Of a stretch of 64,000 nt of DNA, positions 1 through 64,000 are shown piece after piece. The notes below the pieces were generated by a model. It was not told where the DNA came from. It was given only the letters and a program-made list of their open reading frames with translations, and made no database searches. A program made the position numbers and the translations under genes. How positions within the stretch are numbered: the stretch's first letter is position 1; the number at the start of each line of letters is the position of its first letter. The stretch comes from Anaeromyxobacter dehalogenans 2CP-C. Lineage in GTDB: Bacteria > Myxococcota > Myxococcia > Myxococcales > Anaeromyxobacteraceae. The stretch spans positions 868,001 to 932,000 of the forward strand of contig NC_007760.1 of the NCBI RefSeq assembly GCF_000013385.1, read 5' to 3'.

Positions 1-344
1 GGCGGCTCACCAGTCCCCACACCCCCTCGCTCTGGAGCGCGCTGCGCAGCCACTGGATCCCGTCCACCGCCTCGCGGATCAGCACCGCGCCGAGCGCGGC
101 GACCGGGACGACCCCCGCGAGCAGCACGCCCACCGTGAGCAGCCCGGCCGCGAGCGAGCGCCGCCCGCGCAGCCGCCCCGAGAGCCACTCCATCCAGCGT
201 CGCAGCGCGGCGGTGAGCACGGCCGCGAGGAAGAACGCCACCCAGAACGGCTTCACCATCCAGCCGGCGAGGAGCAGCGCCAGCACCAGCAAGGCGAGGA
301 GCAGCCGGCGGGCGTGCAGGTCGCTGTCGGGCGTGGCGGTCACC
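1..344 (-). CDS. AI-2E family transporter, N-terminal part (cut by window edge)
   Basis: Only the first 114 residues lie in the window. They show a hydrophobic helix at about 13-31, a second at 33-46 carrying the PFWVAFFLAAVL stretch typical of the AI-2E/PerM permease family, and a third at about 64-88. The family consists of roughly 350-residue inner-membrane permeases of mixed function, including signal export and cation transport, so the substrate cannot be stated. The start is GTG at 344, with GGGGAG about 4 bases upstream. It begins 16 bases after the stop of the FNR-type reductase and is probably the last visible gene of the leftward run starting at surE. The family call rests on the N-terminus only. 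Confidence 0.65.
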
Positions 345-360
345 GGCTCCCCCTGGGCGC

Positions 361-1086
361 TCAGAAGTTCGCGAACACGTGCTGCGGGGGGATGCCGGCG
401 CCGGCGAGGACCCGGCGCACGTCGTCCACCATGGCGGTCATCCCGCTCACGAACGCGACGGTCTCCTCCGGCGGCGTGCCGCCGAACGCGAGGGCGCGCG
501 CCACCTCCTGCACCCGGCCGCGCACGCCGGGCCAGGCGTCGTCCTCGCCGGACGGGCAGAGCACGAGCCGCACGCCGCCGCGCTCCCAGGCGAGGTGCTC
601 GGCGCGGTACGCGAACTCGGCGCCGTGGCGCTGGCCGTAGAACAGCGTCACCCGGCGGAACGCGTCGCGGTGCGCGAGCACGTGCTGCACCACCGCGCGG
701 ATCGGGGCGATGCCGGAGCCGGCCGCGAACAGGAGCACGTCGCGCCCGGCGGCCTCCTCGACCGGGAACCCCTTCCCGAACGGCTCGGTGATGGCGAGCG
801 TCGCGCCGGGCGCGGCCGCGACGATGGCGGCGTCGGCCACCTTGCCGCCGCGCTTCACCAGCAGGTCCACCACCGCGTCGGGCGACGGCGCGCTCGCCAG
901 CGCGAAGAAGCCCTCGCCGGCGGCCGTCCGGACCTTCACCACCTGTCCGGGCGCGCGGTGGGCGCGCGCCAGCGCGGGGGGCAGCGACAGGCGGATGCCG
1001 CGGAACGGCGCCGTCTCGTCCCAGGCGGCGAGGACGGACACGTCGGTGTAGAGGGTCGGGCCGAGCATTCGCGCGAAACCTATCAC
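361..1086 (-). CDS. FAD/NAD(P)-binding oxidoreductase, FNR family
   Basis: The 241-residue protein has the two-domain ferredoxin-NADP reductase architecture. An N-terminal flavin-binding barrel (about 1-105) carries FFALASAP at 60-67 where the family has its RxYSxxS-type FAD motif. A C-terminal nucleotide-binding domain has AAGSGIAPIR at 121-130 and SGMTAMVDDVRRVL at 214-227. It likely moves electrons between NAD(P)H and a partner protein; no partner is adjacent, so the acceptor is unknown. The longest reading starts at GTG 1086, but ATG at 1068 (residue 7), with an AGG nearby, may be the true start. It follows the glycosyltransferase gene by 10 bases or a little more. Confidence 0.75.
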   Translation of the reverse strand: MIGFARMLGPTLYTDVSVLAAWDETAPFRGIRLSLPPALARAHRAPGQVVKVRTAAGEGFFALASAPSPDAVVDLLVKRGGKVADAAIVAAAPGATLAITEPFGKGFPVEEAAGRDVLLFAAGSGIAPIRAVVQHVLAHRDAFRRVTLFYGQRHGAEFAYRAEHLAWERGGVRLVLCPSGEDDAWPGVRGRVQEVARALAFGGTPPEETVAFVSGMTAMVDDVRRVLAGAGIPPQHVFANF

Positions 1087-1096
1087 CGAAGCGGCG

Positions 1097-2329
1097 TCAC
1101 GGCGCGCTCCGCCGCGCCCGCTCGGCCGGGGCGTGCGGCCAGCCGGCCGCGCCCGCCGCAGGGAGGTCCGCGCGCCGCAGGCAGCCCTGCCGCAGCGCTG
1201 CGAGCGGGTAGAACGTGCCGCGCCACACCACGCCCCCGCGCCACGCGGCCGCGGCGGCGCTGGCGAGCAGCACCGCCCCGAGCAGCACGGTGCAGGGCGG
1301 CATGAGCAGCCCCTCGGCGCCGCCCCCGCCCGCCACCCGCCGGGCGGTCACGCCGAGCACCGCGGCGGACAGCGCGAGGGCGAGCGCGCCGAGCGCGCGG
1401 GCCAGGCCGGCGGGCGCGGCGAGCGCGAGGGCGAGCGGCGCCGCGCCGAGGAACATCGCCCACAGCGCCACCCCGAGCGCGCGGGCCACCCGGTACTCCG
1501 CGCCGGCGAACGCGTTCTTCACCAGCCCCAGCACGGACCGGACGAAGCCGTGCTGCCAGCGGACCGACACGAGCGCCCCGCCGTTCACGAGCCCCTGCGG
1601 CACGCCGCTGCGGCGCAGCAGCAGCCCGAGCTTCACGTCGTCCACCACCTCGAGGCGCAGCCGCGCGTGCCCGCCCACCGCGTCGTAGGCGTCGCGCCGG
1701 ACCAGGTTGAACGCGCCCACCCCGGCGAACCCGCGCGTCCCGGCGCGCGGCAGCTCCCACACCCGGAACGCCCCGGCCGCGAACGCCGCGAACGCCGCCA
1801 CGAACGCGCGCTCCAGCGTCCCGGGGGCGACGAAGCGCGGCGCGGCGGCGAGGTGGCCGAGCCCGAGCGCCTCGGCGTGGCCGACCGCGCGGCGCAGCGC
1901 CCCCGGCCCGAACACGACGTCGCCGTCGGTGAACAGCAGCCACTCGCCCCGCGCGCGCCGCGCCCCGGCGGCGCAGGCGTGGTTCTTCCCCAGCCAGCCG
2001 GCGGGCAGCTCGCGCACGTGCACCACCGAGAGGCGGGGCTCGGCCGCGGCGACCCGGTCGAGGATCGCGCCGGTCGCGTCGCCGGAGCGGTCGTCCACCG
2101 CCACCACCTCCAGGCCGGGCAGGTCCTGCGCCAGCAGCGACCGCACCGCCCGCTCCACGTGCGGGGCCTCGTCGCGGCACGGGACCACCACCGACACCCG
2201 CGGCACCTCGCGCGGCAGGGGGAGGTCCTCGAGCCGGGCCAGCGCGCGATCGCTGCGCAGGCCGCTCCACGCCACCCGCGCCCACCCCGCGAGCGCCAGC
2301 GCCGCGAGCGCGACGGCGAGCGCGCTCAC
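1097..2329 (-). CDS. Membrane-anchored family 2 glycosyltransferase (HpnB-like)
   Basis: This 410-residue protein has an N-terminal membrane helix (about 2-17), a GT-A catalytic domain and several C-terminal membrane helices. The domain shows VSVVVPCRDE, then AVDDRSGD, the metal-binding FTDGD, a VVDDVKLG acceptor motif and RWQHG. The PAGWLGKNHAC stretch before FTDGD resembles HpnB-type enzymes linked to hopanoid or carotenoid glycosylation. The acceptor is not deducible here, since no hopanoid genes are adjacent. I place the start at GTG 2329 because it overlaps the upstream gene's stop as GTGA (translational coupling). A reading frame extends upstream of it but only overlaps the neighbour. 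Confidence 0.75.
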   Translation of the reverse strand: MSALAVALAALALAGWARVAWSGLRSDRALARLEDLPLPREVPRVSVVVPCRDEAPHVERAVRSLLAQDLPGLEVVAVDDRSGDATGAILDRVAAAEPRLSVVHVRELPAGWLGKNHACAAGARRARGEWLLFTDGDVVFGPGALRRAVGHAEALGLGHLAAAPRFVAPGTLERAFVAAFAAFAAGAFRVWELPRAGTRGFAGVGAFNLVRRDAYDAVGGHARLRLEVVDDVKLGLLLRRSGVPQGLVNGGALVSVRWQHGFVRSVLGLVKNAFAGAEYRVARALGVALWAMFLGAAPLALALAAPAGLARALGALALALSAAVLGVTARRVAGGGGAEGLLMPPCTVLLGAVLLASAAAAAWRGGVVWRGTFYPLAALRQGCLRRADLPAAGAAGWPHAPAERARRSAP

Positions 2330-3189
2330 GCGGCCGGCCCGCCGTCCGGGGCCGGCGCCTGCGGCGCGCGCGACCGGGCCCGCGCCGCGGCGGCGGGGAG
2401 ATCGTCGAGGTCGAGGAGCCACCCGTCCCGCGCCGCCACGGTGGGCACCCCGGTGCGCCGCGAGATCTCGAGCGCCGCGGCGTCGGCCTTGCGCGGCGGG
2501 AGCTGCATGCCGAGGTGCGTGAGCACCGCGAGGCGCGGCCGCACGGCCGCCACGAGCCGCTCCGCGTCGTCCGCGCCGAGGTGCAGGTAGCGGCGGTCGC
2601 CGCCCTGCAGGCGGGTGGTGTTCACCAGCAGGAGATCGACCCCCGCGTACGCCTCCGGCAGCGCGTCCATCCAGAACGTGTCCACCACGTGGCCGGCGCG
2701 GAGGCCGGGCGCGGTGAGCAGGTACCCGTAGGTCTCGACCCCGTGGTCGTGCGCGACGGGCGTCTCGAGCGTCACCCCGGGCGCGAGCGCGTGGCGCGCG
2801 CCGGGCGCGAGCACGCCGACGCGCGCCGGGAACGCCTGCGCGTATCGGAACACCACAGGCTCGGTCTCGAGCGCGTCGCGGGGCGCGAGCAGGGTCCCGC
2901 GCGGCGAGAACCCGCCGCGCGTCATGGCCTCCACCACCGCGGTGGCGTCGCCCGCGTGATCGAGGTGCCGGTGCGTGATCACCAGCGCGTCCACCTTGGC
3001 GGGGTCGATCTTCGGCCGCGAGGAGAGCGCGCGGACCAGCGCGCCGGGGCCGGGATCGACCCAGATCGTGGCGCCGCCGAGCGACCAGACCAGCCCGCCG
3101 GAGTGGCGGAGCTGGGTGGACACGGCGAAGCGCGCGCCGGCGGTGCCGAGGAACTTGAGCGTGCGGTGCGCGGGCGCGGTCACGGTCAC
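2326..3189 (-). CDS. Metallo-beta-lactamase-fold hydrolase
   Basis: The 287-residue protein is a compact MBL-fold enzyme. The zinc-binding HRHLDH lies at about 73-78, with further candidate ligands in VAHDHG and near the C-terminus in THLGMQ. The overall pattern resembles the PhnP/YcbL-like phosphodiesterase and RNase Z-type branch more than beta-lactamases. Its substrate is unknown. The start is GTG 3189; a second in-frame GTG lies two codons later, and there is no convincing Shine-Dalgarno. It sits 53 bases after apt in the same leftward run, and its stop overlaps the glycosyltransferase start, so the two are probably co-translated. Confidence 0.75.
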   Translation of the reverse strand: MTVTAPAHRTLKFLGTAGARFAVSTQLRHSGGLVWSLGGATIWVDPGPGALVRALSSRPKIDPAKVDALVITHRHLDHAGDATAVVEAMTRGGFSPRGTLLAPRDALETEPVVFRYAQAFPARVGVLAPGARHALAPGVTLETPVAHDHGVETYGYLLTAPGLRAGHVVDTFWMDALPEAYAGVDLLLVNTTRLQGGDRRYLHLGADDAERLVAAVRPRLAVLTHLGMQLPPRKADAAALEISRRTGVPTVAARDGWLLDLDDLPAAAARARSRAPQAPAPDGGPAA

Positions 3190-3242
3190 GCCGCGATCAT
3201 AAGCGCGGCGGACGGGACGGGCACGCGCCGCCGCGTTCACGC

Positions 3243-3761
3243 TCAGAACGTGAGCAGCGAGTGGACCTTGGCGTGGCCGAGCTGGCGCGCGCCGTTCAGG
3301 AAGGAGAGCTCCGCCAGGAACGAGTACCCGAGCAGCTCCGCGCCCTGCCGGGCCACCAGCCGCCCCGCCGCGCCGGCGGTGCCGCCGGTGGCGAGCACGT
3401 CGTCCACCACCAGCACCCGGTCGCCGGGCCCGATGGCGTCGATGTGCAGCTCCAGCGCGCCCTCGCCGTACTCCAGCGCGTAGACCTCGCGGATGGTCTC
3501 CCAGGGCAGCTTCCCCGGCTTGCGCACGATGGTGAAGCCGGCGCCGAGCGCGTAGGCGATGGGCGCCGCGAAGATGAAGCCGCGCGACTCGATCCCGATC
3601 ACCTTGTCCACGCGCTCGCCCTTCCAGCGCCCGACGAAGGCGTCGATCACCTCGCGGAACGTGTGCGGATCCGAGAGGACCGGCGTGATGTCCTTGAAGA
3701 CGATCCCCTTCTTCGGGAAGTCGGGAACGTCGCGGATCCTGGCGCGGACGGCGTCCATCAT
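3243..3761 (-). CDS. apt: Adenine phosphoribosyltransferase
   Basis: The protein converts adenine plus PRPP to AMP and pyrophosphate in cytoplasmic purine salvage. It is 172 residues, close to the usual length. The family features are [15 protein letters not shown] at 13-27, [18 protein letters not shown] at 57-74, the KPGKLP loop near 81-86, and the PRPP-binding [14 protein letters not shown] at 116-129. I take ATG 3761 rather than the in-frame GTG 3779, because AAGG lies about 9 bases upstream and homologues begin near this point. It is in the leftward run downstream of surE and the LysM peptidase gene. Confidence 0.95.
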
Positions 3762-3795
3762 GGGGGCGCACCTTACCACGGGATCCGCGCCGACT

Positions 3796-4671
3796 TCAGG
3801 GCAGGAAGAGCAGCGGGTTGCGCGGCCGCGTCCCCTCCCGCACCTCGAAGTGCAGGTGCGGGCCGGTGGTCCGGCCGGTCTGGCCCACGCGCGCGATGGG
3901 CTGGCCGCGGCCGACCCGCGCGCCCTCCTTCACCAGCACCTCGGAGTTGTGCGCGTAGAGCGTCACCAGCCCGCCGTCGTGGCGCAGGATCACCACCGCG
4001 CCGTAGCCGGCCTGCTCGCCGGCGTAGATGACGCTGCCGTCCGCCGCGGCCAGCACCGGCGTCCCCTCCGGCGCCGCGATGTCGATGCCGTCGTGCCGCT
4101 GGCCGGCGCGGACGCCGTAGCGCCCGTACAGCACGCCCTTGAGCGGCCAGCCGAGGCGCGACGGGGCGCCCTGGCGGACGACCGGCGGCCCGTCGTCGGG
4201 CTCGCGCGGCGGCGCCGCCACGAGATCGGCGCGGCCCGCGGCGGGGGCGCGTGCGGCCGGGACCGCCGGCGCGGCCGACGCGACGGCCGGCGACGGCCTC
4301 GACGCCCCGGGCGACGGCGCGGGGCCGGCCGGCATCGGGCCGGGATACGGCGTCACCTCGGCGGGCGCGCTCGCGCCGGGCACGAACAGCTCGGTCCCGA
4401 CCGCCACGTTGCGCGGGTCGGCGATGCCGTTCGTCTCCATCAGGTCGGCGGGGTCGATGCCGTAGGCGCGGGCGATCCGGTACAGCGTCTCGCCCCGCCG
4501 CACCACGTGGACGATCCCGGCCAGCGCCGGCTCGTCGTGGCCGGCCGGCGCCTGGAGCGGGATGGGCAAGGGCCGGGCAGCGGGCTGCGAGGGGCGGATC
4601 ACCGGCGGCTTCGCGGGGCAGCCGGGGAGGAGCGCGAGCGCCGCGGCGGCGAGGGCCGCCCGGCGGATCAC
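3796..4671 (-). CDS. LysM and M23 peptidase lipoprotein (NlpD-like)
   Basis: This 291-residue envelope protein has a signal peptide ending in a lipobox, with Cys18 in LLPGC as the likely lipid-attachment site. A LysM peptidoglycan-binding domain (about 54-99) begins [18 protein letters not shown] Pro/Ala-rich linker follows, then a LytM/M23 domain (about 175-288). That domain shows [13 protein letters not shown] and [11 protein letters not shown], which keep the H..D and HxH zinc ligands, so it may be an active endopeptidase. Enzymatically dead NlpD activators usually lose some of these residues. It starts at GTG 4671, overlapping the surE stop as GTGA. The surE-nlpD order matches the classic proteobacterial surE-pcm-nlpD-rpoS locus without pcm and rpoS. 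Confidence 0.85.
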
Positions 4672-5432
4672 GGGGCCGGCTCCTTCTCGTAGCCGGGCAC
4701 GGTCCAGCTCCGCAGCTCCTGGAACATCGGGTCGTGCGTGCCGTCGAGGTGGAGCGGCGTCACCGCCGCGAGCCGCTCCAGCAGCACCGCGTTGCAGTCG
4801 GAGCCGGGGATGTCCTCGTTGTGGACGCGCCCCTCGCCGCCGATCCAGTAGTACTTGCGGCCGCGCGGATCGGTCTTCTCCACCACCTCGTTGCCGTAGG
4901 TGCGCCGGCCGAGCCGCGTGAAGCGGTAGCCGCGCACCGGGCCGGGCGGGACGTTCACGTTGAGGAGCACGGGCGCGGGCGGCGGCCGCGCCACCACCTG
5001 CCGGGCGAGCGCCGCGGCGAACCGGGCCGCCTCGCCGAAGTCGTGCGGCGGCGGCGCGGCGAGCGACACCGCGACGGCGTTCACGCCGAGCAGCGCGCCC
5101 TCCATCGCCGCGGCCACCGTGCCGGAGTACAGCACGTCGTTGCCGAGGTTCGGGCCGTGGTTGACGCCCGAGACCACCACGTCCGGGCGGGCGTCGCGCA
5201 GCACCAGGTTGAGCCCCATGTACACGGCGTCGGTGGGCGTGCCGTCCACCGCGTACCAGCGCGGCGCGACCTCCAGCAGCCGGAGCGGCCGGTGCAGCGA
5301 GATGGCGTGCGAGGAGGCGGACTGCTCGCGATCCGGCGCCACCACCCAGACCTCGTCGCCGTGGAACGCCTCGGCGAGGGCCCTCAGGCCGGCCGCGTGG
5401 ACGCCGTCGTCGTTGGAGAGCAGGACCCGCAC
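4668..5432 (-). CDS. surE: 5'/3'-nucleotidase SurE
   Basis: The protein is a 254-residue metal-dependent survival-protein nucleotidase that dephosphorylates nucleoside monophosphates in the cytoplasm. The N-terminus VLLSNDDGVHAAGLRAL carries the metal-binding Asp-Asp at residues 8-9. Further family signatures are SASSHAISLHRPLR, DGTPTDAVYMGLN and VSGVNHGPNLGNDVLYSGTV. Length matches the family. The start is GTG 5432. It is the first gene of the leftward run, and its stop overlaps the start of the LysM/M23 lipoprotein gene. Confidence 0.95.
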   Translation of the reverse strand: MRVLLSNDDGVHAAGLRALAEAFHGDEVWVVAPDREQSASSHAISLHRPLRLLEVAPRWYAVDGTPTDAVYMGLNLVLRDARPDVVVSGVNHGPNLGNDVLYSGTVAAAMEGALLGVNAVAVSLAAPPPHDFGEAARFAAALARQVVARPPPAPVLLNVNVPPGPVRGYRFTRLGRRTYGNEVVEKTDPRGRKYYWIGGEGRVHNEDIPGSDCNAVLLERLAAVTPLHLDGTHDPMFQELRSWTVPGYEKEPAP

Positions 5433-5516
5433 GCGCGAGAATCTACCACCATCCCCGCGCGCCGCCAGGCGACGCGCGCCGCGATCTCCGCGGCGTCCGT
5501 CTGCGCGCGCGCGCGA

Positions 5517-6020
5517 TCAGCCGAGGCGGTCGAGCTCCGCGGCGATCGCGGCGGCGAGGGCGCGCGCGGCGCTCACGGTGCGCGGCTCGACCTGCGCGAG
5601 CGCGCGGCGCACCGCGTGCTCCACCGTGCCGCCCTTCAGCGCGTTCAGCTCGCGCCCGCGCCGCGTGAGCCGCAGCAGCGCGCGCCGCGCGTCGCCCGGG
5701 TCGGCCACGCGCTCGAGCAGCCCGCGCCCGGCGAGCCGCTTCAGCACGCCGGTGAGCGTGCTCGGGTGCAGGTGCAGGATCGCGGCGAGCTCGCCCGCCG
5801 AGATCCCCGGGTAGCGGCCGACGATCCGGATCACGAGCCGCTGCGGACCGGTCACGCCGTGCCGCGCCTCCATCCGCTTCGACGCGGACTGCAGCGCGTG
5901 GTCCATGGTCCAGAGCGCGCCCATGAACTCGAGCACCGGCCCGAGCTCGGCTCCGTCCGCCCGGTCCCGCTGCGCGGGCTCGCGCCCCACCGCGCCGTTC
6001 CTCTGCGGCTTCCCACCCAT
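5517..6020 (-). CDS. MarR-family transcriptional regulator
   Basis: A 167-residue protein with the MarR winged-helix arrangement: helices, then the recognition region ISAGELAAILHLHPSTLTGVLKRLAGRGLLER, with the wing in ERVADPGDARRALLRLT. MarR proteins bind short palindromes as dimers and usually repress a neighbouring gene. The start is taken at ATG 6020, since the reading upstream of it is arginine-rich and unconvincing; no strong ribosome site is visible. It is divergent from the histidine kinase gene at 6174, and the shared 150-base gap could hold its operator. The effector is unknown. Confidence 0.85.
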   Translation of the reverse strand: MGGKPQRNGAVGREPAQRDRADGAELGPVLEFMGALWTMDHALQSASKRMEARHGVTGPQRLVIRIVGRYPGISAGELAAILHLHPSTLTGVLKRLAGRGLLERVADPGDARRALLRLTRRGRELNALKGGTVEHAVRRALAQVEPRTVSAARALAAAIAAELDRLG

Positions 6021-6173
6021 GGCGCCAGTGTGTCCCGGCCGGGGCGTTCGTCCAAGCCCAAACCGCGCAGCGATGACTCTTTTGCGGTAGTCGCACCGGG
6101 CTCCATGTCGCCTTGTAGTCCTCGGATGGGTGGTGTCGAATGCGACGGCTGGGTGCTCGTCGGGGGACGCACC
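6021..6173. promoter_or_regulatory. Divergent control region between MarR gene and histidine kinase gene
   Basis: This 153-base gap separates the two divergent starts. It is locally less GC-rich around 6065-6095. There GACT and AGTC half-sites bracket a TTTTG core, an imperfect inverted arrangement suited to a MarR-type operator. A GGGGGA ribosome site for the kinase sits at 6162-6167. The operator reading is inference from context. Confidence 0.3.
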
Positions 6174-7940
6174 ATGAGCCATCGGGAGTCAGCGCAGCCG
6201 CCGGCGCCGGACGCGTGGGAGTCCGAGCACGCTGCCCGCCAGGCTGCCGAGGCGGCCGCGGCGCGGATCGGGCGCCTGCAGGCGGTGACGGCGGCCCTGT
6301 CGGGCGCTCGCACGCCCGACGAGGTGGCGGACGTCGCGCTGCGGGAGGGCATCGCGGCGCTGGGCGGCTCCCACGGCTTCCTGCTCGTCCCGGGGAGCGG
6401 CGGCCTGCTCGACGTGCTCCGGTCGGCCGGCGTTCCAGAGCCGGTCGCGCACGCGGCGGGCAGGCTCGACCGCACCCCGGCCACCGACGCGTGGCGGCGG
6501 GGAGAGCCGGTGCTGCTGGCGAACGAGGCCGAGCTGGCCGCGCGCTATCCGCTGGTTGCCGAGCTGCGCAGGCAGGTCATGGCGCCGGGCGGCGCGCTCG
6601 CGGCGCTGCCGCTCCGCGTGCGCGACCGCGTGATCGGCGTGCTCGCGGTCTCGTTCGAGGCCGAGCAGACGTTCACGCCGGAGGCGCGCGCGTTCGCCGA
6701 GTCGCTCGCGAGCCAGGCGGCGCAGGCGCTCGACCGCGCCCGGCTGCTGCTCGCGGAGCGCGTGGCCCGCGCCGCGGCGGTGGCGGCGCAGCAACGGCTC
6801 GCGTTCCTCGACGCGCTCGCGGCGCTCCTCGCCGACCGGCTGGACGAGGCCGAGCTGCTGGACGGCGTGGTCCGGACCGCCGTGCCGGCGCTGTGCGAGT
6901 TCGCGGCGGTGCTGCTGCCGGGGCCCGGAGGCGCGCTCGAGCCGGTGGCGCAGGCGGACGCGGCGGGGCTGGGCGCGCAGGCGCTGGCGCTCGTGGAGGA
7001 GCGGCAGGGTGGGCTCGAGGCCGCGCTGTCCGGCGGCGCGCCGCTCGTGGTCGGGCCGCGCGACGGGGACGCCCGGCCGATGACGGTGGCGGCCGCGGGC
7101 CTGTCGGTGCAGGGCCGGAGCCTGGGCGCGCTCGTCGCGGCCAGCGCGGATCCCACCCGCTGTCGCGGGCCCGGCGACCTGGCGCTGCTCGCCGACGTGG
7201 CGCGGCGCACCGCGCTGGCGCTCGCGCACGCGCGGCTGTTCCGGGAGGTGCAGCGGGGGGCCGAGGCGCGGGAGGAGTTCCTGCACGTCGCCTCGCACGA
7301 GCTGCGCGGCCCGCTCGGCAACCTGCGCCTGGCGGTGGACCTGCTGGCGCGCGACGTGCGCGCGGAGCGGGGGAGCGCGCTCGACGGCCGCCTGCGCAAG
7401 GTGGCGCGGCAGGCCGAGCGGCTGGCGCGCCTGTCCGACCTCCTCCTCGACGTGTCGCGCATCTCCACCGGCCGCATCCAGCTCCAGCCCGAGCCGGCCG
7501 ACCTCGCCCAGCTCGCGCGCGACGCGGTGGCGCGGGCGGCCGACGAGGCGGAGGAGGCGGACTGCCCGGTGGTGCTGGACGCGCCGGCGCCGGTGCCGTG
7601 CACCGTGGACGTCCAGCGGCTCGACCAGGTGATCACGAACCTGCTCTCGAACGCCATGAAGTACGGGCGGGGCGGCGAGGTGCGGGTGGTGGTGCGGGCG
7701 GGCGAGGGGCGGGCGGTGCTGGAGGTCGCCGACCAGGGGATCGGCATCGCGCCCGAGCACCACGCCCGCATCTTCGAGCGCTTCGAGCGCGCCGCCCCGG
7801 CCCGCCAGTACCCCGGCCTCGGGCTCGGGCTGTGGATCGTGCGCAAGCTGGTGGACGCGCACGGCGGCAGCGTGCGCCTGGACAGCGCCCCGTCCCGGGG
7901 CGCCACCTTCACGGTCGAGCTGCCCATCGACCGCGGCTGA
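6174..7940 (+). CDS. Soluble sensor histidine kinase with two GAF-like domains
   Basis: The 588-residue protein has no membrane helix. An N-terminal coiled region leads into a GAF-like domain (about 35-185), a second GAF-like domain (about 210-350), a HisKA helix pair and a HATPase_c domain (about 480-588). The phospho-acceptor His375 lies in ASHELRGPLGNL. The ATP lid shows NLLSNAMKYG (N box), DQGIGIAPEH (G1) and GLGLGLWIVRKLV (G2). It should sense a cytoplasmic ligand or redox cue and phosphorylate an unlinked response regulator, as none is adjacent. The start is ATG 6174, set by GGGGGA 7 bases upstream; long upstream readings in the same frame are spurious. Confidence 0.9.
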   Translation: MSHRESAQPPAPDAWESEHAARQAAEAAAARIGRLQAVTAALSGARTPDEVADVALREGIAALGGSHGFLLVPGSGGLLDVLRSAGVPEPVAHAAGRLDRTPATDAWRRGEPVLLANEAELAARYPLVAELRRQVMAPGGALAALPLRVRDRVIGVLAVSFEAEQTFTPEARAFAESLASQAAQALDRARLLLAERVARAAAVAAQQRLAFLDALAALLADRLDEAELLDGVVRTAVPALCEFAAVLLPGPGGALEPVAQADAAGLGAQALALVEERQGGLEAALSGGAPLVVGPRDGDARPMTVAAAGLSVQGRSLGALVAASADPTRCRGPGDLALLADVARRTALALAHARLFREVQRGAEAREEFLHVASHELRGPLGNLRLAVDLLARDVRAERGSALDGRLRKVARQAERLARLSDLLLDVSRISTGRIQLQPEPADLAQLARDAVARAADEAEEADCPVVLDAPAPVPCTVDVQRLDQVITNLLSNAMKYGRGGEVRVVVRAGEGRAVLEVADQGIGIAPEHHARIFERFERAAPARQYPGLGLGLWIVRKLVDAHGGSVRLDSAPSRGATFTVELPIDRG

Positions 7941-7974
7941 CGGCGCCACCCGCCGCCGGCAGGGAGGAGGCCGC

Positions 7975-8454
7975 GTGCCGCTCGCCATCGACTCGACCGC
8001 GTTCGCCCCGGGGGCCGAGATCCCCGCGCGCCACACCTGCGAGGGCGAGGACGTCTCGCCCGCGCTCCGCTTCTCCGGCGTGCCCGCCGCGGCCCGCGCG
8101 CTGGCGCTCGTGGTGGACGACCCCGACGCGCCGGATCCGGCCGCGCCGCGCACCGAGTGGTCGCACTGGATCCTGTACGACCTGCCGCCGTCCACCGCCG
8201 GCCTGGCGGAGGGCCTCGCGCCCGCGGCGCTGCCGCCGGGGACGCGCGAGGGGCTGAACGACTGGAAGCGCACCGGCTACGGCGGGCCCTGCCCGCCCAT
8301 CGGCCGGCACCGCTACTTCTTCACGCTCTACGCGCTCGACGCGCCGCTCGGCGACCTGGGCCGCCCCACCCGCGCGCGCGTGCTCGAGGCGCTCCGCGGG
8401 CACGTGCTCGAGCAGGCCCAGCTCATGGGCACCTACCAGAAGCGAGGCCGCTGA
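7975..8454 (+). CDS. YbhB/YbcL-type Raf kinase inhibitor-like protein (PEBP family)
   Basis: The 159-residue protein is a bacterial phosphatidylethanolamine-binding-protein homologue. It has the CEGEDVSPALRFSGVP opening, the DDPDAPDP ligand-pocket motif near 48-55, EWSHWILYDLPP, and the GPCPPIGRHRYFFTLYALD signature. It is cytoplasmic (no signal peptide), and the biological role of bacterial members is poorly defined. The start is GTG 7975, set by AGGAGG ending 4 bases upstream. It follows the kinase gene by 34 bases and may be co-transcribed with it. It is convergent with the YbaK-type gene. Confidence 0.9.
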   Translation: MPLAIDSTAFAPGAEIPARHTCEGEDVSPALRFSGVPAAARALALVVDDPDAPDPAAPRTEWSHWILYDLPPSTAGLAEGLAPAALPPGTREGLNDWKRTGYGGPCPPIGRHRYFFTLYALDAPLGDLGRPTRARVLEALRGHVLEQAQLMGTYQKRGR

Positions 8455-8457
8455 TCG

Positions 8458-8928
8458 CTACGTCCGCGCCCGGCCCAGCTCGTCCACCACCGCGGCGTGC
8501 TCCTCGCGCAGCCACTCGTCGGTGCGCAGCCGGACCGCGTCCTCGTGCGTGCCGCCGCGCATGACGATCCAGGGCTGCTGGGCGAGCGCCGCGTCCACGT
8601 AGATGGGCAGGCCGAACACGCCGAGCGGCGGCTCCGCGCCGGCCTCGCACGGCTCGAAGCGGCGCGCGAACGCGGCCTCCGGGACGAACCCTGCCTGCGC
8701 CGCGCCGCTCGCGGCCCGCAGCACGTCGAGGTCCACCACGCGGTCCGCGCCCACCACCGCCAGCACCAGGGCGCCGTCGAGGCTCACCACCACCGTCTTC
8801 GCCACCCGCGTGCCGCTCACGTGCTCCGCGGCCGCGAGGCGCTGCGCCGCCACCGTGCGCAGGTGGGTGGTGTGCGCGCAGCCGGGGTGGTGCGCGCGCA
8901 GGTACCGGTCGATGCGCTCGGGGATCAT
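8458..8928 (-). CDS. YbaK/EbsC-type aminoacyl-tRNA deacylase
   Basis: A 156-residue stand-alone protein of the YbaK/ProX editing-domain superfamily. Members hydrolyse mischarged aminoacyl-tRNA such as Cys- or Ala-tRNAPro. Visible features are the RVAKTVVVSLDG segment, in which the lysine aligns with the catalytic Lys of the family, the VVGADRVVDLDVLRAA middle, and the LGVFGLPIYVDAAL C-terminal core. The closest subclass is uncertain, so the substrate is not assigned. The start is ATG 8928, with GAGGAGGG upstream. Its end lies 4 bases from the end of the convergent PEBP gene. Confidence 0.8.
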   Translation of the reverse strand: MIPERIDRYLRAHHPGCAHTTHLRTVAAQRLAAAEHVSGTRVAKTVVVSLDGALVLAVVGADRVVDLDVLRAASGAAQAGFVPEAAFARRFEPCEAGAEPPLGVFGLPIYVDAALAQQPWIVMRGGTHEDAVRLRTDEWLREEHAAVVDELGRART

Positions 8929-9059
8929 GGCGCCCTCCTCTTCGTACGCGCTGACCCATATCCACCCCGCAGCCCCGGCGGGAGGCGCCCAGGTGGAACC
9001 CCACCCGCGGGCCAGGCGCCCGGCCGCGGTGCGACATCTCGCCGCGCCGCGGCGCCGGG

Positions 9060-9599
9060 ATGCGCTACAGTCCGGCGGTGCCCCCGCCCGCCGATCCCGC
9101 CGGCGCGTTCGCGCCCGTGCTGCTGGTCCTCGCGGCCGTGCTCGCCGCGGCGGTGAGCGCCGGCGTCCGGACCGCCGGCGCGCGCGCGTTCGCCCAGCGC
9201 GCCGCGGGCGGCGCCGCGGGTGCGGCGGGGGCGATCGCGCTCGCGCTCGCGGCGCAGGCCCTCGTCCCGCGCACCTCCGGCGACGCGCTGGTCGGGCTGT
9301 ACCTGCTGCTCATCGGCCCGGGCCTGTCGGCGCTGGTGGCGGGCGGCGTGCTCGGGGTCGAGGTGCTGACCCGGCGCGGCGTCTCGGTGTTCGGCCTGGC
9401 GCGCACCGCGGCCGCGGCCTCCCTCTCGGCGCTCGCCTGGCTGCTCGGCTTCCCGATGCTGTTCGGCCGGCCGGCGTGGGTGGTGGCGGTCGGCTGGGGC
9501 CTCGCGCTCGCCGCGGTGGTGGCCGTCTCCGCGGCCGCGCACGGGCTGGGGGGCCGGCGGCGGGCCGGCGCGGCCCGCGCGCCCGGCGGGCAGGGCTAG
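9060..9599 (+). CDS. Small hydrophobic membrane protein of unknown function
   Basis: I do not recognise a family. The 179-residue reading is almost wholly hydrophobic, with about five likely membrane segments (near 17-35, 48-68, 75-97, 113-130 and 135-155), and ends in a short basic glycine-rich tail. ATG 9060 lacks a ribosome site. GTG 9078 (residue 7) is an alternative: the bases before it (CTACAG) look like a -10 box, which would make the transcript nearly leaderless. Its TAG stop shares the CTAG tetranucleotide with the stop of the convergent polyferredoxin gene. Confidence 0.6.
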   Translation: MRYSPAVPPPADPAGAFAPVLLVLAAVLAAAVSAGVRTAGARAFAQRAAGGAAGAAGAIALALAAQALVPRTSGDALVGLYLLLIGPGLSALVAGGVLGVEVLTRRGVSVFGLARTAAAASLSALAWLLGFPMLFGRPAWVVAVGWGLALAAVVAVSAAAHGLGGRRRAGAARAPGGQG

Positions 9600-10666
9600 C
9601 CGATCCCCATCACCCGGTACGCCCAGCGGAACGCCTCGGGCGGCACGATCGTCTGCCAGAACCCGGTCGCCGCGGCGATCGCCCAGAACCCGACCATCAC
9701 CCCGAGCGTCAGCGCCGGCACGAGCCAGGGGGAGAGCGTCCGCGCGCCCTTCCGCGTGACGCCGAGGCAGTCGCGCGTGGTGCAGGCCGCGACGCACGAC
9801 ATGCAGCCGGTGCACTCGGTGGAGAGCACGCGGAGCTTGGCGTGGACCTGGATCTCGTTGGGGCAGGCGCGGGTGCAGGCGCGGCAGTCGTTGCAGGCCT
9901 CCGGGTCGCGGCGCACCGACACCGGCGAGAACCAGCTCACCACGCCGAGGAGCGCGCCGTACGGGCACAGGTACCGGCACCAGAAGTGCTTCACCACCAG
10001 CGAGAGCGCCGCGAGGACGCCGACCACCGTGAGGAACGTGGTCGAGGGGTGGAGCAGCAGCTCCAGCATCTTCGCGTCGGCGACCACGTTGTAGGGCGCC
10101 TGCATGAAGCCCTCGATCGCGGCGAGCGGCATCTGCACGAACACCGTCCAGACGAAGAAGCCGAGCAGGAGGTACTTCAGCGAGGCGAGCGGCAGGTCCA
10201 GCCAGCGGGGCACCGCCGGCCAGCCCCGGCGCCACAGGAGCTTGCGGCCGAGCCACCAGAACGCGCGCGAGATCGTGCCCACCGGGCAGACCCAGGAGCA
10301 GAACGCCTTGCGCGCCACGAACGCGGTGGTCAGCGCCGCGAGCAGGATGGTGAGGCCGGCCGGGTGGATCTCGTCCCAGTAGCGCGTGAGCAGGAAGCGC
10401 TTCAGCGAGACGAGCGCGGCGATCGGCAGGAACGCCTCGACCGACGGCGGGCGCGCCACGTCGATGGGCCCGCCGCCCCGGACCGCGTCGTAGAACCGCA
10501 TGAACTGCCAGCCGACCAGCAGCAGGAACGCCAGGTAAGCGAGCTGCACCGCCCAGCGGACCCGGGGCAGCGCGCGCCAGGGGTTGGTCCAGCGGGCGCC
10601 GCGCTCGGGGGCGGGCGGGGGCGGGGTCGGGAGCGCGGAGGGGAGGACGTCGAGCTTCGGGTTCAC
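9596..10666 (-). CDS. NapH-like membrane polyferredoxin (4Fe-4S)
   Basis: A 356-residue integral membrane iron-sulfur protein. About five to six helices (near 41-57, 104-120, 161-180, 208-226 and 313-333) surround two cytoplasmic CxxxCP motifs: FCSWVCP at 122-128 and CRYLCP at 230-235. Two ferredoxin-type 4Fe-4S motifs follow, Cys258/261/264/268 and Cys285/288/291/295. This is the layout of NapH/NosR/CcoG-type quinol-side electron-transfer proteins. No periplasmic nitrate or nitrous oxide reductase genes are adjacent, so the partner is unknown. The start is GTG 10666, with AAGG about 10 bases upstream. It follows rarD on the same strand after a 128-base gap. Confidence 0.85.
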   Translation of the reverse strand: MNPKLDVLPSALPTPPPPAPERGARWTNPWRALPRVRWAVQLAYLAFLLLVGWQFMRFYDAVRGGGPIDVARPPSVEAFLPIAALVSLKRFLLTRYWDEIHPAGLTILLAALTTAFVARKAFCSWVCPVGTISRAFWWLGRKLLWRRGWPAVPRWLDLPLASLKYLLLGFFVWTVFVQMPLAAIEGFMQAPYNVVADAKMLELLLHPSTTFLTVVGVLAALSLVVKHFWCRYLCPYGALLGVVSWFSPVSVRRDPEACNDCRACTRACPNEIQVHAKLRVLSTECTGCMSCVAACTTRDCLGVTRKGARTLSPWLVPALTLGVMVGFWAIAAATGFWQTIVPPEAFRWAYRVMGIG

Positions 10667-10794
10667 GGGGAGCCTTGCGGTGCGGGAGCGGCGCGAACCT
10701 ACCTCGCCCACCCCCGCAGCACCATCGGGCGGGGGCTCGGCCGGTGCAACGCCCGCCGCCCCCGCCGGATTCCCGCCCGAGGTCCGCGCCGGCC

Positions 10795-11700
10795 TCAGGC
10801 CGCCCGGGCGGCCTCCGAGGCCGCCGCCTCGACGCGCCGGACGCGCGCGAGCGCGTCCCAGGTGTACGCCGCCAGCGAGGCCCAGATGCACCCGAAGGCG
10901 ACGGCGTGGGTGCGGGTGAACGGCTCCCGGAACAGTGCGACGGCCATCAGGAACTGGATCGTCGGCGTGACGTACTGGACGAGCCCCATGGTCGAGAGGC
11001 GCAGGCTCCGGACGCCGATCGCGAACCAGACCAGCGGCACCGTGGTGACCGGGCCGGCCGCGACGAGGAGCGCGGTGCGCCAGGCGCCGTGGCCGAAGGC
11101 GCCCTCGCCGCCGGCGCCGCGCAGCACGAGGTAGGCGAGCGCCACCGGGGCGAGCAGCGCGGTCTCGGCCAGGAGGCCGCCGATGGGATCGATGCCGGCC
11201 CGCTTGCGGAGCAGGCCGTAGAGGCCGAACGAGAGCGCGAGGCTGAGCGGCAGCCAGGGCACCGTCCCGAGCCGCACCACCAGGACCGCCACGCCGGCGC
11301 CGGCCAGCGCCACCGCGAACGCCTGCACGCGCGAGAGGCGCTCGCGCAGGAACGCCATCCCGAGCAGCACGTTGACGAGCGGGTTCACGAAGTACCCGAG
11401 GCTCGCCTCCAGCACGCGCCCGGCGTTGACCGCCCAGATGTAGATGAGCCAGTTCGCCGCGATGAGCACCGCGGTCACCGCGAGCACGCCGCGCCGGCCG
11501 GGCCGGAGCGCGTCGCGGAGCAGGGGGGTCCGCCCGCCCAGGAACACGATCCCGGCGAGCAGGACCACCGACCAGAGCACCCGGTGCGCCAGGATCTCGG
11601 GGGCGGGGACGCCGTGCAGCGCCTTGAAGTAGAGGGGGAACGCGCCCCACAGCAGGTAGGCGGCGAGCGCGTAGGCGAGGCCTCGGGACCGGGGTTCCAC
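10795..11700 (-). CDS. rarD: EamA-family transporter RarD
   Basis: A 301-residue drug/metabolite-transporter protein with ten predicted membrane helices. The RarD signature is clear at the N-terminus: LAYALAAYLLWGAFPLYFK followed by PAPEILAHRVLWS. Further family stretches are NWLIYIWAVN, EASLGYFVNPLVNVLLG and YVTPTIQFLMAV. RarD was named from chloramphenicol sensitivity, but its physiological substrate is not established. The start is GTG 11700. It is divergent from the universal stress protein gene, with about 117 bases between. Confidence 0.92.
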   Translation of the reverse strand: MEPRSRGLAYALAAYLLWGAFPLYFKALHGVPAPEILAHRVLWSVVLLAGIVFLGGRTPLLRDALRPGRRGVLAVTAVLIAANWLIYIWAVNAGRVLEASLGYFVNPLVNVLLGMAFLRERLSRVQAFAVALAGAGVAVLVVRLGTVPWLPLSLALSFGLYGLLRKRAGIDPIGGLLAETALLAPVALAYLVLRGAGGEGAFGHGAWRTALLVAAGPVTTVPLVWFAIGVRSLRLSTMGLVQYVTPTIQFLMAVALFREPFTRTHAVAFGCIWASLAAYTWDALARVRRVEAAASEAARAA

Positions 11701-11817
11701 GGGGCGGCATCCTAAGGCCCTGCGCGGGAAGGCGCACCGGATTCCCCCCTCCGGCCTGTCCGCACGGCGGCCCGGAGGTTAGGATCCCCTGCGGACCTCC
11801 AGGAAAGAGGGGACGCG

Positions 11818-12279
11818 ATGCCGAACGCGGACTGGAAGCGGATCTGCTGCCCCATCGACTTCTCCGACGCCTCGCGCGCGGCGATGGAGGTCGCCGCGGA
11901 CCTGGCCCGGCGGAACGCGGGCTCGCTCACGCTCCTCCACGCCTACCCGGTGCCCGGCTACACGTTCCCCGACGGCTCGGTGGTGGCGAGCCCGAAGATG
12001 ATGCAGGACCTGGCCGAGCAGGCGAAGCGGCACCTCGACGAGTGGCGCCGCGAGGCCGAGGCGCTGGGCGCGCCCGCCGTGGACACCGCCACGGCGGTGG
12101 GCGAGCCGGCCACCGAGATCGTGGGGTGGGCGGCGGACCAGCGCGCCGACGTGCTGGTGCTCGGGACGCACGGGCGCACCGGCCTGGAGCACGCGCTCAT
12201 GGGCTCGATCGCGGAGCGGGTGGTGCGCCGCGCGCGCTGTCCGGTCGTCACCGTGCACCCGCACGGTCCGGCGAAGTAG
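11818..12279 (+). CDS. Universal stress protein (UspA family)
   Basis: A 153-residue single-domain Usp. It opens WKRICCPIDFSDAS and ends with the ATP-binding signature GTHGRTGLEHALMGSIAE, which satisfies the G-x2-G-x9-G-[ST] pattern of nucleotide-binding members. It probably binds ATP and acts during stress or stationary phase; the partner is unknown. The start is ATG 11818, with GAAAGAGGGG upstream. It precedes the dihydroorotate-dehydrogenase-like gene by 35 bases and may share its transcript. Confidence 0.93.
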   Translation: MPNADWKRICCPIDFSDASRAAMEVAADLARRNAGSLTLLHAYPVPGYTFPDGSVVASPKMMQDLAEQAKRHLDEWRREAEALGAPAVDTATAVGEPATEIVGWAADQRADVLVLGTHGRTGLEHALMGSIAERVVRRARCPVVTVHPHGPAK

Positions 12280-12314
12280 GGGAGGGCGGCGGACGGCGCC
12301 GCCCGGGGAGACGC

Positions 12315-13301
12315 ATGGCCGACCTCGTCACCGAGTACATGGGGCTCGCGCTGCCGAGCCCGGTCGTGCTCGCCTCGTCCGCCCTGTCGAACCGGGTGGA
12401 GAACCTGCAGGCGGCGGAGGCGCACGGCGCCGGCGCGGTGGTGCTCCGCTCGCTGTTCGAGGAGCAGCTCGAGGCGCCCGGCGCGACCATCGCCGCGGCG
12501 CTCGACGGCGCGGCCTGGGCGAGCCCCGACGTGCGCGCCCACTTCCCGCCGCAGCGGGTCGGGCCGCACGAGTACCTGTCGCTCGTCGAGCGCGCCAAGC
12601 GCGCGCTGGAGATCCCGGTCATCGCCAGCCTGAACGGCTCGGCCGCCGGCGGCTGGACCGAGTTCGCCCGCGACATCGAGCAGGCCGGCGCCGACGCGCT
12701 CGAGCTGAACCTCTACGCGGTGGAGGCGGACCCGGCGGTGAGCGCGGCCGAGGTGGAGGCGCGCTACCTGGAGGCGGTCTCGGCCGTGCGCGAGGCGGTG
12801 ACCATCCCGGTGGCGGTGAAGCTCTCGCCGTACTTCACCGCGCTCGCCCACTTCTGCGCGCGGCTCGACGCGCTCGGCGTGAACGGGATCGTCCTGTTCA
12901 ACCGCTTCCTGCAGCCCGACCTGTCGCTCGAGCGCATGGCGGCGGTGCCCACCATGTCGCTCTCCACGCCGGCCGAGGCGCTCGTCCCGCTGCGCTGGAT
13001 CGGGATCCTGCACGGCCGCGTCCGGGCGCACCTCGCCGCCACCACCGGCGTGCACGACGCGCTCGGCGCGGTGAAGCAGATCCTGGCGGGCGCGCAGGTG
13101 GTGCAGGTGGCCTCGACGCTGGTCCGGCACGGGGTCCCGCAGCTCGGCAAGATCGTGGCCGGCATCGACGACTGGCTCGACCGCCGCGGCACCGCCACGC
13201 TGGACGAGCTCCGGGGCCTGCTCTCGCAGCGCGCGGTGCAGGACCCGGGCGCCTACGAGCGCGCCCAGTACGTGCACCTGATCCTCTCGCAGAACATCTG
13301 A
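12315..13301 (+). CDS. Dihydroorotate dehydrogenase-like flavoprotein
   Basis: The 328-residue protein has the class 1 dihydroorotate dehydrogenase barrel: the opening MGLALPSPVVLASSALS, IPVIASLNGSA, the DALELNLYA strand, IPVAVKLSPYF and VNGIVLFNRF. In true PyrD the DALELN region is followed by a cysteine or serine active-site loop before the KLSP strand. Here that loop reads VEADPAVSAAEVE, so pyrimidine synthesis is doubtful. Such paralogues accompany anaerobic metabolism genes in many bacteria without a proven reaction. The start is ATG 12315, with GGGGAG 4 bases upstream. Confidence 0.85.
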   Translation: MADLVTEYMGLALPSPVVLASSALSNRVENLQAAEAHGAGAVVLRSLFEEQLEAPGATIAAALDGAAWASPDVRAHFPPQRVGPHEYLSLVERAKRALEIPVIASLNGSAAGGWTEFARDIEQAGADALELNLYAVEADPAVSAAEVEARYLEAVSAVREAVTIPVAVKLSPYFTALAHFCARLDALGVNGIVLFNRFLQPDLSLERMAAVPTMSLSTPAEALVPLRWIGILHGRVRAHLAATTGVHDALGAVKQILAGAQVVQVASTLVRHGVPQLGKIVAGIDDWLDRRGTATLDELRGLLSQRAVQDPGAYERAQYVHLILSQNI

Positions 13302-13349
13302 CCGGCCGCGGCCGGCGGCGCTCGCGCCCGGCCCCGCGTCCGTGGCACC

Positions 13350-14003
13350 ATGCCCGCCACCATGCGCGCCCGCGAGCCCGTCCCCGCGCCCCCGCCGCCG
13401 CCCGCGCGCGGCCGCCACGGGCTGGCCGCCAGCTTCGGCTTCGCCTGGACCGGGCTCGCCGAGACCGCCATCCGCGATCGCAACCTCCGCATCCACCTCG
13501 CGCTCGGCGTGCTCGCCGCCGCGTTCGCGGCCGCGGCGCCCATCTCGCCCGGCGAGCGGGCGCTGCTGCTCGCGCTGGTGGCGCTCGTGCCCGCGGCGGA
13601 GGCGGCCAACTCGGCGCTCGAGGCGGCGGTGGACCTCGCCTCGCCCGGGCGCAGCGAGGGCGCGCGCATCGCGAAGGACGCCGCCGCCGGCGCGGTGCTG
13701 GCGCTCGCGGCGGGGAGCGTGCTCGCGTTCCTCGCCATCCTCCCGCCCGCCTGGCCGGCGATCTGGGCCCGGGCGACCGCGCTCGCCCCCGCCGCCGCCG
13801 GCGCGCTCGGCGCCGCCGCCGCCGCGGGCCTGCTCCCGGGGCCGCTGCCCGGCGGTCGCGGGCTGCGGGCGATGCTCGCCGCGGGCGGCCTCGCCGGCCT
13901 CGTGCCGCTCGCGCGCGCGGCCGAGGGCCAGGCCGGCACCGCCGCCGCGGCGCTGCTCCTCGCGCTCGCCGCGGACGCCGCCCGCCGCCGCGGCGACCGC
14001 TGA
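13350..14003 (+). CDS. Diacylglycerol/undecaprenol kinase family protein with extra membrane domain
   Basis: The first 120 residues match DgkA: a cytoplasmic N-terminal segment GLAASFGFAWTGLAETAIRDRNLRIHLA, a membrane helix, and the active-site helix EAANSALEAAVDLA, followed by ARIAKDAAAGAVL. Family members phosphorylate diacylglycerol or undecaprenol at the inner membrane. The typical length is about 120 residues. This protein has 217, the rest being three to four more hydrophobic segments (about 125-212) of unknown role. ATG 13350 is the longest start; ATG 13362, four codons later, is equally possible. Confidence 0.8.
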   Translation: MPATMRAREPVPAPPPPPARGRHGLAASFGFAWTGLAETAIRDRNLRIHLALGVLAAAFAAAAPISPGERALLLALVALVPAAEAANSALEAAVDLASPGRSEGARIAKDAAAGAVLALAAGSVLAFLAILPPAWPAIWARATALAPAAAGALGAAAAAGLLPGPLPGGRGLRAMLAAGGLAGLVPLARAAEGQAGTAAAALLLALAADAARRRGDR

Positions 14004-14057
14004 GGCGGCGCGCGACGCGCGCCGTTCGACGGAGCTCGGGGCGAGCGGAGGAGCGGA

Positions 14058-14354
14058 TCAGCTCGGGTCCGGCTCCTCGCGGTCGGGCCCCGGATCCCCG
14101 CGCTCCGGCAGGCGCCGATCGTCGGGCGCGGGCGGGATCTGCGCCAGCGACCGCGCCTGCGCCTCCGGCTCGTCGTCGCCGTGCACCCGCTCGGCCTCGC
14201 GGTCGTCCTGCTCCTGCGTCCACGTGGTGGGCGCCGACGACAGCCCCTCGAGCGGCCGCTCGCCGTGCGTGTTCTCGGTCTCGAGGTCCTTCAGCTCCTG
14301 CTCGCGCCGCAGGCGCAGCTCGCGCTCGCGCTGGCGCGCGTCGGGATCCGCCAT
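14058..14354 (-). CDS. Small highly charged protein of unknown function
   Basis: A 98-residue soluble protein rich in Glu, Asp and Arg, with a predicted charged helix or short coiled coil at about 6-30 (RQRERELRLRREQELKDLE) and a disordered Pro/Asp-rich tail. I recognise no family. ATG 14354 is chosen because GGAGGG lies 4 bases upstream; the frame extends further upstream but only as arginine-rich noise. It is convergent with the diacylglycerol kinase gene, 54 bases apart. Confidence 0.6.
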   Translation of the reverse strand: MADPDARQRERELRLRREQELKDLETENTHGERPLEGLSSAPTTWTQEQDDREAERVHGDDEPEAQARSLAQIPPAPDDRRLPERGDPGPDREEPDPS

Positions 14355-14671
14355 GGTGCCCTCCGCACCGACGGTGCTCACCGGCGAGCCTCCCCGCAGC
14401 GCGCCGGCGGCCGTGGGCCCGCCCGCGCGCCCCCGCGCCCTCGGCCGCGGGCGCGCGCGGCCCGCCATTGACGTACCGTGAACGGCGCGATGCGCCGCAC
14501 AGCCCCCACAGGGTCTATGAATCGGGCGCCGCCGTGGCTACCACTCCCCCACCGCAACGAGCGACGGCCCGAGCGCCGGTGTTCCCGGCGGGCACGCCGC
14601 GTGCCCGCCCGGAAGTCGCGGCTCCGCCCGAGCACGGATCGATCACCCTCACCCGAAGAAGGAGCAATGAC
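14355..14671. other. Intergenic region upstream of rubrerythrin
   Basis: This 317-base stretch lies between the divergent starts of the small charged protein and rubrerythrin. A TTGACG at 14468-14473 could be a -35 box for a rightward promoter, but I find no convincing -10 at the right distance. A TATGAAT at about 14515-14521 is the most -10-like sequence. A strong AGAAGGAG ribosome site for rubrerythrin lies at 14657-14664. I see no repeat or RNA gene. Confidence 0.35.
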
Positions 14672-15091
14672 ATGGCCCAGCTGAAGGGAAGCAAGACCGA
14701 GCAGAACCTCAAGGACGCGTTCGCGGGTGAGTCGCAGGCCAACCGCCGCTACCTGTACTTCGCGAAGATCGCCGACGTGGAGGGCTACCCGGAGGTCGCC
14801 GCGAACTTCCGCGACACCGCCGAGGGCGAGACCGGCCACGCGCACGGCCACATGGACTTCCTGAAGCCGGTCGGCGATCCCGCCACCGGCCTCCCGATCG
14901 GCGACAGCGTGGCGAACCTCAAGGCCGCCATCGCCGGCGAGACCCACGAGTACACCGACATGTACCCGGGCATGGCGAAGACGGCGCGCGAGGAGGGCTT
15001 CGCGGAGGTCGCCGACTGGTTCGAGACGCTGGCGAAGGCGGAGAAGTCGCACGCCGGCCGCTTCGACAAGATGCTGAAGACGATCGCCTAG
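14672..15091 (+). CDS. Rubrerythrin (ferritin-like domain only)
   Basis: The 139-residue protein is a four-helix di-iron protein. Iron-binding residues are visible as Glu20 in [10 protein letters not shown], the ExxH pair Glu53/His56 in [11 protein letters not shown], a central glutamate in AGETHEY, and a second ExxxH-like pair in [11 protein letters not shown]. Rubrerythrins reduce hydrogen peroxide using electrons from rubredoxin or similar donors. The usual C-terminal rubredoxin domain is missing, so the electron source must be separate. The double Fe-S protein encoded 118 bases downstream is a candidate donor. A hairpin between the two genes suggests partial termination. Confidence 0.92.
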
Positions 15092-15133
15092 GCGGCGTCC
15101 GGGTCCGCCGGCCCCGCCGGCGATCCTGCTGCG

Positions 15134-15173
15134 ACGACCCGATGCGCCCCCATTGGGGAGTGCATCGGGTCGT
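15134..15173 (+). terminator. Rho-independent-like terminator after rubrerythrin gene
   Basis: A perfect 12-base stem pairs 15134-15145 (ACGACCCGATGC) with 15162-15173. Inside it a second CCCC/GGGG stem forms around CATT. TTTCGT follows. It lies 43 bases after the rubrerythrin stop and 35 before the next gene, so it could terminate or attenuate transcription. Confidence 0.7.
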
Positions 15174-15208
15174 TTCGTCCCCACCGATCCCGCGGGAGAC
15201 TCCGCCCC

Positions 15209-16576
15209 ATGAGCACCCCGACGCAGGGAAAGACCGTCTCCTTCAAGCCCACCCCGGGCCTCTCCTACGATCCCACCGACGAGCGGTACTGGGACCGCGC
15301 CGCGCTCGACGGCGAGGTGCTGCGGGCGTTCGAGATCTGCAACGGCTGCCGCATGTGCTTCAAGTACTGCGACAGCTTCCCGAAGCTGTTCTCCTTCGTG
15401 GACGACCGGCACGACGGCGACGTCACCCGGGTCACCGAGGCCGAGACCCGCGAGGTGATGGACGCCTGCTTCCAGTGCAAGCTGTGCGAGGTGCAGTGCC
15501 CGTACACCCCGCGTGACGGGCACGAGTTCCAGCTCGACTTCCCGAAGCTGGTCCACCGCTACCGCGGCGTGCACCGCCGCGGGAAGGCGCCCACGCTGCG
15601 CCAGCGCGTGCTGAACGACCCGGACGCCGCCGGCAGGCTGGCGCGCCTCTCGCTCGGGATGGCGAACGTGGCGAACCGCGCCCGCCCGCTCCGCGTGCTC
15701 ATGGAGAAGGTGGTCGGCGTGCACCGCGACAAGCTCCTGCCGGAGTTCGCCGCCGAGCCGTTCGACGCCTGGGCGGAGAAGCACGGGCACGTGCAGGCCG
15801 AGCCGGGCGGCGAGGCGGTGCTGTTCCAGACCTGCTTCGTGCAGCACAACGAGCCGGAGCTGGGGAAGGACGCGCTCTACGTGCTGAAGCGCAACGGCGT
15901 GGACGTGCGGGTCGTGAAGGGCCTCCTGTGCTGCGGGATGCCGGCCTGGGAGACGGGCGACCTGGAGTCGCTCCGCCGCTGGGCGCACCGCGACCTCGAG
16001 CTGCTCCTGCCGTACGTGGAGCGGGGCGCGAAGGTGCTGGTCGTGAACCCCACCTGCTCGATGATGATGCGCCGCGAGTGGCCGCACCTGCTCGAGGGCG
16101 AGGACCGGGCCCGCGCCGAGAAGCTCGCGCCGGCGGTGATGGACGTCTCGGAGTTCCTCTGGTCGATCCGCAACGAGCCGCGCTTCGACGCGAGCTTCGC
16201 GTCGGCGCCGCCCGGCGGCAAGGTCGCGTACCACGCGCCCTGCCACCTGCGCGCGCAGGGGATCGGCTTCAAGGGGCGCGACCTGCTGCGGAAGATCCCG
16301 GGCGTCACGGTCGCGTCCACGGTGATGGAGTGCTGCGGGCACGACGGCACCTTCGCCATGACGGTGGAGGGCTTCGAGCCGTCGCAGCGGGTGGGCAGGA
16401 AGGCGTTCGACGGGATGAAGGCGGCCGAGGCCGAGGTGTGGGCCACCGACTGCCCGCTCGCGGCCGTGCAGTTCCAGCAGCACGCGGGCAAGAAGCCGCT
16501 GCACCCGATCACCCTGCTGGCGCGGGCGTACCGCGGCGAGGGGTTCGGGCCGGGGCGCGACGGAGGCGAGCGATGA
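15209..16576 (+). CDS. Heterodisulfide-reductase-related Fe-S protein (two 4Fe-4S motifs, two CCG domains)
   Basis: The 455-residue protein has an N-terminal ferredoxin-like part, with Cys44/47/50/54 and Cys87/90/93/97 for two 4Fe-4S clusters. Two cysteine-rich CCG domains follow ([13 protein letters not shown] near 240 and [11 protein letters not shown] near 375), the latter preceded by [11 protein letters not shown]. This is the GlpC/HdrD/LutA-type layout used to pass electrons to quinones, thiols or partner flavoproteins. With no flavin domain of its own, it probably serves as an electron conduit for the upstream rubrerythrin. Its stop overlaps an ATG that opens an 8-codon reading leading into the DUF3501 gene. 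Confidence 0.88.
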
Positions 16577-16599
16577 GGCGCGAGGGAGGCGAGCGATGA
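16573..16599 (+). CDS. Eight-codon mini-ORF bridging two genes by double ATGA overlap
   Basis: ATG 16573 overlaps the TGA of the Fe-S protein gene. After eight codons, the mini-ORF's own TGA (16597-16599) overlaps the DUF3501 start ATG at 16596. Each ATG is preceded by the same GGAGGCGAGCG block, so this is a tandem copy of a start region. Whether it is translated is unknown. Confidence 0.4.
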   Translation: MRREGGER

Positions 16600-17156
16600 G
16601 GAAGGTCCGGCGCGAGGAGATCCTCGACCCGTCCACCTACGAGCGGTCGCGCGAGGAGGTCCGCGCCGCGGTGCTGCAGGCGAAGGCCCGGCGCCGCGTG
16701 CACGTGGGCGGCGTGCTCACGTTCCTGTTCGAGAACACGGCCACCATCCGCTACCAGATCCAGGAGATGGTGCGCGCGGAGCGGATCACGCGCGACGAGG
16801 ACGTCCGGCACGAGCTCGACACCTACAACGAGCTGCTGGGCGGGCCCGGCGAGCTGGGCGTGTCGCTGCTCATCGAGATCGCCGAGCCGGAGGAGCGCGA
16901 CCGGCGGCTGCGCGAGTGGCTGCAGCTCCCGGAGCACCTCTACCTGCTGCTCCCCTCCGGCGAGAAGGTGCGCGCCGCCTACGACCCGCGGCAGGTCGGC
17001 ACCGACCGGCTCTCCTCCGTCCAGTACCTGAAGTTCGACGTGCGGGGCGAGGCGCCGGTCGCGATCGGGTGCGACCTGCCGGCCTTCACCGTGGAGACCC
17101 GCCTCGACGAGGCGCAGCGCGAGGCGCTCGCGGCCGACCTGAAGGCCGGCGGCTAG
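16596..17156 (+). CDS. DUF3501 family protein
   Basis: A 186-residue soluble protein matching the DUF3501 family by its N-terminal REEILDPSTYERSREEVR, the middle RRVHVGGVLTFLFENTATIRYQIQEMVRAE and DELNTYN-like HELDTYNELLGG. The function is unproven; the family recurs beside rubrerythrin and CCG-domain Fe-S proteins, implying a role in the same peroxide or redox process. The start is ATG 16596, with GGAGGCGAGCG upstream. It is the last gene of the cluster. Confidence 0.85.
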   Translation: MRKVRREEILDPSTYERSREEVRAAVLQAKARRRVHVGGVLTFLFENTATIRYQIQEMVRAERITRDEDVRHELDTYNELLGGPGELGVSLLIEIAEPEERDRRLREWLQLPEHLYLLLPSGEKVRAAYDPRQVGTDRLSSVQYLKFDVRGEAPVAIGCDLPAFTVETRLDEAQREALAADLKAGG

Positions 17157-17302
17157 GCGGGGCTCACCGACCGTGCGTGGCCGCGGGCCGCACCCTCGCG
17201 GCTGTCCCCCCGTCGTGCGAGTTCCACCTACCCTGTGGGCGACGCACCATGGCTGGGTTCGCGCCGGATCGCCGGCGTAGGGGGCGCGAACGGGGGGAGC
17301 CG
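17157..17302. other. Intergenic region after DUF3501
   Basis: This stretch reaches 344 bases if the next gene starts at 17501 rather than 17303. I see no strong hairpin, repeat or RNA gene. The only signal is the GGGGGGAG ribosome-site-like run at 17292-17299, ahead of ATG 17303. Confidence 0.3.
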
Positions 17303-17638
17303 ATGCGCACGCACCATCCGTCGTCGCGGGCATTCCGGCGGGCCGCGCCCGAGGGGCCGCGCTGGCTGCCCGGGAGCGTCCCGGTGCCCCGGCTGCGGCC
17401 GGCCCTCGAGGCCGGTCGCGCCCCCGCCGCGTTGCCGAGGGGCCATGGGGCCGTTACGAGGATCCGGAGCGGCGCGCTCCGCGTCGCCCGGAGGACTCCG
17501 ATGCCCCGCGCTCCCCGCATCGCCCGCGCCCAGGCCGTCGCGCTCGCCCGCACCGAGGCGCTCGACCACCGCTGGACCGGGTGGCTCACGGCCGCCGTCG
17601 CCGTGGCGCTCCTGGCGGCGGGGCTCCTCGGCCTGTAG
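17303..17638 (+). CDS. Small single-helix membrane protein (start uncertain)
   Basis: The C-terminal 45 residues, from ATG 17501, form a basic N-terminus (PRAPRIARAQAVALART) followed by one membrane helix (WLTAAVAVALLAAGLLGL) ending at the stop. GGAGGA lies 5 bases before ATG 17501, which makes a 45-residue protein plausible. The same frame is open to ATG 17303, which also has a strong GGGGGGAG site and would give 111 residues with an Arg/Pro-rich leader. I recognise no family. Confidence 0.45.
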   Translation: MRTHHPSSRAFRRAAPEGPRWLPGSVPVPRLRPALEAGRAPAALPRGHGAVTRIRSGALRVARRTPMPRAPRIARAQAVALARTEALDHRWTGWLTAAVAVALLAAGLLGL

Positions 17639-17660
17639 CCGCCCCGGGCGTCTCGCCCGG

Positions 17661-18284
17661 TCAGCGCAGGTCGCGCAGGGTCCGCGCGGCGACCTGGCGC
17701 CGGAGCACCAGGAACAGCTCCGCGGTGGCGACCGCGTCGGTCAGCGCGTCGTGCTGGCCGTAGTCGGGCAGCCCGCGCTGCCGCCGCGCCGCGAGCAGGT
17801 TCAGGTCCGGCTCCATCGACGGCGCGTCCGGGTTCACGAACCGCTGCCGCTTCGCGGCCTTGATGAGCAGCGCCACCGTGTCCACCACCGGCGGCTCCGG
17901 CCAGCGGCGGCCGCACCGGCGGTAGGCGCGCTTCAGGAACGCCACGTCGAGCGACGCCTGGTGCACGAGCAGCGCACCCTCCCGCGCCCGCAGGTCCACG
18001 TCCGCCAGCACCGAGTCGAGCGACGGGGCCGTGGCCACGTCGTGCGGGACGAGCTGGTGCGCGCGGATCGAGCCCGGGTCGATGGCGGCGGCCGCCGCCT
18101 CCGGCCGGATCAGGGTCGAGAACGACTCCCCCAGACGGACGCTGCCCTGGCGCACGGGGACCATGCCCACGGCCAGGATCGCGTCCCGGCGGGGGTCCAG
18201 ACCGCCGGTTTCCAGGTCGAGGGCCCAGTAGACGACGCTGTCCCACGAAGGGGAGGGCCAGAACACGCGGTCGTTTCCTAGCAT
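17661..18284 (-). CDS. DnaQ-like 3'-5' exonuclease (DEDDh)
   Basis: The 207-residue protein has all residues of the DEDDh exonuclease fold: Asp23 and Glu25 in ALDLETGGLDP, Asp113 in ASLDVAFL, and His178/Asp183 in QHDALTDA. It resembles stand-alone epsilon-like nucleases that degrade single-stranded DNA or RNA 3' ends, not the replicative epsilon subunit in context. Such nucleases commonly lie directly beside cNMP-CBS-DUF294 proteins. Here an EAL gene sits between the two. The start is ATG 18284. It is divergent from the EAL gene. Confidence 0.88.
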   Translation of the reverse strand: MLGNDRVFWPSPSWDSVVYWALDLETGGLDPRRDAILAVGMVPVRQGSVRLGESFSTLIRPEAAAAAIDPGSIRAHQLVPHDVATAPSLDSVLADVDLRAREGALLVHQASLDVAFLKRAYRRCGRRWPEPPVVDTVALLIKAAKRQRFVNPDAPSMEPDLNLLAARRQRGLPDYGQHDALTDAVATAELFLVLRRQVAARTLRDLR

Positions 18285-18398
18285 GAGGCGCTATCGGGTG
18301 GCAGCATGTAGGCGCTTGCACGACGTCACCTACCACACCCTAGTTTCGCACACCTTCCTGGCCGCCCCGGGCCGGGACATCGCGCCGGGGTCCCGCCG

Positions 18399-19256
18399 AT
18401 GAGCGCCGTCGCCTGGCAGTACGGTCCCGAGGGCGTCGAGGCAGAGCTCCACGGTCTCGTCCCGCCGGAGGTGGACCCCACCCCCGCCGCGCCCATCCCG
18501 TTCGACCTGCACACCGTCGAGACGCGCCCGCGCCTGCCGCGGCCGCTCGACCTGGACGAGATCCGCCGCGTGCTCGACGACGGGCGCTTCTGGACCGAGT
18601 ACCAGGCCATCGTGCACTGCCGCACCGGCCGCACCGTCGCCTTCGAGGCGCTGGCCCGCTTCCGCCACCGCAGCGGCCGGCCCATCCCGCCCGACCGCGT
18701 GTTCCCGCTGCTGCGCGACGAGCCGGCGCTGCTGCTCCGCGCCGAGCTGACGCTGAAGCTGCACCAGGTCGAGCACGCGCCCCGGGCGCCGGTGTTCGTG
18801 AACCTCGACCCCGACTCGTGGACCCGCGCCGGCGATCGCCACCAGAACCCGTTCCTGGCGCTGTTCGGCTCGGCGCAGAACAAGGTGGTGGTGGAGGTGA
18901 CGGAGGCGCTGGCCCGCACCGAGGCGCTCGCGGCGCGCGACATGCTCGCGTCGCTCCGCTCGCGCCACGTCACCGTGGCGCTCGACGACGTCGGCGCGGT
19001 GGACGGCCTGCTCTCCTTCGAGGCCATGACCGAGGCGGAGGTGCTGAAGTTCGACCGCTCGCTCATCCCGCGCTTCCAGAACCCGCGCTACCGCGCGCTG
19101 GTGCAGGCGCTCACGCGCATGGCGCGCGAGGTCGGCGCGCACACCGTGCTCGAGGGCGTCGAGACCACCGCCGAGTTCGTGCTGGCGCGCGACCTCGGGT
19201 TCGACCTCGTGCAGGGCTTCCTGTTCAAGGACCGCGCGCGGGTGGCGGGGCGGTAG
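18399..19256 (+). CDS. EAL-domain cyclic-di-GMP phosphodiesterase
   Basis: The 285-residue soluble protein has a single EAL domain (about 50-280) after a short N-terminal extension. Every catalytic landmark is present: Gln68, Glu83 in the EAL motif (83-85), Asn135, Glu166 and Glu169 in EVTE, Asp196-Asp197, Lys217, Glu252 and Glu255 in EGVET, and Gln272. It should therefore hydrolyse c-di-GMP to pGpG. There is no GGDEF or sensory domain, so control must come from expression or partners. It runs head-on into the DUF294 gene, with 9 bases between the stops. Confidence 0.9.
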   Translation: MSAVAWQYGPEGVEAELHGLVPPEVDPTPAAPIPFDLHTVETRPRLPRPLDLDEIRRVLDDGRFWTEYQAIVHCRTGRTVAFEALARFRHRSGRPIPPDRVFPLLRDEPALLLRAELTLKLHQVEHAPRAPVFVNLDPDSWTRAGDRHQNPFLALFGSAQNKVVVEVTEALARTEALAARDMLASLRSRHVTVALDDVGAVDGLLSFEAMTEAEVLKFDRSLIPRFQNPRYRALVQALTRMAREVGAHTVLEGVETTAEFVLARDLGFDLVQGFLFKDRARVAGR

Positions 19257-19265
19257 CGCGGCGTC

Positions 19266-21077
19266 TCAGAACAAATCCGTCCGGTAGTGGTAGGACGCCC
19301 GCTCCTGCCAGACCTCGATGGCGCGGAACGCGTCGCGGAGCCGGCTCCGCTCGATCGAGGACAGGTCGGACATCGAGACCACGTTCGACGGGATCTTCCC
19401 GTCCGAGATGGTCCGGAGCTGCTCGCGCAGGCGCAGGCGCAGGATGTAGCGGTACGCCTCGGAGAGCGTGTCGCAGGTGTCCTGCTCGATCAGCCCGGCC
19501 TTCACCGCGGCGGCGAGGCGCTCCAGCGTGTTCGAGGAGCGCGCGCCCGCCTCGAGGCCGTAGACGCGCGCCAGGAACACGATCGGGCTCACGCCCTTCA
19601 GCTTCAGGTCGAACTTCGACGACTCGCTGCGCAGCCGCAGCATCAGCCCGCCCGGCGCGTGGAAGGTGAGCGCGCTCTTCGCCATCGCGGCGAGGAACGT
19701 GCGCGCGTGCTTCGCCCGGCGCACGATGGCGTCGAGCGGCTCGGGGTCGAGCGAGCCCTGCGCCACCCGGAAGTCGAAGAAGATGGACGCCTCCAGCAGC
19801 GCCTGCGGCGTGGGCCGGTCGAGCCAGGCGCGGAAGCGCTCCTCCCACTCGGCCAGCGAGCCCTGCCAGCGCGTCGCCATGTAGCCGCCGGGGCAGCTCG
19901 GGAACCCGGCCGCCACCAGGTCCGCGTTGGCCTTCTCCGCCATGGCCGCGAAGTAGGCCCGCGCCTCGGGCGTGTCGTCGCGCCAGGCGAGCGCGTTGTC
20001 CTGGTCGGTGAGGATCATCTGCTCCTTGCGCCCCTCGGAGCCGAACACCAGCCAGCCGTACGGGCAGGGCGGCGGCCCGAGGTCGTCCTCGGCCCAGCGC
20101 AGGATCCGGCCGGCCAGCGTCTCGTTCAGCCGCGCCACGAACCCGCCGATCACCGTCGGCTCGAGCCCGCCCGCGAACAGCGCCGAGACCATCTCGCTCA
20201 CCTTGGTCCCGTAGCCGGGCAGGGCGTCGCGGCCGCCCAGCCGCTCCAGCCGCTTCATCACCGCCACCGGCCCGGACGCGGTGCACTTCAGCAGGTCGGT
20301 CGCGGTGAGGACGCCCGCGATCTCGCCGCCGTTGCGGGTGATGGGCAGGTGGTGCACGCCCGAGTCGAGCAGGATGCGCCACGCTTCGTACACCGGCACG
20401 TCGCCGCCCACGGTCCGCAAGGGCGCGGTGTACACGTCCAGCACCGGCGTCTCCGGCCCGCGCCCCTGCGCCAGCACCCGCGCGCGGAAGTCACGGTCGG
20501 TGACGATCCCGGGCGGCTCCGAGTCCACGATGAGCGAGCCGACCCCGCGCTCCGCCATCACGCGCGCCGCCTCGCCGACCGTCGCGGCCGGCGCGATCCG
20601 CACCGCCGGCCCGCGCAGCAGCGTCGCGACCGGCACCGCCAGGTCCGGCTGGAAGCTCGCCACCTGCGAGCGCTCCAGGCTGTTCCGGAGCCGCTCCGCC
20701 AGCCCGGACGCGAAGTGCCCGGCGAACGGCCCGTAGGCGAGGAGCGCCTGGAACTCCTGGCGCGGCAGCCGGTAGGCGAGCAGGTCCTCCTCGACGGTCA
20801 CGTCCAGCGTCGCCTTGCCGGAGATGAGCGAGGTGAAGCCGAACACCTCGCCCTCCTCGAGCAGCTGCAGCGTCTGGCCCTCGCGCTCGAGCCGCACCGC
20901 GCCCTTGCGGATGACGTAGAGGTGCTCGGAGGGCGTGCCGCCGCGCTCCAGGACGCGCGTGCCGGTCGGGAAGAACACGATCTCGAGCGCGCGGGCGGCG
21001 TCGCGGAACGCGTCCGCCGGGAGCGCGTCGAACGGCGGGGTCCCGCGGACGAACGCGACCGGGTCGAGGGCGGCCAT
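19266..21077 (-). CDS. cNMP-binding / CBS / DUF294 nucleotidyltransferase-like protein
   Basis: This 603-residue signalling protein has a cyclic-nucleotide-binding domain (about 12-130), a CBS pair (about 152-265), a DUF294 nucleotidyltransferase domain (about 300-440) and a DUF294 C-terminal helical domain (about 470-600). The nucleotidyltransferase core shows GSEGR at 346-350 and Asp358/Asp360 in TDQDNAL, the GlnD-like active-site pattern, so protein nucleotidylylation is possible. The target is unknown. Related proteins often neighbour a DnaQ-like nuclease, which is present 1 kb away on the same strand. The start is ATG 21077. Confidence 0.9.
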   Translation of the reverse strand: MAALDPVAFVRGTPPFDALPADAFRDAARALEIVFFPTGTRVLERGGTPSEHLYVIRKGAVRLEREGQTLQLLEEGEVFGFTSLISGKATLDVTVEEDLLAYRLPRQEFQALLAYGPFAGHFASGLAERLRNSLERSQVASFQPDLAVPVATLLRGPAVRIAPAATVGEAARVMAERGVGSLIVDSEPPGIVTDRDFRARVLAQGRGPETPVLDVYTAPLRTVGGDVPVYEAWRILLDSGVHHLPITRNGGEIAGVLTATDLLKCTASGPVAVMKRLERLGGRDALPGYGTKVSEMVSALFAGGLEPTVIGGFVARLNETLAGRILRWAEDDLGPPPCPYGWLVFGSEGRKEQMILTDQDNALAWRDDTPEARAYFAAMAEKANADLVAAGFPSCPGGYMATRWQGSLAEWEERFRAWLDRPTPQALLEASIFFDFRVAQGSLDPEPLDAIVRRAKHARTFLAAMAKSALTFHAPGGLMLRLRSESSKFDLKLKGVSPIVFLARVYGLEAGARSSNTLERLAAAVKAGLIEQDTCDTLSEAYRYILRLRLREQLRTISDGKIPSNVVSMSDLSSIERSRLRDAFRAIEVWQERASYHYRTDLF

Positions 21078-21167
21078 CCGGCGAGGATAGCAGAGCGGCG
21101 CGCGGGCCCTCGCGCGCCGTGCGGCGCTGCGGCTTCCGGGGGGGAGCGGCGCCGGGTGCGGCTCGAG

Positions 21168-21677
21168 CTACCCGTCCTCGAGCAGCGCCGCCGCGGCGGC
21201 CAGCGCCTCCCGGTCCTCGCCGCCGCCCCGCGCCACCACCTCCGCCGCGCGCGGCGGCTCGTAGGGCGCGCCGCCGCCCGGCAGCTCCGGGGCGCCGCCC
21301 GCGCGCGCCCGCGCCCAGAGCCCCTTGGGATCCCGCGCCGCGCAGGCCTCCGGCGACGCGTCGATCCAGACCTCCACGAACCTCGGGGCCCGGATCCGGA
21401 CGCGGTCGCGGAACACGCGCCGCCCGGCGGTCGCGGCCACCACCACCACCAGCCCCTCGCCGGCGAGCAGCAGCGCCAGGTTCCCGAGCGTCTCGTAGAA
21501 CGCCGCGCGCGCGGCCGGATCGTAGCCCGGCGCCGGCGAGAGGGCGGCGCGCACCGCGTCACCGTCGAGCAGCACCGCCGGCCGGTCCGCCGCGCGCACG
21601 CGCGCCACCAGCGCCCGGCCGAAGGTGCTCTTGCCGGAGGAGGGGAGCCCGGTCACCCACACCACCGCGCCGCTCAT
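21168..21677 (-). CDS. cysC: Adenylyl-sulfate (APS) kinase
   Basis: The 169-residue P-loop kinase matches CysC along its length: Walker A GLPSSGKST at 10-18, LLDGDAVR, and a C-terminal RDPKGLWARARAG followed by PGGGAPYEPP. APS kinase phosphorylates adenylyl sulfate to PAPS for sulfate assimilation or sulfation. The middle loop reads ATAGRRVFRDRVR where CysC usually has SPYRxxRDxVR, a variation near the substrate site. It is translationally coupled (ATGA) to the APH-fold kinase upstream; no CysN, CysD or sulfotransferase gene is nearby. Another substrate is possible. Confidence 0.85.
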   Translation of the reverse strand: MSGAVVWVTGLPSSGKSTFGRALVARVRAADRPAVLLDGDAVRAALSPAPGYDPAARAAFYETLGNLALLLAGEGLVVVVAATAGRRVFRDRVRIRAPRFVEVWIDASPEACAARDPKGLWARARAGGAPELPGGGAPYEPPRAAEVVARGGGEDREALAAAAALLEDG

Positions 21678-22786
21678 GCGCCCTCCGCCGCGAACAGCGC
21701 GTCCGCCTCGCCCGGCTCGAGCCGCCCGGCGTCGAGCGTCCGCTCCGCCAGCCCGAGGAGCCGGTCGCGCGCCGGCGCCGGCAGGTGCGGGTAGAAGCGC
21801 GGGCAGGCGAGCACCAGCGCGCGCCAGGCGAGGTACGCCGGCGCGGTCTCCAGCACCGCGCGGTCGCCGCTGCCGGCGAGGTAGCGCTCCCAGGCGCGCC
21901 GCCACAGGTCGCGCAGCCCGCCCGCCCAGGCGCCGGGGTGGCCCAGCGCGAAGAACGGGTAGTTCACCGTGAGCGCGACCACGTCGTCGGCCGGGTCGCC
22001 GGCGCCGCCGCGCGAGGCGTCGAGCAGCGTGAAGCCGGTGCCGTCCTCGCCCGGGCCGGGCGGCCGGAACACCACGTTGAACGGGTGGAAGTCCCCGTGC
22101 GTCCGCGCCAGCCGGCCGGCCCGCGCGCGGAGCGCCCAGCGCGCCGCCAGGCACCGCTCCTCGAGGGCCCGGAGCCGCGCCGGCGGGGCCGCCGGGACGT
22201 CCGGCGGGTACGCGTCCACCAGGCCGAAGATCCCCTCGCCGTGGCCGAGCAGGTCGCGCACCGCGCGCCGCCAGGCCACCGGGTCCTCGAGCTTCTCCGC
22301 GTGCAGGCGCACGAGGTAGTCCACCAGCGCGTCCGCCCGGGCCCGGTCGAGCGGCCCGGCGCCCTGCGCGGCCACGCGCCGGAGATCGTCCGCGTAGAGC
22401 GTGCCGTCGGCCCAGCCGGTGGCGAGCCAGAACTCGCCCGCCCCGCCCAGCGACACCAGGCGCCCGTCGGCGGCGACCGCGCCGACGTCGAGCGCGCGCA
22501 CGTGGCGCGGGAAGCGGCCGAACAGGTCGTACGCGAGCAGCGCGCCCTCGGCGCGGTCGGCCCGCCGGTCGTGGCCGAACTCGTTGGGCGCCTGCGTGCG
22601 GAACACGAAGCGCCGCTCCTCGCCGCCGGGCAGCCGCACCGTCACGCGCAGCGGCCGGCCGTAGCCGACCGCCTTGTCGCCGCCGGCGTCCGGGCCGAGC
22701 GGCTCGATGCTCGCGACCGCGCCGCCCGGGAACAGCGCGGCGGCGAGCGCGCCCAGCGCCTCCGCGCGCGGGATGGTCGGGGCCAT
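21674..22786 (-). CDS. APH/choline-kinase-fold phosphotransferase
   Basis: The 370-residue protein has the aminoglycoside phosphotransferase fold. The catalytic loop THGDFHPFN spans 229-237 and the metal-binding Asp256 lies in TLLDASRGGAGDPADD. The N-lobe is atypical: FVFRTQAP (about 60-67) may substitute for the usual VLK lysine strand, with Arg63 there. The family includes small-molecule and protein kinases, so the substrate is not predictable. The start is ATG 22786, with GGAGGT upstream. The stop overlaps the start of the APS kinase gene, so both are likely made together. Confidence 0.82.
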   Translation of the reverse strand: MAPTIPRAEALGALAAALFPGGAVASIEPLGPDAGGDKAVGYGRPLRVTVRLPGGEERRFVFRTQAPNEFGHDRRADRAEGALLAYDLFGRFPRHVRALDVGAVAADGRLVSLGGAGEFWLATGWADGTLYADDLRRVAAQGAGPLDRARADALVDYLVRLHAEKLEDPVAWRRAVRDLLGHGEGIFGLVDAYPPDVPAAPPARLRALEERCLAARWALRARAGRLARTHGDFHPFNVVFRPPGPGEDGTGFTLLDASRGGAGDPADDVVALTVNYPFFALGHPGAWAGGLRDLWRRAWERYLAGSGDRAVLETAPAYLAWRALVLACPRFYPHLPAPARDRLLGLAERTLDAGRLEPGEADALFAAEGA

Positions 22787-22917
22787 GGGCCACCTCCGCC
22801 CCGAGGATAGGCCCGCGCGGGCGGCCCGGCGCCGCCGCCCGCCGGGTCGCGGCGGGGTGCCGCGGAGGGTGGGCTTTCGCGTGGACCGCCGGCCGTCCGG
22901 GAGGTAAAGCTGCGCCG

Positions 22918-23715
22918 ATGCCCCTCGCGATCATCCCCTGGTTCGAGCTCCCCAGCGCCTCGCTCGGCCCGTTCACCCTCCAGTCCTTCGGCGTGCTCTC
23001 CGCGCTCGGGATCCTCGCCGCCGTGCAGCTGTCCGCGCGCGGCGCGAAGCAGCTCGGCAAGGACCCGCAGGTCATCCTCGACTTCGCGGTGGTGGGGGTG
23101 CTGGCCGGCGTGGTGGTGGGGCACCTCGCGCACCTGTTCTTCTACCACCCGGAGGAGCTGCAGGACCCGCTGCGCATCTTCAAGTTCTGGGAGGGCCTCT
23201 CGTCGATGGGCGGCCTCGCCGGCGGCATGATCGCCGCGGCGGTCTACTTCCGGCGCAAGCGCGTCCGCTTCACCGCCTACGCCGACGCGTTCGCGCTGGG
23301 CGTGGCGCCGGGCTGGGGCATCGCGCGGGTGGGCTGCTTCACGGTGCACGATCACCCGGGCCGGCTCACCGACTTCTTCCTGGCGGTCCGGTTCCCGGAC
23401 GGCCCCCGCCACGACCTCGGGCTCTACGAGGCCATCCTGCTGCTGTCGCTCGGGGCGGTGCTGTGGGCGCTGCACCGCCGCGACGTCCTGCGCGGCCGCC
23501 TGCTGCCCCTGCTCGCGCTCGTGTACGGGATCGGGCGGTTCCTGCTCGACTTCCTGCGCGCCACCGACGTGTCCTACGCCGACGCGCGCCACCTCGGCCT
23601 CACGTTCGCGCAGTACTTCGCGGTGGCGCTCGTCGCCTACGCGGTGTGGGGCTTCGCGCGGCGCCCGTCCGACGAGGAGCGGGTCCGGGTCTCCACCGGC
23701 GTCGGCCGCCGGTGA
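22918..23715 (+). CDS. lgt: Prolipoprotein diacylglyceryl transferase homologue (Lgt family)
   Basis: The 265-residue inner-membrane protein has about seven helices and the Lgt family order: IPWFELPSASLGPFTLQSFGVL, the WEGLSSMGGLAGG periplasmic stretch with its GG, and IGRFLLDFLRATD near the C-terminus holding the conserved arginine. Lgt moves diacylglycerol from phosphatidylglycerol to the lipobox cysteine. The central signature (GRxGNFxNxExxG in canonical Lgt) reads ARVGCFTVHDHPG here, so several conserved residues differ. It may be a divergent true Lgt or a specialised paralogue. The start is ATG 22918. Confidence 0.8.
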   Translation: MPLAIIPWFELPSASLGPFTLQSFGVLSALGILAAVQLSARGAKQLGKDPQVILDFAVVGVLAGVVVGHLAHLFFYHPEELQDPLRIFKFWEGLSSMGGLAGGMIAAAVYFRRKRVRFTAYADAFALGVAPGWGIARVGCFTVHDHPGRLTDFFLAVRFPDGPRHDLGLYEAILLLSLGAVLWALHRRDVLRGRLLPLLALVYGIGRFLLDFLRATDVSYADARHLGLTFAQYFAVALVAYAVWGFARRPSDEERVRVSTGVGRR

Positions 23716-23730
23716 TAGAACCGGGGGCGC

Positions 23731-25581
23731 ATGTCCCCTCGCGAGCGAGCGCTCGGGCTCGCCCGGCTCCCCGCCCCGCCGCCCGGACCGGCCGACCTGG
23801 CCGAGGCCCGGCTGCGGGCGCTGCTCGACGAGATCGGCGCGCTGGATCGCGAGCTGGAGGCGTGCTCGGCCGAGCTGGCGGCGTTCGCGCACCGGTGGGA
23901 GCGCGCGCTCGGCGACGCGTTCGCGGAGCTGGCCGCGGCGGAGCGGCTGGTGCGGACGCTCCAGGCGCTGGAGGACGGGCTCGCCGCGCTCGCCGAGCGG
24001 CTCCGCTCGGGCGCGCCGCCGGAGCGCGCGCGCCGCGATCGCCGGGCGCCCGCGCCCCCGCCGGCGGAGCCCTGGGACGCGGGCGGGCGCGCGCCGGCCG
24101 GCGCAGGCGACGACGGCGAGGTCGAGCCGCTCGAGGACGAGGCCGCCGCGCTGAAGCGGCTGTACCGCCGGCTGGCGCGGCTCCTCCACCCCGATCTCGC
24201 GCGCGACGCGGGCGAGGAGGCGCGGCGCTCGGACCTCATGGCCCGGGTGAACGCGGCCTACGCGCGCGGCGACCTCGCCGGCCTGCAGGTGCTCGCCGAG
24301 CGGCTCGGCGCGGGCGAGGCGGTGGACGGGATCGACGAGGCCGAGCGGCTCGCCCGGATCGAGCGCAGGGTCGAGACGCTCCGGCGCATCGCCGCGTCGC
24401 TGGCGCGCGAGCGCGACCGGCTGCGCGCCAGCGACACCGAGCGGCTCCGCGCCGAGGCGGAGCGGCGCCGCGCGGCCGGCGGCGACCTGGTGGACGAGAC
24501 GCGCGCCGAGCTGGCCGCGGACGCGGAGGCGGCGCGCGCCGACGCGCGGGCGCGCCTGCCGCGGGCGGCGGCGGCCGCGGCGGAGCTGTCGCGCGCGAGG
24601 AGGAAGGCCATGGACGGCATCGAGCGGCGGGGGCCCACCGGCGCGCGCCGCGCGTTCGACGCGCTGGGCGAGAGCGCGCTGGTGCGGCAGGGCGCGGCGC
24701 GGCTGGAGCGGCGGAGCGCGAGCCCCGAGGCGCGGGCGCTGGCGCGGGCGCTGGAGGACGCGGCGCGGGCGGCGCCGTGGGAGGTGGCCCTCACCTGCCT
24801 CGCGTTCTTCGCCGAGGAGGGCGGCCGGCGCGTGCCCGAGGCGATCGCGACGGCCGAGGCGCTCGAGGCGCGCTGGGACGCGCTGCGCGCCGGCTGGCCC
24901 GGGGCGCCGGACCTGGCGCGGATGCTCGCGCGGCTCCCGGCCCACCTCGTGGTCGGCGCGCGCGAGGGCGGGGGCGAGATCCACGCCGGCGTGCAGCTCG
25001 CCGCCGCCGACCTCGCCGCGGGCGTCCGCATCGCGCTCGACCGGCCGGCGGTGGCGAACGTGGCGCGGGCGGTGCTCGCCGCGCTCGGGCCGGAGGAGGC
25101 CTGCCCGCGCTGCCGCGCGCGCGGGCCGGCGCGGCACCTGTACCGGACCCGCGGCCTGGACGCGCTGCACGGGATCGCCTGCGCCGCGTGCGGCGCGGTG
25201 CTGCGGAGCTACTGGCGCTACGGCGAGGTGGACGGGCTCGAGGCGCTCGCGCCGCACGCGCTCCGGCTCGGCCTGGTGGCGGAGGTCACCGCCGCGCTCG
25301 CCGGCACCGCCATCGGCTTCCAGCTCCTGCCCGACGAGGCGGAGGCGCTCACCGCCGGGCGGCTGCGGGGCCGCTTCGCCGAGCTGTACCTGGCGCCGTG
25401 CGAGGTGGACCTCGCGCCGGAGGCGGTCGAGGTGCGGGGCGAGGACGGGCCGCTCGGCAAGGGCGCGCGGGTGCGCGCGCGCGGGCCGCTCCGCCTGGCG
25501 GTCGCCGACGGGGCGGGCATGACCGCGGAGGAGCTGCTCGAGCTGCTGCGCTCGCGGATCGAGCGCCGCTTCCGGCCCTGA
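23731..25581 (+). CDS. Large J-domain-like protein with coiled coil and zinc ribbon
   Basis: This 616-residue soluble protein is not a recognised chaperone. It has an N-terminal helical region (about 20-95), a Pro-rich linker, and a J-domain-like segment (about 138-195) with LYRRLARLLHPDLA, where the HPD lies at 153-155. An Arg/Glu-rich coiled coil (about 205-285) follows, then a C-terminal part with a CxxC...CxxC zinc ribbon (CPRCRARG near 457, CAACG about 20 residues later). HPD implies stimulation of a DnaK-type ATPase. It starts 15 bases after lgt and may be co-transcribed. Confidence 0.65.
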   Translation: MSPRERALGLARLPAPPPGPADLAEARLRALLDEIGALDRELEACSAELAAFAHRWERALGDAFAELAAAERLVRTLQALEDGLAALAERLRSGAPPERARRDRRAPAPPPAEPWDAGGRAPAGAGDDGEVEPLEDEAAALKRLYRRLARLLHPDLARDAGEEARRSDLMARVNAAYARGDLAGLQVLAERLGAGEAVDGIDEAERLARIERRVETLRRIAASLARERDRLRASDTERLRAEAERRRAAGGDLVDETRAELAADAEAARADARARLPRAAAAAAELSRARRKAMDGIERRGPTGARRAFDALGESALVRQGAARLERRSASPEARALARALEDAARAAPWEVALTCLAFFAEEGGRRVPEAIATAEALEARWDALRAGWPGAPDLARMLARLPAHLVVGAREGGGEIHAGVQLAAADLAAGVRIALDRPAVANVARAVLAALGPEEACPRCRARGPARHLYRTRGLDALHGIACAACGAVLRSYWRYGEVDGLEALAPHALRLGLVAEVTAALAGTAIGFQLLPDEAEALTAGRLRGRFAELYLAPCEVDLAPEAVEVRGEDGPLGKGARVRARGPLRLAVADGAGMTAEELLELLRSRIERRFRP

Positions 25582-25768
25582 GTCCCCGGCCCCGAGCCAG
25601 ACGACGGCGCGGGCGAGCCCGGGGCCGCCGCTGCCCCCAACGCCGCAGGGCGGTCGGGCGGGCGCGGCCGGCAATTGCCCGACCGGGGGGGCCGGCGTCC
25701 ACGGCGGCGCCACCGGGCATTGCTTACATCGGAGGTAGCGGGTGCGACCGCCCGCCGCGGAGGCTCCG
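25582..25768. other. Intergenic region with hairpin and palindrome
   Basis: GGTCGGGC at 25652-25659 pairs with 25677-25684, and a GGCAATTGCC palindrome lies at 25670-25679 within its loop and right arm. There is no T-run, so this could be a weak terminator for the J-domain gene or a protein-binding site. TTACAT at about 25722-25728 is a possible -10 box for the next gene. Confidence 0.3.
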
Positions 25769-26308
25769 ATGAAGACCTGCTCGCTGTGCGCCTCGACCCT
25801 CGACGCCGGCGCGAGCGCGTGCCCGAACTGCGGGATCGCCGCGCCGCGGGTGCGGCGGCCGTCCCGGCTCGCCCGCACCGCGCGGGCGAGCGTGGTCGCG
25901 TTCGCCGGGCTGGCGGTGCTCGGGGCCCTCGCGCTGCCGGTGCTGGGGCGGGTGCGCGGCGGCGACTGCGAGCCGCACAGCTGGGCCGACTGGCACGTCG
26001 CCATGGCGCGCGCCTGCCTCACGCCCGCCTACGTCTGCGAGAACATGACCTCCGCGAAGATGCTCGAGGACCCGCAGCTCGCGGCCGAGCTGCGCCACGC
26101 GCTCCGCGGCGGGCGCGGCGGGGCGTTCGCGCACCTCGACGCGCTGGTGGCGCACGTGCGCGAGGCGTACGGCTGCGCCTCGGCGGACGCGTCCCGCCCG
26201 GCGCCGGCGCTGGAGCCGCCGGACCGCCGCCTCCCGCCGGGCCACCCGCCGGTTCCGGCGACGCCGGCGCCGCCGGTCTTCCAGGCGCCGCCCTCGCTCA
26301 CCATCTAG
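25769..26308 (+). CDS. Zinc-ribbon membrane-anchored protein of unknown function
   Basis: The 179-residue protein opens with a zinc ribbon (Cys4, Cys7, Cys18, Cys21 in CSLC...CPNC). It then has one membrane helix at about 38-57, an exported or cytoplasmic domain with four further cysteines (CEPHSW, ACLTP, VCENM, YGCAS) and a Pro-rich tail. The even number of cysteines after the helix suggests disulfides if that part is periplasmic. I recognise no family beyond the ribbon. ATG 25769 is set by GGAGG about 5 bases upstream. Confidence 0.6.
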   Translation: MKTCSLCASTLDAGASACPNCGIAAPRVRRPSRLARTARASVVAFAGLAVLGALALPVLGRVRGGDCEPHSWADWHVAMARACLTPAYVCENMTSAKMLEDPQLAAELRHALRGGRGGAFAHLDALVAHVREAYGCASADASRPAPALEPPDRRLPPGHPPVPATPAPPVFQAPPSLTI

Positions 26309-26398
26309 CCCGCGCGCGGGCACAGGCGGGGGCGGGGCGGGCCGGGTGCTGCCGCGCCGGCCGCCGGGGGTGCTACAACGACCGGTGTGGGGGATCCC

Positions 26399-26767
26399 GT
26401 GAACGGTCGCAGCATCCTGCTCGTCGAGGACGACGACGCGATCCGCGAGAGCGTGGCCGAGTGCCTCGACGCCGAGGGCTACACGGTCGCGATGGTGGAG
26501 AACGGCGTCGCCGGCCTCGAGTGGCTGCACCGGTCCGCGCCGCCGGACCTGGTGGTGCTCGACCTCGTGATGCCGGTGATGAACGGCGCGCAGTTCCTGG
26601 AGACCCTCCGCGCCGACCCGGCGCTGCGGGACCTGCCGGTGGTGCTCATGACGGCCGCGCTGCCGTCGGAGCAGCTCCCGGTGCCGGTGGCGGACGGGTA
26701 CCTCACGAAGCCGTTCGAGCTGGATCAGCTCCTCGAGACCGTGGCCCGCCACGCGCGGCGCCCGTGA
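26399..26767 (+). CDS. Single-domain response regulator (receiver only)
   Basis: The 122-residue protein is a lone CheY-like receiver: acidic pair in LVEDDDAIRE, phospho-acceptor Asp in LVVLDLVMPVMNG, Thr in LMTAA, and Lys in YLTKPF. It has no output domain, so it works by protein contact or phosphotransfer. No kinase is adjacent; the soluble histidine kinase at 6174 is one unlinked candidate. GTG 26399 is chosen for GGGGGA 4 bases upstream; GTG 26387, four codons earlier, is the alternative. Confidence 0.9.
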   Translation: MNGRSILLVEDDDAIRESVAECLDAEGYTVAMVENGVAGLEWLHRSAPPDLVVLDLVMPVMNGAQFLETLRADPALRDLPVVLMTAALPSEQLPVPVADGYLTKPFELDQLLETVARHARRP

Positions 26768-26823
26768 CCGGCTCATCCGGGCGGATCCTTGTCGCGGCCG
26801 CGGGGCCGGGGTAGACCGGCCCG

Positions 26824-27837
26824 GTGAACGTCCTCGTCACCGGCGGTACGGGCCTGGTGGGCGGCGCGGTGGCGCGCGCCCTGCTCGCGCGCGGGCACTC
26901 GGTGCGGCTGTACGCGCGGGCCAGCAGCGACGCGGCCGCGCTGGAGGCGGCCGGCGCGGAGGTGGCCCGCGGCGAGCTGGACGACCGGGCGGCGCTGCGC
27001 GCGGCGCTGGCGGGCCGCGACGCGCTGGTCCACTCGGCGGGCGTGGTGGGCTTCGGGCCCGGGCTGGAGGCGGCGCTCGAGGCCGTCAACGTGCGCGCGG
27101 TCGAGTCGGTGCTGGGCGCGGCGCTGGAGGCGGGCGTGGCGCGCGCCGTGCTCACCTCGTCCACCGCGGTGATGGGCGGCACGCCCGCGCCGGAGGTGGC
27201 CGACGAGGCCACCGCCGGCAACGCCGAGGCGCTGGGGATGCCCTACTTCGTCTCGAAGCTCCGCGGCGAGCGGGCGGCGCGGGCGCTCGCGGCGCGCGGC
27301 CTGCCGCTGGTGGTGGTGCGCCCGGCCTACGTGCTCGGGCCGGGCGACGTCCACGGCTCCTCCGCCTCGGTCCTGCTCGCGTTCGCGCGGCGCCGGATCC
27401 CCGCCTATGTGGAGGGCGGCGCCTCCTTCTGCGACGTGCGCGACGTGGCGGACGGGCACGTGGCCGCCCTGGAGCGCGGGCGCGCCGGCGAGGCCTACCT
27501 GCTCGCGGGCCACAACCTCGCCATGTCGGAGATGATCCGCCGCGCCTGCGCCCTCGCCGGCGTCCCGCCCCCGCGGCGCGTCCCGGTGCCGCTGGCGCTC
27601 GCGTTCGCCGCGGCGCAGGAGCTCGCGGCGCGCGCCGCCGGCCGTCGCCCGCGGACGAGCCGCGGCCTGGTCCGCGCCAGCGCGCTGTACACGTTCGCGT
27701 CCTCGGCGAAGGCGGAGCGCGAGCTGGGCTACCGCGTCCGCCCGTTCGAGGAGATGGTCCGCGACACCTACCGCTGGGCCCTCGCCACCGCGCGGTTGCG
27801 GCCGGACACGCCCGAGCTGCGGGCGCTGGCGGGGTAG
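26824..27837 (+). CDS. NAD(P)-dependent extended SDR (epimerase/dihydroflavonol-reductase type)
   Basis: The 337-residue protein is an extended short-chain dehydrogenase. The nucleotide-binding TGGTGLVG lies at 6-13, catalytic Ser/Thr in LTSSTAVMGG, the Tyr-Lys pair in YFVSK, and the RPAYVLGPGD stretch after it. It resembles dihydroflavonol-4-reductase and 3-beta-hydroxysteroid-like bacterial reductases, but the substrate is unknown. The start is GTG 26824, 56 bases after the receiver gene. It is convergent with the CorC/HlyC gene. Confidence 0.85.
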   Translation: MNVLVTGGTGLVGGAVARALLARGHSVRLYARASSDAAALEAAGAEVARGELDDRAALRAALAGRDALVHSAGVVGFGPGLEAALEAVNVRAVESVLGAALEAGVARAVLTSSTAVMGGTPAPEVADEATAGNAEALGMPYFVSKLRGERAARALAARGLPLVVVRPAYVLGPGDVHGSSASVLLAFARRRIPAYVEGGASFCDVRDVADGHVAALERGRAGEAYLLAGHNLAMSEMIRRACALAGVPPPRRVPVPLALAFAAAQELAARAAGRRPRTSRGLVRASALYTFASSAKAERELGYRVRPFEEMVRDTYRWALATARLRPDTPELRALAG

Positions 27838-27883
27838 CGCGGCGCCCGCGGCGCCTGGCTGCGCTCGCGTCGCCGTCGGGCCG

Positions 27884-29236
27884 TCAGGCCTCGGGCCCGG
27901 CCGCCCCGTCGCCCTGGCCGGCGCCCGCGCTCGCCTCGCCGGGCGGCGGCGGCACGAGCCGCACCCGCCGCACCACGCGCGGCGTGGCCTCCACCACCTC
28001 GGCCTCGGTGCCGTCGGCGAGCCGCAGGCGCGCGCCGCGCTCCGGCATCGCGCCGGCCACCGCGATGACCAGCCCGGCGACGGTGGTGTAGCCCTCGCCC
28101 TCGGGCAGGTCGAGGTGGAGCGCGCGGTTCACCTCGCGGATGGGCGCGTCGCCGCGCACCACCGCGGCGCCGCCGGGCTCGACCTCGTAGAGCGGCTGCG
28201 GCTCCTCGGCCTCGCCGAGGATGTCGCCGACCAGCTCCTCCACCAGGTCCTCCAGCGTGAGGATCCCGGCCATGCCGCCGTGCTCGTCCACCACCACCGC
28301 GATCTGCGAGCGCCGGCGCTGCATGTCGCGCAGCACGTGCACCGCCTTGGCGCCCTCCGGCACGAAGTGCACCGGCCGCACCAGGTCGGCGAGCACGATG
28401 AGCTCGCGCTCCCAGGCGATGGCGGCGAGGTCCTTCGCCATCACGTAGCCGATCACGTCGTCGAGCGTGCCGTCGTAGACCGGCATGCGCGCCCGGCCCT
28501 CCTCGAGCAGCAGCCGCTTCAGGTCCTCCTGGCCCGCGTCGGCGGGGAGCGCCTTCACCCGGCTGCGCGGGACCATCACGTCGCCGGCCGTGAGGTCGCG
28601 GAAGGCGAGCGCGCGCGAGGCGATCTCCGCGGTGGGCGCGTCGAGCGCGCCGGCGCGGCCGGCCTCGTCCACGAGCTGCTCCAGCTCCTCGGCGGACAGG
28701 CGCGCCTCGGCGAACGTGGTCCGGTCGCCGAACGGGCGCAGCAGCAGGTTCGACGACGCGGTCAGCAGCCAGACGACGGGGCGCACCAGGTGCGAGAGGC
28801 CGAGCAGCGGCCGGCCGACGAGCAGCGCGTAGCGCTCGGGCGCGCGGAGCGCGAGCGACTTGGGCACCAGCTCGCCGAGGACCAGCGACAGGAAGGAGAC
28901 GAGCGCGACCACGAGCGCCAGCGAGAGCTGGTGCGCGTAGGGCGCGAGCGGCGGGATCCGCTCGAGCACCGGGGCGAGCCGGCCGGCGATCGACGCGCCG
29001 CCGAACGCCGCGGCGCTCGCGCCGATGACGGTGATGCCGACCTGCACCGTGGCGAGGAAGCGCTCGGGTGCGTCGCGGAGCCGCAGCACCGCGCCCGCGG
29101 CGGCGCGGCCCTGCTCCACGAGCTGGGCGAGCCGCGTCTTGCGCATCGCGATGACCGCGATCTCCGCGCCGGCGAAGACGCCGTTCGCGACGACCAGGGC
29201 CAGGACGATCAGGATCTCGACGGCTGTGTCGTACAG
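27884..29236 (-). CDS. CorC/HlyC-type CNNM-CBS membrane protein with probable CTG start
   Basis: The 450-residue protein has the UPF0053 layout: a CNNM membrane domain (about 1-150), a CBS pair (about 195-310) and a CorC_HlyC domain (about 335-420). Members are linked to magnesium/cobalt efflux and ion homeostasis. The first conventional start, ATG 29146, would cut away the first membrane helix. Reading on upstream in frame gives EILIVLALVVANGVFAGAEI, the exact kind of opening this family has. The only suitable start is CTG 29236, with GGGGAGGG at 29245-29252, 8 bases upstream. There is no in-frame ATG, GTG or TTG between. Confidence 0.82.
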   Translation of the reverse strand: MYDTAVEILIVLALVVANGVFAGAEIAVIAMRKTRLAQLVEQGRAAAGAVLRLRDAPERFLATVQVGITVIGASAAAFGGASIAGRLAPVLERIPPLAPYAHQLSLALVVALVSFLSLVLGELVPKSLALRAPERYALLVGRPLLGLSHLVRPVVWLLTASSNLLLRPFGDRTTFAEARLSAEELEQLVDEAGRAGALDAPTAEIASRALAFRDLTAGDVMVPRSRVKALPADAGQEDLKRLLLEEGRARMPVYDGTLDDVIGYVMAKDLAAIAWERELIVLADLVRPVHFVPEGAKAVHVLRDMQRRRSQIAVVVDEHGGMAGILTLEDLVEELVGDILGEAEEPQPLYEVEPGGAAVVRGDAPIREVNRALHLDLPEGEGYTTVAGLVIAVAGAMPERGARLRLADGTEAEVVEATPRVVRRVRLVPPPPGEASAGAGQGDGAAGPEA

Positions 29237-29357
29237 GTGGCGTTCCCTCCCCGGGGTGGCCGCGCCGGGGCCCCCGCCGCTCGACTCGGCGACCGCGCCC
29301 GCGCGCGGCCGCGCAGGCGGTCGCCCTCCGCCCGGGCGGGGACTCCCCGCCAGCGGA

Positions 29358-29369
29358 GAAGAGGTTTAC
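29358..29369 (+). promoter_or_regulatory. 12-base element GAAGAGGTTTAC, copy 1
   Basis: This AT-containing 12-mer lies 56 bases before the nitroreductase-like start and recurs exactly at 50801-50812, ahead of the alternative complex III operon. In both places GCGG precedes it by one base. It may be part of a promoter or an activator site; function is inferred only from repetition and position. Confidence 0.35.
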
Positions 29370-29424
29370 CTGAAACGCTCCCGCAGCGCCGCAGCCCCGT
29401 GTGCCCGTGTTCCGGGAGGGACCC

Positions 29425-30552
29425 ATGTTCGTCGATGCGCAGGCGCTCCCCGCGCCGGATCCGCGGGGCTTCCCGTCATGGGGCGGCCCCGCCGACCGGC
29501 TCCGGTTCCTGCTCGCGTACGCCGTGCTCGCGCCCTCGCGGCACAACACGCAGCCGTGGTGGTTCGAGGTGCGCGGCGACGAGGTCGGCCTCCACGCCGA
29601 CGGCGCGCGCGCGCTGCCGGAGGTGGACCCGGACGGCCGCGAGCTGGTGATGGCCTGCGGCGCGGCCCTCGCGAACCTGCGCCTCGCCGCGGCGCACTTC
29701 GGCCACGCGACCTCGGCCGAGATCATCGGCACGCACCGGCGCGACGGGCTGGTGGCGCGCGTGCGGCTCGAGGAGCAGCGCGCGCTCTCGCCCGAGGACG
29801 AGGAGCTGTTCCAGGCCATCCCGCGCCGCCGCACCAACCGGCTGCCGCTCGACGGCCGCGAGCCGCCGGAGGGCCTGGTCACGCGGCTGCTGCGCGAGGC
29901 GCGCGCGGAGGGCGCCTGGCTGCGCCCGGTGGAGTCGCACCAGCGCCGCGCCGTGGCCGAGCTGGTCGCGGAGGGCGATCGCCGGCAGTGGGCGAACCCG
30001 CGCTTCCGCGCCGAGCTGGCCGGCTGGATCCACCCGAGCGGCAGCGGCCGCCGCGACGGGATGCCGGCCTACGCGGTGGGCATGAGCGACGCCGCGGCGC
30101 GCCTGCAGCCGCTGGTGGCCCGGCTCTCCAACCCGGCCCGCGCCGAGGCCGAGCGCGACCGCCGCCGCACGCTCGCCTCCAAGGCCCTGCTCGTCCTCTC
30201 CACCGCGCGCGACGGCCTGGCCGAGTGGATGGTCGCCGGGATCGCGCTCCAGCGCATCCTGCTGCGCGCCACGGCGGCCGGCCTGACCGTGGCCTACTTC
30301 AACCAGCCGATCGAGCAGGAGGGGCTGCGCGGGCCGCTCCGCGAGGCGGTGGGCGATCCGGGCATGCCGCAGCTCCTGCTGCGGCTGGGGTACGGTCCGG
30401 AGGTGCGGGCGACGCCGCGCCGGACGGTGGACGAGGTGCTGCGCCGCCTCGACGCCGTGCCGCTCCGCCCCGCGCCGCTCGTGCTCCGTCGCGCTCCGCC
30501 GGCGTCACCTGTGGTGCAATCCGCCGCGGTCGCGCCAGGCGCGCCGGCATAG
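29425..30552 (+). CDS. Nitroreductase-like FMN-dependent protein (Acg family)
   Basis: The 375-residue protein is a double-length nitroreductase-fold protein like mycobacterial Acg. An N-terminal APSRHNTQPWWFEV supplies the FMN-contacting region; a RRRTNRLPLDGR segment lies in the middle, and a second half contains WMVAGIALQRILLRATAAGLTVAYFNQPIE. Acg-type proteins bind or sequester flavin, and some respond to hypoxia or nitric oxide. Enzymatic activity is uncertain. ATG 29425 is chosen over GTG 29401 because GGGAGGG lies 4 bases upstream. It shares the divergent region with the CorC/HlyC gene. Confidence 0.82.
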   Translation: MFVDAQALPAPDPRGFPSWGGPADRLRFLLAYAVLAPSRHNTQPWWFEVRGDEVGLHADGARALPEVDPDGRELVMACGAALANLRLAAAHFGHATSAEIIGTHRRDGLVARVRLEEQRALSPEDEELFQAIPRRRTNRLPLDGREPPEGLVTRLLREARAEGAWLRPVESHQRRAVAELVAEGDRRQWANPRFRAELAGWIHPSGSGRRDGMPAYAVGMSDAAARLQPLVARLSNPARAEAERDRRRTLASKALLVLSTARDGLAEWMVAGIALQRILLRATAAGLTVAYFNQPIEQEGLRGPLREAVGDPGMPQLLLRLGYGPEVRATPRRTVDEVLRRLDAVPLRPAPLVLRRAPPASPVVQSAAVAPGAPA

Positions 30553-30590
30553 GTCGGCGGCGGGCGGGCCGCGCGGGTGCGTCCGCCGCT

Positions 30591-30625
30591 CCCCCTCCTC
30601 CCGTCCAGGGAGCGGGAGGAGGGGG
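30591..30625. terminator. Bidirectional terminator hairpin
   Basis: A perfect 13-base stem pairs 30591-30603 with 30613-30625 around a 9-base loop. It sits between the convergent ends of the nitroreductase-like and methyltransferase genes, followed by a CT-repeat rather than a T-run. The context suits termination from either side. Confidence 0.6.
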
Positions 30626-30626
30626 C

Positions 30627-30641
30627 CTCTCTCTCTCTCTC
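30627..30641. repeat. CT dinucleotide repeat at a stop codon
   Basis: About seven CT units run up to and into the stop codon of the methyltransferase gene on the opposite strand. Slippage here would change only the 3' end of the transcript or the stop context. Confidence 0.7.
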
Positions 30642-31788
30642 AGGGGCGCCGCAGCCGGTGGAGCCGCGTCACCTCGGCGGCGCGCGCCGCGTGCAGCGGG
30701 TCGGCGCGGTCGCGCGCGCGCGGGTGCGAGGGGCGCGCCTCGCGGACGTCCGCCACCTCCAGCCCCGCCGCGCCCGCCAGCCGCGCCACCTCGCCCGGCG
30801 GCCGGAGCCCGAGCCGCTCGGCCAGGTCGGAGAGGACGATCCACGCCTCGCCGCCCGGGGCGAGGTGCGCGGGCAGCCCCCGCAGCAGCCGCTCGAGGAA
30901 CGCGCCGCCCGGATCGTAGACCGCCCGCTCGAGCGGGCCGTGCGCCGGGGCCGGGATCCACGGTGGGTTGCACACGATCACGTCCGCCACGCCCTCCGGG
31001 AACAGGTCCGCCTCCACCACCTCGACCTGCCCGGCCAGGCCGAGCCGGGCCGCGTTCTCGCGGGCGCAGGCCACGGCGCGCGGCTCGAGGTCGGTCGCGA
31101 TCACCCGGGCGCCCGCCCGCGCCAGCACCAGCGCGAGCACCCCGGTGCCGGTCCCGACGTCGAACGCCCGCTTGCCGTGGAGCGGCCGCTCCGCGGCCGC
31201 GGCGGCGACCAGGTCCACGTACTCGCCCCGGATGGGCGCGTACACCCCGTGAAACGGGTGCACCCGCGCCCCGAGCGCGGGGACCTCGACGCCGCGCCGC
31301 CGCCACTCGTGCGCGGCGACCACCCCGAGCAGCTCGCGGAGCGGCAGCAGCGCGGGCCCGTCCGGCGGCGGCCCGAGGGCCTCGGCGCAGGCCGCCGCCA
31401 CCTCCGGCGCGCGCCGCAGGCCGACCCGCCACCCGGGCTCGACCGGCACGAGCAGCCGGGCCAGCACCTCGTGCTCGAGCCGCATCCGCCCGCGCTCCGC
31501 GCGGAACGCGGCCGCCAGGCCTGCGCCCTTCGGCGCAGGGTGCTCCAGGCGCCGCCCCATGGCCGCGAGGAGCTGGCGGGCGTTGTGGTAGTCGCCGGCG
31601 TAGACCAGGCCCTCGCCCCGCCGGGCCCGGGCCAGGGCCTCGCCGGCGCGCGTCGCGTCGCCGGCGGGGCCGAGCCGGGCGGGCGGGGGCGCCGAGCCGG
31701 AGGCCCAGCGCGCCCTGTGCTCCCCGGTGGCATCTCGCCACACCAGCTCCGCGGGCGGCGCCGCGGCGGTCGGATCGGTGCGCGTCAT
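30640..31788 (-). CDS. Class I SAM-dependent methyltransferase (HemK/RlmG-like)
   Basis: The 382-residue protein has a poorly conserved N-terminal domain (about 1-180). A Rossmann methyltransferase domain follows, with motif I FDVGTGTG at 209-216, an acidic residue in ATDLEP and the NPPW catalytic motif at 274-277. NPPW/NPPY enzymes methylate amino groups of glutamine, adenine or guanine. The two-domain layout fits rRNA or protein N-methyltransferases, though the target cannot be named. The start is ATG 31788, divergent from sucA with a 58-base gap. Confidence 0.8.
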   Translation of the reverse strand: MTRTDPTAAAPPAELVWRDATGEHRARWASGSAPPPARLGPAGDATRAGEALARARRGEGLVYAGDYHNARQLLAAMGRRLEHPAPKGAGLAAAFRAERGRMRLEHEVLARLLVPVEPGWRVGLRRAPEVAAACAEALGPPPDGPALLPLRELLGVVAAHEWRRRGVEVPALGARVHPFHGVYAPIRGEYVDLVAAAAAERPLHGKRAFDVGTGTGVLALVLARAGARVIATDLEPRAVACARENAARLGLAGQVEVVEADLFPEGVADVIVCNPPWIPAPAHGPLERAVYDPGGAFLERLLRGLPAHLAPGGEAWIVLSDLAERLGLRPPGEVARLAGAAGLEVADVREARPSHPRARDRADPLHAARAAEVTRLHRLRRP

Positions 31789-31846
31789 CGGATCGCGTGC
31801 GGTTGAGCGGCCAGGCGGGGGGTGTCTGGATTAAGAAGAGCGCGCC

Positions 31847-34666
31847 ATGTCATCGCCGCCGGAACCCCAGGCGCTGCCCAGCGCGCCCAGCCTCTCCTTC
31901 GTCGAAGACCTCTACTACGCGTGGCTCGCCGATCCCAGGTCGGTGGACGAATCGTGGCGCAGGTATTTCGAGGGCTTGCCCGCCGCCCCGGGCGCCGCCC
32001 CCGCGCCCGCGTCCTTCCCCCGGCGCCGGCCGGACGGGGCCGCCGGCCCGCAGGCGGCGCCCGGCGCGGGCGGCGACGCGGCCTTCCAGTCGAAGGTGGA
32101 CCGGCTGGTGCAGGCGTACCGTGAGTACGGCCACCTCCGCGCCAACCTCGATCCGCTGGGCCTCGTCCGCCCCGCCGAGCCGTTCGCGCTGGAGGCGTTC
32201 GGCCTCGGGCCGGCCGACCTCGACCGGCCCTGCGCCGACGCGGACGGCCGCGGCGATCGCACGCTGCGCGACCTGGTGGCGAGGCTGGAGGAGACCTACT
32301 GCCGGACCCTGGGCGTCGAGCTCGCCCACATGCACGACCAGGACCTGCGCGGCTGGCTCGAGCAGCGGATGGAGCGCACCCGCAACCGGCTCTCGCTCGC
32401 GCCGGACGTGAAGAAGCTCCTCCTGCGCAAGATCGTGGAGGCGGAGAGCCTGGAGCAGTTCCTCGGGACGAAGTTCCTGGGCGCGAAGCGGTTCAGCGTC
32501 GAGGGCGCCGAGGGCTTCGTGGCGCTGCTCGAGTTCCTGGTGGACCGGGCCGTCGGCCACGGCGTCCGCAACGTGGTGATCGGCATGGCGCACCGCGGGC
32601 GCCTGAACGTGCTCGCGAACGTGGTCGGCAAGCCGCTGCGCCAGATCTTCGCCGAGTTCCGCGACAACGCCATCGTCAACGCGACCGGCGGCGACGTGAA
32701 GTACCACCTCGGCCACTCGACCGACCGCGAGACGCCGGACGGCGTGCTGGTGCACCTGTCGCTCGCGTTCAACCCGAGCCACCTCGAGTGGATCAACACG
32801 GTGGTGCAGGGGCGCGTGCGCGCCAAGCAGGACCGCTACCACGACTTCGATCGCGTCCGCTCGCTGCCGGTGCTGGTGCACGGCGACGCCTCGTTCGCCG
32901 GCCAGGGCATCGTGGCCGAGGCGCTCAACATGTCGCAGCTCGAGGCGTACGGGGTGGGCGGCACCATCCACGTCATCGTGAACAACCAGGTGGGCTTCAC
33001 CACCTCGCCCCGCGACGCGCGCTCCACCACCTACTGCACCGGCCCGGCCCGGATGCTCCAGATCCCCATCATCCACGTGAACGGGGAGGACCTGGAGGCC
33101 GTGGCGCAGGCGGTGCTGCTCGCCGCGGACTTCCGCCAGCGCTTCCACCGCGACGTGGTCATCGACCTGTGGGCCTACCGCCGCCACGGGCACAACGAGG
33201 GCGACGAGCCGTCGTTCACGCAGCCGGTGATGTACCGCGCCATCTCGAAGCGCCCCACGCTCCGGCAGCTCTACGCCGAGGCGCTGGAGCGCGAGGGGAC
33301 GGCCACGCGTGCCGAGGTGGACGCCATGGCCGCCGAGTACCGCGCCCGGCTCGACGAGGCGTACCAGGCCTCGGCGCAGATCGCGGTGCAGCCCGGCGCG
33401 CAGGAGGCGGCCGGGTTCTGGGCCGGCGTCAAGGGCGGCGCGATCACCGGCCCCGAGCCGGAGACCGGGGTGGCCCCCGCGGTGCTCGCCCAGGCGGCGG
33501 CCGGGATCACGCAGGTGCCGCAGGGCTTCCACGTGCACCCCAAGCTCGCGAAGGTGCTGGAGGCCCGCGCCGAGATGGGCCGCGGCGAGCGGCCGCTGGA
33601 CTGGGCCACCGCCGAGGCGCTCGCGTTCGCCACGCTCTCGCTGGAGGGGCGCCGCGTCCGCCTGGTCGGCCAGGACAGCCGCCGCGGCACGTTCAGCCAC
33701 CGCCACGCGGTGCTCTACGACCACCAGACCGGCACGCCGTACTCGCCGCTCGCGCACCTGCGCGAGGGGCAGGGCGTGGTGGAGATCCGGGACAGCCTGC
33801 TCTCCGAGGCCGCCGCGCTCGGCTACGAGTACGGCTACAGCCTGGAGATGCCCGACGCGCTCACGCTGTGGGAGGCGCAGTTCGGCGACTTCGTGAACGC
33901 GGCGCAGGTCATCATCGACCAGTTCCTCTCGTCGGGCGAGGCGAAGTGGAACCGGCTCTCCGGCCTGGCGCTGCTGCTGCCCCACGGCATGGAGGGGCAG
34001 GGGCCGGAGCACTCCTCGGCGCGGCTGGAGCGGTTCCTCGAGCTCTCGGTGGACGACAACTGGTACGTGGTGAACGTCACCACGCCGGCGCAGTACTTCC
34101 ACGCGCTGCGGCGCCAGGTCTACTCGCCCTGGCGCAAGCCGCTGGTGGTCATGTCGCCGAAGAGCCTGCTGCGGCACCCGAAGGCCGTGTCGCCGATCGG
34201 CGAGCTCGCCGAGGCGCGCTTCCGGCCGGTCGTCGCCGATCCGGTCGCAGACCCGAGCGAGATCACCCGCGTGGTGCTGTGCTCGGGCAAGCTCTACTAC
34301 GACCTCGCCGCCGCCCGCGAGGCGCAGGGCGCCCGCCACGTGGCGCTGGTCCGGCTGGAGCAGCTCTACCCGCTGGCGGCCGACGAGATCCTCGACGCCA
34401 TCGCCGCGTTCCGGCCCGGCACCGAGATGGTCTGGGCGCAGGAGGAGCCGTCCAACATGGGCGCCTGGGACTACGTGGACCTGCACCTCTCGCCGCGGTT
34501 GCCCTCGCGCCTCGACCTCGTCTCCCGCCCGCCCTCGGCCAGCCCCGCGTCCGGCTCCGCCACGCGCCACAAGCTGGAGCAGCAGCAGCTCGTGCTCGAG
34601 GCGCTCGGCGACCCCGTCCCCCGCATCCACCGCACCGACACGCGCGCCGCCGCGCACGAGCACTGA
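31847..34666 (+). CDS. sucA: 2-oxoglutarate dehydrogenase E1 component
   Basis: The 939-residue thiamine-diphosphate enzyme decarboxylates 2-oxoglutarate in the TCA cycle and loads the lipoyl arm of SucB. The N-terminal LSFVEDLYYAWLADP is the E2-contacting segment. IGMAHRGRLNVLAN, GDASFAGQGIVAEALNMSQL (near 346) and VIVNNQVGFTT carry the ThDP and active-site signatures. The C-terminal QEEPSNMGAWDY and length match bacterial SucA. A GAAGAG ribosome site precedes ATG 31847. SucB follows after 18 bases. The E3 gene is not in the window. Confidence 0.97.
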   Translation: MSSPPEPQALPSAPSLSFVEDLYYAWLADPRSVDESWRRYFEGLPAAPGAAPAPASFPRRRPDGAAGPQAAPGAGGDAAFQSKVDRLVQAYREYGHLRANLDPLGLVRPAEPFALEAFGLGPADLDRPCADADGRGDRTLRDLVARLEETYCRTLGVELAHMHDQDLRGWLEQRMERTRNRLSLAPDVKKLLLRKIVEAESLEQFLGTKFLGAKRFSVEGAEGFVALLEFLVDRAVGHGVRNVVIGMAHRGRLNVLANVVGKPLRQIFAEFRDNAIVNATGGDVKYHLGHSTDRETPDGVLVHLSLAFNPSHLEWINTVVQGRVRAKQDRYHDFDRVRSLPVLVHGDASFAGQGIVAEALNMSQLEAYGVGGTIHVIVNNQVGFTTSPRDARSTTYCTGPARMLQIPIIHVNGEDLEAVAQAVLLAADFRQRFHRDVVIDLWAYRRHGHNEGDEPSFTQPVMYRAISKRPTLRQLYAEALEREGTATRAEVDAMAAEYRARLDEAYQASAQIAVQPGAQEAAGFWAGVKGGAITGPEPETGVAPAVLAQAAAGITQVPQGFHVHPKLAKVLEARAEMGRGERPLDWATAEALAFATLSLEGRRVRLVGQDSRRGTFSHRHAVLYDHQTGTPYSPLAHLREGQGVVEIRDSLLSEAAALGYEYGYSLEMPDALTLWEAQFGDFVNAAQVIIDQFLSSGEAKWNRLSGLALLLPHGMEGQGPEHSSARLERFLELSVDDNWYVVNVTTPAQYFHALRRQVYSPWRKPLVVMSPKSLLRHPKAVSPIGELAEARFRPVVADPVADPSEITRVVLCSGKLYYDLAAAREAQGARHVALVRLEQLYPLAADEILDAIAAFRPGTEMVWAQEEPSNMGAWDYVDLHLSPRLPSRLDLVSRPPSASPASGSATRHKLEQQQLVLEALGDPVPRIHRTDTRAAAHEH

Positions 34667-34684
34667 TCCTCCCGGAAGAACACC

Positions 34685-35956
<1,272 letters not shown>

Positions 35957-35971
35957 CCGCCCTCGTCCGGC

Positions 35972-36721
35972 TCAGGCCCCGTGCACGCCCGCCTCCGGCG
36001 CGGGCCGCCCCTGGCCGACCAGCTCGCGCAGCGCCAGCGCGTCGCGGACGGCGTCGCCGCGGAGGTCGTTGTTGAAGTAGACCCAGGCGGCGCGCCCGCG
36101 CGCGGACCAGCCGAGCAGGTCGCGCGCCACCGGCGCGAGGGCCTCGCGGCCGTACCGGCCGTGGTACCTGCCGGTGGTGCCGTGGAAGCGCAGGTACCGC
36201 CAGCCGCCGGTCGGGCGCGGGGGAGGGCGGGGCAGCAGGTCGTGCTCGCAGAGCGCGGCGCCGTGCGCGTCCAGCACCGCGCAGGCCTCCTCCACGTACC
36301 AGCGCGCGTCCCGCACCTCCAGCGCGTGCCGCCCCGGCGGCAGGCGCGAGAGGAAGCGGTCCAGCCGCTCCAGGTCGGGCTTCATGCCCGGCGGGAGCTG
36401 CCACAGCACCGGCCCGAGCTTCGGCCCCAGCGGCGCGAGCGGCGCGAAGAAGCGGTCGAGCCCGCGCTCCGTGTCGAGCAGCCGCTTCATGTGCGTGAGG
36501 TAGCGCGAGCCCTTCACCGCGAAGCGGAACCGGGCCGGCACCACCGCGCGCCAGCGCGCCGCCGCCTCCGCGGTGGGGAGCCGGTAGAACGTGGCGTTCA
36601 GCTCGACCGTGTCGAACAGCTCCGCGTAGCGCGGCAGCCAGGCGCGCGCCGGGAGGTCCTCCGGGTAGAGCACGCCGCGCCAGTGGCGGTACTGGAAGCC
36701 GCTCGTGCCGACGCGGATCAC
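35972..36721 (-). CDS. DUF72 (YecE-like) protein
   Basis: The 249-residue protein has the DUF72 TIM-barrel signatures VGTSGFQYRHWRGVLYPE at the N-terminus, FDTVELNATFYRLPT, FAVKGSRYLTHMKRL, LGPVLWQLPPGMKPD and a C-terminal RAAWVYFNND. The biochemical function is unknown; nuclease or glycosidase-like activity has been guessed for the fold. GTG 36721 overlaps the ligD stop as GTGA, so it is co-translated with a DNA-repair ligase. That coupling makes a role in DNA metabolism worth testing. Confidence 0.88.
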   Translation of the reverse strand: MIRVGTSGFQYRHWRGVLYPEDLPARAWLPRYAELFDTVELNATFYRLPTAEAAARWRAVVPARFRFAVKGSRYLTHMKRLLDTERGLDRFFAPLAPLGPKLGPVLWQLPPGMKPDLERLDRFLSRLPPGRHALEVRDARWYVEEACAVLDAHGAALCEHDLLPRPPPRPTGGWRYLRFHGTTGRYHGRYGREALAPVARDLLGWSARGRAAWVYFNNDLRGDAVRDALALRELVGQGRPAPEAGVHGA

Positions 36722-38694
36722 CGCCGCCCCCCGCCGCGCGCCGGCGCGGCCGCCGGCGCGGCGCCCACCGCGGCCAGGTGGGCGTCGGCGAGCGGCCGGG
36801 CGGCGCGCGCGTACCCGGCCCACGGGTCGGCGCCGAGCCGCGCCAGCCGCCGCGGGACCGTCCGCGCCCCCAGCCGCTCCGGCCGCAGCCGCGGCCCCAG
36901 CTCGTCCCAGGCCACCGGCACCGACGCCGGCGCGCCCGGCCGCGCCCGGAGCGAGAACGCCGCCACCGAGGTGTTGGTCCGGTTGTTCCGCAGGTAGTCG
37001 AGCAGGATCTTCCGCTCGCGCCCCGCGCGCGCGAACGCCACCGTGAACGCGCGCGGCTCGTGGCGCGCCACCGTGGCGGCGAGGCCCCGCGCGAACGCGA
37101 GGCAGTCCTCCCAGCGCCGGCGGGGCACGAGCGGGGTCACCACGTGCAGCCCGGCGCCGCCGGTGGTCTTCACGAACGCGGCGAGCCCCAGCGCCTCCAG
37201 CGCCGAGCGCAGCAGCCGCGCCGCGCGCACCACCTCCGGCCAGGGGACCGCCGGCCCCGGGTCGAGGTCGAGCACGATCCGGTCCGGCGTCTCCAGCGCG
37301 TCCGCGGTCGCGTTCCAGGTGTGCAGCTCGAGGACGTCCAGCTGCACGAGCGAGAGCAGCGCCGCGCGGTCGTCGGCGATCAGGTACTCGCCCAGCTTCG
37401 TCTTCTCCTGGATGCGAACGCGCCGCACCGCGGGCGGCGCCCAGGTCTTCGAGTGCTTCATGAAGCGGCACTCGCCGGAGAGGCCCTGCGGGCAGTGGAA
37501 CAGGGTGAGCGGCCGGCCGCGCAGGTGCGGCAGCATCGCGCCGGCCACCGCGTCGTAGTACCGGGCCACGTCCGCCTTGGTGAGCCCGGTCCGCCCCTCG
37601 CCCGGGAACACCAGGCGCTCCGGGTGCGAGAGGCGGACGCCGCCGATCACCACCTCGCCCGGTCCGCCCGCCGGGCGGCGCCGCCGCGCGGGGCCGCCGG
37701 CGCCGGGCGCCTGCGGCGGCGGGGAGGCGGCCGCGGGCGGCGGCGCGCCGGCGCCGGGGCGCTCGCGGACGACGTCCGCCGCGCGCTTGTCCTCGCGCAG
37801 CCCCTGGAACGACGGGTGGCGCACCTTCCCGTCGTCGGTCCACTCGGCGAACGCCACCTCGGCGACCAGCTCCGGCCGGACCCAGTGCGCGATCCGGCCG
37901 AGCGCGCCGGGCGGGCGTGGCGTGAAGGGCGGGTCGGTGCGCTCCAGGCGATCCAGGCGCGCGCGCAGCGCCCGCGCCGACGCCTGCGTGAAGCCGGTGC
38001 CGACCTTCCCGGCGAAGCGCAGCGCGCCGCCCTCGTGGAAGCCCACCAGCAGCGCCCCGATGCCCTGGCGGCTGCCCTCGGGATCGGTGAAGCCGCCGAT
38101 CACCAGCTCCTGGCGGGCGAGGCACTTCGCCTTCGTCCAGGTGGTGTTCCGCCCGGGCCGGTACGGCGCGTCGGCGCGCTTCGAGACGATCCCCTCCAGG
38201 CCGAGGCGGCACGCCTCGCGGAGCACCTCGGCGCCGGGCGCGTCCACGTGCGGCGCGTAGCGGAGCACCTCGCGGCGCGCGCCGAGCAGCCGGCGCAGCG
38301 CGTCCTTGCGCTCGAGCAGCGGGCGCCGGGAGAGGTCCTCGCCGTCGAGCCAGAGCAGGTCGAACACGAAGTAGGCGAGCGAGCGGCGCCCGCCGGAGAA
38401 CGCCTGCTGGAGCGCCTGGAAGCTGGTCCGGCCGCCGGGCAGCACCGCGGCGACCTCGCCGTCGAGCAGCGCGCTCCGCACTGGGAGCGCCTCGGCGGCG
38501 CGCGCCACCTCCGGGAACTGCGCGGTCCAGTCGTTGCCGCGCCTGCTCCACAGCGTGGCGCGCCCGCCCTCGAGCGCGCAGCCGATGCGATACCCGTCGT
38601 ACTTCGTCTCGTGCACCCAGCCCGCGCCGGCCGGCGGGGCCGCGACGAGGGTCGCGAGCTGGGCGCGGTAGGTCGGGACGGGCGCGCGGGCCAC
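36718..38694 (-). CDS. ligD: NHEJ DNA ligase D, ligase and polymerase domains only
   Basis: The 658-residue protein has an ATP-dependent ligase domain (about 1-300) with the nucleotidyl lysine in ETKYDGYR (Lys31 from this start), SLLDGEV-like ALLDGEVAAV, GLEGIVSKR and WTKAKC. A polymerase/primase domain (about 345-640) follows, with LSHPERLVFP, MKHSKTW and the metal-binding IVLDLDPG. The 3'-phosphoesterase domain found in many LigDs is absent, and no Ku gene is in the window. GTG 38694 is preferred to TTG 38730 on codon type and the family's usual start. It is coupled to the DUF72 gene. Confidence 0.92.
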   Translation of the reverse strand: MARAPVPTYRAQLATLVAAPPAGAGWVHETKYDGYRIGCALEGGRATLWSRRGNDWTAQFPEVARAAEALPVRSALLDGEVAAVLPGGRTSFQALQQAFSGGRRSLAYFVFDLLWLDGEDLSRRPLLERKDALRRLLGARREVLRYAPHVDAPGAEVLREACRLGLEGIVSKRADAPYRPGRNTTWTKAKCLARQELVIGGFTDPEGSRQGIGALLVGFHEGGALRFAGKVGTGFTQASARALRARLDRLERTDPPFTPRPPGALGRIAHWVRPELVAEVAFAEWTDDGKVRHPSFQGLREDKRAADVVRERPGAGAPPPAAASPPPQAPGAGGPARRRRPAGGPGEVVIGGVRLSHPERLVFPGEGRTGLTKADVARYYDAVAGAMLPHLRGRPLTLFHCPQGLSGECRFMKHSKTWAPPAVRRVRIQEKTKLGEYLIADDRAALLSLVQLDVLELHTWNATADALETPDRIVLDLDPGPAVPWPEVVRAARLLRSALEALGLAAFVKTTGGAGLHVVTPLVPRRRWEDCLAFARGLAATVARHEPRAFTVAFARAGRERKILLDYLRNNRTNTSVAAFSLRARPGAPASVPVAWDELGPRLRPERLGARTVPRRLARLGADPWAGYARAARPLADAHLAAVGAAPAAAPARGGGRR

Positions 38695-38793
38695 GCGGGA
38701 AAGCTCACCACCGCGGGCGCGGCGCGGCAAGCGGCGCTGCCGCCGGGCGCCGGCAGGGCCGGGCGTCGGGGCGGCCCCGGGGCGCCCCGCGGG

Positions 38794-39369
38794 TCACTGG
38801 TTCAGGGGGATGTACGTGATGGAGAGGAGCGCGAGGCCGAGCTGCGGCATCAGCGGCTCGTCCAGGTTCGCGGCCTGGCCGCTCAGCCGGATGCCGGGCT
38901 GGGCCCGGGCCTCCTCCACGCGGCAATCGACGAGGTTGCCGTTGAACCGGCACACCTTGCCGCCGGGCGTGGGGAGGCCGGGGCCGGGCTGGAAGCGCAG
39001 GCGGATCTTGAGATCGCCGAGGTTCCCGAGCACCGCCAGCTCCTTGCCCCAGCGGAGGAAGTGCAGGTCCGCTCCGGGGGCGGTCAGGCTGCCGTCTCGC
39101 CCGGGCTTCAGGATGTAGTTGCGCCCGACCAGCGTGCCGGCCCAGGTGCCGTCCGGCCGGCGGGTCATGTTCACGTGCGGTCCGACGACCCGCCAGGCGT
39201 TGAACGAGGTGCTCTCGCCCCGGGTCTGGATCTCACCCGTCGGCACGTAGTCCTCCGGCGGCTCGCCGGGCGGCGTCGGCGAGAGCGAGAGGGGCTGGGT
39301 GGACGCGCCCGCGCAGGAGAGCGCGAGCAGGGCGGCGGCGGCTGCGGCGGCTGGGAAGGATGGGCGCAT
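38794..39369 (-). CDS. Putative lipoprotein, paralogue A
   Basis: The 191-residue exported protein has a signal peptide with a lipobox-like LALSC (Cys19). The mature part shares long stretches with the next gene, such as TRGESTSF, GTLVGRNYILKPG, SLTAPGADLHF and ELAVLGNLGDL, so the two are tandem paralogues. Cysteines in KVCRFNGNLVDCR are conserved in both and could form a disulfide. I know no family. The predicted beta-rich body would lie in the envelope. The start is ATG 39369. Confidence 0.7.
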   Translation of the reverse strand: MRPSFPAAAAAAALLALSCAGASTQPLSLSPTPPGEPPEDYVPTGEIQTRGESTSFNAWRVVGPHVNMTRRPDGTWAGTLVGRNYILKPGRDGSLTAPGADLHFLRWGKELAVLGNLGDLKIRLRFQPGPGLPTPGGKVCRFNGNLVDCRVEEARAQPGIRLSGQAANLDEPLMPQLGLALLSITYIPLNQ

Positions 39370-39449
39370 GCCCCCGAGCTTACCTCGCCGGTTTCACTCA
39401 GGGGAAGCCCGCCGCCGGCCCGGCCGGCGCCGCGGCGCGGCGCGGCGCG

Positions 39450-40058
39450 CTACGGGTTCGGGTCGCGCACCTGCAGGTGCTCCGACGGCGCGCTGACGCC
39501 CTCGACGTACATGATGGAGAGCAGCGCCAGCCCGAGCTGCGGCATCACCGGCGCGTCGAGGTTCGCGGCCTCGCCGTGCAGCCGGATGCCGGGCATCTCC
39601 CGCGACTCCTTCTCGCGGCAGTCCACCAGGTTCCCGCGGAACTGGCACGTCTTGCCGCGCGCCGTGGCGACGCCGGGGCCCGGGTGGAAGCGGACGCGCA
39701 CGCGCAGGTCGCCGAGGTTGCCCAGCACGGCGAGCTCCTCGCCCCACCGCACGAAGTGCAGGTCCGCGCCCGGCGCGGTCAGGCTGCCGTCGGCCCCCGG
39801 CTTCAGGATGTAGCTGCGGCCGACCAGCGTCCCCGCCCAGCTCCCGTCGGCGCGGCGGCTCATCTGCACCCGCGGGCCCACCACCTGCCAGGCGCTGAAC
39901 GAGGTGCTCTCGCCGCGCGTCAGCACCTCGCCGGTGGGCGCGTAGTCCACCGGGACGGTGCCCTCGGGGAGCGGCGAGAGGGGGAGCGGCTTCGTGCCCA
40001 CGCCCGCGCACGAGAGCGCGAGGAGGGCGGCGGCGGCGGCGAGCAGGTATGTGCGCAT
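39450..40058 (-). CDS. Putative lipoprotein, paralogue B
   Basis: The 202-residue protein is the tandem paralogue of the lipoprotein downstream. It has a signal peptide with LALSC (Cys17), then TRGESTSF, GTLVGRSYILKPG, SLTAPGADLHF, ELAVLGNLGDL and PQLGLALLSI, and the same cysteine pair in TCQFRGNLVDCR. Its C-terminus is about 15 residues longer. Upstream DNA is also alike: GTGAAA lies 23 bases before the ATG in both genes. The function is unknown. The start is ATG 40058. Confidence 0.7.
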   Translation of the reverse strand: MRTYLLAAAAALLALSCAGVGTKPLPLSPLPEGTVPVDYAPTGEVLTRGESTSFSAWQVVGPRVQMSRRADGSWAGTLVGRSYILKPGADGSLTAPGADLHFVRWGEELAVLGNLGDLRVRVRFHPGPGVATARGKTCQFRGNLVDCREKESREMPGIRLHGEAANLDAPVMPQLGLALLSIMYVEGVSAPSEHLQVRDPNP

Positions 40059-40134
40059 GCGACGGAGGTTAGCGCGGCGCTTTCACCGAGCGGAAGGGAC
40101 ACCGCCCGGTCAGCCTGGGCTCCTGACCGCCGGA

Positions 40135-42717
40135 TCAGCGCCGCCGCGGGGCCGGGGGCGCGGCGGTCCGCGGGTCCTCGGGCCAGGCATGGCGCGGGTA
40201 GCGGCGGGAGAGCTCGCGCCGGATCGCGGGGTAGTGGCGGTCCCAGAAGCCGGCCAGGTCGGTGGTGACCTGCACCGCGCGCTGGTTCGGCGCGAGCAGG
40301 TGCAGCACCAGCGGGACGCGCCCTCCCGCCGCGGCGGGGCCCTGCGCCAGGCCGAAGAAGTCCTGGAGCCGGCTCTCGATCCACGGGGGCTTGCCGGGCT
40401 CGTAGTGGATGCGGACGGTCCGCCCGCCGGGGAGCGTCACCCGCTCCGGCGCGAGCCGCTCCAGCGCCGCCCGCGCCCGCGGCTCGAGCCGGCCGAGCAG
40501 CGCGCCCGGGAGGTCCGCCTCGCGCAGCTCCGCGAAGCTCCGGCGGCCGCGGGCGGCGTCGCGCAGCGCCGCGGCCAGCTCCGCCTCGCCGGGCGCGGCG
40601 AGGCCTGCCTCCGGCGCGTGCTCCGCCGCGAACGCCAGGCGCGCCACGAGCGCGTCGAGCGCGCCCTCCGGCGCGAACGCCCGCGCCCCGCGCGCCAGCG
40701 CCTGCGCGGCGAGCGCGTCCGCCACCGCGTCCGGGTCCGGCCGCGCCGCGCGCGCCTCTTCCAGCACGAGGTCGCGGTAGAGCAGCCGCTCGGCCACCTC
40801 GACCCGCTCGGCCTGCGCGTTCCACTGGACCGCCTCGTCGTAGCGCAGCGCCTCCGGGAACAGGTCGAGCAGCAGCTCCTGCGTCACCGCGCTCGCGAGC
40901 CGCACCCGCGCCTCGGCCGCGCGCGCGCCCGGCGCGCGCCGGTCGCCCCGCCGCGCCTCGGCGTCCACCGCCACCAGCAGCGGCGCCTCGCGCACCACGC
41001 TGGCGGGGTCGAGCCGGGCGCTGCCGCCGCCGACCAGCACCACCTCGTCGGAGCCCGGCGAGCGCCGCCGCGCCACGCGATCCGGGTAGGCGGCCAGCGT
41101 CGCCCGCAGCAGCGCCGCCTCGCGGGCGGGCTCGTCGCCGGCGGCAGGCGGGGGGACGTCGCGCGGCAGCGCCCGGGCCAGGCGCTGGAGCTGGCGGCGG
41201 CTCCGCTCGACCGCCTGCGCCGCGCCCGGGCTCACGCCCATGCGCCGCAGCCGGTCGGGATCGAAGCGCGCCCGGGCCGCCTCGTCGAACGCCTGCGCCA
41301 GCTCGAGCAGGTCGGACGGGCCGGTGGGCGGGAGCGCCGCCCCCTCCAGCGCGCGGCGCTCGCGCAGGTCGCGCTCGCCGAGCAGCGCCGCGAGCAGCGC
41401 GCCGTCTTCGGGCACGCCGCGCGCGGCCGCCTCCACCAGCAGCCGCCCGAGCCGCGGGTGGAGCGGGAAGCGGAGCATGGCGCGCCCGGCCGCGGTGGGC
41501 GCGCCGGCGGCGTCCACCGCGCCGAGGTCCGCGAGCAGCGCGCGCGCCGCCTCGAGCGCCGGCGCGGGCGGCGGCTCGAGCCACTCGAGGTCCGCGGCCG
41601 CCCCGAGGCCCGCCAGCGCGAGCAGCGTCTCGGAGAGGTCCTCGCGCAGGATCTCCGGGACCTCGAACTCCGGCCGGGCGTCGTGGTCGTGGCGCGTGTA
41701 GAGGCGCACCGCGCGCCCGGGCCGCGTGCGGCCGGCGCGCCCGGCCCGCTGCGCCGCCGAGGCGCGGCTGACCTTCTTCACCTCGAGCGTGGGCAGGCCG
41801 GACCAGGGCGAGTGCGAGGCGATGCGGGCGAGGCCCGAGTCCACCACCGCCACCACGCCGTCGATGGTGATCGAGGTCTCGGCCACGTTGGTGGAGAGGA
41901 TCACCTTGCGGCGCGCCGCCGGCCGCACCGCCCGATCCTGCTCCTCCGGCGGCAGGTCGCCGTGCAGCGGCAGCACGTCCACCCCGGCGCTCGCGGCCCA
42001 GGCGGCGAGCGCGTCGCGGGCGCGCCGGATCTCGGCCGCGCCCGGCAGGAACACGAGCACGTCCCCGTCCACGCCCTCGCGGTGCAGCCGCCGGATCGCC
42101 CGCGCCACCCGCTCCTCGAGCCGCACGTCCGGCGCCGCCGCCTCCTCGGGCGAGAGGTGCTCCACCGCGACCTCGAAGCGGCGCCCCTCCGAGCGCAGCG
42201 CCGGGGCGCCCAGGAACGCCGCGACCGGCCCGGCGTCGAGCGTGGCCGACATCGCCACGAGCTTCAGGTCGGGGCGCGTCGTGCGCTGGAGCCGCCGCAG
42301 GAAGGCGAGCGCGAGATCGCCCTGGAGGTGCCGCTCGTGCAGCTCGTCGAGCACCACCGCGCCGACGCCGGGGAGCGCGGGCTCGGAGAGCAGGCGGCGG
42401 GTCAGCAGCCCCTCGGTCACGTAGCGGATGCGGGTGCGCGGGCCCGCCACCTCGTCGAACCGCACCTGGTAGCCGACCGTCTCGCCCGGCCGCTCGCCCA
42501 GCTCGTCGGCCACCCGGCGGGCGGCCATGCGGGCGGCGAGCCGCCGCGGCTCGAGCACCACCACCTCGCCCGCGCCGGCCAGCCCGGCCTCGTGCAGCGC
42601 GCGAGGCACGCGGGTGGTCTTCCCCGCGCCGGGGGGCGCCTCGATCACGAGCGAGGGGCCGGCGCGGAGCGCGGCGACGACCTCGGGGAGGAGCGGGTCG
42701 ATGGGGAGCGGCTGCAC
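40135..42717 (-). CDS. hrpB: ATP-dependent helicase HrpB
   Basis: The 860-residue DExH-box helicase has Walker A APPGAGKT at 27-34, LEPRRLAARMAARRVA (motif Ia), DELHERHL (motif II), SATLDA (motif III), STNVAETSITIDGV (motif V) and QRAGRAGRTRPG (motif VI). The long C-terminal region unique to HrpB follows. It is related to HrpA RNA helicases; HrpB's cellular substrate is not settled. The start is GTG 42717, consistent with the usual N-terminus LPIDPLLPEVVAALR. It is divergent from the hsp20 gene. Confidence 0.95.
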   Translation of the reverse strand: MQPLPIDPLLPEVVAALRAGPSLVIEAPPGAGKTTRVPRALHEAGLAGAGEVVVLEPRRLAARMAARRVADELGERPGETVGYQVRFDEVAGPRTRIRYVTEGLLTRRLLSEPALPGVGAVVLDELHERHLQGDLALAFLRRLQRTTRPDLKLVAMSATLDAGPVAAFLGAPALRSEGRRFEVAVEHLSPEEAAAPDVRLEERVARAIRRLHREGVDGDVLVFLPGAAEIRRARDALAAWAASAGVDVLPLHGDLPPEEQDRAVRPAARRKVILSTNVAETSITIDGVVAVVDSGLARIASHSPWSGLPTLEVKKVSRASAAQRAGRAGRTRPGRAVRLYTRHDHDARPEFEVPEILREDLSETLLALAGLGAAADLEWLEPPPAPALEAARALLADLGAVDAAGAPTAAGRAMLRFPLHPRLGRLLVEAAARGVPEDGALLAALLGERDLRERRALEGAALPPTGPSDLLELAQAFDEAARARFDPDRLRRMGVSPGAAQAVERSRRQLQRLARALPRDVPPPAAGDEPAREAALLRATLAAYPDRVARRRSPGSDEVVLVGGGSARLDPASVVREAPLLVAVDAEARRGDRRAPGARAAEARVRLASAVTQELLLDLFPEALRYDEAVQWNAQAERVEVAERLLYRDLVLEEARAARPDPDAVADALAAQALARGARAFAPEGALDALVARLAFAAEHAPEAGLAAPGEAELAAALRDAARGRRSFAELREADLPGALLGRLEPRARAALERLAPERVTLPGGRTVRIHYEPGKPPWIESRLQDFFGLAQGPAAAGGRVPLVLHLLAPNQRAVQVTTDLAGFWDRHYPAIRRELSRRYPRHAWPEDPRTAAPPAPRRR

Positions 42718-42778
42718 CGGCCCGTTCTAACCCGGCGCGGGGAGGAGGAGAACCGATCCGGGGCGCCGGGGGCCGCGC

Positions 42779-42806
42779 TTGACAGCCCCGCGGGCGGACT
42801 TACGTG
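42779..42806 (+). promoter_or_regulatory. Candidate promoter for hsp20
   Basis: A TTGACA at 42779-42784, inside CTTGACAGCCCC, is a perfect -35 hexamer. TACGTG or TTACGT about 15-16 bases later is a weak -10. The leading CTTGA would also suit a heat-shock sigma factor. It lies about 120 bases before the hsp20 start. Confidence 0.45.
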
Positions 42807-42926
42807 GAAGGACGAGGGCGCGAGGCGGCGCACGAGTTTCCGAGCCCCGCCGCCGCGCGCCCGGGCCATCCCGACCCCGAAGCGCAGCGCGCGGCCGCGA
42901 TCCGTCCGCGCGAGGAGGACACGACC

Positions 42927-43358
42927 ATGCCGACCCTGCTCAGGAACCCCGATCCCGCGTTCGCCACGCTCTCCGCCGAGGTGAACCGCCTCATGAACGA
43001 CCTCACCCAGCCGGGCGCCCGGGGCTACGGCCTCGCGCCCGCCGCCGACATCCTCGAGACCGAGGCCGGCTTCCAGGTGGTGCTCGACGTGCCGGGGCTC
43101 GACCCGGCCGCCATCAAGCTGGACATCGAGAACGACACGCTCAGCGTGCAGGCCGACCGCAAGCAGCCCGCGCTCGCCGACGGCGCGACCCTGCACCGCA
43201 GCGAGCGCCGCTTCGGCACGTTCTTCCGGGCGTTCACGCTGCCGAAGACGGTGGACGGCGCGAAGGTCGAGGCGCGCTACGACGCCGGCGTCCTGACCGT
43301 CACGCTGCCGAAGCGCGAGGACGCGAAGCCGCGGACCATCGCGGTCCAGGTGAAGTAG
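42927..43358 (+). CDS. Small heat-shock protein, Hsp20/alpha-crystallin family
   Basis: The 143-residue protein has an alpha-crystallin domain (about 38-130): PAADILETEAGFQVVLDVPG opens it, then SERRFGTFFRAFTLP and the closing GVLTVTLPK, which holds the conserved G-x-L motif. The C-terminal tail is short. It should form oligomers that hold unfolding proteins during heat stress. The start is ATG 42927, with GAGGAGGA about 7 bases upstream. The leader of about 120 bases follows a CTTGACA promoter box, and a strong terminator follows the gene, so it is probably monocistronic. Confidence 0.93.
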   Translation: MPTLLRNPDPAFATLSAEVNRLMNDLTQPGARGYGLAPAADILETEAGFQVVLDVPGLDPAAIKLDIENDTLSVQADRKQPALADGATLHRSERRFGTFFRAFTLPKTVDGAKVEARYDAGVLTVTLPKREDAKPRTIAVQVK

Positions 43359-43385
43359 CGCCGGGCGCGAACGTCCGGAAGCACG

Positions 43386-43418
43386 AAGCCCCTGCCGTCG
43401 CGAGGACGGCAGGGGCTT
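43386..43418 (+). terminator. Rho-independent terminator of hsp20
   Basis: A perfect 14-base stem pairs AAGCCCCTGCCGTC (43386-43399) with 43405-43418 around a 5-base loop, followed by TCTTCT. It is 27 bases past the hsp20 stop. It could also stop leftward clpA transcripts, though that side has fewer T residues. Confidence 0.85.
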
Positions 43419-43485
43419 TCTTCTGACGGGGCTGCGCCCCGGCGGCTCGCTTCGCTCGCGTGCGATCCCCGGATCGCGAGCGGCG

Positions 43486-45768
<2,283 letters not shown>

Positions 45769-45770
45769 CG

Positions 45771-46097
45771 CTACTCCGGCTCGATCGTCACGAGCAGCGG
45801 GTATTCCGCCTCGCGCGCCAGGTCCAACGTCTTCCGCGCCTTGGTCTCGGCGATCTCGTAGGGATAGATACCGGCGACCCCCACCCCGTGCATGTGAACG
45901 TGGAGCATGATCCGGTGGGCGGACTCGGGGTCGTGGTTGAAGACCGTCATCAGGACGTAATCGACGAACTCCTGCGTCGTGTAATGGTCGTTGTGCAGCA
46001 GTACCTTGTACAGCGGCGGGCGCTTCGTCTCCCGCTCCGCGCGCGTCTTGGGGACGACGACGTCCGTATCGCCCCCGGGACGGGTTCGCTCAGCCAT
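45771..46097 (-). CDS. clpS: ClpA adaptor ClpS
   Basis: The 108-residue adaptor binds destabilising N-terminal residues and hands proteins to ClpA. The core PPLYKVLLHNDHYTTQEFVD holds the conserved LHNDxxT hydrophobic-pocket segment. AHRIMLHVHMHGVGVAG follows, whose His and Met line the N-degron pocket, then YEIAETK. ATG 46097 gives the normal length; long upstream readings in this frame are noise. It is the first gene of a tight clpS-clpA operon. Confidence 0.96.
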   Translation of the reverse strand: MAERTRPGGDTDVVVPKTRAERETKRPPLYKVLLHNDHYTTQEFVDYVLMTVFNHDPESAHRIMLHVHMHGVGVAGIYPYEIAETKARKTLDLAREAEYPLLVTIEPE

Positions 46098-46226
46098 GGC
46101 CGTCCATTCTAATGCGTCCGGCGGGGCCGGCGCGCACCCGGAGGCCCCTGCGCGCGGCCCGAGGGCTCCCCCGCAGGACCGAGCCGGCTGCTCGCCTTCT
46201 GCGGCGACCTCGCCTAGAGGTGGGGA

Positions 46227-48188
46227 ATGCACGCCCTTCTCCTCGCCCTCGTGGCCGCGGCGGGCGCCGCGACCGCCCCGCTCGACCTCGCCCCGGTCCC
46301 GGGCCTCCCCAACCTGCTCCAGCTCGGCGTCCCCGAGGTCCCCCCGGAGGTGTCCGCCCGGCTCGAGCAGTACGAGAACGCGCGCGCCGCGGTCCTCCGC
46401 GACGTGTCGGCGGACGGCCGGGCCATGCTGGTCACGACGCGGTTCGGCAGCACCGCCCAGCTCCACCTCGTCGCGGCGCCGCTGGGCACGCGCGAGCAGC
46501 TCACGTTCGGCGACGAGCCGGTGTCCGACGCCGCGTTCCTGCCCGGCCGGCCGGACAGCCTGCTCTACCTCCAGGACGAGGGCGGCGGCGAGTTCTTCCA
46601 GCTCTACCGGCTCGACCGGCGCACCGGCCGCTCGGAGCTGCTCACCGACGGCAGGAGCCGCCACGGGGACCTGGTGGTGTCGCCCGACGGGCGGCGCTTC
46701 GCGTACTCGGGCACCGGCCGCAACGGCAAGGACGCGGACGTGTACGTGGCGGAGACCGACCGTCCCGCCGCCGCGCGGCGCGCGGTGGAGGCGGAGGGGA
46801 GCTGGTCGCCGCTCGACTTCTCGCGCGACGGGCGCCGGCTGCTGGTGCGCCGCTACCGCGCCGCCTCCGACGCCGACCTCGAGCTGGTGGACCTCGCGAC
46901 GGGCGCGCGGACGCCGCTGCTCGCCGGCAAGGGCTCGGTCGGCGGGGCCGCCTTCTCGGCCGACGGCCGGCACGTGTACGCCATCACCGATCGCGGCGCC
47001 GATCACGCCGCGCTCGTCCGGGTGGACCTGGCGCACCCGGCCGCGCCGCCGCGCCCGGTGGCGCCCGGGGTGGCTTGGGACGTGGAGCAGGTGGTGGTGG
47101 CGCGCGACGGGACGGTGGCCTTCACCGCGAACGCGGACGGCGTCTCGCTGCTCCACGCGGTGGACCCGCGCACCGGCCGGCTGCGCGGCGTGCCGCTGCC
47201 CGGCCGCGGGGTCGCGACGCTCCGCTTCCCGCCGGGCCGGAGCGACCTGCTCGCGGTGGGGCTGGTGAGCGCCACCTCGCCGTGGGACGCCTGGACGGTC
47301 GAGCTCCGCGGCGGCAAGGCGGTGCGCTGGACGCGCTCGGAGGTGGGCGGCCTCGATCCGGCGGGCTTCGTGGAGCCGGAGCTGGTCCGCTACCCGACCA
47401 CCGGCGGGGCCGAGGTGCCGGCGTTCCTGTACCGGCCGCGCGGCGGCGGGCGGGCGCCGGTGGTCGTGAACTGGCACGGCGGGCCCGAGGGCCAGCACCG
47501 GCCGGCGTTCAGCCCGATGGTGCAGTTCCTGGTGGCGGAGCTGGGGGTGGCGGTGCTCCAGCCCAACGTGCGCGGGTCGGCGGGCTACGGGAAGGACTGG
47601 CTCGCGCTCGACGACGGGGTGCGCCGCGAGGAGGCGCTGAAGGACGTCCCGGCCACGTTCCAGTTCATCGCCTCGCGGCCCGACCTCGACGCGGCGCGCG
47701 CGGTGGTGTGGGGCGGCTCCTACGGCGGCTACATGGTGCTCGCCACGCTGACCCTGTTCCCGGGCCTGGCGCGGGCCGGCGTGGACGTGGTGGGCATCTC
47801 CTCGCTGCCGAGCTTCCTCGAGAGCACGCAGGCGTACCGGCGCGACCTCCGCCGCGCGGAGTACGGCGACGAGCGCGTGCCGGAGGTGCGGGCGGTGCAG
47901 GAGCGGATCTCGCCGCTCGGCCGGGCCGGCGCCATCCGCGTGCCGCTGCTCGTCGTCCAGGGCGCGAACGACCCGCGCGTCCCGCGCTCCGAGGCCGAGC
48001 AGATCGTCCGTGCGGTGCGCGCGAACGGGCAGGAGGTCTGGTACGTCCTCGCGCTCGACGAGGGGCACGGCTTCAAGAAGAAGGAGAACCGCGACCACGC
48101 CGACGCGGTCACCGTCGCGTTCCTGCAGCGGATGCTGGCCGGCGCGCCGCCCGCCGCGCCGCCGCGCGGCGCCGCCTCGGCCCGCTGA
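46227..48188 (+). CDS. Exported prolyl-oligopeptidase-family (S9) serine peptidase
   Basis: The 653-residue protein has a short signal peptide (about 1-16), a beta-propeller region (about 60-370, with repeats such as VSADGRAML, VSPDGRRFAYSG, FSADGRHVYAI) and an alpha/beta-hydrolase domain. The nucleophile is Ser498 in GGSYGGYM, with Asp582 in GANDPRVP and His614 in DEGHGF, a complete triad. It likely trims peptides in the periplasm or outside the cell. It is divergent from clpS, 129 bases apart, and convergent with aat. Confidence 0.9.
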   Translation: MHALLLALVAAAGAATAPLDLAPVPGLPNLLQLGVPEVPPEVSARLEQYENARAAVLRDVSADGRAMLVTTRFGSTAQLHLVAAPLGTREQLTFGDEPVSDAAFLPGRPDSLLYLQDEGGGEFFQLYRLDRRTGRSELLTDGRSRHGDLVVSPDGRRFAYSGTGRNGKDADVYVAETDRPAAARRAVEAEGSWSPLDFSRDGRRLLVRRYRAASDADLELVDLATGARTPLLAGKGSVGGAAFSADGRHVYAITDRGADHAALVRVDLAHPAAPPRPVAPGVAWDVEQVVVARDGTVAFTANADGVSLLHAVDPRTGRLRGVPLPGRGVATLRFPPGRSDLLAVGLVSATSPWDAWTVELRGGKAVRWTRSEVGGLDPAGFVEPELVRYPTTGGAEVPAFLYRPRGGGRAPVVVNWHGGPEGQHRPAFSPMVQFLVAELGVAVLQPNVRGSAGYGKDWLALDDGVRREEALKDVPATFQFIASRPDLDAARAVVWGGSYGGYMVLATLTLFPGLARAGVDVVGISSLPSFLESTQAYRRDLRRAEYGDERVPEVRAVQERISPLGRAGAIRVPLLVVQGANDPRVPRSEAEQIVRAVRANGQEVWYVLALDEGHGFKKKENRDHADAVTVAFLQRMLAGAPPAAPPRGAASAR

Positions 48189-48210
48189 CGGCGCCGTCCG
48201 GCGGGCCGGC

Positions 48211-48912
48211 CTAGGACGGCGGGCCCGCCGCCTCGAGCTGCCAGCGCCCGCGCAGCGTCGGCTGCTCGAGCGCGCGGGCGAGCCGCGCCAGGAACTCCGC
48301 CCGCGGGACCTCGCGCGCGCCGAAGCGGACCAGGTGCTCGGTGCGGACCTGGCAGTCCACCAGCTCGACGCCCGCCGACCGGAGCCACTCGACCGAGCGC
48401 ACGAACGCGACCTTGGACGCGTCCGGCGCGTCGGCGAACATCGACTCGCCGAAGAACGCCGCGCCCAGCGAGACGCCGTACAGCCCGCCGGCGAGCGCGT
48501 CGCCGTCCCAGGCCTCGAAGGAGTGGGCGAGGCCGAGGCGGTGCAGGCGCACGTACGCTTCCACCATCTCGGCGGTGATCCACGTGCCCTGCTGGCCCGG
48601 GCGGTCCCGCTCGGCGCAGCGCCGGATCACCCGCTCGAACGCCTGGTCGGCGCTCACGCGGTAGGTGCCCCGCCGCAGCGTCCGCTGCAGCGAGCGCGGC
48701 ACGTGCAGCGCCGCGGGGTCGAGCAGCAGGCGCGGGTCCGGCGACCACCACAGGATGGGGCTCTCCGCGTCGAACCAGGGGAAGATCCCCTCGGCGTAGG
48801 CGGTCAGGAGCCGCTCCGGCTCGAGGTCGCCGCCCACCGCCAGCAGCCCGTCGGGCTCGGCGAGCGCGGGGTCCGGGAACGCGGGCTCGCGGGGCAGGCG
48901 GAAGATGGGCAC
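48211..48912 (-). CDS. aat: Leucyl/phenylalanyl-tRNA-protein transferase
   Basis: The 233-residue enzyme adds Leu or Phe from tRNA to proteins starting with Arg or Lys, making them ClpS-ClpA substrates. Family signatures are FPDPALAEPDGLLAVGGDL, AYAEGIFPWF, ILWWSPDPR, HSFEAWDGDALAGGLYGVSLG and FFGESMFA. GTG 48912 gives the usual length; the frame upstream is not conserved. Together with clpS and clpA 2 kb away, it makes this a near-complete N-degron locus. Confidence 0.95.
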   Translation of the reverse strand: MPIFRLPREPAFPDPALAEPDGLLAVGGDLEPERLLTAYAEGIFPWFDAESPILWWSPDPRLLLDPAALHVPRSLQRTLRRGTYRVSADQAFERVIRRCAERDRPGQQGTWITAEMVEAYVRLHRLGLAHSFEAWDGDALAGGLYGVSLGAAFFGESMFADAPDASKVAFVRSVEWLRSAGVELVDCQVRTEHLVRFGAREVPRAEFLARLARALEQPTLRGRWQLEAAGPPS

Positions 48913-48953
48913 GCGGGGATTGTAAGCGACCCGCGGCCCGCACCGCGCCCCGG

Positions 48954-49682
48954 TCAGAAGCGGCCGGAGAACGCCAGCGTGGGCGGCGTCTTGATCACCG
49001 GATCGCGCGCCGGGCTCCCCAGCCCGTCGAACGCCACCGGGCGGCGCACCTCGGCGTCCTCGCGCGCGTCCAGGGTCGCGTGCACCGCGCCGAACGCGGC
49101 GCCCACGATGATGCCGATGCCGGCCCCCATCGACAGGTCCCGCTCCCAGTGGTCCCAGTCGTTCACGAGCGCGACGCCGGTGCCGACCAGCAGGCCGCCC
49201 ACGCCGCCGTAGGCGGCGTCCGTGACGATGGTGGCGAGCGGGTTCCGGCGCTCGCGCGCGTACCGGTCCACCACGACCGGCGCGCCGTAGGCCGGCGGCG
49301 GGTTCACCACGGTCGTGCTGGAGGGCTGCTCCCCGGAGCCGGTTCCCTGCGGCGGGTTCACCACCACCTGCTGCGACGCCGCGCCGCCGGGCGTGTTGTT
49401 GCCGGAGGTCGCGGACGAGGACGAGGACGGGGCCGCGCCCGCCGACGACGGCGCCGAGGCGGGCGCGGACGACGGCGCCGACGACGAGGGCGCCACCCCG
49501 GTCCCGCTCGCGGCGGGCGGCGGGGGCGGGTAGGCCGGCGGCGGGCTCGCCTGCTGCGGCGGTGGATAGGCCTGCTGCGGCGGTGGATAGTACGGCGGCG
49601 GCTGCTGCGCCGGCGCCTGCGCGCCGGCGGCGCCGGACGCCAGCACTGCGGCGACGATTGCGGATCCCCTGTCGAGCCTCAT
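48954..49682 (-). CDS. Exported Pro/Ser-rich protein with glycine-rich hydrophobic domain
   Basis: The 242-residue protein has a signal peptide (about 1-21, cleavage near GAQA). A low-complexity tract of YPPPQQ-like repeats (about 28-56) and a Ser/Ala-rich tract (about 62-95) follow. The C-terminal domain has two Gly-rich hydrophobic stretches (AYGGVGGLLVGTGVALV and GAGIGIIVGAAFGAV), like glycine-zipper segments of outer-membrane-associated proteins. I recognise no family. ATG 49682 is set by a G-rich ribosome site upstream. It follows the sigma factor gene on the same strand. Confidence 0.65.
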   Translation of the reverse strand: MRLDRGSAIVAAVLASGAAGAQAPAQQPPPYYPPPQQAYPPPQQASPPPAYPPPPPAASGTGVAPSSSAPSSAPASAPSSAGAAPSSSSSATSGNNTPGGAASQQVVVNPPQGTGSGEQPSSTTVVNPPPAYGAPVVVDRYARERRNPLATIVTDAAYGGVGGLLVGTGVALVNDWDHWERDLSMGAGIGIIVGAAFGAVHATLDAREDAEVRRPVAFDGLGSPARDPVIKTPPTLAFSGRF

Positions 49683-49794
49683 GGCATCCCCCCCGGGCGC
49701 TCGGGCGCCGCGTGCCCAAAGCTGGGGCCTGCCCCCGCCGAGGCGCAAACCCGGCGGGGGCGGGCGGGGGAGGGGCTGCTGCTTCAGGGCCGCA

Positions 49795-50652
49795 TCAGGA
49801 ATGCAGCTCGACGAACTTCTTGATGGCCTGGCGCACGGACGCCTGCACCTTCGCCGGCACCTCGGGCATCGGCGCCGCCTTGCAGAGCGCGAGCGTGCGC
49901 TGGAGGGAGTCGCAGCGCGACTGGCAGGCCGGGCAGCCGGCCAGGTGCTTCTCCATGTCCGCGCACACGTTCGCGCTGATCTCGCCCTCGAGGTGGCGCG
50001 AGAAGAGCTGGACGATGTCCGGGCAGGTGACGTCGGGGCCGGCCGCCGGCGCGGGCGCCGCAGGTGCGGCGGGCGCCTCCGGGATCCCGAGCAGCGGCAC
50101 CAGCGCCTCGCGCACCGCCACCCGTGCCCGGTGCAGCCGGCTCTTCACCGCCTCCACGCTCAGCCCCATGACCTCGGCGACCTCCGGGGCGGAGAGCCCC
50201 TCCACGTCCCGGAGCACCAGCACCTCGCGGTACATGGGATCCAGGCGGCCGATGGCCGTCTCGAGGGCCTGCTCGACCTGGCGGCCGGCGAGCGACTCGT
50301 CCGGCGTGCGCCCGGGGTCGGCGACCTGCCGGGCCTCGGCCCCCGGCTCGCGCTGGTCGAGCGAGGTCTCCTCGGCCGGCGCGAACTTGGAGCGGCGGCG
50401 CTTCTTGATGCAGAAGCTCCGGGCGATCGTGTACATCCAGGTCGAGACCGAAGACGCGCCGCGGAAGTCCTTCACCGTCCGTGCCGCCGCGAGCAGCGTC
50501 TCCTGGAGGATGTCCTTCGCGTCCTCCGGATCCCGGCACATCTTGAGGCCAAAGCGGTAGACGCGCCGCTGGTGCCGCGTCAGCAGCTCGTCGAGCGCCC
50601 GACGGTCGCCGCTCCGGGCGCGGTCGATGAGGGTGGCGTCGCTGGTTTCCAT
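49795..50652 (-). CDS. ECF-type sigma factor with fused C-terminal zinc-finger domain
   Basis: The 285-residue protein has sigma region 2 (about 8-85, with DAKDILQETLLAAARTV and STWMYTIARSFC) and sigma region 4 (about 135-190, with GLSAPEVAEVMGLSVEAVKSRLHRAR). A Pro/Ala linker and a zf-HC2-like anti-sigma domain (about 210-265) follow, whose HLAGCPACQSRC gives the HxxxCxxC zinc site. In most systems that zinc domain is a separate anti-sigma protein; here it may sense redox state or a signal in cis. It is divergent from the respiratory operon starting at 50944. The start is ATG 50652, with AGGAAGGA upstream. Confidence 0.88.
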   Translation of the reverse strand: METSDATLIDRARSGDRRALDELLTRHQRRVYRFGLKMCRDPEDAKDILQETLLAAARTVKDFRGASSVSTWMYTIARSFCIKKRRRSKFAPAEETSLDQREPGAEARQVADPGRTPDESLAGRQVEQALETAIGRLDPMYREVLVLRDVEGLSAPEVAEVMGLSVEAVKSRLHRARVAVREALVPLLGIPEAPAAPAAPAPAAGPDVTCPDIVQLFSRHLEGEISANVCADMEKHLAGCPACQSRCDSLQRTLALCKAAPMPEVPAKVQASVRQAIKKFVELHS

Positions 50653-50943
50653 GGTGTCGCCGTCCTTCCTAGTCCACCCGCGATCCCCTCACAAGCGCGC
50701 GGTCGTCGCGGGCCCGGCCGGCGCCGCCGGCGGCGGCGTTCACCGAAGGTGATGCACGCCGGAGCGCGCTCGACCGGCGGGGGCGCCGCGCACCGGCGGC
50801 GAAGAGGTTTACGGGTCGGGCAAGGGCCTGGCCCCTTTAGAGACCTTCCGCCAGTCGGAGGCGCCGAACAGTTTACGCCCCGGCGCGGGCCCCGGAACGT
50901 GGTGCAGCAGGACACGTCTGCCTCGGGGTCCGCGACCCACTCG
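50653..50943 (+). promoter_or_regulatory. Control region between sigma factor gene and respiratory operon
   Basis: This 291-base gap holds the second copy of GAAGAGGTTTAC (50801-50812) and a GTTTAC at 50873-50878. It also has a GGCAAGGGCC / GGCCCC stretch at 50819-50836 and CTTTAG at about 50836-50841, which could be a -10. I cannot assign a sigma class. No RNA gene is seen. Confidence 0.4.
50801..50812 (+). promoter_or_regulatory. 12-base element GAAGAGGTTTAC, copy 2
   Basis: An exact copy of the element at 29358-29369, here 132 bases before actA ATG 50944. GCGG precedes it by one base, as in copy 1. A shared regulator of the respiratory operon and the nitroreductase-like gene is one reading. 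Confidence 0.35.
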
Positions 50944-51594
50944 ATGAGCGCACTGTTCACACCGAGATCCAACGCTCTCTTCCGCCTGATCCTCGTCCTC
51001 CTGATCGCCGGCGCCGGCGGGACGGTCGCCGCGTTCATGGTGTACTGGCGCGTGCCGTACGGCACCGGCCAGCAGGAGCAGGTGGCGCAGCCGGTCCAGT
51101 TCGACCACCGCCACCACGTCCAGGACGACCTCATCGACTGCCGGTACTGCCACAGCACGGTGGACCGGGCGGCGAGCGCGGGCATCCCGTCCACCGAGCT
51201 CTGCCTGAACTGCCACGCGCAGGTCTGGAACAAGAGCCCGCTGCTCGACGTGGTGCGCGCGAGCTGGTTCGCGAACGAGCCCATCCGCTGGATGCGCGTC
51301 CACAAGCTCCCGGACTTCGTCTACTTCAACCACTCCATCCACGTGAACAAGGGCGTCGGCTGCGTCGAGTGCCACGGCCGCGTGGACCAGATGGCCGCGA
51401 TCGAGCAGGTGCAGCCGCTGACGATGGGCTGGTGCCTCGACTGCCACCGAGACCCGTATCCCCGCCTCCGCCCGCCGGAGGAGGTCACCAACATGGCCTG
51501 GAAGCCGGACGGTGACCCCGCCGCGATCGGGAGGGAGATCGCGAAGAAGTACGACGTCAAACCCCGCACGAGCTGCTACACATGCCATCGCTAG
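50944..51594 (+). CDS. actA: Alternative complex III pentahaem cytochrome c, ActA
   Basis: The 216-residue protein has one N-terminal membrane helix (about 13-34) and then exactly five CxxCH haem motifs: CRYCH, CLNCH, CVECH, CLDCH and CYTCH. That matches ActA, the membrane-anchored periplasmic pentahaem subunit of quinol-oxidising alternative complex III. ATG 50944 is the conventional choice, but it has no ribosome site; GTG 50899 or GTG 50902 in frame could add 14-15 residues. It overlaps actB by 13 bases. Confidence 0.92.
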
Positions 51595-54539
51595 GGCTTC
51601 CCATCTACGGACAGAAGCAGGGCGCGGGTCTCGACGCGCGCCGCTGGCGCAGCGTCGAGGAGGCCGCCGAGGCCAGGGAGGTGCCGCCGGGCGAGTTCCC
51701 GGACGACGCCGCCGCGGTCCCGGAGGGCTTCACGCGCCGCGGGTTCCTCCAGGTGCTCGGCGCCTCGGTGGCGCTCGCGGGCCTGGAGGCCTGCAAGCCG
51801 CCGCGCGAGAACGTGGTCTCCTACGTCCGGCCGCCGGCCGGCGTGACCCCGAGCCTCCCGAGCGCCTACGCCACCGTCGCCTCGCGCGGCGGCTACGCGG
51901 TGGGCCTGGTGGTGACCAGCCACGAGGGCCGGCCCACCAAGATCGAGGGCAACCGCGAGCATCCGTCGAGCCGCGGCGGCAGCGACGCGATGCTGCAGGC
52001 CTCGATCCTCGAGCTCTACGATCCGCGCCGGCTGAAGGGCTTCACCCGCGCCGGCCGGCCGCTCGGGCTCGCCACCGTGCTGCGGGAGCTCTCCGCGCTG
52101 GCCCGGTCGCACGCGGCGGACGGCGGGGCGCGGCTCCGCTTCCTGGTCGAGCCGACCAGCTCGCCCACCGTGGCCGACCTGCGCCGGCGGATCCTGGAGC
52201 GCTTCCCGAAGGCCCGCTTCGACGCGTGGGCGCCGGTGGGGGCCGACGCGGGGCGCGCCGGCGCGGCGCTCGCGTTCGGCAAGCCGCTCGACGCCTCGGC
52301 GTCGCTCGCCGACGCGGACGTGATCCTCTCGCTCGAGTCGGACTTCCTCGCGCTCGAGGGCGACAGCCTGCGGCTGGCGCGCGAGTTCGGCGCGCGGCGC
52401 ACCGCCGAGCGCATGAACCGGCTCTACGTGGCCGAGTCCGCCTACACGGTCACCGGCGGCGCCGCGGACCACCGCTTCCGGATGCGCTCCGCCGACGTGC
52501 TCGGGTTCGGGCGCGCGGTCGCCGCGGAGCTCGCGGCGAAGCACGGCCTCTCCCAGCTCGCGCCGCTCGGCGCGCCGGCCGGGGGCGAGCGCGCGAAGGC
52601 TGCGGCCGCGGTCGCGGCCGACCTGGCGCGCTCGCGCGGGCGCTCGGTGGTGCTCGCCGGCGACCGGCAGCCCGCCGCGGTGCACGCGCTCGCGGCGGCG
52701 CTGAACGACGCGCTCGGCAACGCCGGCAAGACCGTCGCCTACCGCCCCACCGCGCTGCTCGACCCGGCCGCCGGGCCGGACCGGCTGCGCGCGCTCGCGG
52801 GCGAGCTCGAGGCCGGCAAGGTGGACGCGCTGGTGGTGACCGCCTGGAACCCGGCGCACACCGCGCCGGCCGACGTCCCGCTGCGCAAGCTGCTCCCGAA
52901 GGCCAGGGACACGATCGCGCTCGCGCTCCGCGAGGACGACACGGTCCGGGCGGCGACCTGGAAGATCGCGGCCACCCATCCGCTCGAGGCCTGGGGCGAC
53001 CTGCGCGCCGCCGACGGCACCGCGTCGATCCAGCAGCCGCTCATCGCGCCGCTGCACGAGTCGATGAGCGAGCTCGAGCTGCTGGCCGCGTTCCTCGACG
53101 AGGGCGACCACGGCTCGTGGCGGATCGTGCGCGAGGGCTGGCGGCGCCGCGCCGGCGAGGCCGGGTTCGACGGCCGCTGGGACGGCTGGCTCGCCGCGGG
53201 CGTGATCGCGGGCAGCGCCGCCCCGCCCGAGGCCGCGCAGGCCGACCTGGCCCGCGTCGCCGAGGCGGTGCGCGCGGTGCCCGCGCCGGGCGCCGGGCTC
53301 GAGCTCGGCTTCGCGGCCGACTACAAGGTGCTCGACGGGCGCTACCTCGAGAACGCCTGGCTCCAGGAGTACCCGCACCCCGTCACCAAGCTGACCTGGG
53401 ACAACGCCGCGCAGCTCTCGGCCGCGACCGCGAAGCAGCTCGGCGTCGAGTCGGGCGACGTCGTCGAGCTGTCGTGGAAGGGCCGGAAGCTCACCGCGCC
53501 GGCGCTCGTGGTCCCGGGCCACGCCGACGGCGCGGTGCTGCTCACGCTCGGCTACGGGCAGGCGGTGGCCGGGCCGGTGGGGAACGGCGTGGGCCACGAC
53601 GCCTACGCGCTCCGCACCTCCGACGCGCCCTGGTTCGGCGCCGGCGTGGAGGTCCGCAAGACCGGCAAGCGGCACAAGCTCGCCACCACGCAGGAGCACT
53701 TCTCGATGCAGGGGCGCGCCATCGCGCTCGCGCTCGACGCGCCCGAGCTCGCCCACGCGAAGCACGAGCTGGACGAGCACCGCGGCCCGCAGCCCACCAT
53801 CCACGAGCCGGTGGACTACTCGAAGAACGAGTACCGCTGGGGCATGGCCATCGACCTGTCGCGCTGCATCGGCTGCGGCGCGTGCACGGTCGCCTGCCAG
53901 GCCGAGAACAACATCCCGGTGGTCGGCAAGGAGCAGGTGCTCCGCAGCCGCGAGATGCACTGGCTGCGGGTGGACCGCTACTTCGAGGGCCCGGTGGAGG
54001 ATCCCGCCTCCGTCTCCCAGCCGCTCGCGTGCGTGCACTGCGAGGCGGCGCCCTGCGAGTACGTGTGCCCGGTGAACGCCACCGTGCACTCGGAGGAGGG
54101 CCTGAACGAGATGGTCTACAACCGGTGCGTCGGGACCCGGTACTGCTCCAACAACTGCCCGTACAAGGTGCGCCGCTTCAACTGGCTCGACTGGCACGGG
54201 ACGCTCGAGCCGACCGAGAAGATGGTGCACAACCCCGACGTCACCGTCCGCGCGCGCGGCGTGATGGAGAAGTGCACCTACTGCACGCAGCGCATCGAGC
54301 ACGCGCGCGTGGACGCGCGCACGGGCGGCCGGAAGATCGGCGGGGACGAGGTGGTCTCGGCCTGCCAGCAGGCCTGCCCCACCGAGGCGATCGTCTTCGG
54401 CAACCTGAACGATCCCGGCTCGGCGGTGTCGAAGCGGCACGCGGACGCGCGGCGCTACGACCTGCTGCACGAGCTCGGGACCCGGCCGCGCACCGCCTAC
54501 CTCGTCAAGCTCCGCAACCCGAACCCCGACCTCGCATGA
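51582..54539 (+). CDS. actB: Alternative complex III Fe-S/molybdopterin-like subunit, ActB
   Basis: The 985-residue protein is a fusion of a molybdopterin-oxidoreductase-like body (about 60-740) and a ferredoxin-like domain (about 750-960). A Tat-type RRGFLQ lies at 52-57, followed by a hydrophobic stretch ending in a lipobox-like LEAC. The Fe-S part has four cysteine sets ([39 protein letters not shown] with CQQACP), as in ActB and NrfC/PsrB. In known complexes the large domain holds no molybdenum; I assume the same here. It lies between actA and actC with overlapping ends. Confidence 0.94.
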
Positions 54540-55972
54540 CCACCGCGACCAAGACGATCGAGCGCGTCGATCCGCTCGAGACCTCGCCCGTGCTGGTCGG
54601 CCGCCCCGACGACCGGGCGCTGACCGACAGCCTGCTCGAGCCGGTGCTGGGGCCGACGAAGAAGGGCTGGCTGGTGATGCTGGTCCTGTTCGGCGGCGGG
54701 ATGGCCTTCTGGCTCCTGTCGCTCTACATGACCCTGTTCGTCGGCATCGGGGTGTGGGGCAACAACATCCCGGTCGCCTGGGCCTACGACATCACCAACT
54801 TCGTGTGGTGGATCGGCATCGGCCACGCCGGCACGCTCATCAGCGCCATCCTGCTGCTGTTCCAGCAGAAGTGGCGGACCTCCATCAACCGCTTCGCGGA
54901 GGCGATGACGCTGTTCGCGGTGGCCATGGCCGGCGCGTACCCGGTCATCCACCTCGGGCGCCCTTGGCTGTTCTGGTGGCTCATCCCGTACCCCGCCACC
55001 ACGCAGCTCTGGCCGAACTTCAAGAGCGCGCTCCCCTGGGACGTGTTCGCGATCTCGACCTACGCCACCGTCTCGTTCCTGTTCTGGTACCTCGGGCTCA
55101 TCCCCGACCTCGCCACGCTGCGCGACGCGGCCAGGACCCGCGCGCAGCGGGTCGTCTACGGGATCATGTCGTTCGGCTGGCGCGGCTCGGCGCGCCACTG
55201 GCAGCACTGGCGGATCGGCTACCTGCTCATGGCCGGCCTGTCCACGCCGCTGGTGGTGTCGGTGCACACCATCGTGTCGTTCGACTTCGCCATCTCGCAG
55301 CTGCCGGGCTGGCACACCACCATCTTCCCGCCCTACTTCGTGGCCGGCGCCATCTTCAGCGGCTTCGCGATGGTGATGACGCTGATGATCCCGGCGCGGA
55401 AGGTGTTCAAGTTCGAGCACGTCGTCACCGCGCGCCACCTCGACAACATGGCGAAGGTGATCCTCGCGACCGGCCTGATGGTCACCTACGGCTACGTGAT
55501 GGAGTGGTTCATCGCGTGGTACTCGGGCAGCGAGGCCGAGTGGTTCGCCTTCTACAACCGCGTCGTCGGCGACTACAAGCTCGTCTACGCGATGCAGATC
55601 TTCTGCAACGTGGTGGCGCCGCAGGTGTTCTGGGTGCCCGCGCTGCGGCGGAACGTGATGGTGCTGTTCCTCGTCTCCGTGCTGGTGAACTTCGGCATGT
55701 GGGCGGAGCGCTTCGTCATCATCGCGGTGACGCTCACCCGCGACTTCATCCCCGGCTCCTGGGCGAACTACACGCCGACCTGGGTGGACTGGGGCCTGCT
55801 GTTCGGGTCGATGTCCACCTTCGCCGTCCTGTTCCTGCTGTTCCTGCGCTTCCTGCCGGCGATCCCCATCTCCGAGGTGAAGGAGCTCCGCCGCGAGCTG
55901 GAGCACCAGGATCACCACGCCGCGCAGGGCGGGCAGGCGGTGGCGCGGGGCGCGCACGCGGAGCGGGCATGA
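54536..55972 (+). CDS. actC: Alternative complex III membrane quinol-oxidising subunit, ActC
   Basis: The 478-residue NrfD-like integral membrane protein has about ten helices, with family stretches such as [53 protein letters not shown] and [19 protein letters not shown]. In alternative complex III it holds the quinol site and probably a proton path. The C-terminal tail is His/Gln-rich. ATG 54536 overlaps the actB stop as ATGA, and its own stop overlaps actD in the same way. Confidence 0.94.
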
Positions 55973-56496
55973 AGAGCTACGTCCTGGGAGAGTTCGGCGC
56001 CGAGGCCGCGCTCCTCGACGCGGCGCGCACGCTGCGCGCGCGCGGCGGGGCCACCCTCGACCTCCACTCGCCGTACCCGCTGCACGGCGCCGAGGAGGCG
56101 CTCGGGCTCCGCAAGTCCACGGTGCCCCTGGTGGCGCTGGTGGCCGGGATCACCGGCGCGGTCTCCGGCTACCTGCTGCAGTGGTACACGGTCGGCTACG
56201 CCTGGCCGCTCAACGTCGGCAACCGCCCGCCGCACAGCGCGCCCGCGTTCATCCCGGTCACCTTCGAGCTCGGCGTCCTGTTCTCCGCGCTCGCCATCTT
56301 CGTGGGCCTGCTCGCCGTCTACTTCGGCTTCCCGCGCGTCCACCACCCGGTGTTCGAGGTGGAGGCGTTCCGCTCCGCCAGCATCGACGGCCTGTGGCTC
56401 TCGGCCGAGGTGGAGGCCGGCGACGCCGACGCGGTCGCGGCGGAGCTGCGCCGGCTCGGCGCGCGCCTGGTCTCGGTCGTCCCGGAGGGGAAGTGA
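55969..56496 (+). CDS. actD: Alternative complex III subunit ActD (DUF3341)
   Basis: The 175-residue protein has two membrane helices (about 47-67 and 98-120), with an N-terminal cytoplasmic ferredoxin-like part and the [15 protein letters not shown] motif typical of DUF3341. It bridges ActC and ActB-side subunits in the complex and binds no cofactor. The start is ATG 55969, overlapping the actC stop; actE begins 2 bases after its stop. Confidence 0.93.
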
Positions 56497-56497
56497 G

Positions 56498-57070
56498 ATG
56501 ACCCGCCGCCTCGCCCTCTTCCTGCCGCTCCTCGCGCTGACCGCCTGCCCGCGGCTCGACCCGATGCAGCGCCAGCAGAAGTACAAGGCCTACCAGTCCA
56601 GCGAGTACTACGCGAACGGCCTCGCCATGCGGCACCCGCCGGCCGGCACCGTGCCGTACGGCCCCCGGCTCGACCCGGCCGTCGCCACCGGCCGCGGCCC
56701 GGACGGCCGCCCGGTGCAGCTGCTGCCCGTGCCGGTGGACGCGAAGCTGCTCGCGCGCGGGCGCCAGCGCTTCGACGTGAGCTGCGCGGTGTGCCACGGC
56801 GTGCTCGGCGACGGCGAGAGCCAGGTCGCCATGAACATGTCGCTGCGCCGGCCGCCCTCGCTCCACCTCTACCGCGATCGCCCGGACGGCTACATCTACC
56901 AGGTGATCACCGAGGGCTTCGGGCTCATGCCCTCGTACGCCGCCGAGATCCCGGTGCAGGACCGCTGGGCGATCGTGGCGTACGTGCGCGCCCTCCAGCT
57001 CAGCCAGAACGCTTCGCTCGACCAGGTGCCGCCCGACGCCCGCGAGCAGCTCCAGAAGGAGGGGCGATGA
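56498..57070 (+). CDS. actE: Alternative complex III monohaem cytochrome c lipoprotein, ActE
   Basis: The 190-residue protein has a lipobox LTAC (Cys17) and one cytochrome c domain with haem motif CAVCH at 96-100 and Met144 in GLMPSY as the probable sixth ligand. ActE passes electrons from the ActA haems to the terminal oxidase or to a soluble cytochrome. The adjacent SPALM-like AMNMSLRRPP stretch fits the family. The start is ATG 56498; the stop overlaps actF as ATGA. Confidence 0.92.
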   Translation: MTRRLALFLPLLALTACPRLDPMQRQQKYKAYQSSEYYANGLAMRHPPAGTVPYGPRLDPAVATGRGPDGRPVQLLPVPVDAKLLARGRQRFDVSCAVCHGVLGDGESQVAMNMSLRRPPSLHLYRDRPDGYIYQVITEGFGLMPSYAAEIPVQDRWAIVAYVRALQLSQNASLDQVPPDAREQLQKEGR

Positions 57071-58251
57071 CCCTCACCCCGTACCTGGGCGGCCGGCGCC
57101 TGATGGCGATGGCCGCCGCCGCCGGCGCGGCGGGCCTCGTCGTCACCGCGCTCGGCGCGGTGGTCGGCGACCCGCGCCGCGTGCTCTACGCCTACCTCGT
57201 CGCGTTCGTCTACTGGCTCGGCCTGGCGCTCGGCGCGCTGCTCCTGCTCGGCGCGCTGCACGCGTCGAACGCGCGCTGGCCGGTGGTGCTGCGCCGCTTC
57301 CTCGAGCACCTCCCGGCGGTGATCCCGCTGTTCGTGGTGCTGTTCATCCCCATCCTGCTCGGCCGCGGGCACCTGTTCCCCTGGGTGGATCCGCACGGCC
57401 TGGAGGGCGAGGTCCTCCACGCCGTCGAGCACAAGCGGCCGTACCTCAACGTCCCGTTCTTCGTGGTCCGGGCCGCGATCTACTTCGCCTGCTGGATCGG
57501 GGTCGCGCACCTGCTGCGCGCCTGGTCCCTGCGCCAGGACGAGGTCGGCGGGCACGACCTGACCCGCCGCCAGCGCGCGCTCGGCGCCGGCTCCCTCCCG
57601 TTCGTGGCCCTGACGCTCACGTTCGCGGCGTTCGACTGGATGATGTCGCTCGACCCGCGCTTCTTCTCGACCATCTTCGGCGTGTACTGGTTCGCCGGCA
57701 GCTTCGTGGGCGCGTTCGCGGTCGTGATCATCGCCGGGAACGCCACGCGGCTCGACCCGAACCAGTTCGGCGCGCACATGAACACCGAGCACTTCCACTC
57801 GCTCGGCAAGTTCCTGCTCGCGTTCACGGCGTTCTGGGCCTACGTCGCGTTCTCGCAGTTCATGCTCATCTGGATCGCGAACATCCCGGAGGAGGTGCCC
57901 TGGTACATCCTCCGCATCGAGGGCGGGTGGAAGGCGGTCGGCGTCTTCCTCGCGCTGTTCCACTTCCTGGTGCCGTTCTTCCTCTTGATGAACCGCGCCA
58001 TCACCCGCGTCCCAGGCCGGCTCGCCAAGGTCGCCGTCTGGATCCTGTTCGTCCACTGGATCGACCTCTACTGGCTGGTGATGCCCCACCTCGACCCGGG
58101 CGGCCCGCGCCCGTCGCTGTGGGACCTCTCCGCCTTCGTCGGCGTGGGTGGCGTCACCGTGGCGTTCGCGCTCGTCCGCATGCGCGGCACGGTGGCGGTC
58201 CCGGTCCGCGACCCCTACCTCGAGGACTCGCTGAGGTACCTGCCGCAATGA
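57067..58251 (+). CDS. actF: Alternative complex III membrane subunit ActF
   Basis: The 394-residue integral membrane protein with about ten helices is the second NrfD-like subunit, lacking cofactors. Recognisable stretches are YLVAFVYWLGLALGALLLLG, HLPAVIPLFVVLFIPILLG, RFFSTIFGVYWFAGSF, WIANIPEEVPWYI and HWIDLYWLVMP. It is thought to take part in proton or quinone handling alongside ActC. The start is ATG 57067; the stop TGA overlaps the next ATG. Confidence 0.93.
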   Translation: MTLTPYLGGRRLMAMAAAAGAAGLVVTALGAVVGDPRRVLYAYLVAFVYWLGLALGALLLLGALHASNARWPVVLRRFLEHLPAVIPLFVVLFIPILLGRGHLFPWVDPHGLEGEVLHAVEHKRPYLNVPFFVVRAAIYFACWIGVAHLLRAWSLRQDEVGGHDLTRRQRALGAGSLPFVALTLTFAAFDWMMSLDPRFFSTIFGVYWFAGSFVGAFAVVIIAGNATRLDPNQFGAHMNTEHFHSLGKFLLAFTAFWAYVAFSQFMLIWIANIPEEVPWYILRIEGGWKAVGVFLALFHFLVPFFLLMNRAITRVPGRLAKVAVWILFVHWIDLYWLVMPHLDPGGPRPSLWDLSAFVGVGGVTVAFALVRMRGTVAVPVRDPYLEDSLRYLPQ

Positions 58252-58685
58252 GCGACCACGTCGAACACGCCCACGGGGTCCGGTCCGAGGAGGACCGGAT
58301 CGACACCGGCAAGATCATCGCGGTCGGCGTCGCCGCGCTGGTGGTCTTCTTCATCGGCTCCTACGCCGCCATCGCCTACCTGCAGGACCTCCGCGCCTCG
58401 CGCGAGGGGCCGCCCATGCCGCCCGAGGTCGGCCAGAACAAGATCGGCATGGTGGAGCAGCAGCTGTTCGAGCTCTCCGTGCGCGGCGAGCGCGATCGCA
58501 CCGCCCGCCGCCAGCGGCTCGCCTCCTACGGCTGGGTGGACCGCGGCGCCGGCGTGGTGCACCTGCCCATCGACCGCGCCATGGACCTGGTGACGCAGGG
58601 GATCCGCCCCATGCCCGCGCCGCCGGTCGAGCCGGTGCCGTCGCAGGCGCCCGACCTCGGGCCGGGCCCCGGAGGCCAGCCGTGA
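58248..58685 (+). CDS. Single-helix membrane protein within the ACIII-caa3 operon
   Basis: The 145-residue protein has a charged N-terminus with His residues, one membrane helix (about 23-44, IIAVGVAALVVFFIGSYAAI), a soluble part of about 80 residues with LASYGWVDRGAGVVHLPIDRAMDLV, and a Pro-rich tail. There is no haem or metal motif. GWVDR...VHLPIDRAM is the kind of segment seen in small proteins encoded beside SCO and cox genes. It may be an extra subunit (the ActG position) or an assembly factor. Its starts and stops overlap both neighbours. Confidence 0.7.
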   Translation: MSDHVEHAHGVRSEEDRIDTGKIIAVGVAALVVFFIGSYAAIAYLQDLRASREGPPMPPEVGQNKIGMVEQQLFELSVRGERDRTARRQRLASYGWVDRGAGVVHLPIDRAMDLVTQGIRPMPAPPVEPVPSQAPDLGPGPGGQP

Positions 58686-59557
58686 GGCGCGCGACGCTCC
58701 GGCGCGCCGGGGCCGGCCTGGCGCTCGCGGCCGCCGCGGCGCTGCTCGCGCCCGCGCCGGCGGGCGCCCAGTTCTGGCGCCAGCGCGAGGGCGGCGCGGG
58801 GCCCTCGCCCGACGTGCCGCCGGTCGCCCTCGAGGACGTCCGCGTCGAGGAGAAGCTCGGCGCCGCCATCCCGCTCGACGCGTCCTTCACCGACTGGAAC
58901 GGCCAGCCCTACGCGCTGCGCCAGGCCTTCGACGGCAAGAAGCCGGTGGTGGTCGCGCTCGTCTACTACGACTGCCCCATGCTCTGCGGCCTGATCCTCA
59001 CCGGCATGGGCAAGGCCATGCGCGAGAACGGGCTCGAGCTGGGCCGGGACTACCAGGCCGTCACCATCTCCTTCGATCCGGAGGAGGGGCCGGCGCTCGC
59101 CGCCGAGCGGCGGCGCGGCTACCTCCAGTCGATGGGCCGGCCCGACGGCGGGACCGACTGGCCGTTCCTGGTCGGGACGGCCGAGGCGTCGCGGAAGGTC
59201 TCCGACGCGCTCGGCTTCTACTACAAGAAGGACCCGGCCTCCGGCGAGTGGGCCCACCAGGCGGCGATCTTCGTGATCACGCCGGACGGGAAGGTCTCCC
59301 GGTACCTCTACGGCATCGACTACCCGCCGAAGGACTTCCGGCTGGCGGTGGTCGAGGCCGCCAGCGGCAAGGTCGGGACCAGCTTCGATCGACTCCTCCT
59401 CACCTGCTACCGCTACGACCCCGCCTCGCGGAAGTACGAGCCGTACGCGTTCGGCATCGTCCGCGCCGGCGCGGCCGTGGTGCTGGTGGCCCTCACCGGC
59501 CTGATCGCCGCGCTGGTCTGGCGCGAGCGGCGGGCGAAGGCGAGGCAGACGGCATGA
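58682..59557 (+). CDS. SCO1/SenC-type copper chaperone
   Basis: The 291-residue thioredoxin-fold protein has a signal peptide (about 1-29), the copper-binding CPMLC at 98-102, a downstream histidine in WAHQAAIFVI near 190 and a C-terminal membrane helix (about 257-277). SCO proteins deliver copper to the CuA site of cytochrome oxidase subunit II, encoded next. The start is GTG 58682, overlapping the previous stop as GTGA. The C-terminal rather than N-terminal main anchor is a less common layout. Confidence 0.92.
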   Translation: MRRATLRRAGAGLALAAAAALLAPAPAGAQFWRQREGGAGPSPDVPPVALEDVRVEEKLGAAIPLDASFTDWNGQPYALRQAFDGKKPVVVALVYYDCPMLCGLILTGMGKAMRENGLELGRDYQAVTISFDPEEGPALAAERRRGYLQSMGRPDGGTDWPFLVGTAEASRKVSDALGFYYKKDPASGEWAHQAAIFVITPDGKVSRYLYGIDYPPKDFRLAVVEAASGKVGTSFDRLLLTCYRYDPASRKYEPYAFGIVRAGAAVVLVALTGLIAALVWRERRAKARQTA

Positions 59558-60583
59558 ACGACCTCCTGCGCAGGATGCTGTTCCTCCCCGACCAGGCGAG
59601 CGACTACGCGCGCCAGGTGGACGGGCTCCACTACTTCGTCATCATCACCACGATGGTGGCGGCGGCGGGCGTGTTCGCCACCGCGATCTACTTCTTCGTG
59701 CGGTACCGGCGCCGGTCGGACACCGACGTCACCCCGCGCGTCGAGCCGAAGGCGATCCACGAGGTGATCTTCGTGGGGCTGCCGCTGGCGTTCTTCCTGG
59801 TGTGGTTCGCCATCGGCTTCCCGCAGTTCGCGAAGCTGCAGACGCCGCCCAAGGACGCCATGGACGTCTACGTCCAGGGCAAGAAGTGGATGTGGAAGTT
59901 CGCGTACCCGGGCGGCCCGAACTCGCTGGACGTGCTGCGCGTCCCCGCCGGTCGGCCGGTGCGGCTGCTCATCACCTCGCGCGACGTGATCCACTCCTTC
60001 TACGTGCCGGCGCTCCGGGTGAAGCAGGACGCGCTCCCGGGCCGCTACACGCAGACCTGGTTCAGCGCCGACCGGCCCGGCCGCTACGAGATCTTCTGCG
60101 CCGAGTACTGCGGCCTGGCGCACTCCGGGATGATCGGCGAGCTGGTGGTGATGCCGCCGGAGGAGTTCGACCAGTGGCTCGCCACGCAGGGGCGCGGCGT
60201 GGCCGGGTCGCAGGACGGCACACCCATCGCCGGCGAGCCGGTGCGCCCGGCGTCCAACGTGATCGAGGAGGGGCGGCGGCTGGCGGGCGAGCAGGGCTGC
60301 CTGAAGTGCCACTCGGTGGACGGCACGCGCCACATCGGGCCGACCTGGGTGGACCTCTACCAGCGGAACGAGAAGCTCCAGAGCGGGAAGAGCGTGCAGG
60401 CCGACGAGGGGTATCTCACCAAGTCGATGATGGATCCCGCCGCGGACATCGTGGCGGGCTACCAGAACGTGATGCCGACCTACCAGGGCAAGCTCGCACC
60501 GCCCGAGGCGGCCGCCATCGTCGAATTCATCAAGTCCTTGAAGACCCCGGCGGTCCAGAGCGGTCCGTCGGAGGGCCCGGTCT

Positions 60584-60606
<23 letters not shown>
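59554..60606 (+). CDS. coxB: Cytochrome c oxidase subunit II with fused cytochrome c (caa3 type)
   Basis: The 350-residue protein has two membrane helices (about 27-50 and 70-90). A cupredoxin domain follows, with the CuA site Cys182, Cys186, His190 and Met193 in CAEYCGLAHSGM plus an upstream DVIHSF histidine. A C-terminal cytochrome c domain has haem motif CLKCH (249-253) and a Met in NVMPTY. The fusion marks a caa3-type oxidase that takes electrons directly from a partner such as ActE. It overlaps the SCO gene by ATGA and coxA by 23 bases. Confidence 0.95.
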
Positions 60607-62237
<1,631 letters not shown>

Positions 62238-62248
<11 letters not shown>

Positions 62249-62867
62249 CCCGCTGGCACACCATTTCGAGAACATCGAGAAGCAGTCGCACGCCGAGCGG
62301 CTCGGCATGTGGCTGTTCCTCGCCTCCGAGGTGCTCCTGTTCACCGCGCTGTTCGCGGCGTACGCGGTGTACCGGTACCTCTACTCGGACGCGTTCGCCG
62401 AGGCGAGCCGCGCCATCGAGACCTGGTTCGGCCTGGTCAACACCATCATCCTGGTGACCAGCTCGTTCACGGTCGCGCTCGGCCTGAACGAGGCGGTGAA
62501 GGGCAACGGGAAGAAGACGGGGCTCTGGTTCGCCGTGTCGGTCGCCTTCGCGATCGCCTTCCTCGCGCTGAAGGCGGTCGAGTACAGCCACCACTTCCAG
62601 GAGGGGCAGCTCCCCGGCCGCTACTACTCCTTCCACGAGCTGCAGGCGCCGGGCGCGTCGCTGTTCTTCTCGCTCTACTTCCTCATCACCGGCCTGCACG
62701 GCGTGCACGTGATCGTCGGCATGACGATCCTGGCGGTGGTGGGCGTGAAGGCGGCGCGCGGCAAGTACACGGCGGCGTACCACACGCCGGTCGAGCTGGC
62801 CGGCCTGTACTGGCACCTCGTGGACCTCATCTGGATCTTCGTCTTCCCCCTCATCTACCTCGTGTAG
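62238..62867 (+). CDS. coxC: Cytochrome c oxidase subunit III
   Basis: The 209-residue membrane protein has five predicted helices, the short form of subunit III. Family stretches are LGMWLFLASEVLLFTALFAAY, LVTSSFTVALGL, KAVEYSHHF, SLYFLITGLHGVHVIVGM and GLYWHLVDLIWIFVFPLIY. It stabilises the oxidase core and binds lipids. ATG 62238 lies inside the end of coxA. coxD follows 13 bases after its stop. Confidence 0.95.
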
Positions 62868-62880
62868 GGAGCGACACCCC

Positions 62881-63276
62881 ATGGCCGACCCGCGACCGAT
62901 CGCGCACGAGGAGCACCTCGCCACCCACCACGCGCACGGCATGCGCTACGTGGTGGTGTGGATCGCGCTGCTCGTGCTCACCGTCGTCACCTACGCCGCC
63001 TCGCGCGTCCACCTGCCCGGCGGCTGGCACGTGGCGGTGGCGCTGCTCATCGCCATCGCCAAGGGCGCGCTGGTGGCGCTGTTCTTCATGCACCTGTGGG
63101 ATCAGCGGGGCGCGAACCGCCTGATCTTCGTCACCTCGCTCGCGTTCGTGGCGCTGCTCATCGGGCTCACCATCCTCGACAACGCCACCCGCTTCCCGCT
63201 CGCGAACCCGCCCGGCAGCGCCGGCGCGCTGCCCTGGGGCGGCGCCGATCGCGATCCGCCGAAGCTCCCGCAGTAG
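62881..63276 (+). CDS. coxD: Cytochrome c oxidase subunit IV-like protein (CoxD/CtaF)
   Basis: The 131-residue protein has three membrane helices (about 22-40, 47-66 and 77-97). The motif AIAKGALVALFFMHLWD in the second region is the hallmark of prokaryotic subunit IV. It is a structural subunit of the oxidase. A His-rich N-terminus (HEEHLATHHAHG) precedes the first helix. It is the last gene of the respiratory block; a hairpin lies about 60 bases downstream. Confidence 0.92.
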   Translation: MADPRPIAHEEHLATHHAHGMRYVVVWIALLVLTVVTYAASRVHLPGGWHVAVALLIAIAKGALVALFFMHLWDQRGANRLIFVTSLAFVALLIGLTILDNATRFPLANPPGSAGALPWGGADRDPPKLPQ

Positions 63277-63335
63277 CCGCCCGCGCGCTTCCCCGCGCCC
63301 CGGGCGCTCCGTCCCGCGCCGCTCGCGATCCGACG

Positions 63336-63365
63336 GGGGCGTTCGCATCTCTGATGCGGCGCCCC
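63336..63365 (+). terminator. Hairpin after coxD, possible terminator
   Basis: GGGGCG (63336-63341) pairs with CGCCCC (63360-63365), and CGCATC (63344-63349) pairs with GATGCG (63353-63358), with a small bulge and a 3-base loop. No T-run follows. It may end the respiratory transcript, or structure the leader of the next gene 47 bases on. Confidence 0.4.
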
Positions 63366-63411
63366 GCGGCGCGCCGGCTTCGGCGTCGCGGCGGGACGCG
63401 GGAGCCGCGCC

Positions 63412-63798
63412 TTGCGAGCCATCGGTCACCGCACCTGGGCCATCCCGGAGGGCTACCTGCCGCCCCGGGAGCGGCCGGAGAGCCGCGCGCTGGAGAGCCA
63501 CGAGGCCGCCTGCGTGCTGAACGCCGGCGACGAGGACGCGCACCTCGAGCTCCGGGTGTTCTTCGCCGACCGCGAGCCGGCCGGGCCGTACCGGCTCACG
63601 GTGGGCGCCCGGCGCACGCTGCACCTCCGGCTCGACGACCTGCGCGACCCGGAGCCCATCCCGCGCGGCACCGACTACGCCACGGTGATCCGGTCCGACG
63701 TGCCGGTGGTGGTGCAGCACACCCGCCTCGACGCGCGCCGCGCGGAGAGCGCGCTCATGACCACGCTCGCGTGGGCGGCGGAGGAGGAGGGGGCATGA
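63412..63798 (+). CDS. Sensory rhodopsin transducer-like protein
   Basis: The 128-residue soluble protein matches the Anabaena sensory rhodopsin transducer family across its length: RTWAIPEGYLPP, ALESHEAACVLNAGDEDAHLEL, FFADREPAGPYRLTV, LHLRLDDLRDPEPIPRGTDYA and VPVVVQHTRLD. The cyanobacterial protein is a small beta-sandwich tetramer that binds a microbial rhodopsin and DNA. No rhodopsin gene is in the window, so a light role is not implied; homologues in non-phototrophs may bind sugars or nucleotides. The start is TTG 63412, with GGGAG upstream. It is coupled by ATGA to the next gene. Confidence 0.88.
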   Translation: MRAIGHRTWAIPEGYLPPRERPESRALESHEAACVLNAGDEDAHLELRVFFADREPAGPYRLTVGARRTLHLRLDDLRDPEPIPRGTDYATVIRSDVPVVVQHTRLDARRAESALMTTLAWAAEEEGA

Positions 63799-64000
63799 CG
63801 GTCGGCGAGTTCCTGCTGCGCCGCCTGGTGGAGTGGGGCGTCCGCCGCGTGTTCGGCTACCCAGGCGACGGGATCAACGGCATCCTGGGCGCGTTCCGGA
63901 CGGTGGACGCGCTGCGCTTCACCCAGGTGCGCCACGAGGAGATGGCCGCGTTCATGGCCTGCGCGCACGCGAAGTTCACCGGCGAGGTGGGCGTGTGCCT
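63795..64000 (+). CDS. Thiamine-diphosphate-dependent enzyme, N-terminal part (cut by window edge)
   Basis: The first 68 residues match the PYR domain of pyruvate oxidase/acetolactate-synthase-like enzymes: TVGEFLLRRLVEWGVRRVFG, YPGDGINGILGAF and RHEEMAAFMACAHAKFTG, in which the HEE glutamate is the one that activates ThDP. Pyruvate oxidase, acetolactate synthase and related decarboxylases share this opening, so the reaction is open. ATG 63795 overlaps the upstream stop, tying it to the rhodopsin-transducer-like gene. Confidence 0.85.
   Translation, partial: MTVGEFLLRRLVEWGVRRVFGYPGDGINGILGAFRTVDALRFTQVRHEEMAAFMACAHAKFTGEVGVC

Follow-up and report, generated by a model that had tools for sequence, protein, structure and literature searches.

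The translation start of a gene for a CNNM/CBS/CorC_HlyC membrane protein in Anaeromyxobacter dehalogenans 2CP-C is, on good support from sequence comparison, the CTG at position 29236 of the analysed window, a stretch of 64,000 nucleotides (G000:C1:868001-932000) in a genome assembled as one contig of 5,013,479 bases [Table 1]. An earlier note on this DNA had proposed this codon as the start, and the reading of the frame bears the proposal out: in-frame ATG, GTG and TTG codons are all absent between the TAA at 29368-29366 and the ATG at 29146, the frame above the CTG being open for the 43 codons up to that TAA, with a second in-frame CTG 39 codons upstream. The sequence that the note saw 8 bases upstream is likewise present, a strong Shine-Dalgarno GGGGAGGG (29252-29245), separated from CTG 29236-29234 by an 8-nt spacer of sequence AACGCCAC; the codons after the CTG read TAC GAC ACA GCC GTC GAG .... 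We consider it highly probable that the gene is translated from this CTG, and that a weak start which initiation factor IF3 could reject has been kept on a CNNM-CBS-CorC_HlyC protein that is a probable exporter of Mg2+ or polyamines.

Table 1. Features of the CNNM/CorC-type gene and its start site in the window.
Feature	Position	Strand	Basis
CTG, well-supported candidate start codon	29234..29236	minus	no standard start in frame upstream; CTG in 8/8 congeners holding the orthologue; residue conservation begins at the CTG
Shine-Dalgarno sequence GGGGAGGG	29245..29252	minus	read directly; 8-nt spacer to CTG; duplex with 16S 3' end -12.2 kcal/mol
In-frame stop TAA upstream of CTG	29366..29368	minus	sequence reading
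ATG of residue 31, the first in frame, taken as internal	29144..29146	minus	ATG in the two closest congeners; ATC, ATC, CTG, GTG, CTC in the other five
Residues 2-30, predicted first transmembrane helix	29147..29233	minus	model helix H2-30, block pLDDT 81-90; absent if start = ATG 29146
CNNM-CBS-CorC_HlyC membrane protein, 450 residues	27884..29236 (stop included)	minus	Pfam domains; archaeal CorB (7m1u, 7m1t) best solved matches
Inverted repeat GGCGGGG-AGT-CCCCGCC in leader	29335..29351	minus	its GAGTCCCC invariant in 8 aligned congeners

Conservation of the CTG in Anaeromyxobacter

Eight of the nine Anaeromyxobacter genomes searched hold an orthologue (73-99% protein identity, E up to 1e-100), the ninth, without a match, being 66% complete. 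The check suggested in the earlier note, namely which codon relatives carry at the start site, gave CTG in all eight orthologues, each time just behind a strong Shine-Dalgarno sequence. In seven of them, codon counting from E25 makes this CTG residue 1. In A. oryzisoli (L072/L041), the eighth, it comes out as residue 2, and MAFFT places it in the same alignment columns as the CTG of the other congeners. In six of the eight, window included, the frame is closed and free of standard starts through residue 8, and in the window and in G007 through residue 25. Elsewhere, the frame of L067 (= L010) is open and the next ATG upstream lies at a distance of 64 codons, and L072 has a GTG at -8. The note had held that a standard start at another in-frame position in close relatives would speak against the CTG; the congeners show none, except for this GTG of L072, whose Shine-Dalgarno is the weaker (-6.9 vs -13.4 for the CTG). 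A sequencing error at the CTG, also raised in the note, was ruled out because independent assemblies of relatives agree on the codon.

The Shine-Dalgarno sequences of the eight congeners form duplexes of -11.8 to -13.4 kcal/mol with the 16S end, and a duplex as strong as that of the window gene occurs at 0.6% of 4000 positions drawn at random from the window. Ranked by Shine-Dalgarno energy alone among nearby initiator-type codons, the CTG comes first or equal first in 8/8.

Domains, predicted structure and relatives of the protein

The protein matches the CNNM domain (PF01595) with an E-value of 6.8e-45 and 153.4 bits (cut-off 28.4) over residues 9-199, from profile position 1, such that residues 9-30 of the match fall before the ATG of residue 31; CorC_HlyC (PF03471, 7.1e-16) and CBS (PF00571, 1.3e-13) also score above their Pfam cut-offs. 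The statement of the earlier note that a start at ATG 29146 would delete the first membrane helix agrees with the AlphaFold2 model built from 23 aligned sequences, in which residues 2-30 form one helix ending just before residue 31. E25, within this helix, is invariant across the 23 sequences. The mean pLDDT of the model is 79.8 and its pTM 0.39, and the packing of the domains is therefore unsure. Among solved structures the archaeal CorB proteins are the best relatives, the sequence match beginning at residue 5; the structural match of the whole chain reaches significance with a loose fit (TM-scores up to 0.35 relative to the query). There are also structural matches to the CBS domains of CorC/CNNM proteins.

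The closest named relative found is Anaeromyxobacter sp. PSR-1 (L038; 99% protein identity), and a second CNNM/CorC-like locus in the same genome encodes a paralogue (L002) of 41% identity. The architecture of CNNM, CBS and CorC_HlyC domains is shared with Salmonella PaeA and CorB; according to PMC12421838, PaeA excretes polyamines, and high Mg2+ induces corC and mgpA. Unlike PaeA itself, the window protein scores below the curated cut-off of the PaeA model (NCBIfam NF052568; 202.6 vs 500 bits), and we therefore do not file it as PaeA; it is probably an exporter of Mg2+ or polyamines.

Probable non-standard starts across Myxococcota

An order-wide search found the orthologue in 98/145 genomes (E up to 1e-90) and a phylum-wide search, overlapping the first set, in 101/179 (1e-80). 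From these, 111 N-termini in 104 genomes were read, of which L074 was dropped for a run of N, leaving 110; a match in G128:C400 that starts at residue 104 had been left out of the set. Sorted by the codon at residue 4, which is the ATG position of 14 other orthologues, and by nearby standard starts, the rows comprise 69 with ATC, eight with CTG (all from Anaeromyxobacter), three with ATT and 27 with a standard start; three others have ATC at residue 4 plus a standard start within residues 1-5. The frame is closed and free of standard starts from the stop to residue 8 in 61 of the 80 rare-start rows (ATC 53/69, CTG 6/8, ATT 2/3). No standard start occurs up to residue 25 in 14 ATC, two CTG and zero ATT rows, the first one in these 16 falling at residue 28, 31, 50 or 70. 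The other 16 of the 69 ATC rows either contain a standard start no later than residue 8 or stay open throughout the stretch read, and many ATC rows carry TTG or GTG at residues 12-15. Three rows are doubtful: among those with ATC, L141, whose frame is open and whose Shine-Dalgarno is weak, and L155, which has an ATG upstream; among those with ATT, L024, which has a GTG upstream.

The ATC class is defined by its codon and its 69/69 is therefore not itself evidence; the informative figure is that of a 68-row clade of the tree (SH-aLRT 82), apart from the CTG rows, in which 66 rows have ATC, one TTG and one an ATG three codons up. Most ATC rows come from family f4, taken here as Myxococcaceae in the wide sense. 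The codons beside the start vary (Ala, Ile or Val at residue 3; Val, Ala or Leu at residue 5); the isoleucines at residues 10 and 11 are also nearly always ATC (65/69 and 64/69), so the invariance of the third position is in part codon bias. In the tree of N-terminus rows, 41/104 inner branches are open and the branch joining the CTG rows is without support. A single clade uniting the CTG rows with the ATC rows was rejected (p 1e-4) by an AU test on a quick tree of 97/110 rows, leaving out 13 long-branched or doubtful ones (four of them ATC), and the two starts are therefore probably separate developments, unless standard starts came back between them. The rare start is not confined to one gene or genus, the orthologue bearing ATC or ATT in other lineages.

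The duplex with the 16S end has a median energy of -11.5 kcal/mol in the 80 rare-start rows vs -5.1 in 30 standard-start rows (Mann-Whitney p 5e-11, the relatedness of rows being ignored in the test); on phylogenetically independent pairs, at most 8 in number, the association of rare start and strong Shine-Dalgarno was not significant.

In L209 and L213, two distant Myxococcota, ATT occupies the same position, AGAGG or GGAGG stands six bases ahead of it, and standard starts are absent before residue 11. A frame for a response-regulator receiver (L095:481-1455) lies directly upstream of an ATC-start orthologue and another lies near the window gene (26387-26767), possibly by coincidence.

Comparison with infC and genome-wide controls

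The gene for IF3, infC, is the textbook case of a rare start codon, through which IF3 regulates its own synthesis in E. coli. Of 42 infC loci, 38 were readable, and many of the same genomes that hold the CNNM orthologue have ATC, ATT or CTG, and no ATG, at the infC start: ATC or ATT, with no ATG seen, at the f4 loci, CTG six bases after AAGGAG at two loci of genus g5, and ATC at one locus of genus g4. The window gene resembles infC of Myxococcota in these codons and differs from it in that the infC product is IF3 itself, with direct feedback, whereas its own product is a membrane protein. The infC of Anaeromyxobacter is unlike that of these related genera: at all five readable loci (L196-L198, L202, L203; eight fetched) an ATG stands directly behind CGGAGG, and an ATC follows two codons later. 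IF3 autoregulation may therefore be lost or altered in this genus, and IF3 levels may perhaps differ there.

Among 26 conserved frames of the window, the CNNM gene and the frame 12767-13252 were the only ones with coding-type conservation and no prior standard start, and the latter is outscored by a frame on the opposite strand. A comparison of 464 kb of the same genome with a congener retained 177 conserved open frames and flagged 16; we take 13 of the flagged frames to be shadows of a better-scoring overlapping frame. The other three were the CNNM gene, a formate dehydrogenase-like gene and an unclear frame (G000:C1:1234576-1237074); no other clear rare-start case turned up in the 464 kb, one frame being ambiguous, and a genome-wide habit of CTG starts was rejected with the CNNM gene left as the lone clear case. 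For a further control, 400 kb were compared between two Myxococcus-like genomes, G109 and G116, with 157 frames kept and eight flagged: four shadows, three frames with 12-codon segments only, and one (5838020) that resembles release factor 2, a gene known for its frameshift. This control was insensitive, and it overlooked the ATC gene within its own region because a TTG at residue 13 leaves the stretch too short. From these controls, rare starts of the CTG/ATC type look uncommon here, with the reservation that a gene escapes the control if TTG or GTG occurs early in its interior.

The formate dehydrogenase-like frame (G000:C1:956659-959346, minus strand) lies outside the window, has its upstream part in L263 and contains one in-frame TGA (NQARI*HSSTVPGLG), which would be read as selenocysteine if the product is a selenoprotein, as the pattern suggests.

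Competing explanations

That translation begins instead at the ATG of residue 31, or at some other standard start inside helix 1, and that the frame above it is conserved by accident, strikes us as extremely improbable. The window has the ATG at 29146, and so do the two congeners closest to it, but the codon is not ATG in the other five, a start at residue 31 would lose helix 1 together with the invariant E25, and G007 has its first standard start only at residue 70. Against the five divergent congeners (G006, G007, G002, G005, G003; G001 and G004 are too similar to the window for much weight), 1-2 of the 14 residues encoded before the CTG are identical, with changes at all codon positions, vs 19-21/29 for codons 2-30, which are conserved as well as codons 31-60 (20-24/30). 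Initiation at another non-standard codon by the CTG, or at a start in another frame with frameshifting or coupling, seems very unlikely. In G002, G005 and G007 the codon just ahead of the CTG is an ATC whose Shine-Dalgarno score equals that of the CTG, but this ATC is missing in the window, G001, G003, G004 and G006, whereas the CTG is found in all eight. Five of the seven ATC-start loci examined have, in the same orientation, an open frame of >100 codons whose end lies 27-58 nt ahead of the start, and re-initiation could therefore help there; the upstream frame at L095, the one tested, holds a response-regulator domain. In the window, however, none of the forward frames contains a stop between 80 nt upstream and about 20 nt downstream of the start, and the adjacent frame is divergent; with no gene ending close ahead of the start, coupling is unavailable there.

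The CTG could also be the true start and yet have no regulatory role, a slightly harmful codon having been fixed by drift under low demand for the protein. We hold this to be unlikely: the paralogous locus L002 could be cited in its favour, but the start is kept in all eight congeners with the gene and ATC, mostly behind a strong Shine-Dalgarno, in 66/68 rows of another clade, and a standard start is one base change away.

Discussion

In the mechanism that we favour, a weak start retained on a CNNM-type gene, CTG 29236 would be decoded by the initiator tRNA, and the protein should therefore begin with Met. The strong Shine-Dalgarno would recruit the 30S subunit to the CTG, and the poor codon would make initiation inefficient and open to rejection by IF3, a dependence that we infer. 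This weak start would have been retained while its codon changed, as CTG in Anaeromyxobacter, ATC in most rows of a related family and ATT in a few distant Myxococcota. That relatives in a large group of soil bacteria so often keep a weak start suggests that synthesis of the protein is limited or adjusted at initiation, and the lower expression that the earlier note had envisaged is plausible. According to PMC11497404, CUG makes up 0.024% of bacterial start codons and yields 0.86% of the output of AUG.

Few conserved rare starts have been characterised, according to PMC5472188. The same source describes Streptomyces sigR, whose start had been mis-annotated to a standard codon and is GTC in 32/34 cases and GTT in two, with an extensive Shine-Dalgarno (AGGAGGTG) genus-wide and measured repression by IF3. 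The window gene resembles sigR in having a genus-conserved non-standard start with an extensive Shine-Dalgarno, and differs from that actinobacterial sigma factor gene in being of membrane transporter type, in its several rare codons and in being known here from sequence. Conserved non-standard starts are also described, in PMC13009471, for ccpN (AUA; S. aureus and B. subtilis), staphylococcal cvfC1 (AUU) and S. aureus infC (AUA), with reporter activities for starts of this type of about 10-30% of AUG. The strong extended Shine-Dalgarno reported there is a further likeness to our gene, whereas those genes belong to Firmicutes, have other functions and had their starts mapped by ribosome profiling. 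Since CTG, ATC or ATT is conserved, mostly without alternatives, the CNNM gene looks like a further case of a conserved weak start repressed by IF3, a small class that includes infC and Streptomyces sigR. A literature search by paper titles returned none on a non-standard start of a CNNM/CorC gene, which is weak evidence of absence.

The weak start might, moreover, serve to sense cations, a high level of Mg2+ or polyamine in the cytosol easing acceptance of the poor codon and thereby yielding more exporter. We think this rather unlikely; it is drawn by analogy with E. coli, in which polyamines enhance initiation at UUG and GUG, PMC4405209 showing this for those codons and not for CUG or AUC, and with the induction of Salmonella corC and mgpA by high Mg2+ (PMC12421838). 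If true, exporter synthesis would rise exactly during substrate excess, by a feedback that needs neither riboswitch nor regulator and was kept in Myxococcota while the codon changed. More broadly, a genus-wide rare start, with other codons in related lineages, on a gene of cation-exporter type would tie start-codon fidelity to ion homeostasis, and gene finders limited to ATG, GTG and TTG would cut helix 1 from these proteins.

An Rfam search of positions 28900-29700 (E up to 1) returned no known RNA element in the leader of the gene. The leader inverted repeat, with its GAGTCCCC, may be a promoter, an operator or an RNA hairpin. AGGTAAACCT is present alongside the repeat, within 29335-29371.
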